DNA of 64,000 nucleotides. It comes from Adineta ricciae (Eukaryota; Rotifera; Eurotatoria; Adinetida; Adinetidae). This document shows, piece after piece, positions 1-64,000 of the stretch. Where the stretch lies: the NCBI GenBank assembly GCA_905250025.1, contig CAJNOJ010000402.1:17265-81264 (forward strand), in the 5' to 3' direction. Position numbers and translations under genes: made by a program. How positions within the stretch are numbered: position 1 is the first letter of the stretch; every line of letters starts with the position of its first letter. The notes under the pieces were generated by a model that ran no database searches, was not told the DNA's origin, and saw only the letters and a list, made by a program, of their open reading frames with translations.

Positions 1-212
1 GTAATTACTAATGAATCAATTGGTACTATTCGATCATGTTTTCATATATTTAATAAATCGCCAGACAATCTAAAATATTGAAATTGAAACGGAAGTGAAT
101 TGTGACAATCATGAAGAATTATTTGACAAGAATGTAAACGTAATCTAAAACTATGATGAAATAAACTTCTTTGACGATAATATTCACATTGTTCGTAAAT
201 TAAATGACTGTA
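1..212 (-). pseudogene. Small minus-strand exon, copy A, with nonsense codon
   Basis: This is the counterpart of the open exon at 9529-9831 and begins with the same residues (MKYSHL). The reading frame stays aligned, but the tryptophan codon of the NIWKH segment in the other copy is TGA here (near 50-53). The rest runs off the left edge. Unknown product; probably a dead copy. Confidence 0.45.
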
Positions 213-846
213 TTTCATATCATCTTTATATTTATGAAATATTCATTCATTGGCGAGTGTAGCATGTGTAATCGAATACCATTCATCGTCTGACTTTTTT
301 TTCAATTCGAGTTTGTGAAAAGAAATAAAGTACTTCTTCATTTCTATGATAATAATAAAAATAGAATTATAAGTGTATATTTCCAAGCTAAACGTATTAA
401 ATGATGGAGAGAGTGAATGAATCAGCATTAATAAGACTCTATATAATGTATTGGCAATCAATCGATGAATGTCTTTACGTTTCTTCAATGTACTTCAATC
501 AGATGCATTTTTAGACATGGCAAATACACGAACATTATTTACTATTGAATGTTACTCAGGGAAAAAAATATCAGCAAATATTCGTATTTTCTAGGTGAAA
601 ATGAAATACCTCTTCTTCGCCTGACGCACAATTCAAGGTCATAGTCTTCATTATTGGGTTCAATTAGAAGAAATAGAATAAAATAAAACAAAACAATACA
701 GCTTTACAACGATCGATGCTAAAATATAGAAGCCATACGAATATACATCTTGATGGTTAAAATGTGACTGACTATTATATTATATGGATTTTGTTGTCAA
801 AGAGGCGATTATATAAAAAAAAAGATGCCCAGCATTTAATTCAGCA

Positions 847-1152
847 TTGAATAATATTACAGCAGCCGGTGTTTGGATTTTAGCTCAAGCATTGGATAAT
901 AATTATCGACTGAAATCATTAGCTCTTCATGGTAATCAAATCGGTGATGAAGATCTTTCTTTTCTTACAAATAACAAGCATATCAATAGTCTCAACACCG
1001 GAAATAATATAATCACCGACGAAGGTATAAGGCATCTTAGTCAAATGATAAAAGCAAATCAATCGTTAACTAACCTATGGTTTTGCAAAAATAGAACAGG
1101 CGAGGTCGATGTTCGAATAATAATAAGACTGTTGGATTTTTGTCTTTTATAA
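847..1152 (+). pseudogene. Leucine-rich-repeat fragment (copy A)
   Basis: About 100 residues with ribonuclease-inhibitor/NLR-type LRRs: repeated L..L.L..N.I.D.G patterns such as 'SLALHGNQIGDEDLSFL' and 'ITDEGIRHLSQMI'. There is no ATG start, no more than four repeats and no recognisable partner domain. It therefore reads as a relic of a longer LRR protein. The same fragment is kept at 10465-10800. It ends about 350 bases before the ART-TPR gene and I see no splice link between them. Confidence 0.55.
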
Positions 1153-1505
1153 TGAAAACATGTTACTTATCGGTGAAAGTGTGTAAGATCGTTAATTTAT
1201 CTTATTGTAATTTCTTTCCAAGAGGCAAAGAACGACTCATGCAAGCACATCAATTTAGACCATGTATAAAACTAGATATTAGATAAGAAAAACAAGTCAG
1301 ACGGCGCAGAACGCAAGAGAAAACACATGTTAATGCGCTATTTAATCATCCATAACATGATCTATTTGTTCGCGACGACGAAAATATTTTCTACTGCTCC
1401 TACTCAGCAGTTTTTTTCGCTTGAAGAGACAGAACTGCTTAAATAATATGAATTGTCAATTCGATTGAAACAGTGTAAACACAACGATAGAAACGCCTAA
1501 AGTCA

Positions 1506-3587
1506 ATGGAAGCGAGCAAGAGATTATCTCGATTAACAAAGAGCAATCTTGAAATATTTTCTATCGTATGGCTCGATACTTGCGTCAATCTTGTTCAGGA
1601 AAATCCTGATGTTCAACAACGAATTCGTGCAACAATCAATCATTTGGAAATATTTTCTGCGAAGGACGAATGTGAGCAATATATTCGATCTGTACATCCC
1701 AACGATCAGATCATTTTTATTGTCGACTGTCAATCTGGTCAAGACATTGTGCCTGACATTCATCAATTGCCACAAATTTCCTCCATATATATCTACTGTC
1801 TAGATAAGCAGAAATACGAACCATGGACGAAGTCATTCTCAAAAGTGAACATGATTTAATGAAATTGAACAAAGATTTTTTTCTTATAATTTAGGTTTTA
1901 GATCAAAAACGTTATTGCACATGTGGATGAATTGATCGAACAAATTCAGTCAGATCAAACTAAACGAGTTCATAATAGACATAACGAAACGCTTTCGATT
2001 GATTTTTTTCACGCAAATGAGAGTTCAGAGCAATCAAGTACGGCGCTAAACGGTCAATTTATTCATTCTCAACTTTTGATAAATTGTCTTCTTCGAATGA
2101 AATTATCGATAAATGATAAAAATGAGCTTATTTCGCTGTGTAAAGAAGAATACAACGGTAATCCAAGACAAATATCTATTGTTGGTGAATTTGAAACGAA
2201 TTATTCACCTGATCGGGCTGTATGGTGGTATACAAGAGATTCATTTCTATACAAAATCTTCAACAAGGCTCTTCGAATGCAAAATATCGATGTACTTTTT
2301 CTTTTTCGATTCTTTCTTCGCGATCTTGAACAACAACTGAAACAGTACAAATGTTCATCGACAATTCGTGTCTATCGAGGTCAACTCATATCGAATAACG
2401 AGCTAAACAAACTGAAAGCTTCGATCGGACAATTTATTTCAATGAACTCATTTCTATCAACGACTATCGATCGTGATGTAGCGCTCTTCTTTATTGGTGA
2501 TATTCATTCCTTAGACGATGAACTCAAGCCAATTTTATTCGAGATTGATGTTGATCCCCGACTTGATGGCACCAAACCAGTTGCTGACATAACATCGCTC
2601 AGTTACTTTCATGCCGAACAAGAAGTACTCATTATGCTCGGATCAATTTTTCGTCTTACTGATCTACATCAAGATGAGAACGAAATATGGATCGGTCAGA
2701 TGACGCTATGTAGCGATAATGATCATCACTTGAATCAAGTGTTTGAATTCATGAAGAATGAATATGGAACTGGAGAGACTGATCTTCTTTCATTTGGTCA
2801 TAAACTAAAGGACATGGGTAGATTTGACGACGCGGGCAAATACTATCGTCGATTGCTCAATGAACTACCGTATGATCATAAAGATGTTCCACGCTGTTAC
2901 CACAACCTCGGAAATATGGCGTTTCAAAAAGGAGATTATGATTCCAGTCTCCAATGGTATAATAAGTCGCTCGATATTTGGAATCGAACACTTGAGACGA
3001 ATGATCCTCTTCTAGCGACGGGCTACAATAATATTGGTCTTGTGTACGATGACCAAAATGATTCGAAGAAGGCACTTGAAATGTACGAGAAAGCATTGCA
3101 GATTTGGAAGCAAAAGTTTGGTGAGAACCATGCTAATATAGCCAAATGTTACAATAACATAGGTGTCGTCTATCGAAAAGAGAAAAATTATCATACGGCA
3201 CTTAAGTATTATCAAAAGGCACTGAGTATCCTGCAGAAGCTTCTTCCCGTCGATCATCCAGATTTAGGCTTACCACATAGTTGTATTGCCAATATTTATT
3301 ATTATATGGGCGAATATGACCTTGCCTTGCACTACCATGAGCAAGCACACAGAATCAAATTGAAAACTCTCCCTTCTCAACATTCCTCGATTGCAAATAC
3401 ACTTGAGAATATTGGACTTATTTACGAATGCAAGGGTGACTTACAACGTTCTCTGTCATATTATAGAAATGCATCCGACATATTTCATCATACACTGCCG
3501 TCTACACATCCAAATGTCATTAAAGTTGAGCAAAGTGTCAATCGCATTCTTTCAAAAATAATGTCAGAATGTGCTCTACATGAATAA
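1506..3587 (+). CDS. NAD:arginine ADP-ribosyltransferase with TPR array (copy A)
   Basis: Two exons, 1506-1844 and 1902-3587, with a 57-bp GT-AG intron (1845-1901), give a 674-residue protein. Residues 1 to ~130 form a conserved N-terminal region seen in all three ART genes here. The ART fold follows, with the R-S-E signature: R272 in VYRGQ, S296/S299 in NSFLSTT, and E352-Q-E354. The ExE spacing is the hallmark of arginine-specific mono-ADP-ribosyltransferases. From about residue 405 to the end there are six TPRs of kinesin-light-chain type, probably for protein binding. No signal peptide or membrane segment is visible, so a cytosolic enzyme is likely. The intron was placed because the frame ends in a stop just after KSFSK and resumes at IKNVIAHVDEL, keeping phase 0 in both copies. 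Substrate unknown. Confidence 0.9.
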
Positions 3588-3913
3588 CAAGGGCTTATTG
3601 TGAAAATTAGCATGCGCTTCGATCGAGTCTTGTTCACGTCTAATCTTTCAAACAAAAAACAGTTAATTGAAATCAGACATGAATAAATCCGTTTCTCCGA
3701 AGGGTATTGAATCAAGCTTATACATATTTTTCAAGAAAGCACACCAAATGACGTAGTCAACCGAGAAAAAGAGAAAATACCAACTAAACACTGCAAGAGC
3801 ATAGAGATGATCAGTTTATTCGTCTTAGGATAAGGATAATAAGCGTATTTCTTCACCATCATCTCAAGTCTCGATAGAGTTTTGTTGAAAATTTTGTGAT
3901 TTTAACGAATAAA

Positions 3914-4740
3914 TCATTTTTCCTTAACATTCTCATCACACTTGCAGCAAGGATGATTTTTAGTAATATAACGATAACGATAACCACAACCGTCACGTCC
4001 ATGCTGGGTAAGGTAAGTATCATAGCCTTCTCCACACCCACACCCTCAAGAATTTATTCGCTGTTTTCAATGTGACTATTTGTTGTTTAAATAGTTCGAC
4101 ATCAGCTGATAATTTATCGATTCTTTCCACTGATTGATCAGCGTATTCATGTCGAAGCAATTGTGTTATCTTTTCGATTAAAGTCATATATTCTGTACTT
4201 AACGGCTTTTTGCATTGTTCGATCTCACGGACTTTGATTTTTAAAGTTTCTTGGTATTCACTGATAATTTTCCGTAAATTTTCCAAAACTCCTGTAATCT
4301 TGCCTATATCAGCGTTTTCATCGTCTCGCATCAATGCATTCATTTCCTCTATTTTTCGATGCACTTCTCCTAGCTTATTCTACAAAATAACTTCGTTTCA
4401 GAGCATTCGGATAACTGTAATACAGAACTCACTTTTCGGATTGTTTCCGATTCGATATCATCGAGTGAACCAGCTTTTTTGTGTTTTTTTGAACGATGAT
4501 CATTCGATGCTTCTGTTTCATCGTGAGAAAGTTCGCTTTTCTTACATAATTGGGAAGATTGTTCTTCAGACACATTGTTGTCCTGGAATTGAAATGTTTT
4601 AAACAAACCTCGATTGTAACAAGATAGAATCGAAATAAAGATACACGACAAACAACCTGAATAGCAAGTCCAAATGTTTTATAAAAAGTCTCCACACTAT
4701 CTTGAAAATTGCTTTCTGATGTTGAAGATAAACTGATAAT
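3914..4740 (-). pseudogene. Coiled-coil/Cys-rich protein gene, copy A, internally deleted
   Basis: This is the copy of the gene at 13516-14604. Exons can be followed from about 4735 (SLSSTSESNFQDSVETF...), through the basic segment with SKKHKK, to the coiled coil starting NKLGEVHRKIEEM. At about 4050 the sequence jumps from the coiled coil straight into the last part of the Cys-rich domain (CGCGEGYDTY). About 430 bases present in copy B are missing. The junction is out of frame, and the final codons also contain an early TGA (3914-3916). The 5' exons are better preserved here than in copy B. Confidence 0.65.
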
Positions 4741-5158
4741 GCAGGATTATTTTTTGCGTTCTGTCGAGTTATTTCGTCACATAAACTCAGTGAACAGAGT
4801 GAGTAGTCATGTGAAGGATGACATTTGAAAAACTAAGTTTTCAAAGTCAATATTCTGATCGATTTCCATCGTTTTTGTTCATCCAAAAATTAAAAACTTC
4901 ATTTGCAACATATTGAAACATTTCTTCAATGTGAAGAACTCTTCTAAACTTAATTTCTTATGTAAAACAATATATTTTCTATGCCATTACCTACAATTCT
5001 TTTTCAACAATGACTCATGCATAGCAACGGAGTGTGACGCGTTCAATTACAATTTCATTTTTTTCAGATTCGTGTCAGTATATCCGCTTCACATTGAAGA
5101 AAGAAAAGATAATAACAAAACAGAATTCGTTTCCAGAAATTAGTCGCACCACCGATTG

Positions 5159-6136
5159 TCATGGCGTGGATTCAGCGACAGTACGTGTCAGTGTAATTAC
5201 AATAGCATTGTCTGTTCTTTGACGACAGCATTTTCGCACAATTCGTCGGGTCAGTTCAGGAAAGAAGCCGAGCCACACCCATGGGAAAAAGAAATAAATG
5301 ATATAAATAAGATCACTGAAGTAATTTTGCTGAACATAATTAAGGAAAGCTGGATCGACTAGAACATTGATAATATATACCAGAAGAAATGGTGTCCATC
5401 CGACGAGATAAAGTGCTGAAACAGACAATAACTGTCTTAGCATGCGTCGTTGCTGACGCCATCTGCTCAATTGTTGCACACGACGTTTCTGTAGAAACAC
5501 TCGTGCAATCAAAACTGTATTAGCGAGAATGTCAATCGCAACTGGAACACCGTTGTTCATCACGAGATCGAACGAGCCAAGAAAACTGCCATACATCAAA
5601 TAACAATTAGCAAAACCGCATACTCGACTGCTGAAATCCCATTGAGTATTGTTACATGGATACAAAAGAATCGCATATATGTAGAATACTGTTGGATAAA
5701 TAATGCAGAATAAAAGTGGCAGATGATGTAGTAAATGACATATCCAACGTTTTCGTAGAATATGTTGATGAAAAATAAATATATGGCGTTGAAGAGATAT
5801 GATAGCTAAGAGATATTCACTTGATACATAGATAATATATTCAAAGAATGTCCACCATATACAATGGCTTGCAACAGGTGGATTTACATATCCAGATACG
5901 TAGAAATTACGGCTGAGTGGAATATCGAACACGAGTTGAACAGAATTGATGATGAGCAAAATGAATAATCCATGTTTTTGCGGAGCTTTGATAAAAGTGC
6001 GATGTTTTGTCAAGTGAAAAAAGATTAGAATTGTCACCATGATCGATGAAATTTGTAATAGTAAGAATATAGTAAATTTGATACGATAGAAGGCGAATTT
6101 ACTGCGTCCAATCGATTCCAAATCGGTGATGTTCAT
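5159..6136 (-). CDS. Orphan class A 7TM receptor (copy A)
   Basis: A single exon of 325 residues with seven hydrophobic segments, roughly 20-43, 53-75, 93-115, 137-158, 198-220, 240-262 and 275-298. C92 at the top of helix 3 and a loop-2 cysteine (C161 or C173) can form the usual disulfide. The DRY motif is replaced by Q116-R117-H118 and helix 6 carries GWTPF. A basic C-terminal tail ends the protein. The start is the ATG at 6136, shared with copy B; the open frame upstream differs between copies and is probably 5' UTR. The ligand is unknown; bdelloids carry many such orphan receptors. The tail ends converge on the coiled-coil gene. Confidence 0.85.
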   Translation of the reverse strand: MNITDLESIGRSKFAFYRIKFTIFLLLQISSIMVTILIFFHLTKHRTFIKAPQKHGLFILLIINSVQLVFDIPLSRNFYVSGYVNPPVASHCIWWTFFEYIIYVSSEYLLAIISLQRHIFIFHQHILRKRWICHLLHHLPLLFCIIYPTVFYIYAILLYPCNNTQWDFSSRVCGFANCYLMYGSFLGSFDLVMNNGVPVAIDILANTVLIARVFLQKRRVQQLSRWRQQRRMLRQLLSVSALYLVGWTPFLLVYIINVLVDPAFLNYVQQNYFSDLIYIIYFFFPWVWLGFFPELTRRIVRKCCRQRTDNAIVITLTRTVAESTP

Positions 6137-6950
6137 TTTTCTGATTAATAGAATATAGTATGGGTTTATTTAGTTCTTCGAATGATGCAAGTTCATAAAA
6201 CATGTTTAATTTTCTCTCTTTACTGATTACTTGTTCTTTTTTCATATTAAAACTTGATTTCGACAAATTCAACAACGGAAAAGAATTTCTTACTTCATTA
6301 TACACGTAATTTCTTCGCATTAAACAAACGGAAATAGCTACAACATAGATCTATTCAGTACGTGTTTCATAATAGAAAAACTAGATTAGTTTTCGTCACA
6401 TCAGACACACTGAACTCGGACAAGATTCAATTCCTAATGTAAGGATAATTGACGGATAGGGTGGAAGACTTTATCAATCTATCCATAAAAGTTATGTTCT
6501 CAGCAACTTCATTTGTATTTCTAAGATTTCAATAAAGAAATTAGAGAATGGAAATAAATAGAGTGATACTACTGATGTTTTTCTCATCAAACATGAAAAT
6601 CGCTCCATATTACGCGCAAACCGATGTATAAACATATTTTTAAAAAGATCTGATATAATAACAAAGACCGATTTAAAAAGACAGCTTTGAAAGGGCAAGC
6701 ATGAATATGATTCCACTAATTACTGATTACTTGCCTGAAAAGTTATTGTTATATCACTCATTTTTTCGTGCTATTTATTTAATCATATGTTTTTTTCTTT
6801 TCTTTTCTCCAAAATGAAAATACAAAATTCAAAACTCTTCGCTTTTTCTTATGCATTATATCATATATGAAAAATTCTTGTTGTTCAGATTGTTTGGGAA
6901 TCACCATATCTAACTTAAGATTGTGATCAATTGTAGATGTGGTTGATAAA

Positions 6951-7543
6951 GCAACAATAATATTAACGAAGCATAACACTCATTTTCATTTGATAGTCGT
7001 ATACTGGTTTCAAGCCGTAACTGATAACAAGAAATTTCATGTGTTCGAAACAAAATTTTTAATCAATGTAGCATTAGTGATTGAATTACATCCAGCAGTA
7101 CATTAAAACACTAACACTACTCATAACAAAAAATTGATTAAAAATTTTAACTATTTCAATTAAAGATTTTCTTTCGTGAATTCTTCGTTTTTGGTACATA
7201 TTGACAATAAAGCCGGAAGTATAACATTCAGCCGACAAACAATCTTCATATACCGTTTTCAAAGGGAATTTCCAAATAAAGTCAAACGTTATCATCAGTT
7301 TTAAATGAAATCGTACCGTCTCATGAAATTACTTCTAACGGTTTCCGTAAATGAGAAATCCTGCTTGATGCACATAGACTAAAAATCTAGAGTTTCGAAT
7401 TGTGTAGATATATTGAAGAAAAATACGATTGATGGTACAGGTACTTCACAGATCAATGAACCAGAATACCGAGTTAGCTTCGTTGGGAAAAGTTTTAAAT
7501 CTTGCCATAGCGTTCAGTTTGATTAATTATTTACTGTATACAT
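6951..7543. repeat. Dispersed ~0.6-kb repeat, copy 1
   Basis: This stretch is nearly identical to 35138-35727. Both include 'gatagtcgtatactggtttc' and the stretch ending 'ttaattatttactgtataca'. Copy 1 stops exactly at the N at 7544, so its right end is set by an assembly join. No coding capacity is visible. Bases 6137-6950 hold no gene I can support. Confidence 0.85.
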
Positions 7544-7544
7544 N
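7544..7544. other. Single N: assembly join
   Basis: One undetermined base lies exactly where the dispersed repeat loses similarity to its second copy. This suggests two contigs were abutted here. Confidence 0.8.
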
Positions 7545-7742
7545 TCTATTTCTATTCCTACCTACTCATTTGTTGTAAGTGTGATATAGATATCTGTTTA
7601 TATTCGAATTGATACTAGCCTGTCGGGGGTCGACTTATAATATAAGTCGAATTAGGCATCTCATGGATATAATACTATTTTAGTTATTACAATGACACAG
7701 TGAGAAAAAATCAGAGCTTTTTTTCAGATAATCTTTATTTTT

Positions 7743-8201
7743 ATGAGTGCTCATCCAATCACTGTTATTGCATGTGATATCGGTGGTGTAATCAGAAATG
7801 TGCAGAATGATGAACCAATTGAAAATGCTGTGGAATCCGTGATCAAATTAGCACAAAATCCATTGAATAGAGTGATATTCATATCTAAATGCAAAGATAA
7901 TTATAAACAAAGCTCAAATATGTTTCTTGAAAGACACAATTTATCTCATATTCCAACATATTACTGTTTAGAATATGGAGATAAAATCAATATTGCTGAT
8001 AATAACCATGTTAATATTATGATTGATGATAGAATGCAAATTTTAAGTACTTTTCCATCTTCAATTGTTAAAATATGGTTTTGTTCGGATATAAAAAAGA
8101 TTGAAGGTGCCAGAAAATTCCAACCAGATTTTTTCGATTCTGTTAGAATTGCTCGAAGTTGGACAGATGTAATGGAAATAATTGAAGAAACACAAATGTA
8201 A
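7743..8201 (+). CDS. Small HAD-like protein
   Basis: An intact, intronless 152-residue frame from an ATG. Motifs fit the haloacid-dehalogenase fold. Motif I is C11-D12-I-G-G-V, with the nucleophile Asp but Gly in place of the second Asp. A motif II-like strand ends in S48 (IFISKCKD), and motif IV is I94-D95-D96-R97. The size is small, with no cap domain. Loss of the second Asp argues against an ordinary phosphatase, although some HAD nucleotidases and noncatalytic members look like this. It stands alone between the duplicated blocks, with AT-rich flanks. Function unknown. Confidence 0.65.
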   Translation: MSAHPITVIACDIGGVIRNVQNDEPIENAVESVIKLAQNPLNRVIFISKCKDNYKQSSNMFLERHNLSHIPTYYCLEYGDKINIADNNHVNIMIDDRMQILSTFPSSIVKIWFCSDIKKIEGARKFQPDFFDSVRIARSWTDVMEIIEETQM

Positions 8202-9528
8202 TCTATTCACTATTGTTTTATCAAACACAATTATGAGTGATCATATTTTATATTATTCCTTGATAAAATAAAAACATTTTCAAATGATCTGAAATAAACC
8301 TTAAACAGAAAAATGAGTAATCTACAATGAATATCACTGTTTCGGTTTTATTCGTATACTTCAACTCCACAAGTTTAATCTGCCATGACGCGTTGTCGAC
8401 TAACTTTCGCAATCTTATCAGATGATTTATACTCTCATATTTGGAGAAATTTGGACAATCAGTAACGAATTCGTATTCACGTGTATATCGGTGAGAATAA
8501 CGGATTTCGAACTTACTACATCAAAATGAAAATCTAAAACTGATTAAAAACCATTTAAAATGACTTTTAAATGAACTAAAGTTTGTTATACAATTAATTC
8601 GATTTTTATAGGAAGATCGAAATTGGTGATGTATAAAGCCTTCAATGGATTAAAACATCACTCGGGAGTAAATTATGTAGAACAACACATTAGAAGGCCC
8701 CCTTTTTTTTGAAAATACACCAATCAATCTTTTTGCTTCTCCTGTCTGTGAGTGTTTTAAGATCACGCCAAATAATGTTTTCTTTGTCACATTTGAAATA
8801 GTTTGTTCTTAAATAAGATCTAATGTACTTTACGGACCTATGTGTAAATTAGTAGTGTAGTCAAAGACCGCCGGGAGAATTGGCCGGGTTGTACTGGTTG
8901 TGAAGAGAATTCTATATTTTTCTTGAAAATGTATAGTTGTTAGTGCGATACTGTTTTGTAAGTTCATAAGAAGAAACAAATTATTCATGAAATCAAACTC
9001 ATTCATTATAATTGTCTGTGTACACCTTCGTCGATTTTAAAGAGCAAGAATCGATGACACGACGAGAAGGTCTAGTGAGTGTGTCGTGCACTATCGTGAA
9101 CAAAACTACGAATTTGAACAGAACATAATAAATGATCCTGGTCTATCATTTCATTCAGGAATTTAGTCAAAATTAGTAAATGGAATATTGTTGATAAAAT
9201 TGTGAATAATAATTAATTCAATAGCTGGTTGTGCTACAAGACTATTTGCACATTGAGCAATGAGATGCAGTGGTCAATCTTCGCTTTTACCGAAAACATC
9301 ATTAACATCTGCTCAAAATTGACGTAATAAGCGAATAGAAGGTAATCTTGTGAAATTAAAACAAAAACGAATTCAGTTTTGAAAATTACAATTCAAATAA
9401 TAATATAAATATCTGAATTGTTGTCCTGTTTCTTCCTAAGAATAAATCGGTCATTTTTGTGCAAAGTTTTTGATTGAATCAACTAGAAACAAAGTCATTC
9501 ACATACCAAATTTTTCTTTTTGTAAAAA
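8202..9528. other. Intergenic, no gene recognised
   Basis: AT-rich sequence with scattered stops in all frames. I see no repeat, RNA gene or transposon end that I can support. Confidence 0.6.
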
Positions 9529-9831
9529 TCAACTTACACAAACGATAGTATATAAAATCTCTGGGCAATGCATCGGGCAAAAGTTTATATTTTGGTCAAA
9601 TACCCGATACATAGTAATTACTAATGAATCAACTAGTACTATTCCATCATGTTTCCATATATTTAATAAATCGCCAGACCATTTAAAACATTGAAATTGA
9701 AACGGCAGTGATTTATGACACTCATGAAGAATTATTTGACAAGAATGTAAACGTAATTTCAAACTATGATGAAATAAACTTCTTTGACGATAATATTCAC
9801 ATTGTTCATAAGTTAAATGACTGTATTTCAT
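9529..9831 (-). CDS. Possible first exon of an unknown gene (copy B)
   Basis: An open frame of 100 residues starts with ATG at 9831 and runs into a strong donor-like GTAAGT just before its stop, so it could be a coding exon. It is rich in Cys, His and aromatic residues. The aligned copy at 1-212 differs mostly at codon positions that keep the frame but has one TGA. No domain recognised and no downstream exon identified. Confidence 0.35.
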   Translation of the reverse strand: MKYSHLTYEQCEYYRQRSLFHHSLKLRLHSCQIILHECHKSLPFQFQCFKWSGDLLNIWKHDGIVLVDSLVITMYRVFDQNINFCPMHCPEILYTIVCVS

Positions 9832-10464
9832 ATCATCTTTATATTTATGAAATAGTCATTCATTGTCGAGTACGTATAGCATGTAATCGCATACCATCAT
9901 CATCTGAGATTTGTTTTTCAATTTAAGTTTGTGAAAAGAAATAAAATGTTTCTTCATTTTTATGATCATTATAAAAATAGGATTAAGTGTATATTGTCAA
10001 GCTAAATGTGTTAAATGGAGGAGAGAGTAGATGAATCAGCATTAATAAGACTTTATATAATGTATTGGCAACCAATCGATGAATGTCTTTACGTTTCGTC
10101 AATGTACTTCAATCAGATGCATTTTTAGATATGACAAGTGCACGAACATTATTTACTATTGAATGTTACTCGAGAAAAATTATATCAGCAAATATTCCTA
10201 TTTTCTAGATAAAATGAAATACTTCTTCTTCGCCTAACACACAGTTCAAGGTCATAGTCTTCATTTGCTTCAATTAGAAGAAATACAATAAAAAAAATAA
10301 TACTATTCAGTCAGCAAGAACAACAATACAGCTTTACAGCGATCGATGCAAAAAATATAGAAGCCATACGAATATACATCTTGGTGGTCAAAATGTGATT
10401 CGATGGAATTTGTTGTCACACAGACCATTGTGAAAAAAAAGGATGCCCAACGCTTAATTCAGCA

Positions 10465-10800
10465 TTGAATAATATTACAGCAGCCGGTGTTTGGATTTTA
10501 GGTCAAGCATTGGGTAATAATTATCGATTGAAATCATTAGCTCTTCATGGTAATCAAATCGGTGATGAAGGTCTTTCTTTTCTTACAAATAACAAGCATA
10601 TCAATACTCTCAACACTGGGAATAATAAAATTACCGACGAAGGTATAAGGCATCTTAGTCAAATGATAAAATCAAATCCATCGTCAACTAATCTATGGTT
10701 TTGCAAAAATAGAACAGGCGAGGTTGATGTTCGAATGATAATACGACTGTTCGATTTTTGTCTTTTAATGAAAACATGTTACTTATTGGTGAAAGTATGA
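10465..10800 (+). pseudogene. Leucine-rich-repeat fragment (copy B)
   Basis: The same LRR relic as at 847-1152, starting at the same non-ATG position. It is slightly longer because the stop after FDFCLL is absent. It is close to copy A at the protein level but incomplete at both ends. Probably non-functional. Confidence 0.5.
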
Positions 10801-11121
10801 AAGATCGTTAATTTATCTTATTGTAATTTCTCTCCAAGAAGCAAAGAACGACTCATGCAAGCATATCAATAAAGACCATGTATAAAACTAGATATTAGAT
10901 AAGAAAAACAAGTTATACGGCGCAGAAAGCAAGAGAAAACACATGTTAATACGCTATTTAATCATCCATAACGTAATCTATTCGTTCGTGACGACGAAAA
11001 TATTCTCTACTACTCTTACTCAGCAGTTTTTTCGCTTGAAGAGACAGAACTGCTTAAATACATATGAGTTGTCAATTCGATTGAGATAGTGTAAACACAA
11101 CGATAGAAACGCCTAAAGTCA

Positions 11122-13202
11122 ATGGAAATGAGCAAGAGATCATCTCAATTAACAAAGAGCAATCTTGAAATATTTTCTATTGTATGGCTCGATACTTCCG
11201 TCAATCTTATTCAAGAAAATCTTGATGTTCAACAACGAATTCGTGCAACAATCAATCATTTGGAAATATTTTCTACGAGGGACGAATGTGAGCAATATAT
11301 TCGATCTGTACATTTCGACGATCAGATCATTTTCATTGTCGACCGTCAATCTAGTCAAGACATTGTGCCTGACATTCATCAATTGCCACAAATTTCCTCC
11401 ATATATATCTACTGTTTAGATAAGCAAAAATACGACCCATGGACGAAGTCATTCTCCAAAGTGAATATGATTTAATGAAATTGAACAGAGGTTTTTTGTT
11501 ATAATTTAGGTTTTAGATCAAAAACGTTATTGCACATGTGGATGAATTGATCGAACAAATTCAGTTAGATCAAATTAAACGAGTTCATAATAGACTTAAC
11601 GAAACGCTTTCGATTGATTTTTTTCACGCAAATGAGAGTTCAGAGCAATCGAGTACGACGCTAAACGGTCAATTTATTCATTCTCAACTTTTGATAAATT
11701 GTCTTCTTCGAATGAAATTAACGATAAATGATAAAAATGAGCTTATTTCGTTGTGTAAAGAAGAATACAACGGTAATCCAAGACAATTATCTATTGTCGG
11801 TGAATTTGAAACGAATTATTCACCTGATCGGGCTGTATGGTGGTATACAAGAGATTCATTTCTATACAAAGTTTTCAACAAAGCTCTTCGAACGCAAAAT
11901 ATTGATGTACTTTTTCTCTTTCGATTCTTTCTTCGCGATCTTGAACTGCAACTGAAGCAGTACAAATGTTCATCCACAATTCGTGTCTATCGAGGTCAAC
12001 TCATATCGAAAAACGAGCTAAACAAGCTGAAAGCTTCGATCGGACAATTCATTTCAATGAACTCATTTCTATCAACAACTATCGATCGTGATGTAGCGCT
12101 CTTCTTTATTGGTGATACTCATTCCTTAGACGATGAACTCGAGCCAATTTTATTCGAGATTGATGTTGACCCCCGACCTGATGGCACCAAACCAGTTGCT
12201 GACATAACATCGCTCAGTTACTTTCGTGCCGAACAGGAGGTACTCATTATGCTCGGATCGATTTTTCGTCTTACTGATCTACATCAAGATGAGAACGAAA
12301 TATGGATCGGTCAGATGACGCTATGTAGCGATAATGATCATCACTTGAATCAAGTGTTTGAATTTATGAAGGATGAATATGGAACTGGAGAGACTGATCT
12401 TCTTTCATTTGGTCATAAACTAAAAGACATGGGCAGATTTGACGACGCGGGCAAATACTATCGTCGATTGCTCAATGAACTACCGTGTGATCATAAAGAT
12501 GTTCCACGCTGTTATCACAACCTCGGAAATATGGCATTTCAAAAAGGAGATTATGATTCCAGTCTCCAATGGTATAATAAGTCGCTCGAGATTTGGAATC
12601 GAACACTAGAGGCGAATGATCCTCTTCTAGCGACGAGCTACAATAATATTGGTCTTGTATACGATGACCAAAATGATTCGAAGAAGGCACTTGAAATGTA
12701 TGAGAAAGCATTGCAGATTTGGAAGCAAAAGTTTGGTGAGAACCATGCTAATGTAGCCAAATGTTACAATAACATAGGTGTCATCTATCGAAAAGAGAAG
12801 AATTATCATACGGCACTTAATTATTATCAAAAGGCACTAACTATCCTGCAGAAACTTCTTCCCGTCGATCATCCAGATTTAGGCTCACCACATAGTTGTA
12901 TTGCCAATATTTATTATTATATAGGCGAATATGACCTTGCCTTACACTACCATGAGCAAGCACACAGAATCAAATTGAAAACTCTCCCTTCTCAACATTC
13001 CTCGATTGCAAATACACTTGAGAATATTGGACTTGTTTACGAATACAAGGCTGACCTACAACGTTCTCTGTCGTATTATAAAAATGCATCCGACATGTTT
13101 CATCATACACTGCCGTCTACACATCCAAGCGTCATTAAAGTTGAGCAAAGTGTAAATCGCATTCTTTCGAAAATAGCGTCAGAGGGTGCTCTACACGAAT
13201 AA
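11122..13202 (+). CDS. NAD:arginine ADP-ribosyltransferase with TPR array (copy B)
   Basis: Exons 11122-11460 and 11517-13202, with a 56-bp intron (11461-11516), give 674 residues, the same length as copy A with no indels. The catalytic R272, S296/S299 and E352-Q-E354 are all kept, as are six C-terminal TPRs. Differences from copy A are scattered single substitutions that spare the catalytic motifs, consistent with selection on both copies. As for copy A, the likely reaction is transfer of ADP-ribose from NAD+ to arginine of a protein target chosen through the TPRs. That target cannot be read from sequence. Confidence 0.9.
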
Positions 13203-13515
13203 CAAGGGCCCATTGTGAAAATTAGCATGCACTTCAATCGAACCTCGTCCACGCCTAATCTTTCGAACAAAAGAACGGTTAATTGAAATCAGACATGAAT
13301 AAATCCGTTTCTACGAAAGTATTAATCAAGCTGATACATATTTTTCTAGAAAGCATACCAAATGACGTAGTCAACCGAGAAAAAGAGAAAATACCAACTA
13401 AACAGTGCAAGAGCATAGAGATTATCCGTTTATCCTTTTTAGGATAAGGATAATAAGCGTATTTCTTCACCATTATCTCAAGTCTCGATAGAGTTTTGTT
13501 GAAAATTTTGTGATT

Positions 13516-14604
13516 TTAACGAACAAATAATTTTTCCTTAACATTCTCATCACACTGACAATAAGGATGATTTTTAGTAATATAACGATAACGATAACCA
13601 CGACCGTCACGTCCATGCTGGATAAAACAAGTATCATAGCCTTGCCCACACTCACAGTCCATATAAGAAGTAATATGACCCCCATGATATTCACGCTGGC
13701 GATCATAGTAATAACCGAAATGAGCTGTACATGTGGAACCTTGACGTTCTTGGAAACGCTCCGTATATTCGCCGTCGTCCCAACGCTGGCGATCTTCTTC
13801 ATCCCATTCATTTTCATTTACTATCCACTCCCAGGTTCTTCGGTCACCAATATAGTACCAATCACGACATTTACTGCAAACATTACACGCACGACCTCGG
13901 CAGCTCAGCTGACCATAGGTACCTGCGGTTTTAAATTCTAAATAAGAAGTAGTGTGAACCTAATCCACTGGATACGATTTCATTTGATCATATCCTCGAG
14001 CAAGTGAAATGCTTACCCGTAACACATGAATGATCAAGCACAGTGTTAATCTTAGCTTCTAGTTCGTTTAATTCATCAATACAATAATCGAATTTCTTTG
14101 TTGTTTTCAATGTGACTATTTGTTGTTTAAATAGTTCGACATCAGCTGATAATTTATCGATTCTTTCTACTGATTGATCATCGTATTCATGTCGAAGGAA
14201 TTGTGTTATCTTTTCGATTAAAGTCTTATATTCTGTAGTTGATGGCTTTTTGCGTTGTTCGATCTCACGGACTTTGGTTTTTAAAGTTTCTTGATATTTA
14301 CTGATAATTTTCCGTAAATTTTTAAAAACTTTTGTAATCTTGCCTATATCAGCGTTTTCATCATCGCGCATCAATGCATTCATTTCCTCTATTTTTCGAT
14401 GCAGTTCTCCTAACTTATTCTACAAGATAACTTCGTTTCAGAGCATTCGGATAACTGTAATACAGAACTCACTTTTCGGATTGTTTCAGATTCGATATCA
14501 TCGAATGAATCAGCTTTTTTGTGTTTTTTTGAACGATGATCATTCGATGCTTCTATTTCATCGTAAGAAAGTTCGCTTTTCTTACATAATTGGGATAAAA
14601 TCAT
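13516..14604 (-). CDS. Coiled-coil protein with Cys-rich C-terminal domain (copy B)
   Basis: Three exons can be joined: 14604-14473, 14419-14017 and 13937-13516, with GT-AG introns of 53 and 79 bp and consistent phases. The N-terminal part is charged with a nuclear-localisation-like SKKHKK. The middle (about 130 residues from NKLGELHRKIEEM) is a heptad-rich coiled coil. The C-terminal 140 residues begin CRGRACNVCSKC, then are rich in W, Y, R and D, with further paired cysteines (DCECGQGYDTC, YCQCDENV) that look metal-binding. I do not recognise the family. The first exon of this copy seems shortened: upstream coding visible in copy A (DNNVSEEQS) has been replaced, so the ATG at 14604 is only a best guess. 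Possible further 5' exon at 14857-15057. Confidence 0.6.
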
Positions 14605-14856
14605 AGAATTCTCACACGACAAACAACCTGAATAGCAAATCCAAAAATTTTATAAAAGGCTCACACAGCACCTCTATATAATATAATTATTACAAAAATC
14701 TCCACACTATCTTGAAAATTGCTTTCTCACATTGAAGATAAACTGATAATGCGAGATTATTTTTTGGGTTCTGTCGAGTTATTCCATTATATAAACTCAG
14801 TAAACAGAGTGAATCGTCACGTTAAAGATGGCATTTGAAAAACTAAGTTATCAAAG

Positions 14857-15057
14857 TCAATGTTCTTTTTGATTTCCTTCGTTTTCGTTCATCCAAAAAT
14901 TAAAAACTTCATTTGCAACGTATTGAAACATATCATCAATGTGAAGAACTTTTCTAAACTTAATTTCTAATGTAAAACAATATATTTTCCTATGCCATTT
15001 CCTACAGTTCTTTTTCAACAATGACTCATACATAGCAACAAAGTATGACGCGTTCAA
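14857..15057 (-). other. Possible upstream exon of the coiled-coil gene
   Basis: A 66-residue open stretch (…YVANEVFNFWMNENEG…) has an aligned counterpart in copy A at about 4850-5030. There the frame is broken unless a short 39-base segment is removed as an intron. Its orientation matches the coiled-coil gene just downstream. Coding status uncertain. Confidence 0.25.
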
Positions 15058-15170
15058 TTACAATTTCTTTTTTTTTCAGATATGTGTCAGTGTATCCACT
15101 TCACATTGAAGAAAGAAAAGATAATAACAAAACAGAATTTGTTTCCAGAAATTAGTCGCACCACCGATTA

Positions 15171-16148
15171 TCATAGTACGGATTCAGCGACAATACGTGT
15201 CGGTGTAATTCCAATCACATTGTCTGTTCTTTGACGACAGCATTTTCGCACAATTCGTCCGGTCAGATCAGGAAAGAAGCCGAGCCACACCCATGGGAAA
15301 AAGAAATAAATGATATAAATGAGATCACTGAAGTAATTTTGCTGAATATAATTAAGGAAAGTTGGATCGACAAGAACATTGACAATATATACCAGAAGAA
15401 ACGGTGTCCATCCGACTAGATAAAGTGCTGAAACAGACAATAACTGTCTTAACATGCGTCGTTGCTGACGCCATCTGCTCAATTGTCGCACACGACGTTT
15501 CTGTAGAAACACTCGTGCAATCAAAACTGTATTAGATATAATGTCAATCGCAACTGGAACACCGTTGTTCATCACGAGATCGAACGTACCAAGAAAACTG
15601 CCATACATCAAATAACAATTAGCAAAACCGCATACTCGACTGCTGAAATCCCATTGAGTATTGTTACATGGATACAAAAGAACAGCGTATATGTAGAACA
15701 CTGTTGGATAAACAATGCAGAATAAAAGTGGCAGATAATGTAGTAAATGACATATCCAACGTTTTCGTAGAATATGTTGATGAAAAATAAATATATGGCG
15801 TTGAAGAGATATGATAGCTAAAAGATACTCACTTGATACATAGATAATATATTCAAAGAATGTCCACCATATACAATGGCTTGCAACAGGTGGATTTACA
15901 TATCCAGATATGTAGAAATTAAGGCTGAGTGGAATATCGAACACAAGTTGGACAGAATTGACGATGAGCAAAATGAATAATCCATGATTTTGCGGAGCTC
16001 TGATAAAAGTGCGATGTTTTGTCAAGTGAAAAAAGATTAGAATTGTCACCATGATTGATGAAATTTGTAATAAGAAGAATATAGTAAATTTGATACGATA
16101 GAAGGTGAATTTACTGTGTCCAATCGATTCCAACTCGGTAATGTTCAT
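15171..16148 (-). CDS. Orphan class A 7TM receptor (copy B)
   Basis: 325 residues, collinear with the receptor at 5159-6136, with the same seven helices, QRH in place of DRY, GWTPF in helix 6 and a basic tail. The frame is open for 47 further codons upstream (to 16289), but that part is not conserved in frame in copy A. The ATG at 16148 is therefore chosen. Substitutions cluster in helices 1-2 and the C-terminal tail. Confidence 0.85.
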   Translation of the reverse strand: MNITELESIGHSKFTFYRIKFTIFFLLQISSIMVTILIFFHLTKHRTFIRAPQNHGLFILLIVNSVQLVFDIPLSLNFYISGYVNPPVASHCIWWTFFEYIIYVSSEYLLAIISLQRHIFIFHQHILRKRWICHLLHYLPLLFCIVYPTVFYIYAVLLYPCNNTQWDFSSRVCGFANCYLMYGSFLGTFDLVMNNGVPVAIDIISNTVLIARVFLQKRRVRQLSRWRQQRRMLRQLLSVSALYLVGWTPFLLVYIVNVLVDPTFLNYIQQNYFSDLIYIIYFFFPWVWLGFFPDLTGRIVRKCCRQRTDNVIGITPTRIVAESVL

Positions 16149-16149
16149 G

Positions 16150-17386
16150 TTTCTGATTAATAGAATATAACATAGGGGTTTATTTAGTTCTTCGAATGAT
16201 GCAAGTTCATACAACATGTTTAATTTTCTCTTTTTACTGATTACTTGCTCTTGTTTCATATTAAAACTTGATTTTGACAAATTCAACAACGGAAAAGAAT
16301 TTTTTACTTCATTACACGTAATTTCTTCACGTTAAACAAACGGAAATAGCTACAATATAGATCTATTCAGTAACTTACGTGTTAACATAATAGAAAAATT
16401 AGGTTAGTTTTCGTCACATTAGACACACTGAACTCGGACAAGATTCAATTTCTAACGTAAGGATAATTGACGGATAGGGTGAAAGATTTTATCAATCTAC
16501 CCATAAAAGCTGTGTTCTCGGAAACTTCATTTGTATTTCTAAGATTTCAATAATAAAGAAACTAGAGAATGGAGATAAATAGAGTGATACTACTGATCTT
16601 TTTCTCATCAAACATGAAATTCGCTGCATATTACGCGCCAATCGATATATAGACATAACTTACTTTTAAAAAATTTAATATACTTTTTTTGTTTGATATT
16701 GAAAAAAAAGCCTGTTAATAGTTGTGAGTGTATTTTCTCGTCTTTTTTTTTCTTGTGGACTCACATGTTTTGTTTTGTTTTGTTTTCTTTCCTTCATCAC
16801 AGCAAATATACAGTGAGAATGAATATTTAATGAGAGAGACTTGTCATGATCATGTTACCCAGATATTACGTGAGAATATTCCATATTTCATATAACATAA
16901 GACGTAAGAAAATTTTTCAATGCATAGATATTATGCTATTCGATGCAAATCAATACTAGAATCAATGCAATCAAAATGGGAGCAACAATGACAACAATTT
17001 TTTTTCCAGATGAAGAATTTGAACGCAATGATGTTATACAGCTAGGACATAATGAATGAGATCCTATAAGTATATGAGGGTGAGGGTGTCAGTGAAGAGC
17101 AGTGTCTGCATTTTCACCCTCATCGACGTCCTTGTCTACATACAAACTCTCAAATGTTGACTCAACAATAAAATTTCGTCGAAAAATACTGAATTCAACC
17201 ATCGTTCTGAAAGAGACAAGAGTACAAGTAAAAAAGAACATGAATATTTAAGGACGAGCAATCCTTATCTACCATTGCAGAACGTATTTAGTGAATTCTT
17301 TTATTGTTCTAACTCATATATCTTTTTCTCTAGTTTACATAACAATACTTTTACAAAGTAATAAGAAAGTTATTATCGATTCTTAT
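16150..17386. other. Intergenic, 5' region of the third ART gene
   Basis: No gene seen. The first ~500 bases are the end of duplication B. Poly-T tracts occur near 16690 and 16750, and a short run of 'gagggt' repeats near 17078. Confidence 0.5.
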
Positions 17387-20300
17387 ATGGCATTCAAAAC
17401 AACATCGTTACAATTACCGATTCCTGTGTATTCTAATGTTCAAACTACTATTCCGATTGAAAATGAAAATAAAGAAAGTACAACTCTTCTTTGGGTATAT
17501 CCTAACACCGGTTTTCATCAAGACACTGAACAAACAAGAACATGTCTACGAAAAATTAATGATTTCGTTGTCTTTCATACTGAACTCGAAGTGTGCATTG
17601 CATTTATTGAATCGATAAAAGACGAAAAAATACTGTTGGTTACCTCAGGTTCCAGTGCAACTTCACTTCTACCACGTGTGATACATCTGCGCCAAATCGA
17701 TTCCATTTTTGTTTTCTGCATCCAAAAGGCTAAATATGAATACTTACTCAATGACTTTTCAAAGATTATTGGTATTTATATCAAACTTGATGAATTATGT
17801 CGATCTATCAAAGAACAAGTAAATCTTGTCGATAAACAAATGGAAGCATTTAGCTATTTTGATTATCATCAAAAATCAACAAAAGATCTAACGAAAGAAT
17901 CAGGTGCATTTCTTTGGTTTCAATTGTTTAATTATGCTATTTTACGTTTACCACGAAATGAACAAGCCAAAAAGCAGATGATTACAATATGTCGACAATA
18001 CTATCGCGGCAATACTGGCGAACTCAAATTGATTGATCAGTTCGATCGCGAATATCAACCAACAGAAGCTATTCGATGGTATTCCAAACAATCATTTATC
18101 TATAAACTAGTAAATAAAGCATTAAGAAGTGAAAATGTTGACCAGTTACATACATTTCGCTTTTATATTGGTGATCTTTCAGAAAGTTTAGCAGTCGAAC
18201 ATAAAAAATGTTCTCCTCAGGCGAAAAGGTACTAACTGTCTATCGTGGTGTTCAATTGGCAAGAGAAGAATTTAATAAATTGAAAGATAATTAAGGTCAA
18301 CTCATTTCAACCAATGGATATTTATCAACGAGTCGACGAAAATCACAAGCCATTGAATTTGCATTACAACCTACGAAACGAACAGATATCGTACGTGTTC
18401 TTTTTGAAATTGAATGTGATATACAACAATTAGGTGATCGTGTCATATTTGCCGATATTGCAAAATATAGTGATTATCCTGATGAACAAGAAGTTTTATT
18501 CGATATGAATGCAGCATTTCGAATAAACAGCATTCAACGTGAATCACAGTTCTGGTTAGTCAAAATGAATGCATCAAATCGTGGCCAAATGATCGCGAAA
18601 CATTATATCGAAGAAACAGAAGAGAAAAGTATTGCAATTATATTTGGACGATTAATGTGTAATTTAGGGCAATATGATAAATCAATTAGATACTTTGAGC
18701 AATTAATGAACGATCCGAATGATGAAGATCTCGCCTGGATTGAGTTCAATATCGGAAGAGGTTTCGATTTTAAAAATGATTGGAACGTGTCTCGAAAATT
18801 CTATGAAAGTGCATATCGACGAATGGTAAAATCAAATCCACCACGTTTCAAAGATTCAGCCTATGTGCTTAATAATATCGGTATTAGTCTTCGTTGTCAA
18901 GGCAAATACAATGAAGCTCTCGACTATTATCGACGTGGATTAAAATCACTACAAAAATTTTATCCCTCTGGACACAAAGATATTGCACTAATTCTTAATA
19001 ATATCGGAGACATTTTCTATTTACAAGGAGAATATTCTAAAGCTCTCGACTCATATGAGCAAGCACTAAAAATGCACCAAAAGCTGTATCCGACTGGTCA
19101 TGCGAATATTGCTATTAGTTTGAGCAATATTGGTGATATTTTTTGTAACAAAGACAAATATGATGAAGCATTAATCTATTATCAACAAGCGCTCGAAATG
19201 CAAAAGAAATATTATCCTTCTGGCCATGTTAAAATTGCGACGAGTCTTAATCGCATAGGTTCTATTCTTTATCATAAAGGAAAATATGACGAAGCAATCG
19301 TATATTTCCAACAAGCATTGAGTATACAAGAGAAAACATATTCATCTGGACATATTGACACCACTACTAGTCTCAATAACATCGGTGATGCTCTTCAAAG
19401 ACAAGGCAAATATGACGAAGCTCTTGTTTACTACCAGCGAGCGCTTGAAATGCAACAGAAAATATATATTTCTGATCATGTTGACATTGCTTCCAGTTTC
19501 AACAATATTGGTAACGTGTTTTATGAAAAAGGTGAATATGATGAAGCCCTGAAATACTATCACAAAGCGTTAAACATGCAGCAGAAATGAAATCCGACCG
19601 ACCATCCTGATATTGCTACTACTCTTAATTTCATTGGATCAACTCTTCATGAGCAGGGGCAGTACGATGAAGCCCTTGAATATCATAAACGAGCGCTGAA
19701 ATTGCAAGAAAAGTTTTATTCTTCCGATCATGTAAATATAGCTGATAATGTATATCGAGTTGCTCGAACACTTGCGAGCTTAGGAAAGTATGATAAGGCA
19801 CTAGATTATTATCGACGTGCGCTTAAAATACTAGAAAAGATTTTTCCATTAGGTCATGTTGACATTGCTCATAATCTAAACGGTGTTGGTACTATTCTCC
19901 AAAATCAAGGAAAATACGATGAAGCTCTTCACCGCTATAAACGAGCATTGGATATGCAACGGATGATCTACCCTTCCGGTCATGTAGATATGGCGTGGAC
20001 TCTAAATTCGATTGGTACAGTTTTTAATAGTCAAGGAAAATATGCTGAAGCATTGGATTATAAACAGCAAGCACTCAAAGTGCGTGAGAAGAATTATCCA
20101 TTTGGTCACGCCGACACTGCTATTAGCCTTGATGAAGTCGGTAGTACTCTTCGTTGTCAAAACAAAGATGACGAAGCTCTTGAATACTTCGAACGAGCGC
20201 TTAAAATGCGGGAGAATCTTTATGAATCTGATCATGCTGATATTGCTACCAGCCTGTGCAATATTGCCAATATTTTGTATAGCAAGGGAGAGTACGATGA

Positions 20301-21045
20301 AGCAGCTGTTTACAATCATCGAGCTCTGCAAATATGAGAGAAAGTTTATTCCACTGATCATGTTGCTACTGCTGCCAGCCTAAACGCAATTGCTGAAATC
20401 CTCAACAAACAAGGAAAGTCTGATGAAGCACTAGACTATGCACAACGTGCCCTAAAAATGCTGCAGAACTGTTTTTCCTCCGATCACTCTGATATTGGTG
20501 ATTGTCTAGGTATTATTGCTGGTATACTTGATGATCAAGATAAATACGATGACGCTCTCAAGTATTATCACAAAGCACTTAAAATGAGACAACGAATCTA
20601 CCCATCTCATCATCCTGATATTGCTAAAACTCTTGCTCTAATTGCTTGTACGCTTGTAAAACAGGAGCAGTGGGACGAGGCACTTCTGTATTTTCAACGT
20701 GCACTGAAAATACAAGAGAAGTTCTATTCATCGGCTCATGAAGAAATTGCAGCAGCTCTGCAAGGAATTGGTCTTATTTTAAATGCTCAAGAAAAGTATG
20801 ATAAAGCCCTTGAGCACTATCAGAGATTGGCAAAAATATATGAACAACTATATCCTTCTGGAAGTGTTGATGTTGCGGACAATTTCAATACCATTGGAAC
20901 GATTTATGAACAAAAGCACAAGCCAAAAACAGCACTAGACTATTATCAGCGTGCATTAACTATGTACGACGAATTTGTACCTGTTGAGCATCCAAGTCGA
21001 AAAGAAGTTGAGCAGAATATTCACCGTGTCAGTGAAAACCAATGA
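17387..21045 (+). pseudogene. Third ART-TPR gene, long TPR array, broken
   Basis: The reading frame continues for about 1220 codons from the ATG at 17387 with four lesions: a frameshift near 18220 just before the catalytic VYRGV, TAA at 18292, TGA at 19588 and TGA at 20335. Without these it would be an N-terminal domain like that of the other two ART genes, an ART domain (VYRGV, STNGYLSTS, D-E-Q-E) and about 18 tandem TPRs of ~42 residues. The array is about three times longer than in copies A and B. The first two lesions remove the catalytic half, so the enzyme is dead as written. The TPR part between lesions is still well ordered, so decay is recent or some lesions are sequencing errors. 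Divergence from the A/B pair is high. Confidence 0.85.
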
Positions 21046-21350
21046 ATACAATAATCGTCTATGTCAAACTGATTCTTTTCTTAGAATGTGAATTGTTACA
21101 TCCGTGATCATAAATAAAAATTGAATGTAATGAGATTGAGTTAAGAATTTTATATAGACGCATGAAGAGTTCTAATAAGAGCGAAATGTTATTCTCACTT
21201 CTAGAAGGATGAGTTTAAAAAACCGAAAAGCGATGTTTGTCTGTATTTCAGATTGAGTAATGCTTAATATTGTTCACTTGAGTGTGAGTATTCTCCTGTC
21301 TGTTTCTCTCACTCACCGTCGAATCAACGATTAAATGTTAATGCACAAGT

Positions 21351-21500
21351 TTAATATTGAAAGAGCACGCTAATATCGTTCGAGTCGTAGTTTGCAACGA
21401 CAATATCTGGCTTGTTGTCACTGTTCAGATCCATTATTGAGACTGAGGTTGGCTTCTTGCCAGTTGAGTAAGTAGATTGATTAAAGTACATGCTGGAACC
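21351..21500 (-). pseudogene. Terminal FG-GAP/VCBS repeat fragment
   Basis: The minus strand reads about 48 residues with the FG-GAP signature (SIMDLNSDNKPDIVVANYDS) and ends in a stop after NDISVLFQY. An acceptor-like poly-T/ACAG precedes it. No further FG-GAP blades are found upstream (21500-22000), so it is probably the last exon left from a lost beta-propeller protein. Confidence 0.6.
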
Positions 21501-22199
21501 TGTCACAAAAAAAACCTCCTGTTTTCTTATCGACGTGTAAAAACAGTATCTGTTTATTACAGTTTTTAGAACTTCGAAGGCCTCATTTCATTTGGAATAG
21601 AAGTAGTGCACAGAATCAGCTCAATTCGTTCTGAACAATTCTCAATATGCAGGAACGATGCCAAGATCGCTTACTTCCCTTCCGTACATCTTTCGGTTGG
21701 GTTGTGTTTTACACAAAAAATTGTAATGATTTCATCTCATCTTCGTTTGCTTTACTCAAAAGTTGTCTCTAGCTAATACACTTGAATCGTCATCCATTAA
21801 AATTGTTTACAGATGGAATTTAGAACAAAAGCAATACAAGCTATCTAGGACATCACTCACTACTCGTAGTTAGGATGTCCGTTGTTGGTACTGCTGTTGT
21901 TGGCGAAACTCTTGTTAACTTTGCTACCGTGGACTCTATTAATATTTATGTAAAAAAGTACAAAATTTGTGAACATCTAGCTTGGATCGCAAAGTTATTT
22001 CAGGTGCATCAGAGCTATCTATTCGTCACTATTATGTAACTGAGGAAAGTTTTAGAATGAGGTGACAATTTGCAAGCTTTTTGTCCGTTCGAGAAACACT
22101 GTACAATTTGCATGGCGCGCACTCTACAATATAGAAAGGCTAATTCACTTAGTAAAACAAGATTGAAGTCGCTATAGAGACTATCTCTAAATAATCGTT

Positions 22200-22470
22200 A
22201 GGGTGTTCCGCTACAGTCTTTCGATTCCCTTTAACAACTTGTAACTACCTGTTTCTGCTTCTGTAGTTGGGTTAGTGCTGCTTATTGCTGATGCAATTCT
22301 CTGTTGTGGGGACGTGCACTTGCTGAAAGCATAAGTCACTCCAGCAGAGACTGGAACAACAGCGACGATTATGTAACAATGGCAACTATCACAGCTGTCT
22401 TCATTGTGGCTATTGATCTAAAGGCAAATATATTTGAAGCCTCGTGAGATATCATTAAACGAAAACATAT
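22200..22470 (-). pseudogene. Truncated copy of the hypothetical gene at 40074
   Basis: Matches the 3' part of the 40074-40604 gene (ending SYKLLK-IERL) but has in-frame stops and lacks the 5' part, which lies in the block missing from copy C. Confidence 0.5.
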
Positions 22471-23643
22471 GTTCACTACTGGCTTCTGTGGATGACTTAC
22501 CTCATCCGTGATGAACGCTTTAGTAAATTACTTAAGATAGTGTCTGAGACCAGACTGAGTCATTCCATTGATGCAGAAGTCAATGCTTTTGTTATTTCCC
22601 TCTGTTCCTTACTTTAAACAAGAAAAATGTCATTCAACAACAAAAAAACTTGAGAAATGAAGTACATTGAAGCGGTAAGTAGCATGCTGGTATTTCACAT
22701 GTCACATTTCGTAGATGGAATTTTGTCTTTCCTCCTTTAAGAAGTATCCACAGTCGTTTTGCTTATGTCAATAAAAACCAAATTAAACCAAAAATGCCTC
22801 TATGTATCATAAATTATAGATAGTTAACAACAAAAACAAACAATTTGACATGTCCTATGTCATACTACTTCGTCACCCTTTTGACGTTATTGTCTCCTTA
22901 TTTAGTGAGAATATGCTGCCGTGTATACATCAAAACGTACCACCTTGAACAGAATCGATGATACACACAGAAATCGATCAGACAAAATTGTATACTAATC
23001 ACTCTGTGAATATATAATATGTGTCATGTCTTTGCTTGTCTCCGTTTCTTCTTTTCAGTCTTCAATGGGATGCTATGTGATTACATATCACCTTTTGTTC
23101 ATAGCACATGAAATATTTAGGACATGCATCGGAAACAAATTAATTCCTCAGTCTAGAAAAAATTAATTTGAATCTCAAAGCGTAGTTACCAATGAACTAC
23201 ACTCATTAGAAGTCCTGGATATCAATTCTTATTAAGAAACTACACTGTTTAGTCAAACGTTACTTTTTGCACACCGTAATGTAATACTAGTTGTGACTCT
23301 CAAAATATAAACATCTTCTCTCATTTATGTCAACATCGTGGTCTGTTCATGGCACATTTTCGAGATGTTGAAATCATTTAAAGAGTGTAACTATTTTTCT
23401 TCTACTTCTGCATTCACATTCTTTTGTCTTCATTTTGAAAGATAACATCTTTATTCTCTTTTTCCATCTTGCACTGACACGTGTGTGAAATGTGGAACAA
23501 AACTGAGTAAATAGACACATTCGTTAGAAAAATTTAACAGAGATAAGAAAAGCAACACGGTATTCTGACAGTTTTTTCTCGTCATTTCGAGTGTTTATAG
23601 TCAGAAAGAATTTTTGATTCTGAAGAACATTATGAACAGAAAA

Positions 23644-24619
23644 ATGAAATCGTTCTTCATCTTGTTAATCACCATCAGTTTCCTTCTTCAAACTGATGCA
23701 TACGCTAATATGCGATCCAAAAAGAAAACAGCACCAATTGGTCCAACATGTACTCAAGGTGGTCACAATCCATTACCTCCATCTGGAGTATGTCCTAAAT
23801 CAAATACCACGTTTGTTTTTCCAGGTTGATTATATTCCCAGAACTCTCAATTATTTTTATATTTTGTGTTATATTTAAGGTATGCACGATGTTCCTGCCA
23901 GTCAAGCAGCTGTTCACCGTTGGGCGCCATGGTTTAGTGTCGAGTGGGTATTCTATTATGTTTTCGACCCAGCCAATATTCCACCTTATTTTCCTGTGCC
24001 TCAAGGAAATTTCACATTTACGAACGGACGAACGTATTTCGATGATACAACTGAGCGAGGTAGATGTATGAGAGAAGTATATGATACACGATGCATTCCG
24101 ATCTTTTTCACGGATGTTTTATCAACAAACAATAATTATTCGTGTGATTTTCTCAATATTGCTTCAACACAAACAGCTTATTTAATCTTGCATGAAGATC
24201 GACCTAAAGGCGCGCCAGAATGTTGCATCATTGGTCAACCATTTCATCCACCATCCAGAAATTTTTCCGATAATTTATATATTAAAAAAGCTTCAACTAT
24301 TGAAGTAAATTGAATAAAAGAATTGGATTTTTTGTTATATGTCTTTCTTCTTTAGGGTATTGATATCGATTGGAATGGTTTAACATTAGAAGATGCTGGC
24401 CTATTTCTTTATGGTTTTTATAATAAAACAACAGTCATTCCACATGATCCAATTCCTGCTTCACGTCCTTATGTATTTTATATGATGGGTGCACCACAAA
24501 TAGCAACATGGATGTATCAAAAGTTTGGCGATTGGGATCCGATTAGTAAACCAGATCCACGTGTTTGGGAAATTCCTGAATCATGTCGGCAAGCAACTGT
24601 GTGTCCAGGATGGGGTTAA
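23644..24619 (+). CDS. Secreted protein of unknown family (copy C)
   Basis: Three exons, 23644-23824, 23880-24304 and 24356-24619, with introns of 55 and 51 bp (GT-AG, phases 1 and 0), give 289 residues. The start MKSFF begins a clear signal peptide (hydrophobic FFILLITISFLL, cleavage likely near TDAYA). The mature protein has paired cysteines (RCMREVYDTRC, PECC, ESCRQATVC), several N-glycosylation sequons and many aromatic residues. There is no membrane anchor. I do not recognise the domain. The D copy at 42522 has the same exon structure and length, which supports the model. The upstream open codons (from 23614) are not shared with D. Confidence 0.82.
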
Positions 24620-25056
24620 ACTGGCATAAAATTCTTTTCAAACTATTTTATTCCTTCTTTTGAAATAAGCAACCTAATCGAGCATAATAAACAATCGTGA
24701 AAAGATGCGCGAGTGAATGATTGTGGCAACTGAGTACTCACCTACCCTTGTTAAAATATGAAAGTTTAAGAATGTTTTCAAAACTTTTTCAAGAATATTT
24801 TCATCCGGAAATAAACATTTCAAATTGAGTAAACAATGGCTAATCCACATGTAAATATGAGTCAAAGATATATTATCCAAATGAATAGTATATGAACATC
24901 GCGGGTTATGTGGTATTTTGACAATCTTCATCTCTGATAGTTTTTGCATCAGTCCATTTTTCGATCTGTATTTGTTTGATTAAGTTGCGATTAACTCGAT
25001 ATTCTTTGAAAATGAAAAGATAATATATAAAGATAGTTATCATGAGTTACAACAAT

Positions 25057-25653
25057 TCAATTGTGATCGAACGCAAATGAATTCGTAAAACTTGGTAAAA
25101 AATGGAAAAGATTCTTCCATGATCTCAATTGACACGAAATATAGAAATCAAAGTGCTTTAATCGTTGCATTAATTGCAGCAATTTCTGTTGAAGTGGAGT
25201 GTCATTCATTGATAAGGAAAACCGTTGGAGGGGAATATCAGATGATTCTGCCGATGCTCTATTAGCTTTCCTTAGATAAATTCCAGTTACAATTCGATCC
25301 AAACTTTTTAAATTCGGACAATATTGAAGAATAAAATTGATTGTTTCAAATTTCCATAATTTTAAGGATGAATTTTGCAAATGAGGTCTTATATCCATTC
25401 CGGAAATATCATCCACCGTTTGAAAAGATTTGAATTTTGTGGATGAAGAGAACAGTGGTGTAAACGCTGTTCCTTCAACGATGTAATCAGCTTGATTATA
25501 AATTTCTTCAGCATAAATTTTGCTTTTCATTTGTAAGGATTGTAAATTATCTATTGTTAGAGTTAATTGAAACAAGGTGTTAAAACAATCTAAATGATTT
25601 GTTCGAACATGAATATTACTCATCAAATAATTTATAACGAAATATAATCTCAT
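25057..25653 (-). CDS. Uncharacterised protein, possible F-box/LRR-type remnant (copy C)
   Basis: An open frame of 198 residues with a leucine-patterned, irregular repeat character (LTIDNLQSLQM, ILQYCPNLKSLD, MQRLKHFDFYI). This resembles the repeat part of rotifer F-box-like proteins but has no F-box. In copy D the same stretch (43620-44260) is broken by indels. The true start may lie upstream of 25653. A neighbouring out-of-frame piece (24900-25050, with QIEKWTDAK) looks like its former C-terminus, so this copy may also be frameshifted. Confidence 0.4.
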   Translation of the reverse strand: MRLYFVINYLMSNIHVRTNHLDCFNTLFQLTLTIDNLQSLQMKSKIYAEEIYNQADYIVEGTAFTPLFSSSTKFKSFQTVDDISGMDIRPHLQNSSLKLWKFETINFILQYCPNLKSLDRIVTGIYLRKANRASAESSDIPLQRFSLSMNDTPLQQKLLQLMQRLKHFDFYISCQLRSWKNLFHFLPSFTNSFAFDHN

Positions 25654-25998
25654 TGTATCGTTTGTTCAACGAGAAAAATGAATAAATCAGATCATTTGAG
25701 GATAAATAACTACATATTGTCAGAATTATTTCATTGGAGAGATGTTCAAAACGTGTTGCTTCAGTCATATTCACAGTTGTTCTACAGAAAAATTGCGTTT
25801 CTTCAGTTAGATTTTTTTATCATAAGAAAATAAATGGGCATAGAACACAAAGAAAAATGAAGTTGCTCGTTCTATCGCATATCAAAGCGAGTGCAACTAA
25901 AACCAGGATGACAGGCATTTGGAGCAAAAATTGACCCCCGAGTGAATTTCGCTATGTTCAAATATTAGGTGGCCGGAGGTCCATCGCGACTGAATTTA

Positions 25999-26931
25999 TT
26001 AACGATTAGTCAATGTCGTACTTAATCCAGTAAGATTTCTTCGTCCGGAAAAAAGTTTTCTCAACGAATCTTTCAATGGTTCGGTGAAATAGAATAAAGT
26101 CGCAAGAAGTATTGGATACGGTAGTACGACGAACACATGTGAAATTCGATAATGATACAATGGAATATTTGTAAAAAATGATGTAAATATAAATGTTACA
26201 TATGGGACACCAAAGATCAAAAGCATTGACACTAATATCACAATTTGCTTCACCATCTTTAATTCCCGTTGTGCGCGAAAGAAGACATTCACAGCTGTTG
26301 CAACATTGTTTATTGATTTGGCATATAATACTAATCGAAAATACAGAAATATAATGATCACTACAGGCACATTATATGTGCAAGATGATATCCAGATGAC
26401 ACCAAAATTGAAGCTAAATAAGATTTCGCAATTTTGATTGTAAACATTGTAAACAATGTAACCAGTCAGCAATGGAATTAGAGGAAATAATAGACAAAAT
26501 ACGAAGGATATACACATAAGAAACAATTGTGTTCGAATCAATTGCCAAAATAAATGAGTCGGATAAACAGCCGTCATGTATCGATGAAATGTTTGTAATG
26601 TAAATGAATGTATCATCATAGCACACGATGCAGGAGTAAAGTAACCTCGAAATAAGCACATCGAATTGTAATATTGTAATTGTTTAAGATCATTTTCTAA
26701 TAGAAAGATGTACACCCAAGTCATGTTGATACTTGTAAGAAGTTGTGCAAAACATGTATAAGCAATAAACATCATCTGTAAGGTATGACAGGCTTTGTCG
26801 AAAATGATAAGAATTAGAAAAATACAATCGAAAATAATAGTGAGAATAAGAGCAAACATTGGTATGATATCTAATGGGATAAACCATGATTCGATAACGA
26901 CTGGAGTTAAAGTATTATTGAGTTCAGTCAT
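25999..26931 (-). CDS. Orphan class A 7TM receptor (copy C)
   Basis: A single exon of 310 residues with seven hydrophobic helices. An N-terminal sequon (NNT) lies outside. C92 and C168 are placed for the helix 3-loop 2 disulfide, and the DRY position reads H116-R117-Y118. Helix 6 ends in FGVPY, and a short basic tail follows FYFTEPLKDS. It is not closely related to the receptor at 5159/15171. Ligand unknown. Confidence 0.85.
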   Translation of the reverse strand: MTELNNTLTPVVIESWFIPLDIIPMFALILTIIFDCIFLILIIFDKACHTLQMMFIAYTCFAQLLTSINMTWVYIFLLENDLKQLQYYNSMCLFRGYFTPASCAMMIHSFTLQTFHRYMTAVYPTHLFWQLIRTQLFLMCISFVFCLLFPLIPLLTGYIVYNVYNQNCEILFSFNFGVIWISSCTYNVPVVIIIFLYFRLVLYAKSINNVATAVNVFFRAQRELKMVKQIVILVSMLLIFGVPYVTFIFTSFFTNIPLYHYRISHVFVVLPYPILLATLFYFTEPLKDSLRKLFSGRRNLTGLSTTLTNR

Positions 26932-28014
26932 TACTAATTCTTCTGCCGATATGTTACCATTGAAATTTTGTCTTTCGAATAAAAAGAATGAACTTGAATA
27001 ACTTCATTAATATTTTAAAAGAAGATTATTCTCCTTCCTGCGTTAAGACTCTTTTCATGACAGTAAAAGAAAAAGAAAGAAACTATACGACGTCAAAACT
27101 ATTCTATTCAGCAAACGTAATATCACTGAAAAATATGTTGTCTAGGAACTCATCTAGAGGGTGAGTGTGTGAATATGTCTTCGACTGGTATATTCATTCA
27201 AATGAGCAGTGCACAGAGGATGACTTAGAGGTACATTAAATGAAGTAATTCATGTTGAAGGATCTTTAATTTAAATATTTTGATCGGATTGAAAAAGAAT
27301 TATTTAGATTGCAAAACAAAACAATGATGAAGATTACACGATTTGATGAAAAGAAAAGTAATGAAATCGAAAGAGTTTTTTTTTACCGTTAAAGGCAAAG
27401 AACTTTTCTTATCGCCATCGTAAATCTAATTTTTATTATTAAGACGAATAGAAAGAGCATTTTATCCCACGAAAGATTTGCATCGTTCTAAGTGGATTTT
27501 GACGAAAAGAAAAGTTTTACATCAATTTCCTTTTTCAGCGTGTGTTGCTGAACAAAATGTCACTATTTTGTAGATTTTCACTTCGTTTTATCGTTGAATT
27601 ATTTGAGAATTTGCAAAATGAAGCATTTTGGTGACATTGAATGTTCGACTAAAAGATTTCCGACAATTTATGATTGTTACATTGAGAAAAGCTTTGGAAC
27701 TAGTTCAAACTCAAATTGTTGGGTGTAGCGTTCCGAACGATACTGGAAAGAAAATGAAGTTATTCCCAAATTTGAAACTGATTTACGTGTTCAAAGCGAT
27801 CTTCTAAAAACATCCAAAAGGATCTTTTCAAGTGCATCTTGTTGAGATTAATTATTAACAAGAAGATCAGCAACCATATTAGCATCGGCAATAAATACGT
27901 AATTTACAAATTAAAACAATTCAGTAAGAAAAAAAAGTATGTTTTTTCTTTCGAAGAAATTAAATTCAAGAAATGGGAAACAAACGCGTGAGTTACATCG
28001 CAGAAGGATATTGA

Positions 28015-28419
28015 TAGGGATGCACCAAATCCAATTCCAATCAAATCCAAATCTTAGATTTGACTGGAGTTGAGTGGAGTTGGATTTGGATTTGACCATC
28101 AAATCTTGTCAAAGCTTTAGACTTTCTGTACATTCGATAAGTTGCAGTGTTGGAATCAGTAAGAGTGAATCGAACGGTAATGTGGATTTGACAATAGGTA
28201 TTTCACCTTTTTTGAGACGAAAATCGGGAAAGACTTGTAAAAAATGGCAAGTTTATTTCACTGTGATTCAGTGCTAGTTCGAGTAGAAATACAGTTCAAT
28301 AAGATCGAAATTTAATTCTGACTAAATATGAGCCACATATCAGTCAAACCTGGTCAAATCCAAACCCAACTCTAGAATTGGATTTGGATTTGAATGGAAT
28401 TGGATTTCGTGCATCCCTA
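28015..28419. mobile_element. 405-bp hAT-type MITE
   Basis: Inverted ends of about 38 bp: left starts TAGGGATGCACCAAATCC and right ends in the complement of TAGGGATGCACGAAATCC. Flanking 8-bp direct repeats GATATTGA lie at 28007-28014 and 28420-28427. Copy D lacks the element and has a single target copy at about 46345. There is no transposase. An 8-bp target duplication and TAGGG ends fit the hAT superfamily. Confidence 0.92.
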
Positions 28420-28439
28420 GATATTGAAGATGAAGACAA

Positions 28440-28880
28440 ATTAAATCAACTTTTATATCCTGTGGGAATTTGTGTTGATAAAAACCAAACTGTTTTTATT
28501 GCGGATTTCGTAACTGATCGAAGTGTTTCGATGGAAATAGAATGAAGAGAAAGGAACAATTGTTGTAGACAGAAATGAAAGCAGGGCCGAATGGATCATT
28601 TAAATTAAACAAAATCAACAGAAAATTCTCATTCAGAATATTTTCTGCTCGAATTGAACAAAAGTTAAATTTGGATTAGAGTTTGGAACATTAGTGGCCG
28701 GTGGAAATAATCTGAATCAATTGAATCATCTTGCAGAGATCTTTGTTGATGAGTTGGATCAAGTTTGTGTTGCCGATAGAGGAAATGATCGAATCTTGAG
28801 ATTTAGTTTAATGATTGGAATGAACGAAAAAGACTTTTTTCATTCTATTTCCTTTTTTGCCATTTTTCTTATAAATTGAT
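28440..28880 (+). pseudogene. NHL-repeat fragments
   Basis: Two short NHL blades are readable in different frames: YPVGICVDKNQTVFIADF near 28457, and a stretch with LAEIFVDELDQVCVADRGND near 28730. Stops separate them. Copy D keeps only a shorter trace (46380-46560). This is a dead NHL gene or the lost 5' part of the one at 29308. Confidence 0.6.
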
Positions 28881-30434
28881 TTAAATCGCTGGTTCGTATA
28901 CAGTAAATATATGAGCTTTTATCACCATTGAAACAGGTGAAAAACTATTTCTCTCCTCCACAGTCAATGTTCGTGTAATATGAATAGCAAAATCGTATGT
29001 AAGAAATTAGATAACAACTGCTTCTCGCCTATAAGACGCACACATACAACAAAGCCGGACTTAGTGATCTAATCTGATATTCTCATGAAACTGTTGAGAG
29101 AAAAAAAGTTACCAGATGGTTTATGGGTTTCATTTTGATTCTCTAAATCTTCAATTATGGTCATATTTAATAAATTTTCATGTAGTGTCTCAATATTGAC
29201 CACGTTCAAATACTGTTCATAAGTTTCATGACTTTGATAAACATCAGAAAGGAAAAGTTAATATTTGTCTTTTATTTCTCATTCACACAGGAAAGAATAT
29301 TGTGCATATGAATAATGAAAGGAAACTTGCTATGAGCAAATCTAATCTTCTGACGATCAGCAATCATCTCAAAATGGTCGTTATTGCAGTTCTGATGTTC
29401 CCCATCATGAGAATATCAGGTAGTCATCTGTATTATTCATCTAATCTGAGAATGAAGGAGCTTCTCTTACAGCAGTTTCATACAACCAACCGAAGTTTTG
29501 TTCAACAGTTGAATGGAATGCAGATGGACCTATTTTCGCATTTGATAAATCACCTGACGAAAGATACCTGGTTCTATGTATCGATACGAGCAATACGATA
29601 TACATTGTTTCTGAAGAGAAAGCTGAAATTCTACTTTTGTTTCGGAATCATACTTCGTTCAAGTCAATCAGATATCCATATCAGGCAAAACTATCTTCGA
29701 CATTCGTGATCATCAATGGTGATATGCACACAAGTTATGAGAACAGAAAAATCGAGAAATGGCTAGCGAGTACAAATGAATTCGTTCGAGTAATTGATAC
29801 TAAATCAACTTGCTTTGATCTTTACATCGATATCGAGAATAATTTATATTGTTCGATGCTTCATGCGAATAAAGTTGCAAAGAAATCATTGGACGAAGTG
29901 AAAGTGACACTTGTATAGCTGGCACAACCTCTGTTGGTTTTGCTTCGCACCAACTGAATGGCCCGACAGGAATTTTTGTTGATACAAAGTTGGATTTATA
30001 TGTGGCAGATCGTTTCAACGGTCGAATTCAATTGTTCCACTGGAACGAAATCAATGGGAAAACAGTGGTAGGCGCAAGCTCATCAGATATTATTATTTCG
30101 CTCTTTCATCCTTATTTAGTGACACTCGATTCGAAGAAATATCTATTTATTGTAGATCGCGGTAACAATTGTATAGTTGGATCAGAATCAAATCGATTTT
30201 GATGTTTACTTGAATGTGATAAGGAAACGAACACAATGCTCCATGGAACATCTAAACCGAAAAAACTGAGTTTCGATGTGTTTGGAAATTTATTTGTTTC
30301 TGACCGGGACGGTTCTCGAATACAAACATTTGATTTACAAATCGATTCTCGTGGTAAGCTTCGCAAAATTCAAGAAAATATTTCAAGACGAAGAACAAGC
30401 TCTGTTGTTAATAAAAAAAATGTTGGCATAGATT

Positions 30435-31559
30435 TAGTGGCGTAACCAGAAAAATGTGGGTGCCCGGGCGTCGCCCTGCACATTTTAGAAACTCCCTGAC
30501 AATAGTAAAAATATATTCTATGGCTCACTCAACTCTTCCATTCTCTGTTCCCCTACAATTAAGACAGAGGCAAAACAATATATTTTATTATTCTTTTAAA
30601 TAAGGCCTAGCAAAAACAAGAAAGAGAAAAACTCAACAGTGCCTATTTCTGCATTATTCAATTGTTTCTATGTTATATAGAGAAAATATCAATAATCTTT
30701 TCCTAATTGATACAAACATCTTTTTCAGATGCAAATACTGATAAATCAGTAACTTTGAGCCTCCTGTCCCGCATGCTACTATCCAAAACACTTCGGATTA
30801 CCTTAATTCTTCTGAAAGTTCGTTCGGTTGTAGTAGACACTGTTAGAACTGTCATAGCTTTAATAAGAAGTAATATAATAATTAGAAATGCATGTTGTAT
30901 TGGAAATATTTCACGATACAAACTAATCACTTCTGTGAATTTTGATGGTTACAAGGTTGTCCTCCATTCACTACTTGTGGTTCAGTATTTAAAGATAAAT
31001 TTCACTTTTTAATTTTGTTCATGAAGTTTCCATTTCTTATATTTCGAAAAATGTCGAGCTATTAGGTGCTAATGATGAAATACAATGAAGATTTTCACTA
31101 TTTCTTCTGCAAAAGTGACTATTCATCGCAAGTAGAATTCAGTCAATTATTAAATACTGATAGATTAAATTTATTTCTATTATTAATTTCTTCGCCTTGC
31201 TCGATAAAATATAATCGGACTCTTAATTATCGTAATAGAAATTTTTTCAGTTTCGCTTTTTTTCAATTCAGTATATAAATATCAATCAAGTTTATATTTA
31301 CTAGAGAAATTGATAATGTCATCATGTATCTTAGAAAGCTCCACTTCATGACTATATTCATTAGTCTGAGTAATTATAACATTAATCAAAATATGAGGAT
31401 GTGTCAAAATTGACATATTTAGCTAGATTATACTGTAAATATCATTCATAAACTGTTTTTAAGAATTATTGAACATATCAAAAAGATCAACGCTTCACTA
31501 CCAATTATTACTTGATTTTTCTCGGTGCCCGGGCTAGCCCGCCCCTGGTTACGCCACTA
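30435..31559. mobile_element. Deleted hAT transposon, 1125 bp
   Basis: Terminal inverted repeats start TAGTGGCGTAACCAG at the left and end CTGGTTACGCCACTA at the right. They are flanked by an 8-bp target duplication CATAGATT (30427-30434 and 31560-31567). Copy D has the unoccupied site at about 53651. Only the last part of a transposase remains inside (30703-30930, minus). Non-autonomous. Confidence 0.95.
30703..30930 (-). pseudogene. hAT transposase C-terminal dimerisation domain remnant
   Basis: About 60 residues match the hAT dimerisation region: VSTTTERTFRRIKVIRSVLD, then a SMRDRRL stretch. This is the conserved 'A/T-E-R-x-F' block at the end of ZMYM/THAP9-like hAT transposases. The rest of the enzyme is missing. 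Confidence 0.85.
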
Positions 31560-32214
31560 CATAGATTGAAAATAGCACGGATCATGAGTAATTATCATCT
31601 TGGTTTGTTCTAGTGCATGTTTCGCCCACAATTCAGGCAGGGTATTCTTCGGTTTTAAAAAATGATCATCCATTATTCTCACGTATTTTGTTCTATCCTC
31701 CAAACTATTGCTACGCAGCTATAGAAGTAGCTGTCAGCAAGACTGATGTTTATGTTCTCGCTGCTGACAGTATCATTGATCTTTATAGTCATGTATACAA
31801 AGATCATTTTCATCGATATAATACGCCAAAAAATCTAATTGCATGGTTTGGCAAATGTTGTAATAAAGATCAATTTAAATTCACGCTTGAACTGTAAACC
31901 AACACGAAATATGTACTGGTCGTAACCATGGAAATGAACTAACATGCACATGTTCGTAAAACGATCATCTTTGTAATAGTAGAATATGATTATGCACAAC
32001 TTATGTTAAAGTATCTGACTGACACAATAGTTGATTTTATTTTCTCTAAATAGACGTTGAGTTACCTGTTAAATCAATCTACTCATCTGCATTCACAAAA
32101 GATCATCCAACATATAATCGAATTTCCTCTGTACAAATCAAGAAATTCTTTTGTGAAGTAATACAAATAAGCGTGGCTGAAAGTGGCTTTTATGCATTTT
32201 CTATCAACAGCATC

Positions 32215-32730
32215 ATGGGTGGGTGGGTGAGGGTGTGGGTGGGGTGAAAACTTTTTATGATTGGAACCGATAGAGCTTGTCGAGTTGTACTTGGAACCAG
32301 TGTTGGTTTGATTGGAACCTACGCTGAAACGAATCCGCTCAATAAAATGTCGAATCCTGCCCGATGGTATCCTACGTATCAGTTCTGTCATTCTGCTTAT
32401 TCTCGCAACACTCCGCTTTTGAAAGCTATTATTGACGAATAAAAACGTTTTTGAGTAAACAAAGACTTTTTGATAAGAGAAAAAAACGATGAATATAATA
32501 ATGAACAATAACATGAGAATGTGGATCGAAGTAAGGATAGTTAACTATAGGGTAACCGAATTCATGTCTTCACTCTCACTCTCACACCATTTCATACGTC
32601 ATATTCTTCGCAAGCGCATTGACTAACATTCTCACTCTAAAGATCCTCCTTAGTAATCTCATCAGTATGTATGGATTAGCTTTATATTGTTATAATATAA
32701 ATGTGGAAACTTCGGATTTCATCCGAAAGT
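32215..32730 (+). repeat. Dispersed segment with short conserved ORF, copy 1
   Basis: Similar to 58628-59060. It begins with a G-rich run (gggtgggtgagggtgtgggt). Then follows a frame whose last 40 or so residues (GTYAETNPL…ARWYPTYQFCHSAYSRNTPLLKAIIDE, stop) are conserved between copies with mostly silent or mild changes. That suggests a last coding exon or a transposon-borne ORF. No domain recognised. Confidence 0.65.
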
Positions 32731-33170
32731 TATGTGTACTACAAAAAGTGTATGGAACCAATTACTTGCTCTGGATTAATATCTTCAAATCAAAAATACT
32801 ATGAAGTATTTTTTTAATAAACGCAATTTGTTTTAACCATTGTCCATTCGAAAGGATTTGAGATGGAGACAGCTCATGTTTGAACTCGCTATCATCATAT
32901 GCATATAACAGCCACTTTTCAATTAAACTCGATATTTATTGTTCACTGTTGAGCTAATGGACTTTGACAGATAAATCGAGTGTGATGAAGAGATAAAGTC
33001 TTCTACTAGTCTGTTTTGATATTAAGAAACAGACTTTTCATTTAGAAAAAATTTCCAAAAGAGTGGTTTTTGAATTTAATTTCGATAATACTATCAAGAC
33101 TAATCAATTTGTGGGTCAAGTTCGAATAATCAGCGATTTAATTGAAAGCTCATCCTTTATAACTATGCAA

Positions 33171-33760
33171 AAATAAAGACTATTCCGTACGATTAGAAAC
33201 AAGAGCTGAATATCCTGTTCGAGCATTCGATTCAGTCTATGCTCGGACACGTACGACTGGAGACGGAAATTGTTTATATAGTTCTCTTTCGATACTGAGT
33301 GTCGGTTCTGAGAAACTAACACATTCGATGAGATTGTTGGCAGTTTATGCAATGATAACTAATAGGAACTATTTCCAAAAACTTTGTAGCATACTAGGAT
33401 ACACCTTTGAAGAGCAGCTGGAAAAAACTGCCACACATACAATATGGGGAAGAGAAGTGCAAATTCAAGCTCTCTCTATCGCACTACGTCGTCCTATATA
33501 TTCATATATAAAGTTTAACAATAATCCGGACCCAAAAAACACAGTTTGTTCCGTCAAATATTAATCTACACGAATTAATTCATCGATTTGATGAAGGGAC
33601 AGCAGGTGGCCATTTAATATATCTTGGATATAAATACGACGGAAAGAAAATAGGACTTTGCATTTATTACAACGGTACACATTATGATGCTCGTTTGCCT
33701 TTTCAAGCTAATCCTCCTCAGTTTGTACCACATTTCGACTTAATAAACATGAGTTTGTAA
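33171..33760 (+). pseudogene. OTU-family cysteine protease, 5'-incomplete with frameshift
   Basis: The frame carries TTGDGNCLYSSLS, the catalytic Cys block of OTU deubiquitinases, and after a shift YYNGTHYDARLPF, the catalytic His block. Spacing of about 130 residues fits an OTU domain. The two halves are in different frames. The shift falls at a run of six A near 33535, where five A would restore the frame. A stop lies just upstream of 33171 and no start is seen, so the 5' end is missing or in an unseen exon. Either a pseudogene or a single homopolymer error. Confidence 0.75.
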
Positions 33761-34681
33761 TATATAGAAGAATTCATTGCAGATATAGAAAATCGATCAA
33801 CATAGATTTTGCGTTTAATCAAGTAGTTACTTGTGTGGAACTAACTCCTCGCCACGTCCTACGGGACCAAAGGAGGGCATCTGCAGGGCCTAAGGGGTGG
33901 ATCCTCAATGCGCTCAAGGATGATTTGTTTCGAGACTTTGATAAGCAAAAGCTCGATGACATTGATTAAAGCAAAAGATTATCTGGGTGAACCTTACCCA
34001 ACCCTACCTTTCCTCCTCTTTCTATCGGCTTCAACTTCACGTCGCCTTTTTTATATGTGTAGAAAATCTGGGACATTATTTTGTAAGTCAGTAGTAGCAC
34101 AGCCGATCGGGCTCATCTTCGAATTTGTCTGCGACATTGACAATATACTGCTATCTCCTAAATTTCATGACAGTTGGATTATTCTTTCAGGAGTTATCGG
34201 ATTAACGGCCAGACGGACCTACTGACCCGTTCTATAGTATACTCACTTTTTGAGTACACAAAAACCAGCATGCAAAGTTTGACAACCTTATCTGCCATAG
34301 AATCACTTGGATGATAACTCACGGACACCAACCTTATCCATCTCCTTGCGGGCTCCTTAACAATCCATCTACCCTTCCATATGCCCACAAAAGTAGTACG
34401 GAAGGTTTGGCGTACAGTCTTCACACGAAATCGCGTGGGTGAAATTGCATCCACACCATCCTTACCCACCCTCGTTACTGATCCACTAACTCTCTTTCGA
34501 TGTTTCCCTACATTCACAGAAGTACTATGAAAGATTTCGTGATTTTTTCTGATGCAAAATCGCTTGGGTGAAATTCCACCCAGATCTCACCCAGGCCTAC
34601 ACCTTCACTGGCCAATCAGCATTTTTCTGGATCCAAAGAAACAGTACAGAAGGTTTCGTGGCCATAGCTGATACAAAAAGT

Positions 34682-34682
34682 N
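34682..34682. other. Single N: assembly join
   Basis: The N falls at the point where the mariner transposase reading ends abruptly; sequence to its left (33770-34681) has no similarity to mariner and no gene I can support. Confidence 0.75.
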
Positions 34683-35027
34683 TAATATGGGAGCACCCAA
34701 GTTGCTCTGCTAAACACCGCGTAGTCAATCGAGGATCTTCTTCAATAAGCTGCTTTAAAACATCCATATCCACCTGTAGCGGTCTTCCGGTGTGAGGTAA
34801 ATCGTCGAGTTCGAAGTTACCGTTCTTGAACCGATGAAACCAATGCTGCGCCGTACGGATGGAGAGTACATCCTTGCCTATCGTGCTACATATGTTGCTT
34901 TGCGCCCCAAACGGAATTCATGAAGCAGAAGCAGTCGGAGCTCTCTACGAGATATATTCATCTCTAATTCGTGATCAACATCCATGTCCATAGTTTTGTT
35001 GTTGTCCGAAAGATATTCGTACCCCCT
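34683..35027 (-). mobile_element. 5' fragment of a mariner transposon
   Basis: The minus strand reads the N-terminal HTH part of a mariner (SETMAR-like) transposase. An ATG at 34961 (MNISRRELRLLLLHEFRLGRK) is followed, after a small frame-shifting deletion, by IRTAQHWFHRFKNGNFELDD, GRPLQVD and EEDPRLTTRCLAEQLG. Upstream of the ATG, the end near 35027 (TATAGGGGGTACG... on the minus strand) is a plausible terminal repeat at a TA. The DDD catalytic part is absent; the copy is cut at the N. Confidence 0.85.
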
Positions 35028-35137
35028 ATATATATCTTTAGTATGGAAACTTCTAGAACTTTCCCGACTGTTCTAAGAAATTTTCGAAAGAAACGCAAGA
35101 AATTTCTTACCAACCCAATAGATACGGATGATAAAGA

Positions 35138-35727
35138 AACAATAATATTAACGAAGCATAACACTCATTTTCGTTTGATAGTCGTATACTGGTTTCAAGC
35201 CGTAACTGATAACAAGAAATTTCATGTGTTCGAAACAAAATTTGTAATCAATGTGGCATTACTGATTGAATTACATCCAGCAGCACATTAAAACACTAAC
35301 ACTACTCATAAAAAAGTTCATTAAAAATTTTAACTATTTCAATTAAAGATTTTCTTTCGTGAATTCTTCGTTTTTGGTACATATTGACAATAAAGCCGGA
35401 AGTATAACATCCAGCCGACAAAAAATCTTCATATACCCTTTTCAAAAGGAATTTCCAAATAAAGTCAAACGTTATCATCAGTTTTAAATGAAATCGTACC
35501 GTCTAATGAAATTACTTCTAACGGTTTCCGTAAATGAGAAATCCTGCTTGATGCACATAGACTAAAAATCTAGAGTTTCGAATTGTGTAGATATATTGAA
35601 GAAAAATACGATTGATGGTACAGGTACTTCACAGATCAATGAACCAGAATAACGAGTTAGCTTCGTTCGGAAAGGTTTTAAATCTTCCCATAGCGTTCAG
35701 TTTGATTAATTATTTACTGTATACATG
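35138..35727. repeat. Dispersed ~0.6-kb repeat, copy 2
   Basis: Close match to 6951-7543, including the end 'ttaattatttactgtataca'. It lies about 110 bases from the mariner end. No gene seen from here to 36464. Confidence 0.85.
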
Positions 35728-36464
35728 GGACATCGAAAAATTGTTGTTCAATTCTCCCACTAATAATCATAATTTCAATACCTACAAAAAATGAAACTTT
35801 GCATGTTCGAAATTTTTTTATCGCTTAGAAAACATTTAATTGTTTTCAGAAACTATCCTATTCTATTGTTGTTGCCAACTCCAATCAAGTTAAAATAGAA
35901 ACTTAAGAAATTGAGCAACTTCGTTTTATTTATGATTACTGTACCAGATGCATGTTCAAATGAACAATCTATTAACCAACCTAGTCGATATAACGCATTA
36001 CATGTTTTCCTATATAGGAGCAATGCAATCTACTTTATCCAATATCGCTGCAATATATAAAAATACCAACTTCATCACAATCTCCCATTTCACAGCTCAC
36101 TTTTAGGGCTTAAATTCCATAATAGCAACAAACAACAATATTTATTTGTGAACATTGATTGAATATACATTTATTCAAGCCCGGAGAGATTCAACAGCGC
36201 GATATCACACGCGCTTGTGGACTAAGAGTCTCCTTCGGAAATTGTATTGCGTTGCTCACATGTTTTCCGATACAAAAACATCTGGACATCCGTATAAGAA
36301 GTCTTCACCTAATTTCCAATCTGAGAAATCGCAGTATAGGGGCATCAGAAAATTTTTTTGAACAGTTATTTATCTTGTCAAGAGATATAAAGGCAAATTT
36401 GAATTTCCGGGAAAACGCTATAACGCATCAAATCAAAAAAATTTTGCTAAAGAGTGTTCTTGAC

Positions 36465-38441
36465 TCAATTTGGTGATTGTAAACGAAAATTGTCAAATTG
36501 TACGTAGTCCCAAGATGATCCAATTGCAGCCCATCCAGAAGAACTAGATGCATTCAATTCACATCGACCAACTGCATCACCATTAACATATCCTATTGAA
36601 TAATCTTGTAAAACAACAAGTGTCAATGTATACCAAGTGCCAGCTACAATAGAAACCATTCCAGAAGCAACTGGATTTTTAATCTGCGTATTATTAGTTA
36701 TTTGCCAGAATCCATTATTAGTTGTACTGACACTGAATACAATGCCAGGACTTCCAGTACCACAACCTCCTTGTGATACTCCTAAAGCAACGAAAGCAGT
36801 TCCATTTTTCTCAATCGTAACATCCACACTAACATTTAAAGGTTGTTTCCAACTAGAATTACCAATAATAGTATATGGATAGATTGCTTCATCGCACCAA
36901 TTAATAGTTGTTTCAGGTACCATTTGTCTCATAGTTTTACCACGAGTGCTTGCTGTATCTATGATTTCCCATGAGCCTGTCTGATCAGAAAAATATGGTG
37001 CTTCACTGGATACCTGATGTTTGTCAAAATTATCTGCATATGGTAATGGAAATGGTTGAGATGGTGGAGCTTCGTAAGCACCTTTTGTACCGTTAATTGT
37101 TGAAAGAGTATAAAGTACACCAACTGGTAATTGAATTGTAAATTCTCCACTATCTAAAGTAACGATTCCTTTGTAGGTGAAGGCTTGATCTACATCCAAT
37201 ATATTGAGATCCGTGAAGAAAACATATAATTTAGTAATATGACTAAAAGAATTGTCGAGTTGGAAAGTTGCTGTTTGATTAGTTGTATTATAGTATACCG
37301 TACTCGAATGTGCACATTGAGAACGATCACGATCCATCGTTTCGATAATGATAGTCAATTGTTGACCAGTTGGATCGGTTAAAGAGACATAACTACCACC
37401 ATTATCGAGCAATCCAACACCTGATTGATGTTTCAAAAAGGACCATCCCGCTTTGGTAAACTGTCCCCAATGTGCTGATACCCATAGAAGTCGTCCAATT
37501 TGATAATGTCCTGACCATGGTTCATTAGCACGTAGTATTCCAACACCACCCCATGGTAATCCATCATAGAATGAATTAATTAAATCCCAAGCAATAGTTG
37601 CAGTTAAATTCGCACGAACGTAATTTTGATTCAATGATCTTGCCCAACATAGAGAACCGGTATCATAATCGAGTGACATATCTTCACTTGACCATTGAAT
37701 TTTGTCAAGAGCAGCACATTCTTTTGGTATAGATGAACCAACATAATGCGCTCCAATAACATCAACGGCAGCTAACCATTCAGGATCTTTAGCTAAAGTG
37801 TCGCAAAAATCCCACCATGAATCATGACCGACAATCTTTGTTTTGAGCCCAGCTGCAGCGATTGCTGCTTTGAGTGTGAGTGTATATCCTTTGTTCCAAT
37901 CACGTTCATTCCAAATTCCTACGTAATCAATATCCAGATTGTAATATTTCTTTGCACCTAAAAGCCAATTTATAGTATATCTAACAGTACTATTAGTCCA
38001 AGGCGATTTTGTTCCTTCACCGACCCAACCAGGAAATCCCCAACTGAGAGCATATAAAGTGATGTTTGGATTTCTTCGTTTTGCTTCCACCATGGTATTC
38101 CATTCATAACCTCGTCGATAATTTTCATCATCAGCTGTATGCATATGAGAAGGTTCTGTTCCATCAGTTGATTGCACATCACCACCAATTTCAACTTTAA
38201 GTATATGTAACGAAGCACCAAACCCTGGTAAAAATAAATAATCCATTATTTGACTATACCATTTGCTTTCATAATCTGCAAGTAAACGTGTAACACAACC
38301 ACCGCCACTCAATCCACCAACACCATCGAAACGTTTACTTAATCCCGTTGCTTTACTCACAGTATATGTGAATAATGCATCCGACATTGAAAAAAGTGCT
38401 ACGAATACACTAACTATAAATACAGCTTTGACCAGTATCAT
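36465..38441 (-). CDS. GALC: Galactocerebrosidase (GH59 glycosyl hydrolase)
   Basis: An intact single-exon 658-residue protein. A signal peptide covers residues 1 to ~22 (VKAVFIVSVFVALFSMSDA), so it is lysosomal or secreted. The TIM-barrel glycosidase carries GLSGGG near 43-48, the acid/base E179 in IWNERDW and the nucleophile E253 in WSSEDMS. These match the GH59 family that removes galactose from galactosylceramide. The C-terminal part has beta-sandwich and lectin-like character, with many sequons, ending FDNFRLQSPN. Length is close to the animal enzyme (about 670-690). No introns, unlike most neighbours. The gene stands between repeats and the C/D duplications and is single-copy in the window. 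Confidence 0.94.
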   Translation of the reverse strand: MILVKAVFIVSVFVALFSMSDALFTYTVSKATGLSKRFDGVGGLSGGGCVTRLLADYESKWYSQIMDYLFLPGFGASLHILKVEIGGDVQSTDGTEPSHMHTADDENYRRGYEWNTMVEAKRRNPNITLYALSWGFPGWVGEGTKSPWTNSTVRYTINWLLGAKKYYNLDIDYVGIWNERDWNKGYTLTLKAAIAAAGLKTKIVGHDSWWDFCDTLAKDPEWLAAVDVIGAHYVGSSIPKECAALDKIQWSSEDMSLDYDTGSLCWARSLNQNYVRANLTATIAWDLINSFYDGLPWGGVGILRANEPWSGHYQIGRLLWVSAHWGQFTKAGWSFLKHQSGVGLLDNGGSYVSLTDPTGQQLTIIIETMDRDRSQCAHSSTVYYNTTNQTATFQLDNSFSHITKLYVFFTDLNILDVDQAFTYKGIVTLDSGEFTIQLPVGVLYTLSTINGTKGAYEAPPSQPFPLPYADNFDKHQVSSEAPYFSDQTGSWEIIDTASTRGKTMRQMVPETTINWCDEAIYPYTIIGNSSWKQPLNVSVDVTIEKNGTAFVALGVSQGGCGTGSPGIVFSVSTTNNGFWQITNNTQIKNPVASGMVSIVAGTWYTLTLVVLQDYSIGYVNGDAVGRCELNASSSSGWAAIGSSWDYVQFDNFRLQSPN

Positions 38442-39904
38442 TATCGTTGTTAATCTTTTTGAAAATATTCACTAAAATATACATCAAGTATTACCGGCAA
38501 AACTACTGTTACTTCTTACCTGTGATATCAAATATGAATACTTTATACAACGAATGAATTATTTAAATATAGAACTCGAAAAACATGAGTTGAAGGATAA
38601 TATTGAGATAAATGTTTCATTACTGATAACAGGTACTAAGAACGGCACACAGTCTTGTGCGTACCTTTTTTTCCACATTTCAAAAAAGAAATGTAAGGAT
38701 ATAACAACGATAAACTATTATCGTTATATAATTTTGCATCTAAATCATATTTCAAGCCTTTTTAAAAGTTGAAAATTTTTACTTTCAATTATTATCACGT
38801 CCTTTTTCATTTTGATAACAATACGATCTGTCAACATTTTCTAAAATAATTCAAAATAAAAGTTATCGAATAGAAAAGAATTTTTCTGTCTTTCGAGGTT
38901 TTTCACATAGAATCGTACGAGACCATACATGGGTATAGAGAAACGATTCATGTGCTTAACGCGAGTTTTTGTTGTCGATATATTAATCGTTTTAATGATA
39001 ATGTATTTGGAAATCAATTTGATTGAATACACAATTCTGTCGCCAGTAACAAACATTGGCAATGAACTATGTTGACCCATCGAATTTAATAAATGACTAT
39101 TCACCTGCCGAGGATTCAAACTTTACCTTTAACCATCATCCCACAAGGTGTTAATAGTTCTACGATGTTGTGCAACTGTATAGAGTTCTCTTTTTGTTTG
39201 ATGAAAGTCTAAACAATTCTAGTTATGAATAGAAATATCAACGTCCATATAATTCCTTGATTCGCACTTTGTATACATATACACTTCTAAGATATAATCA
39301 TACGTGTTTATCAAATGCCTAAGGAAATCAAAGATCAAACTATCGCATAGACAAGATTAACATTTGCCAAATTCATCATTCTTAAAAAGCTCATCCCGTA
39401 ACTAAAGGGTTAAATTTCTTTTTAAAGATTGCAACTAGAATTATCATTGTACAAACAGATCTAATAATAACATAAATTCAGTAAAGAAAAGACGATTTGA
39501 ATTGACATTTCTATATGGTGATGTATATTTATTCTTTATGGTCTTTCAATAATAATTTTTATTATTGCAAGAGGAATTGAATTTGGTAATGATAAAACAC
39601 CAAAATGGTCAACATCTGTTCTTACAGAATTTTTTGAATCGATTTTTTTAAACTCAACCAATCAAAGTAATTGTTTTGATATTTAAAGATCATTTGTCTG
39701 TCAATATTCTTTGCATTTTTTTATCGAAATTCAACGAATGATTAAAAAGCAATAGGTTTAATAACTTTTATGAGATCAAAGATGGATAATCCACTTGTTG
39801 ATGGTTACGTCGAATTCACATGATTGAATAAAGAAAAAGAAAGGTGGTATTAGAAGTGTTTCTTCCTCGTCGTAATTTGAATATGATGCTACATCACGGC
39901 CTTA
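38442..39904. other. Intergenic, no gene recognised
   Basis: Upstream region of the GALC gene. AT-rich, short random frames only; no repeat or transposon end identified. Confidence 0.55.
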
Positions 39905-40073
39905 GTGCATCAGAGCTATCTATTCGTCACTACTATGTAATTGAGGAAAGTTTTAGAATGAGGTGACAATTTGCATGGCGCGTACTCTGCAATATAGAAA
40001 GGCTAATTTACTTAGTAAAACAAGATTGGAGTCGCTATAGAGATTATTTCTAAATAATCGTTTAGCGGCTCCG

Positions 40074-40604
40074 CTACAGTCTTTCGATTCTCTTTAACAA
40101 CTTGTAACTACCTGTTTCTGCTTCTGTAGTTGGGTTAGTGCTGCTTATTGCCGATGCAATTCTCTGTTGTAGGGACGTGCATTTGCTGAGAGCATAAGTC
40201 ACTCCAGCAGAGATTGTAACTATGGCAACTGTCTTCATCGTGGCTATTGATCTAAAGGCAAATATATTCGAAGCCTCGTGAGATATCGCATAACAACTCT
40301 TCGTACGCTTGCGAAGCAGCAGCAGCACCTTGAACGACCGTATTTACAGTAGTTTGATTATGAGACTGTTGTGTTTCAGAGATTGGATGGACTTCACCAC
40401 TTTGAAACCATTGGCGTCCCCTCTGAAACTTGTTCTTCGCATTGTTGACACTGCGTCGTATCCATTTTTTATCTTGTCATATTTTTTCTTTATAGCCGTT
40501 GTTTTATCACAAAGTTGTTTCATCCTTCCAGTATTACTAAGAGTAGCACCGCACTTCGGTTCATCTTCCTCTTCCATAGGTTCATTAGTAGATTTCGAAC
40601 TCAT
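40074..40604 (-). CDS. Hypothetical gene, frame uncertain
   Basis: Three overlapping minus-strand frames each read like protein in turn. The 5' part is acidic then basic (MSSKSTNEPMEEEDEPKCG… to KKKYDKIK), the middle is Gln/Ala-rich (TVVQGAAAASQAYEELLCDI), and the 3' part is a short hydrophobic segment (VAIVTISAGVTYALS) ending KRIERL. No splice sites join them cleanly, so this is either a frameshifted gene or misread non-coding DNA. A truncated relative is at 22200-22470. Confidence 0.3.
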
Positions 40605-42521
40605 TGCTATCAACAGTTCATATCTGAATGAAACATATCCGCAATCAAAAAGTTGCGTTATACTTTATCCGACGCAGCGAGAGAGAAAAAGACATGATAT
40701 AGACGGAAAGTGCCATAACATGCTCACGCTCAAATGCATTACAGAGCACGTTCGATACAGTATTTGTAGAATGCGGTAGGTGTTTTACATTAATACTTAA
40801 AAGTATCAATAGACTTGTTTTGAGAGAGTAGCTTTTTAGGCTTCAAATAAGACCGTGCTAAAGTTCAATATTTTATAGCCAATTTTTCGTCATACCATCG
40901 GGAATATATAAGTAAGAACACAATTTTACACGTCAAATCTCGCCGTAGATACTCATTCGTTTTGTATAACTTAGCATCATATCAATAACTATGGAGAATA
41001 CAAATGTTATGAGAATAAACGCTTTGTATACATTACGAACTTCGATCGATGTACATGGATCAACGAAAATTTTTCAGATTGGCTTGACAAAACATTTAAA
41101 GCAGCAACTTGTTTATCAAAGAAGTTGACTTGAACTGGAAAATAACGATTTTTTCAACAAAGTCTTTAGGTTAATCTTGAATCTCCACTAACTGCACAAG
41201 CTATCAAAAACGATGATGATATATGATTGTTAAATAAATAAATCAGGAGAACAGGTTGCGTTTACGTTGCTTATACTGACGCAGCAAAATCTTAAACATA
41301 TCAAACCACACTGATTCCAATGTCATCTGGAATCTCTGTCGTACGAATTAATCGTTTAAATTAAAAAGATGATACAAATTTTCTTTCTCCACTTAATCAA
41401 TGACATGAAAATACTTATAGACGAATACTCTTCTTGTAATTCCTATAGAAATATCATGACAAAAAAAAACAGCTAAAGATGATTCATACTGAAATCTTTC
41501 TAGTCACCATCCTTTTTTGATCGCTGACCAACGAACATAAAGACAAAAAAATACTACAACTTATAATGAAAACAGTAGAGTAAGTATGCTAGTAATAAAC
41601 GAAAACATATGTCCATTATTGATTTCTGTGGATAACCTACCTCATCCGTGATGAACGCTTTAGTAAATTACTTAAGACAGTGTCCGAGACTAGATTTAGT
41701 CATTCCATTGATGCAGAAGTCAATATTTTTGCTATTTCCTTCTATTCCTTAATCTAAAACAAGAAAAATGTCATTCAACGACAAAAAACTTGAGAAATGA
41801 AGTGCAGTGAAGCGGTAAGTAGGATGCTGGTATTTCAAATGCTACATTTCGTAGATGGAATTTTGCCTTTGCTCCTTTAAGAAGTATCCACACTCGTTTT
41901 GCGTATGTCAATAAAAACCAAGTTATATCAAAAGTGCTCCTATTGTATACATCAAAACGTGTACCATCTTGAACAGAATCGATGATACACACGGAAATCG
42001 ATCAGACAAAATTGTACACTAATCACTCTCAATATATAAAATATGAATTCATAGCACACGAAATATCTAGGATATGCATTTATGCATAGGAAATAAATTA
42101 ATTCCTCAGTCCAGAAAAAATTAATTTGAATCTCAAAGTGTAGTTACCAATGAACTACACTCATTAGAAGTCCTGGATATCAATTCTTATAAGAAACTAC
42201 TAGTTGTGACTCTCAGAATGTAAACATCTTCTCTCATTTATGTTGGCACTATGGTCTGTTCATGGCACATTTTCGAGATGTTGAAACCATTTAAAGAGTG
42301 TAACTATTTTTCTTTTACTTCTGCACTCACATCCTTTTGTCTTCATTTTGAAAGATAACATCTTTATTCTCTTTTTCTATCTTGCACTGATACGTGTGTG
42401 AAATGTGGAGCAAAGCTGAGTAAATAGACACATTCGTTAGAAAAATTTAACAGAGATAAGAAAAGCAACAAAGTATTCTGACAGATTTTTCTCGTCATTT
42501 CGAGTGTTTATAGTCAGAAAA

Positions 42522-43497
42522 ATGAAATCGTTCTTCATCTTGTTAATCACCACCAGTTTGCTTCTTCAAACTGATGCATACGCTAGTATGCGTTCTAAAA
42601 AGAAAACGGCACCAATTGGTCCAACATGTACTCAAGGTGGTCACAATCCGTTACCTCCATCTGGAGTATGTCCTCAATCAAATACCACGTTTGTTTTCCC
42701 AGGTTGATTATATTCCCAGAACTCTCAATTATTTTCATATTTTGTGTTATATTTAAGGTATGCACGATGTTCCTGCCAGTCAAGCGGCTGTTCACCGTTG
42801 GGCGCCGTGGTTTAGTGTCGAGTGGGTATTCTATTATGTTTTCGACCCAGACAATATTCCACCTTATTTTCCTGTGCCTCAAGGAAATTTCACATTTACT
42901 AACGGGCGAACTTATTTCGATGATACAACTGAGCGAGGTAGATGTATGAGAGAAGTATATGATACACGATGTATTCCGATCTTTTTCACGGATGTTTTAT
43001 CAACAAACAATAATTATTCTTGTGATTTTCTCAATATTGCTTCAACACAAACAGCTTATTTAATCTTGCATGAAGATCGACCTAAAGGCGCCCCAGAATG
43101 TTGCATTATTGGTCAACCATTTCATCCACCATCCAGAAATTTTTCCGATAATTTATATATTAAAAAAGCTTCAACCATTGAAGTAAATCGAGTAAAAGAA
43201 TTGGATCTTTTGTTATATGTCTCTCTTCTTTAGGGTATTGATATCGATTGGAATGGTTTAACATTAGAAGATGCTGGCCTATTTCTTTATGGTTTTTATA
43301 ATAAAACAACAGTCATTCCTCATGATCCAATTCCTGCTTCACGTCCTTATGTATTTTATATGATGGGTGCGCCACAAATAGCAACATGGATGTATCAGAA
43401 GTTTGGCGATTGGGATCCGATTAGTAAACCAGATCCACGTGTTTGGGAAATTCCTGAATCATGTCGGCAAGCAACTGTGTGTCCAGGATGGAGTTAA
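42522..43497 (+). CDS. Secreted protein of unknown family (copy D)
   Basis: Exons 42522-42702, 42758-43182 and 43234-43497 give 289 residues, the same length as copy C. Protein differences are few (for example N/S, K/Q and A/D changes near the N-terminus and in exon 2). Signal peptide, cysteines and sequons are all kept. The conserved splice sites and lack of lesions, while neighbouring copies decay, point to a functional gene in both blocks. Confidence 0.82.
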
Positions 43498-43619
43498 AAC
43501 TGGCATAAAATTCTTTTCAAACTGTTTTATTCTTTCCTTTTAAATACGCAATTTAATCGAGCATAATAAACAATCGTGAAAGGATGCGCGAGTCAATGAT
43601 TGTGGCAACTGAGTATACT

Positions 43620-44260
43620 CACCCACTCTCGATCTGTATTTGTTTGATTAAGTTACGATTAAATCGATATTCTTTGAAAATGTAAAAATAACGTATAAAG
43701 ATAGTTATCATGAGTTGTAACAATTCCATTGTGATCGAGCGAAAACGATTCTTTCGTGATCTCAATTGACACGAAATATAGAAATGAAAGTGCTTTAATC
43801 GTTGCATTAGTTGCAGCAATTTCTGTTGAAGTTGAGTGTCATTCATCGATAAGGAAGAACGTTAGAGGGGAATATCAGATGGTTCTGTCGATGCTCTATT
43901 AGCTTTACTTGGGTAAACTCCAGTTACAATTAGATCCAAACTTTTTAAATTAGGACAATATTGAAGAATAAAAAAACTGATTGTTTCAAGTTTTCATAAT
44001 TTTAAGGATAAATTTTGCAAATGAGGACTTATATCCGTTCCGGAGATATGATCCACTGTTTGAAAAGATGGGAATTTTGCGGATGAACAGAATAGTGGTG
44101 TAAACGCTGTTCCTTCAATGATGTAATCAGCTCGATTGTAAATTATCCATTGTTAGAATTAATTGAAAAAGTTGCTGAAAAAATCTAAATAACTTCTTCG
44201 AACATGAATATTACTCATCAAATAATTATAACGAAATATAATCTCATTCTATCGTTTGTT
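43620..44260 (-). pseudogene. Decayed copy of the gene at 25057
   Basis: Alignable to 25057-25653 but broken by several indels; only the MNDTQLQQKLLQLMQRLKHF stretch keeps a usable frame. About 215 bases present in C (24740-24960) are absent. Confidence 0.6.
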
Positions 44261-44598
44261 CAACGAGGAAAATGAATAAATCAAATCATTTGACGATAAA
44301 TAACTACATATTGTCAGAAATGATTTCATTGGAGAGATGTTCAAAACGTGTTGCCTCATAGTCATATTCACAGTTGTTCTACAGAAAAACCGCGTTTCTT
44401 CGGTCAGATTTCTTTATCATGAGAAAATAGATGGGCACAGAACACCAAAAAAAAATGAAGTTGCTCATTCTGTTGCATATCAAAGTGAGTGCAACTATAA
44501 AACCAGGATGACAGACATTTGGAGCAAAAATTGACCCCAGAGTGAATTTCGCTAAGTTCAAATATTAGATGGCCGGAGGTTCATCGCGACTCGATTTA

Positions 44599-45531
44599 TT
44601 AACGGTTAGTAAATGTCGTACTTAATCCAATAAGATTTCTTCGTCTGGAAAAATTTTTTTTCAAAGAATCTTTCAATGGTTCGGTGAAATAGAATAAAGT
44701 CGCAATAAGTACTGGATACGGTAGTACGACGAATATATGTGAAATTCGATAATGATACAATGGAATATTTGTAAAAAATGATGTAACTATAAATGTTACA
44801 TATGGGACACCGAAGATCAAAAGCATTGACACCAATATCACAATTTGCTTCACCATCTTTAATTCCCGTTGTGCACGAGAGAAGACATTCGCAGCTGTTG
44901 CAACATTGTTTATCGATTTGGCGTACAATATTAATCGAAAATAGAGAAATATAATGATCACTACAGGCACATTATACGTGCAAGATGATATCCAGATGAC
45001 ACCAAAATTGAAGCTAAATAAGATTTCGCAATTTTGATTGTAAACATTGTAAACAATGTAACCCGCCAATAATGGAATTAAAGGAAATAATAGACAAAAT
45101 ACGAAGGATATACATATAAGAAACAATTGTGTTCGAATCGATTGCCAAAATAAATGAGTCGGATGAACAGCTGTCATGTATCGATGAAATGTTTGTAATG
45201 TAAATGAATGTATCATCATAGCACATGATGCAGGAGTAAAGTAACCTCGAAATAGGCACATCGAATTGTAATATTGTAGTTGTTTAAGATCATTTTCTAA
45301 TCGAAAGATGTACACCCAAGTCATGTTGATACTTGTAAGAAGTTGTGCAAAACATGTATAAGCAATAAACATCATCTGTAAGGTATGACAGGCTTTGTCG
45401 AAAATGATAACAATTAGAAAAATACAATCGGAAATTATGGTGAGAATAAGAGCAAACATTGGGATGATATCTAATGGGATAAACCATGATTCGATAACGA
45501 CTGGAGTTAAAGTATTATTGAGTTCAGTCAT
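44599..45531 (-). CDS. Orphan class A 7TM receptor (copy D)
   Basis: 310 residues, collinear with 25999-26931. C92, C168 and HRY are kept; changes are mostly conservative (helix 1, the loop-3 end VATAANVFSRAQ, and the tail KKNFSRRRN). Intact like copy C. Confidence 0.85.
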   Translation of the reverse strand: MTELNNTLTPVVIESWFIPLDIIPMFALILTIISDCIFLIVIIFDKACHTLQMMFIAYTCFAQLLTSINMTWVYIFRLENDLKQLQYYNSMCLFRGYFTPASCAMMIHSFTLQTFHRYMTAVHPTHLFWQSIRTQLFLICISFVFCLLFPLIPLLAGYIVYNVYNQNCEILFSFNFGVIWISSCTYNVPVVIIIFLYFRLILYAKSINNVATAANVFSRAQRELKMVKQIVILVSMLLIFGVPYVTFIVTSFFTNIPLYHYRISHIFVVLPYPVLIATLFYFTEPLKDSLKKNFSRRRNLIGLSTTFTNR

Positions 45532-48500
45532 TACTAATTCTTCTACCGATATGTTGGCATTGAAATTTTGTCTTTCGAATAAAAAGAGTGGACTTGAATA
45601 ACTTCATTAATATTTTCACACGAAGATGATTCTCCTTCCTTCGTTAAGAATCTTTTCATCATAGGAAAAGAAAAAGAAAGAAGCTATGTGACGTCAAAAC
45701 TACTTTACTCGGCAAACCTAATATCTCTGACAAATGTGTTGTCTAATAACTCATCTAGAGGGTGAGAGTGTGTCAATATGTCTTCGCCTGGTATATTCGT
45801 TCAAATGAGCTGTGCGCAGGATGACTTAGAGGCACATTAAATGAAGTAATTCGTGTTCAAGGATTTTTAATTTAAATATTTTGATCGGATTGAAAAAGAA
45901 TTATTTAAATTGCAAAACAAAACAATGATGAAAAGAAAAGTAATGAAATCGAAAGAATTTTTATCGTTAAGGGCAAAAACTTTTCTTATCACCATCATAA
46001 ATCTAATTTTTATTATTAAGACAAATAGAAAGAGCATTTTATCCCTCGAAAGATTTCAATCGTTCTAAGTTGATTTTGGCGAAAAGAAAAGTTTTACATC
46101 AGTTTCCTTATTCTGCGTGCGTTTCTGAAAAAAATATCATTATTTTGTAGATTTTCACTTCGTTTTATCGTTGAATTATTTGAGAATTTGCAAAATGAAT
46201 CTTTTTGGTGACATTGAATGTTTGACTAAAAGACTTCTGACAATTTATGATTGTCACATTGAGAAGTCAAACTGTTCGGTGTAGCGTTCCGAACGACACT
46301 GGAAAGAAAATGAAGTTATTCCCAAATTTGAACGCGTGAATTAAATCGCAGAAGGATATGAAGATGAAGAGAAATTAAATCAGTAACTTTTATATCCTGA
46401 GGAAATTTGTGTTGATAAAAATCAAACTGTTTTTATTGCGGATTTCGTAACTGATTGAAGTATTCGATGGAAATAGAATGAAGAGAAAGGAACAATTGTT
46501 GTAGAGGCGAATGAAAGAAAAAGACTTTTTTTTCATTCTATTTTCTTTCTTGCTATTTTTCTTATAAATTGATTTAAATCGCTGGTTCGTATACAGTGAA
46601 TCCGTGAGCTTTTATCACCATTGAAGCAGGTGAAAAACTATGTTCGTTAAATATTAATAGCAAAATCGTATTTAAGAAATTGGATAACAACTGCTTCTCG
46701 CCTATAAGATGCACATACAACGAAGCCTGACTTAGTGATCTAATCTGATATTCTCATGAAACTGTTGAGAGAAAAAAGTTACCAGATGGTTTATGGGTTT
46801 CATTTTGATTCTTTGAATCTTCGATTGTGGTCATATATTTAAATTTGATTATGAGAGTTATGCAGATGTGCGTCAACTGATGTCAAATAGAACAATACAT
46901 CTGCTGGAAATATTCATTTTGTTAACGTAAGTAATGAGATTTAGCTTTTCTCAAAACGGAACAAACTACAGATCGTTCATTTTAAAAAAATCCTGTGAAA
47001 ACGCTTTCACTACGTACATTTGGTTTTTTTTCCTACGAAGAAATGTTACCTACGACGTGTTTCTTCTATCTTATTTTGATTTCCAAGCTATTGGCTGCAC
47101 CACAAATCAATCTGGATTTTACAATAAATGAAAAAGAATACAATGATGCAAATGGTAGCAGATATAACTGTTTTCGACTTGCTTCGAATATGAATTATGT
47201 AAATAACACTCGACACATCTCTACTTATTGTCTGAGTGAATCATCATTGAAATTTCATATTGACAATGATCGCTCATCACAAACGTTTTCCTTCGCTGAC
47301 CTTGCAAGACTAAATATTACCAGTGAAGATTTATATATCTGGTCCACACCACTCGATATTATTGAACAATATCAAATCTATTTAGAAACAAATGATTTAT
47401 CTTTGTCGAAACAATTCTTTTATAATTGCACATTACCAAGATTCGGATCGATGTGTCAGTATGAATTCTATTATTATCACGAAAATTATTCATCCTTGTA
47501 CGAAATGATTCGTGGTTATTATAAAATCAATTCTGTTATTCCAGATAATCTCACTTGTTATATGCATCTAAAATGTCATCGAGGTTATCCACCGATATGT
47601 TTAGATTGGACGGAAATTTGTGATGGAAAAGTTGATTGTTTGGATGGCAATGCTGACGAAGAACATTGTTGGCAACTTGAATTTAATGAATGTCAACCGA
47701 ACGAATATGTATGTGATATTGGACAATGTATACCGAATGAATTTGTTCGAGATGATCAACACGATTTTGATTGTATCGATCGATCAGATGAGAAAGCACC
47801 AAATCTTAAGAGCCTATTGCAAATGAACACATACGAACCTACATTTGGGTCTGAAGATTTTCGATGTGAAGGTGAATTTCTATCTCGATCTTGTGTAATT
47901 TATCGTCATACTGTAATGTCCGAATTGATGTTTCCAGTCAAAGATAGTTCCATTTCAAGTGAATGCTGGTTAGCTTTTCAATGTTATTTAGCTTTTCCAA
48001 ATCGAATCCATCCCGGAAAGCAGCACGATCTTAGAAAATGCATATCTACAATAAAAGAGACTTGTCCAGATGTTCTCTACGTTCCAAATATTCCAATCTT
48101 TTTTGGACACGTTTATACAGCCTATAGAACCAATCGTACAGAGTTTGTCAACGATTACACTTTACCGTATTTATGTTCAAACAAGCCTTTTCATTTTCAA
48201 TCGCCCAATATTGTATCAGGTGCGTCGATTAAAAACACAACATGTTTCAAAATTCGTCGCTTCACCGAGGAAATGCCAATTTATTTGTTTGGCTGGTTGT
48301 CTCGCTATTATATGCCCTTAACTAACATGTATAGGCAACTTGAAGAAACAAATCCCATAATAAATTTTCCTGTGAATCGATGTAATGAAGCGAACATCTA
48401 CCAATGTTCGAATTCATCGAAATGTATTTCATTTCATCGTTTAATGAATAGTATCTTCGATTGTCCTTATCACGATGATGAGAATATCTATGAAGATACA

Positions 48501-50316
48501 AATCCTGAAGTATTTGCTCGGTTAAAACATCGATATTACAAATGTCATTTCACTAATCGTTATGTTCCTTACACAGCAATTGAAAACGGCAAATGTGATT
48601 GTGGATACATTGATGATTCCTTTTGCGAAGATGAGAGTGACTATGATACATTGATACAGACGACAATATCTTTTTCGACCACTTGCGATGATGTTCAGGA
48701 CTTACGCGCAATAGAAATAGATGGGCAAAATCATACAGATGAAACCGAGTGTCAACACTGGGAATGCGACAATATTTATACGCGTTGTGATAGAATTTGG
48801 AATTGTTTAGATGGGAGAGATGAAATCGGATGTAATTCATTGTCAACTTTATTTCATTGTTCTTCGGAACATCGAATATGTGTAAGGAACGACACACTGG
48901 AATTTACTTGTTTACCGAAAAATAAACTCAATGATGGCGAAGTCGATTGTCTCGGTGGTACTGATGAACCAAAACTTTGCGAGGTTGATGTCAAGTATTC
49001 CATGCGAGGAGGATTTTATTGTGTGAATAACGGCACTCCGACTTGTCTCGAAACTGTTGATCTATGCAATCAAAAGAAAGATTGTTCATTTGGAGATGAT
49101 GAACGATTTTGTTTACAGAATCGATCAGCACTACCGTATGATGGACTTTGTCGTCCTAGTGGCCAGTTGGTTACTTCAAATGTTGAAAGGTTCATATGTT
49201 ATAGTACAATAAGACGGAAGAAACTCAAACTGAAGCATTTTACAATCAAAGGATTCCATGAAACAGCTACAGAGGAAGAAAATACGAATGAATTATTAAA
49301 TGAGTATAAACCAATCAGTCTTCTTGACAATCGTCGTTGCCTTCGTGGTCTTGATGTACGCGTTTGGTTAAATCAACCCTTGAATCTTTATACAAGCACG
49401 TGTTTTTGTCCACCAAACTACTACGGTGATCAATGTCAATATCAAAATCAACGAGTAAGTTTAGCAATTCGATTTCATGTCTCAACTCAATTAAGACACA
49501 CTCAACTCGCCGTTTTAATTCTCCTTATTGACGATACTAACCAACGGATTGTTCATTCCTACGAACAATTTACTTATTTATCTATTCGAGATTGTAACAT
49601 GAAATTTAATCTTTATTTACTTTATTCCACTCGACCTAAACAACTTGACCGAACGTATTCAATTCATATTGATATTTATGAAAAAGTTTCTTTGAAATAT
49701 CGCGGAAGCTTTTTCTATCCGGTGAATTTCTTCTTCTTGCCAGTTCATCGTTTAGCATTCATCGTAAGCATTCCATTGGAAAATAATGATCAAAGTTGTT
49801 CGAATACTGAATGTCTTCATGGAAAATGTGTGACATATTTCAACACGAAGTAAACATTCTGTCAATGTGAACAAGGCTGGTCTGGGCAATATTGTCACAT
49901 TCCTCACCATTGTACTTGTTCATCGAATTCCATCTGTGTTGGCTTATCGAGTTACAATCGATCGATATGTGTTTGTCGGGAAAAGTATTTTGGTTCTGAT
50001 TGTTACATTCAGAACCGAATTTGCCATCGATTTCAAAGTGAAAACGATGGTACGTGCATTCCACGTGATGATTTCATGTTACCATCGACGAAACAGAAAT
50101 ATTTTTGTATTTGCCCAAAAGGTTTTAGCGGAAGTCGATGTCAACTTGTTGACACTGAAATAAATCTGATTTTCGACAAAGAGATGCAAATATCTCAGTC
50201 GATTTTTATTCACTTCTTACGAATTATTCCATATGGACAATCTGCGGTTATTCCTAAATCATCATCCGAAAGATTGACAACATTACAAACGGTATCTCAA
50301 GCAACAAATTCTATCA

Positions 50317-50759
50317 GAATCTATTGGTCAAAACCATTTCATCTCACTTTCATCGAAACATTGGATAAGACTTATTATTTAACTGTTCTTCAACCGATCT
50401 ATAATCATTCAATGACAATAATTCGAAGAATTAATTCATCGCATCGTTGCCCATCTATCGGGGAATTAGTGAATGAAACATTTGCTCAACTTCACGTTCT
50501 TCGTCGAATGAAATTGTATCATTTGATTTGTCAGCAGNGAATCTATTGGTCAAAACCATTTCATCTCACTTTCATCGAAACATTGGATAAGACTTATTAT
50601 TTAACTGTTCTTCAACCGATCTATAATCATTCAATGACAATAATTCGAAGAATTAATTCATCGCATCGTTGCCCATCTATCGGGGAATTAGTGAATGAAA
50701 CATTTGCTCAACTTCACGTTCTTCGTCGAATGAAATTGTATCATTTGATTTGTCAGCAG
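50317..50759. other. Assembly artefact: 221-bp exact repeat around an N
   Basis: Bases 50317-50537 and 50539-50759 are identical and separated by one N at 50538. This is the signature of two overlapping contigs joined without merging. It inserts 74 extra in-frame codons into the receptor gene. Confidence 0.93.
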
Positions 50760-51473
50760 TATTCTGTTAATTTGCAATGTTTTTACGATGATCTTCATCT
50801 TTGTTTATGTTATGATTATGTAGAGAGACGCTTAGCGAATTGCTTTCGATTCGATCATCATATGAAATTTGATTGTTACAGTCAAAATGATTGTGAAAAC
50901 GGTGGTCAATGTTTTCAAGATTCACCCGATTGTCCCAAGCGATCGATTTGTGTTTGTCGCTCATGTTATTATGGAAATCGATGCCAATTCAGTACAAGTG
51001 AATTCGGCTTATCGCTCGATGCTATTCTCGCCTATCATATTATTCCAAATGCAAATATTTTCCATCAAACGGCGATTGTTAAACTAAGTTTCTCGTTGAC
51101 AATTATGTTTATGATCGTCGGATTCGCTAACGGAGTTCTTTCGTTGATCACATTTAAGAATAAAATTGTGCTTGAAGTCGGATGTGGCATCTATTTATTA
51201 GGTTCGTCGATAACGACAATGTTAACAACGCTGTTTTTTGGATTGAAGTATTTCATTTATCTTTCGTCACAAATCTCTCCGCCGACAAATCGATCATTCT
51301 TACGAGTGGAATGTTATTCAGTAGATTTTCTTCTTCGAATTTGTTTGAATATGGATCAATGGTTGAATGCGTGTGTGGCAATGGAAAGAGCGATGACTGC
51401 GATTCAAGGTGTGCAATTCGTGAAGAAGAAAAGTAAAGAATTGGCGAAAAAAGTTATCGGTGTGGTTTTATTG

Positions 51474-51917
51474 TTCATTATTTTAACATCGATTCACGAT
51501 CCAATTCATCGAGAATTATTCGAAGAAGAAGACAATAATGATGAAAATAAGAAAAGAATCTGGTGTATTGTCAATTATTCTTCAAATTTACAAACTTACA
51601 ACCGATTTGTGAATTCATTCTTGTTTTTTGTTCCACTTCTCATTAATTTGATTTCGACAATTATTTTAATCATGAAAAAATCTCGTCAAAAGTCNTTCAT
51701 TATTTTAACATCGATTCACGATCCAATTCATCGAGAATTATTCGAAGAAGAAGACAATAATGATGAAAATAAGAAAAGAATCTGGTGTATTGTCAATTAT
51801 TCTTCAAATTTACAAATCTACAATCGAATTATCAATACCTTTCTATTTTTCGTTCCATTTCTGATAAATTTCATTTCAACAATTATTGTGATAGCTAAAA
51901 AGTCTCATCGACAATCT
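51474..51917. other. Assembly join of two non-identical gene copies
   Basis: The segment from 51474 repeats from 51696 after the N at 51695. The first ~118 bases are identical; then the copies diverge (helix 5 reads NSFLFFVPLLINLISTI before the N and NTFLFFVPFLINFISTI after it). The left contig therefore ends in a different allele or paralogue from the one the right contig begins with. Confidence 0.88.
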
Positions 51918-52566
51918 CATCTTCGAAAGCATCGATCTTACAAAGCTATGCTATGCGAACAAATTCTTGATCATCAACATTTATTAGTTGCACCTATTGT
52001 TTTATGTGCTCTGGCATTACCACGTTTGATTCTTTCCTACGTAACAAAATGTATGAATTCAACTAAAGATTCTTGGATATATCTGTCGGGATATTTTATT
52101 TCATTTCTTCCGCCGATGATTACTTTTCTTATCTTTGTGCTACCGTCGGAATTTTATAGAAGAGAATGCAGAAAATCAATTAGTAGGCGATCGAACAGCA
52201 TCTATCCATTCTCCCACTAAAACCTTCTTGGTATTCGCCTTTGAACATATGTCGTTTTTTTTTCATTGTTGTCGACGATGAGAATCTGGATGCGAGTAAG
52301 GATCGCTCGACAGATAACAGAATATTCTCATCCATCGTAGAATTATGAAAGCCTGAATATGTTGTGACGCATTTGTAATGTTAGTCAGCACAAAGGAGTA
52401 TTTCTTTACATCAGTCATTTCTTATTTAATAAATTTTCATGTATTGTCTCAACATTGACCACGTTCAAATGTTGTTCATAAGTTTCATGACTTTGATGAA
52501 CATCAGAAGGGAAAAGATAATATTTGTCTTCTATTTCTCATTCACACAGGAAAGAATATTGCACAT

Positions 52567-54033
52567 ATGAATCATGAAAAGAAACTTGTTATGAGCAAAT
52601 CTAATCTTATGGCGATCAGCAATCATCTCGAAATGTTCGCCATCATGAGAATATCAGGTAGCCATCTGTAGTATTCATCTAATCGGAGAATGAACGAGCT
52701 TCTCTTACAGCTCTTTCATACAACCAACCGAAATTTTGTTCAACAGTTGAATGGAATGCGGATGGACATACTTTCGCGTTTGATAAATCAACTGAGGAAA
52801 GATACCCGGTTCTATGTATCGATACGAGCAATACAATATACATTGCTTCTGAAGAGAAAGCTGAAATTCTACTTTTCTTTCGGAATCATACTTCGTTCCA
52901 GTCAATCAGATATCCATATCAGGCAAAACTATCTTGGATATTCGTGATCATCAATGGTGATATGTACACAAGTTATGAGAAATGGCTAGCGAGTACAAAT
53001 GAATTCATTCGAGTAATTGATACTAAATCAACTTGTTTTGATCTTTTCATCGATATCGAGAATAATTTATATTGTTCGATGCTTCATACGAATAAAGTTG
53101 CAAAAGAAATCATTGGAAGAAATGGAAATGACACTTGTATAGCTGGCACAAACTCTGTTGATTTTGCTCCGCATCAACTGAATGGTCCGATGGGAATTTT
53201 TCTTGATACAAATTTGGATTTATATGTGGCAGATCGTTTCAACGGTCGAATTCAATTGTTCCATTGGAACAAAATCAATGGAAAAACAGTGGCAGGCGCA
53301 AGCTCATCAGGTACTACTATTTCGCTCTTTCATCCTTATTCAGTGACACTCGATTCGAAGAAATATCTATTTATTGTAGAGCGTGGCAACAATTGTACAG
53401 TTGGATCAGAATCAAATGGATTTCGATGTTTACTTGAATGTGATAAGGAAATGAACACAATGCTCTATAAAACATCTAAACCGACAAAAATGAATCTCGA
53501 TGTGTTTGGAAATTTATTTGTTTCTGATCGGGACAGTTCTCGAATACGAACATTTGATTTACAAACGGATTCTTGTGGTAAGTTCCGTAAAATTCAAGAA
53601 AATATTTCAAGAAGAAGAACAAGCTCTATTGTTAATAAAAGAATGTTGGTATAGATTGAAAACAGCACGGATCATGAGTAATTATCATCTTGGTCTATTC
53701 TAGTGCATGTTTCGTCCACAACTCAGGCAGGGAATTCTTCGGTTTTAAAAAACGATCATCCATCATTCTCACGTACTTTGTTCTATCCTCCAAACTATTG
53801 CTACGCAGCTACAGAAGTAACTGTCAGCAAGATTGATGTTTATGTTCTCGCTGCTAATAGTATCATTGATCACTATAGTCATGTATACAAAGATCATTTT
53901 CATCGATATAATACGCCAAAAAAATCTAATTGCATGGATTGGCAAATGTTGTAATAAAGATCAATTTAAATTCACGCTTGAACTGCAAACCAACACGAAA
54001 TACATACTGGTTGGAACCATGGAAATCAACTAA
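52567..54033 (+). CDS. NHL beta-propeller protein (copy D)
   Basis: Exon 1 is 52567-52657 and exon 2 is 52711-53654 after a 53-bp intron. A C-terminal module follows at about 53703-54033. Exon 2 starts SYNQPKFCSTVEWNADG and contains NHL blades (GIFLDTNLDLYVADRFNGRI, LDVFGNLFVSDRDSSRI). Compared with copy C, exon 1 has lost 21 bases in frame, removing most of the hydrophobic anchor. The C-terminal module (FYPPNYCYAATEVTV, SIIDHYSHVYKDHF) is in a different frame and is itself shifted by one extra A at about 53925. Exon 2 is intact, but the full protein may not be. Likely role: an extracellular or membrane-anchored interaction propeller. Confidence 0.6.
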
Positions 54034-54511
54034 CATGCGCATGTTCATAAAACGATCATCTTTGAAATAGTAGAATATGATTATTATGCAAAACTTATGA
54101 TAAAGTATCTGACTAACACAATAGTTGATTTTATTTTCTCTAAATAGACGTTGAGTTACCTGTTAAATCAATCTACTCATCTGCATTGACAAAAGATCAT
54201 CCAACATAGAAGTAGCGCTCGCCGTGCCGACTCACTTAACCCTCGACTGTGGAGAACAGGTATTTTTTTTCGTGTCCACAACGTGGCACAAATTGATCTA
54301 ACAATTTTTTATACACGAAGAAACAGTTTAAATGTTTTGCGCAAATATATTTAATAACTTTCGAAAACAAAATACTCAATTTGTCCTACTCTTTTTGGAG
54401 AGGCATAAAAACCTCAATTTTATATTAGCAATACAATATGCAATAAGAAGAAAGAAACGATGGCGCAATACAATAAGCACTAGGGCCAGTTCAATCGAAC
54501 AACATCACAAC

Positions 54512-57500
54512 CAGAGACGTGCGGGGCAGGGTTTTTTCGTGCCCCGCGGGCCCCGTCCCGTGGTGCCTGTTAAATCCGCCCCGCCCGACCCCGTAGAGAA
54601 TATCTTGAAAGTCTTACCCGCCCGCCCCGCCCGTATTGCCCCGAGAATATTTGGTTTAATAATTGAATTGTAGGTTAGTGATGTGTTTTATATATTGTAT
54701 TTATTCAGCGAAATAGGACATTTATCACAAGACAATATTTAAATTAAGATGTTAAATTAGAAGCAGCAGATCGAACCAAAATCATATCGTTAACCAATGA
54801 TGGATTGATATTACTTCTTCTCTGCGATATAATAACACCAGCTGAGCTGAATGCGCGTTCAACTGCTGCAGATGAAGCAGGAACACAAAATATTTTCTTT
54901 GCTAACTTAGTCAAGTTAGGTAATAAACATTCTTGCTCTTGCCAGAAAACAAGAGGATTATCATCTTTATCATTCGAGCTAATGCATTTATTTAACTTCA
55001 TTTGTAAATATAATTCAAACTCACGACGAGCGTACATCGAGCTTGTTACGGTTTTCTTCGAATCGGAACAATCTTGGTCATCGTCGTAATTCTCTGTATA
55101 AGGCTTGAATTTTTTCTGAGGCGTAGGTGAAGTACTAGTAATTGTTTCTGATTGTGTTGACGTACCACCATTAGCTTGATTTGTCTCGATGATCTTAGTT
55201 AATTCTGCCCGAATTAAATCATAAGCATGGCTACGTTCATAATCTGTAGCAAGCTTGAGCATGCGTGTACGGGGATTAAGTACAGCAGCGATCCAATGAA
55301 GATCATGCAAATTAAACATTATTTTAAGCAATTGTCGAGTACGTCGTTTGAAAAAAACAATACCTATAAAAATTCAAATAATTGAATGGTTTTTCCTGTA
55401 TGGCTAATTACCTTTAGCAGTTTTGTTAGCTGCTTCGTCTCTTGTGACAACCAAACTCTCCAGCAGATACCAATAAGATGTAACAACTAGATGAAGAGAT
55501 GGTTTTCTAGTAGTTTGTACTCGTTCAATAACATTTTTCCATGGTGCAAATAAACTAGTTATAGCAGCTACACTTGGAATATCGATCGAAGGAAGAGTAT
55601 GAAGAACACCTTTATCACTTGCAATAGTTGTTAATGATGAATATGATGCAAGCACACTTTCGAGTAATTGTGACATTGTCAGTCAGCGAACTATAACTTC
55701 TTGTTTGATTGTTGGTTTTGACAGTTCTTGTAATAAAGGATTCCAGTTCACCTAAATTAAGAATGAATTAAGAAGTGAATAGAAATAGTCAGCTGTGATA
55801 TTCTATAGACATTACTCTCTTAACATAACAGCATAATTGCTTGCATCGACTTATCACTGCAAGTATTTGAGCGGCATAAGGAGGCAAATTTTCTTCGAGT
55901 ACATTTATATGATCACTTTCAGGTGACGACGATGATGATAAACTTCGAAGAGCTAATTCAATTGATTTTTCATCAAGAACCACTTCATCATCACATTCAC
56001 TTTCACTAGAATCTCGATCGTCATAATCCATAAGTCCATCGTCGTCACGAGTGGTAAAATCATTCCATGTTGATGGAGTAATACGTTGATCGTTATTCGA
56101 GTTTTTTTTTTCTTTTTTTCTTTCCGTTTTGTCTCGAGTGCCTGCACTATAGAATGCTCGCTTGAGCGCATTATTCAATCGATGAGGAAAGCAATGTACG
56201 ACTTGATAATCTTCCAACGCTTTTACTAAGTTGCTACCACGATCACATACGAAAGTTATTTTGTTCATACAATCATCAAGTCCAAACTTAGAAAGAGCAG
56301 AAGTGATGGCCTATTGAAGAAGAAAATAAGAACAATGAAAGGGTAAATCATTATTCTTCCAACCTTGCGAATATTTGGTGCACGTTTGTTTATTTCAGTA
56401 TAAGGTTCACAACATAATTCGATCGAATGTAAACTATTGCGTTCATCGATAAAATGCCCTGTAATTCCCAGATAATTATTTTGCTTGAATTTATCACTCC
56501 ATAGATCCGGACTAATTGCTAAAACGCCCTGTTCAGCTGCAGATTTCAATACACCACCTAGAGATGCACGAATATCATCCGCTTGTCTACTGATTTCTCG
56601 TGAGATGGACCAGCGTGATGGTACAATATCATTTCCACTAATATTTGATAAAGAACCTGAATAGAATAAAATAGATAATCAAAACGTTATGAAACTAGTT
56701 AGTTAGATATATTTCATACCAGTATTCCAAGTTAAACATTTTTGAATGATACTTATAAAACCTTCGTCCTCGACGATGCTGATTGGTCGCATATTTTGAC
56801 ATACCCATGTGCCAATTAATTTGGTTATTGTTTTTTTCTTTGCACTAATTAAAGGACTGTTGTTAGAATACACAGAAGAGGATTTGGAACTAAAAGTACG
56901 GATACAATCAGCGAATAAAACTAAGAGATGTATTACTTCAATGATGAAATAGGTGATGATGTAAATGGTAATTCTTTTGGACATTTGTGAGAATTTAACG
57001 ATTTCGTAGATCCATGTGTATATGTGTAAGTTGTGAAACAGGATCGGCATGATGCGAATTTGTTTATAACACTGTCACGATTATTTTCATCTCTTATTGC
57101 CGGAAGACCAAACTTTTTCCAGCATGGAGACGGTTTTGCATGATTGACATTTTTATTGTCCACAAGCACGTATTTTGTTGGTTGATCTTTTAAAAGTTTT
57201 TTTATGTTGATGGCATCATACTTCATGGGATTTTATGCATGTTCGGTAGATGTACAAACAGACGAAGATGTTTGACGAACATCTGACGTACCGTCATCTG
57301 ATTCACTAGACAATAATTCGTGTAGCTCGATCATTGATTGATTTCAGAGATTGATACAAAATCTGAAGAAATATATTTAATTATATGAGATTTCAATTGA
57401 TCTTGATTGATTATGTTAGTGAAATGATCAGGTTTTACTAATAAAAATCAAACAATGAAAAAAGATAAAGAACAAGCTCCATTCACGGTGATAGGTGCAG

Positions 57501-57688
57501 GATAATCAACCAATCGATATATCTCTTTGTGAAAAGTGTAAAATAACGATATCTATCGCTTTTTTTCGACGGTCCTCTACTATTACCCGAAAATTTTTTT
57601 CACCCGCCCGCCCCGCCTAAGCATCTAAAAAAGTCGACCCGTCGCCACGTGGCCCCGCGGGTGAAAACCCGTGACCCGCACGTCTCTG
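54512..57688. mobile_element. Complete-ended hAT transposon, 3177 bp
   Basis: Inverted ends CAGAGACGTGCGGG at the left, with the complementary CCCGCACGTCTCTG at the right. They are flanked by an 8-bp target duplication ATCACAAC (54504-54511 and 57689-57696). GC-rich subterminal tracts at both ends stand out from the AT-rich host. The transposase is on the minus strand. The element sits about 300 bases beyond the end of duplication D. Confidence 0.96.
54744..57226 (-). pseudogene. hAT transposase, near-complete, with nonsense codon
   Basis: Exons on the minus strand with consistent phases: an exon ending at 56720, then 56656-56364, 56310-55816, 55751-55412 and 55363-54744, plus a first exon from the ATG at 57226. 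The N-terminus has a BED-type zinc finger (CWKKFGLP…CRSCFTTY…HKC). The middle carries the RNase-H-like core (AISPDLWSDKFKQNNYLGITGHF, TFVCDRGSNLVKAL, VHCFPHRLNNAL). The end has the dimerisation domain (FWQEQECLLPNLTKLAKKIF, SSAAVERAFSSAG). A TGA at 55685-55683 replaces what is probably the Trp of the conserved R-W pair before LTMSQLLESVL. The join between the first two exons (~56930) is also out of frame. Recently active, now probably dead. Confidence 0.88.
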
Positions 57689-57696
57689 ATCACAAC

Positions 57697-58627
57697 CATA
57701 CACAACAGTTAACAATATAGAACGTCAAACAGTAATCTTAGTGTGCCCTAAGTCAATCCCACTTTCCAGGCATCCTCATCTACATACTTCTACCCACCAA
57801 CTTCACTACCACAAGACCACTCGCCATTCCATCCAGGGATAGGCAACTCCCAGAAAAAGCATCTCTAACTCCCGTTTATGAGTCCAACTGGAACAAACAC
57901 TCAACTACAAAAGAATACTTTTACCATTAATACAAATTTACTACGAATATCAACGAAAATCATCACTTACTCGTAGCAGTTTTATTTATTTGTCTTTGTC
58001 AAATTCACATATATTGAATAGGTTTAACTCAATGAATTAGGATCACATTTGACACGTCCGACTCTAGCGAATGCATCTTTTGATATCTGAATTTTTCGCC
58101 TACAGTGCATTTAGCTACGGTAATACATGCAATTATTTATTCGTCGTTCTTTTATTACTCCTAATATTAGTTGCAGTTGCATAAAAGTTGGAACACCTAG
58201 CCATTCCAAACCTCCCTCAGCTTCATATTCCATTACAAACAAATCGACAAGAACTGAACACCTAACCCACATAAAATCATCCACCAAGGCAACAGATCAG
58301 CCGATCATCGATTCCAGTCACCTACGCCCAGACAACCACCCCAAAAAGAGCCAATCAACGGTCACTCACACCCATACATCCACCAATGTGTTCACCCAAG
58401 AACCAAACCCACGTTTATACAATCACCCATAGTTCCACCCACACTCTCACCCCTCACCCTCACCCTCGATTGAAACTCTTCTTCTATTGGAATACTTGGT
58501 TCAATGTGTATAAAGGGGTGAATTTCATTCAAGAAAGAAGTAAACGTGTTGCGTAGTGGACCAGATTCATTTTACCGATTTGTATCACTGATGCCACAAT
58601 CATCCATGAGCCCTTACACCGTTACAT
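57697..58627. other. Intergenic, Pro/His/Thr-rich low-complexity frame
   Basis: C- and A-rich sequence (ccaccc, ctcaccctcacc runs near 58430). A 101-residue frame at 58127-58432 consists of S/T/P/H-rich low-complexity residues and is not supported as a gene. Confidence 0.5.
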
Positions 58628-59060
58628 TTTCAATGAGGGTGTGGGTGGGGTGAAAAATTTCTATGATTGGAACCTACGCTGAGACGAACCCGCTCAAGAA
58701 AATGTCGAATTCTGTCCGATGGTATCCTACATATCAGTCCTGTCATTCTGCTTATTCTCGCAACACCCCGCTTTTGAAAGCTGTTATTGATGAATAAAAA
58801 CGTTTTGAATTAAACAAAGATTTTTTGACAAAAGAAAAAAAACGATGAATATAATAATGAACAATAACATGAGAATGTGCATCGAAGTAAGGATAGTTAA
58901 CGATAGCGTAACCGAATTCATATATTCACCCTCGCTCTCACGCCATTTCATACGTCATATTTTTCGCATGCACATTGATTAACATTCTCACTCTAACGAT
59001 CCTCCTTAATAATCTCATCAGTATGTGTGGATTAGCTTTATATTGTTATAATAAAAACAG
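58628..59060 (+). repeat. Dispersed segment with short conserved ORF, copy 2
   Basis: Second copy of 32215-32730, starting in the same G-rich run (gagggtgtgggtggggtg). The frame GTYAETNPLKK…RWYPTYQSCHSAYSRNTPLLKAVIDE is preserved with the same stop. 59060-59588 holds no gene I can support. Confidence 0.65.
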
Positions 59061-59588
59061 AAGAAGGAAGAAAAGGAGAAGCATTAAGCAGCTGGCCTCG
59101 TAGAAAATAGTGACAGAGTGTTTTTTAGCTAACGAAAGCAATACTTTAAAGCTAAAACAGTTTATATGGAAAATTTTTCCATCCGTTTTTCTCTGATATT
59201 CTTTGGTCTATACATCAAACTTTCAAAATAAGGAAAAACACATGACGCCATTTAGATAAATGTGTCCGAATGAACCAACAAGGCCTTCTGGATCTAATAT
59301 TGCTTCAGTTAAAAATAAAATAATATTTTCTGCCATAAGCACGGTCTCCCTTCTGTCTCTTCCTCTTCGCTTGATTACGTCACCCGTAATATGTTTGGTA
59401 TGGTTTTCATGGTCACTAAAGGAGACGAGAAACACGTAATCAATGCAATCTATTTCTTAACATATTGCACAAATAAAGTAATAAAATCAAAGCTTTCTCT
59501 TACGCCATACATATTTATCCTTCACATTGGTGGCAGAAAATTTCAACCATCATTTTTTGCTTGTTCTCATTTATATGACACAATCATA

Positions 59589-62500
59589 ATGGATCAATTG
59601 CGAAACATCTATCGATATTTGTCGAAATTAAATGTATATGAAAACGAAGAAACCAGTAATGAGCATATGAAAAGAAATGAAATTCTCTCAACTAGAATTT
59701 ATTTTATCATTCTTCTCATCATATTATCATCCTATATTACAAATATGTTATTGTTAAGTCGAATGAATACTTTAACAATTACAAAACCAACACAACAACA
59801 ATATGAAAAATTAAAATTAAAATATCCAATTAGTTTAAAATGTCTCTGTAAAGAAATATCAATTCCATATAAACAGTTAATTAACATCCAAGTCGAATAT
59901 TATGAAATTTGTTTATCTGATTTTACCAAACAAAAATGGATTGATTATCTTTTTAATGAAAAACTTAAATATTATCATCCATTTGATTTTCGTCGCGTTG
60001 CACCATTCAAATTTCAATTACTTCGAACACTATGTCAACAGTCGAAACGATTCATTGATGATAATCTTGAAGAATTTTATTCAAATCATTTGATTTCAAA
60101 GGAACCTATGTCAGTGGATGAATTTCATATTCAAGTGAATTTTTTTATTAAATCATTTCAACAAACAACACGTTATCTATTAGAGAACTTAGTCACACTA
60201 ATTGAAGACACAATGTGCGTAAACTTTTTATTAACAGCAGTCGATACACACTTTATTTACAAAACCAGGGTAGAATTTGTGTATATGGGCTCTGAAAACA
60301 TTTGTTATTATAATACCAAAGAGAAGAAAGTAAAACATTCCAGCTGCACTTGTAGAAATAAAGAACATACAAAGCACCCTGAAGATATTTACGGTGCTAT
60401 AGAATGGTTTGAATATCATTCGTGTCGTGCACTTGAAGATGGCTTATATGACTCAAATAAATATCCCGGTGTTCAAATACCTGGAATGATTGGATGTTGT
60501 TTACCAATCGAATCATTGAGATATTCAACATTAGAATGTTTTTATGAGCAATCCTGTTTGGATATTATAGGCCTGTATACCACTCATCCGTCGATTTCAA
60601 CGAGCGATTTCTCGATATTAAAGCACGATTCATCAGCAAAATCTATAACAATCGAAGAATTAATCAAAAAATCATTTGTAAAACAATGGTTTAATATCAC
60701 ATCATATGAGAAATATTTTAGTTACTGTCAACCTTTGTCTTGTCAATATACAGCTGGACAAGGGAAAAGTCTTTTTTATATATTTACAACAACTATTAGT
60801 TTATTTGGCGGATTAAAATTGATTCTTCCAGTTATTGTATTATATGTTGTGGCACATATTCGAGAGGAAGAACAACAACAACGATTGACAGACAATACTG
60901 ATGCAAGTAAGTTGTTCTATCTGAAAAAAAAACCGAGTGCTTGAATTTGCGAAAGTCAATCTCAAGTTATAATTTCATCAACATTTGTTTCAATAAATTT
61001 TCTTTGTCTTTCAGCATCGATAAGAATCCGTTTATCAGCAATATTAAAAATGGTGAAGATTTTCATTTTAAAATTGAATATATTTGATAGTTATTCAACA
61101 GATGAATATAAAGAAAAAAATGAAATTTTATCAACAAGAATTTATTTCATTGTATTATTTTTATCTCTAACACTTTTTTGTATTTTTCTTTCATTTGAAA
61201 AACAAATCAAAACCATATATTTTTCGAAGCCATCACGGACTCAATTTGACGAATTGCAAAATAATTCCTTAGATCAGCTTCAATGCCCCTGTACACAAAT
61301 CTCACTTAAATACTCGGAATTTATTCAATTTCGTCCAACTTATCATCAGATATGTTCCAGTATATTTGTTTCACCAAATTGGAATCAATGGGGTGCGAAC
61401 TGGAAAAAACAGGGTCCTTGTGCTTCTTCTGATTTTATTAATCAAGCACACAATTATTTTTATCTTTTATCAGCGTATTGTCAATTATCACAAGACATTG
61501 TATTAAAGGAGTTAGAACATTTTTATGTAATGCAATATACAACATCTGGTGTTATTCAATTCAAACAATTTGACAGTGAAGTTAAATCAGTTATTGAAAA
61601 CTTCAAAGTAAAAACACAAAAATCGCCGAAAACACAATTAAATATTATTCAAAGTGTTATTTTTAATAATCAATTTCTATCTCATTTAAGAATTGGTATG
61701 AGCCATCGAATTCAATGTTGCAATACTACTACTACAGTCAAACATTTACCGATGAATTATGACAATTGTTCATGTGCTACTGATTCAACATGTCATAAAA
61801 CGAATTTTTTCTGTCGTGAAACCATTTACACATCTATACCAAATATTTATTCCGGTTGTTACTTCATTGATTCATTGTTATTATCACAAACATCATGTTT
61901 TTATGATGAAAAATGTTTAGATATAATCAGGAGATATATGGATCCAAATACTATTCTTTATGGACAAATATTTCCATTAGATATTTCGAAAAAAACTCGA
62001 TATAAAACTAATGTAACTATAGGGATATTACTTGATAATTTATTTATTGAAGAATGGAATGATTTTTATTCATATGATAAATATTATAGTACTTGTCAAC
62101 CATCATTTTGTTCATACGAAATTCAAGAGCGACGAAATTCGATTTCTATACTAACAGAAATCATTGGTATATATTCAGGATTAACGATTATCATTAGGTT
62201 TCTAATACCAAATCTTGTTCGTTTGATTCGAAGAAGAAAAAGACATGTTCAAGTTACTGCAACATTCGGTCGATTAAATTTTCTTTTTCAATTATGTAAA
62301 ACTAAATTACTTAAGTTGAATTTATTTCGAAATCGATCAACTGATTATCATACAGTACGAAAACAAATCATAAGCACACGTTCATATTTAATTACTTTCA
62401 TCCTTACTTTATCTCTTTGTATTTTATACACATCATTAACTAACAAATTCATTACTGTTAAATTTCAATTAAAAGATTTAAAACAATATGAACAATTATA

Positions 62501-63512
62501 CAATAAATATCCAAACACGTTAACTTGTTTATGTAATGAAATATCAATAAAATATGAAGAATTTATTCAACTAACACCAATTTATCATGAAATTTGTTCG
62601 TCAGATTTTATTCAACAAAAATGGATTGATTATTTATTAGTTGAAGAAAATGTGAATGATCGTAACTTTCAGGCCACAGGATCATTTCAATTTCAAGCTG
62701 TAAGATCATTATGTCGATTAATAGAAGAAACAGTGGATTTGAGCTTAACACAACTTTATTCAACAATGTTTGTCAGTAATCAATTGATATCGAGGGATTC
62801 ATTTCAGAATAGAATCGATAATACTGTGGATTTATTTATAAAATCGACAGAACAAAGATTCAAACACATATTTCAAATTACTCGTGAGATATTTCATGGA
62901 AGTGCAGTATTAACAACTCATCAAACAAATTGGGAGTATGATGTTCTATTAAATAAATTGAATCAATACGTATTTTATACAAAAGCAATAACATACAATA
63001 ACATGTCATGTACATGTGCAACTTCCTTACATTGTGTAGAAGCAGCAAAACTAAATGGTATATCTATTAATGGTTTATTCACTGGTTGTTATCCAGTTGA
63101 ATCTATGTTACTTTCTTCATTTGAGTGTTTATATAATAAAACATGCGTAGATTTTATTTTATCAAATATCGCACAAAAATTGCCAATGATTGAAGTGAAA
63201 GTTTTACAGTTAAGAACTAAATTTGGTATAAATGAAACTGTTCAACATATGGTTGATCGATTATTTGTTAATGAATGGAATCCAAATTACTCGTATCTGA
63301 ATTATTCGAAAAAGTGTCGTTCAACAGATTGTACTTATTCATTTATACAGAAATTTAATGCATTATATACAATAATATCAATTTTAAATTTATATGGATG
63401 TGTAACAATTTTATTAAGTTTTCTAATTCCATCTTTCATTGAGATTATTTTTCGAATATATAATAGAAAAACACAAATGACTATTGTACCAGCGGTACCT
63501 GTGCAAAACTGA
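59589..63512 (+). CDS. Triple tandem two-pass membrane protein with Cys-rich ectodomains
   Basis: Exons 59589-60906 and 61015-63512 are joined by a 108-bp intron (GTAAGT…TTTCAG, phase 1), giving 1271 residues. The protein is three diverged copies of one ~400-residue unit. Each unit has a short N-terminal stretch (NEILSTRIYF / NEILSTRIYF / KQIISTRSYL), a helix, a large cysteine-rich region and a second helix near its end. Helices lie at about 37-57/405-430, 480-502/815-838 and 893-915/1221-1245. Shared marks are C-x-C before EISI/QISL-x-Y, Y-x-x-I-C-x-S, a CxC plus C cluster, G-C-Y/C-(F/L)-P/I-(I/V)-(E/D)-S, an E/S-C-(F/L)-Y…C-(L/V)-D block, and C…C-x-Y before the second helix. This topology resembles DEG/ENaC or P2X subunits, but I see no clear family motif. 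Function unknown; a channel is only an inference. Confidence 0.85.
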
Positions 63513-63768
63513 ATTCGATATAAAATTAACATTTATATTTGCTTGCGTGTTCGCGCTTCATTGATTGATTGTAAAATAAAATGAGATTAAAAGAAGAGAT
63601 TTTTTCTTCAAATGTTATCAGAATCCGATCATGACTACGATGGTATAGTGTCAAGCTCGGAAGTCGAATTCAAGTATTATAGTTGAACAACACCCTCATC
63701 CTCGAAAGTCTACGTCTTCTTCTTTTTCTGCAATAAAATCACACTTGAAATCGTTTAATTAGGAGCTG

Positions 63769-64000
63769 TTAATAAAATTTTAGCATCAATAAACATACGA
63801 AGAGAATGAATAGGAAACTTCTGTTTATAGGCGCAGAATCCGTATTTAAAATTCCACCCCAATCTTCTTCAATTGCCTTTTTGACTGCTGTCACACTTTC
63901 TAGAGAATTACATTTGTCTATATTGCATTCGTATGTGACTACAACAAAAACGGGAGTCGACTGTGCGGATCGAGTTGTTTGAACAACTTCGTACAAAACT
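63769..64000 (-). CDS. C-terminus of a secreted/GPI- or membrane-anchored protein (partial)
   Basis: The frame enters from the right edge and reads about 75 residues. A Ly6-like cysteine end (YECNIDKCNS) is followed by ~25 polar residues and a C-terminal hydrophobic run (SFLFILFVCLLMLKFY), then stop. This fits a GPI signal or membrane anchor. The N-terminal part lies outside the window; the short Cys-pair ending is common in bdelloid surface proteins. Confidence 0.5.
   Translation of the reverse strand, partial: VLYEVVQTTRSAQSTPVFVVVTYECNIDKCNSLESVTAVKKAIEEDWGGILNTDSAPINRSFLFILFVCLLMLKFY

Follow-up and report, generated by a model that had tools for sequence, protein, structure and literature searches.

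Trimeric channels assembled from two-pass subunits are represented by two well-described systems. The DEG/ENaC channels (ASIC, ENaC, FaNaC) are trimers of two-pass subunits whose hallmarks are an HG motif before helix 1 and a G-x-S filter in helix 2, and the P2X receptors are likewise built from two-pass trimeric subunits, with a disulfide-rich ectodomain that holds 10 conserved Cys residues. In the voltage-gated Na and Ca channels (Nav, Cav), on the other hand, four 6-helix domains are carried by one chain, the number of domains equals the size of the ring and the positions are specialised; how single subunits gave rise to such four-domain channels has long been asked, and few intermediates are available. 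We know of no natural three-unit trimeric channel that has been described as such, a statement that covers keyword searches of one open-access library and leaves absence unproven. An engineered counterpart is the linked human dUTPase, in which three subunit copies and their linkers form a covalent pseudotrimer that is a functional molecule (PMC4827122).

The window considered here, a stretch of 64,000 nucleotides from the rotifer Adineta ricciae, contains a gene at 59589-63512 whose 1271-aa product consists of three homologous two-pass units (Table 1). A slight preference is given here to the reading that the product of this gene is a pseudo-trimer made by nature in a single chain, which would assemble, and might conduct, as one polypeptide and is probably a receptor or a channel. 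As in the linked dUTPase, three subunits of a trimer would be joined in one chain, although that enzyme is man-made whereas the family described here occurs in nature, resides in the membrane and has specialised positions in one clade. With Nav and Cav it would have in common the character of a natural concatemer with specialised positions, while those channels are four-fold and of another architecture and the present family is labile up to three units across paralogues.

Table 1. Exons, units and predicted membrane helices of the three-unit gene, with positions counted from the first letter of the window.
Feature	Position	Strand	Remark or basis
Exon 1 (start Met, unit 1 up to the C-terminal tail)	59589..60906	+	Met here in 12/12 clade position-1 units
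Intron (108 nt, GT-AG, phase 1)	60907..61014	+	GTAAGT...TTTCAG
Exon 2 (remainder of linker 1, then units 2 and 3 in a single open frame, and the stop codon)	61015..63512	+	
Unit 2, residues 447-862	61035..62282	+	unit alignment
Unit 3, residues 863-1271	62283..63509	+	unit alignment
Unit 1 helix 1, residues 37-55	59697..59753	+	hydropathy
Unit 1 helix 2 with SLFGG, residues 403-421	60795..60851	+	hydropathy, alignment
Unit 2 helix 1, residues 482-500	61140..61196	+	hydropathy
Unit 2 helix 2 with GIYSG, residues 815-843	62139..62225	+	hydropathy, alignment
Unit 3 helix 1, residues 897-915	62385..62441	+	hydropathy
Unit 3 helix 2 with NLYGC, residues 1226-1244	63372..63428	+	hydropathy, alignment

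The first-pass annotation had described this gene as one frame of three homologous units across a clean intron, which is confirmed by the exon/intron model and by blastp. Units 2 and 3 occupy a common open frame of 855 codons, to which unit 1 is added via the phase-1 intron; the frame of exon 1 is open in the 5' direction as far as 59319, and the start Met at 59589 lies at the place conserved across the group of genes to which this one belongs (hereafter the window's clade). Comparison of the units by blastp (U1/U2 1e-49, U1/U3 2e-55, U2/U3 4e-59) gives 27-28% identity nearly end to end. Hydropathy yields one helix pair per unit, if the lower additional peaks around residues 200-218 and 440-462 are not counted as membrane helices, and each unit has a Cys-rich ectodomain of about 310-350 residues. 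The three helix 2 patterns, said to occupy the same place in each unit, indeed fall in identical columns of the unit alignment, and unit 1, singled out earlier as the most different in its loops, is the longest unit and carries an extra loop. The linkers are rich in Lys and Arg (0.17 and 0.26 per residue versus 0.09-0.12 in the ectodomains) and 10 of the 11 N-glycosylation sequons lie in ectodomains, so that it is reasonable to predict, as had been proposed, that the unit boundaries fall in cytoplasmic linkers. Twelve Cys positions are shared by 85% or more of 64 units of the family. A Lys or Arg in the middle of helix 2 is found in 45/64 family units, the window gene having Pro, Arg and Ser at that spot in units 1, 2 and 3; such a residue would be unusual for a cation pore and agrees with an anion path, or with a receptor that does not conduct, as readily as with a cation channel.

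It could be argued that each unit is a separate gene and that the fusion is an illusion of annotation, since 26 of the 37 within-gene unit junctions (24 loci) are interrupted, the unit matches lying 31-1407 nt apart, a Met is found upstream in half of the position-2 units of the window's clade, and single-unit genes exist in the family. Yet two or three units stand in uninterrupted frames at the window gene, C345, C422, C430, C180, C208, C225 and C153, and the other 11 junctions are in-frame continuous. Three units are contained in single frames of 1279 codons at C345 and 1314 codons at C422, while a 1287-codon frame at C747 has matches to all three window units, and because these frames are uninterrupted the three-unit fusion is independent of intron prediction. 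At the split junctions, the window's own included, the best GT-AG join is phase 1 in 24/26 cases (the exceptions being one C483 junction, phase 0, and one C282 junction, phase 2), an excess that is to be taken as a pattern and not as a probability, because the junctions are kin, two pairs of loci are almost copies of each other and the joins were ranked by an ad hoc splice score. Each split junction offers 2 to 22 possible joins, of which only the phase of the best was used, and a 27th split junction, which separates two C225 genes (best join phase 0), was set aside. A start Met, taken as a Met 5-20 residues ahead of a conserved Asn, is present in 12/12 position-1, 6/12 position-2 and only 1/12 position-3 units of the window's clade; outside it the pattern is weak (5/9, 3/10 and 3/9 for positions 1, 2 and 3) and the start may sit in an exon of its own. 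A separate gene for each unit, with these multi-unit frames and the start codons missing at unit 3, is rejected as highly improbable. In terms of open frames the units are genuinely fused, and the natural concatemer of the earlier interpretation is well supported at the gene level by the recurrent triple form, the uninterrupted frames in paralogues and a sample maximum of three.

The family was searched in the animal's own genome (130 Mb, 1033 contigs) with units 3, 1 and 2 of the window gene and four paralogue units as queries, and for each query 96-102 of 1340-1427 first-look candidates were scored. At least 279 unit matches were obtained in at least 153 runs, a run being defined as same-strand unit matches with gaps below 2.5 kb, with overlapping rows merged by eye. 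Among the matches listed, one unit is found in 68 of the 153 runs, two in 47 and three in 36, and the runs flagged at 4 (C433) and 5 (C985) pieces are fragments of three units. Four full units occur in 0/153 runs among these matches, in which the counts per run are lower bounds; 11 of the 47 two-match runs contain a gap of 1.35-1.51 kb, which corresponds in length to a single missing unit, and frames with room for another unit hold several of the two-match runs.

Reading of the DNA at 21 runs gave a maximum of three units in 21/21, and 13 have three full units, namely the window gene, C278, C407, C345, C553, C583, C483, C220, C422, C208, C153, C139 and C225a. The third unit of C208 was matched from profile position 49 on, while at C225a one unit is cut by the fetched edge but full in the search matches and another matches the profile from position 42 onwards. 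A single unit was read at C391 (L059) and C292 (L060), both isolated, with 6.4 kb read at each; two at C225b; two and a fragment at C351 and at one C193 run; one split and one partial unit at a second C193 run; two and one cut at the fetched edge at C206; and three broken units at C985. The maximum of three holds for this sample, in which the 5' flanks read at C278, C407 and C345 span only about 0.2-0.35 kb and the listed triples at C411 and C675 abut contig starts, so that further units are possible there, as are four-unit genes outside the sample. The number of units is labile, and the one- and two-unit genes weaken the view that three is obligatory and strengthen the view that three is a ceiling. 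The single-unit members at C391 and C292 constitute natural controls for a possible homo-trimer assembly by one unit.

The descent of the positions was followed in a maximum-likelihood tree of 64 full-length units from 23 gene runs, which leaves out units 2 and 3 of C985 (broken), unit 1 of C225a (edge-cut), unit 1 of C859 (not fetched) and the units of L012, L013, L015, L017, L018, L022, L026, L029-L031, L033-L035 and L038. In the window's clade, of which 13 genes were sampled, the position-1, -2 and -3 units form three clades with support of 100/100, 100/99 and 100/99. The position trees of 11 genes have 5, 5 and 7 of 8 splits in common versus 0.26-0.32 after relabelling (as many in 0/10,000), and their agreement indicates that in this clade the triple was inherited as a block. 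Mean identity is 0.40-0.43 between genes at one position versus 0.27-0.28 between positions of one gene (10 genes). In the ectodomain, at least one of a pair of neighbouring conserved Cys residues is missing from the position-1 units of C407, C278, C965, C180, C430, C777, C985 and the window gene, and elsewhere among the 64 units only from unit 2 of C220; this is probably a position-specific loss of a disulfide and a sign of specialisation.

Elsewhere in the tree the units group by gene, as all three do in C139, C220, C553 and C583 and both do in C225b, while units 1 and 3 of C422 join with unit 2 apart, and C483 is not resolved. The tree fits either a renewed origin or a homogenisation of these gene-clustered triples. 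Over all 64 units the position labels change 17 times (least possible 2; shuffled mean 30.8), and position is therefore not a property of the whole family. The proposal that each unit is free to diverge is supported for the window's clade, with its position-specific clades; over the tree as a whole the positions do not form three clades.

With regard to selection, the near-identical triples C345 and C747 give a dN/dS of 0.25 for unit 1 and 0.29 for the rest, and this purifying selection indicates that the triple is maintained. A copy of the window gene is found at C985:5700-10700 (L039), 93-95% identical in DNA in three main aligned pieces, with a dN/dS of 0.62-0.68 in three pieces; its frame is broken, it contains an insertion and an internally duplicated stretch, and this copy, on a 12-kb contig, is decayed or misassembled.

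Under the pseudo-trimer reading, each unit would act as a membrane module made of two helices and a Cys-rich ectodomain, three such modules would pack side by side in fixed order, and one chain would supply what the single-unit relatives would need three chains for. Unit exons bounded by phase-1 joins could be duplicated without a break of frame, and the number of units would thereby rise easily and come to a halt at three, since the ring would then be complete. The specialised positions of the window's clade would produce a fixed 1-2-3 hetero-trimer, whereas several other genes, the units of which are closest to those of their own gene, would give rise to assemblies resembling homo-trimers. 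A natural concatemer of a three-part ring would be expected to show what is seen here, namely a maximum number of units, a fixed order, block inheritance and specialisation of positions. Points in favour of the pseudo-trimer are the uninterrupted triples, the finding of no run above three among the 153 listed and the 21 read, the phase-1 joins, the position clades, the congruence of the trees, the start-Met pattern, the 12 Cys residues and the dN/dS of 0.25-0.29. Against it stand the one-unit genes at C391 and C292 and the two-unit C225b, by which three is not obligatory, the weak start-Met pattern outside the window's clade, the position labels that do not form three clades, and a model of unit 3 with a pLDDT of 50, a pTM of 0.34 and a best Foldseek E of 2.6. 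On balance, assembly of the trimer within one chain is somewhat favoured, and a channel role deserves less confidence than that.

Three could also be a historical accident, in which an ancestral triple was copied in blocks and gene conversion homogenised some of the copies, the modules being perhaps beads that provide avidity in ligand or cell contact and form no ring. The window's clade, as one block-inherited triple, agrees with this explanation, and in C139, C220, C553 and C583 concerted evolution is indistinguishable from re-triplication in the tree. We consider it rather unlikely, as the number of units is labile, falling to one at C391 and C292 and to two at C225b, and yet no sampled run exceeds three; moreover, the first two units of C583, a triple, have an identity of 0.92, the top within-gene value, and are by this measure young or freshly homogenised. 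A broader version of the pseudo-trimer reading, advanced here tentatively and with somewhat less than even confidence, would see in the family a new, lineage-expanded group of trimeric receptors or channels, in which free duplication of phase-1 unit exons takes the number of units from one through two to three, where selection puts an end to it, the older members being fixed-order hetero-trimers and the others homo-trimers.

Although the concatemer of the first-pass annotation stands at the gene level, the DEG/ENaC or P2X identity that went with it is unsupported by sequence. Neither PF00858 nor PF00864 matched any of 20 scanned members, the three window units included, at E up to 10, in scans where HMMER filters discard most weak matches, and a genome-wide search with PF00858 listed 90 matches, none on the window's contig (C402). 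Comparison of profiles by hhalign with the genome's own ENaC-like proteins gave a probability of 0.5% (20 units versus only 3 rows) and, when repeated, of 0.4% (64 units versus only 7 ENaC-like rows). The HG motif occurs in 0/64 family units, versus 4/7 ENaC-like rows that have it within the first 60 residues and a fifth (L003) that has it further in; [GS]xS is present in 7/64 units, right at the GG and off the place of the ENaC filter, and both of the 2/7 ENaC-like rows that reach the filter region read GIS.

The protein might nevertheless be a trimeric channel of DEG/ENaC type that has diverged very far and been fused in a single chain, since its units share the gross plan of those channels, two helices flanking a large Cys-rich ectodomain (hydropathy, Cys count). 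The GG at the start of helix 2 and its spacing from the last ectodomain Cys appear ENaC-like by eye, and the best local profile match falls at this same spot in helix 2, but with a P of 0.15 (64 units versus 7 rows). The AlphaFold2 model of unit 3, for which the other two units served as the alignment (three sequences), places a strand after helix 1 and another before helix 2, as in the palm of such channels, though at its low confidence no weight is given to this and the Foldseek matches obtained with it are meaningless. Against these resemblances weigh the lack of a PF00858 match in the scanned units, the hhalign probabilities of below 1%, even if the ENaC side had only 3-7 rows, and the absence of HG from all 64 units and of G-x-S at the ENaC place, and such a derivation is regarded as doubtful. 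The family differs from DEG/ENaC also in having three units per chain, and the PF00858 matches of the genome are located elsewhere than the window gene. Pieces of PF00858 genes adjoin or interleave family genes at C208 (about 86.5-88.0 kb and 95.4-97.1 kb) and C55 (about 149 kb).

With the P2X receptors (PF00864) the family shares a two-pass subunit with a disulfide-rich ectodomain, and it differs from them in the missing Pfam match, in its 12 conserved Cys versus 10 and in an ectodomain that is helix-rich in the low-confidence model of unit 3. Pfam scans of the units returned only sub-threshold chance matches (MS2 lysis, MerB and the like), sequence searches of the PDB with the units gave no match, and no relatives were found by pattern-and-tblastn of viral contigs and prokaryote genomes or by tblastn of plasmids. 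In the scans made, the unit family therefore appears as one without a significant Pfam or PDB relative.

Large, tandem and diverging gene families often serve chemosensation or self-recognition, and by analogy a sensory or self-recognition role may be suggested for this one. The likeliest function would be that of a surface receptor or ligand-gated channel within a lineage-expanded repertoire of sensory type. Large lineage-specific expansions of multigene families, e.g. of 7-transmembrane receptors and repeat proteins, have been described in Adineta vaga (PMC3846280), neither of these named examples being the two-pass unit family. One genome appears to hold one-, two- and three-unit genes, with both uniform and specialised triples and none sampled above three. 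If the chain closes the ring alone, a membrane family would contain a trimer that nature builds from a single chain, the size of the oligomer could be read in the genome from the ceiling on unit number, and one genome would display every stage from homo-oligomer to concatemer.

Several other features were noted in the window, among which its ADP-ribosyltransferase/TPR proteins, rhodopsin-type receptors and hAT transposase domain agree with the bdelloid origin assumed in the first-pass annotation. Two 561-residue frames with nearly identical first 50 residues lie about 9.6 kb apart on the forward strand (1902-3584 and 11517-13199); the former, the only one of the pair that was scanned against Pfam, combines an ADP-ribosyltransferase domain with TPR repeats, and both also occur at 18295-19587. 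On the reverse strand, two 334-residue frames (26002-27003 and 44602-45603) are nearly alike in their first 50 residues, and the first of these had no Pfam match. A galactocerebrosidase-like frame of family GH59 with all three Pfam parts is located at 36468-38468 (reverse strand), and a hAT transposase C-terminal dimerisation domain at 54747-55373 (reverse strand) marks a transposon or its remnant about 4 kb before the three-unit gene. Rhodopsin-type receptors are also present in the window according to Pfam.
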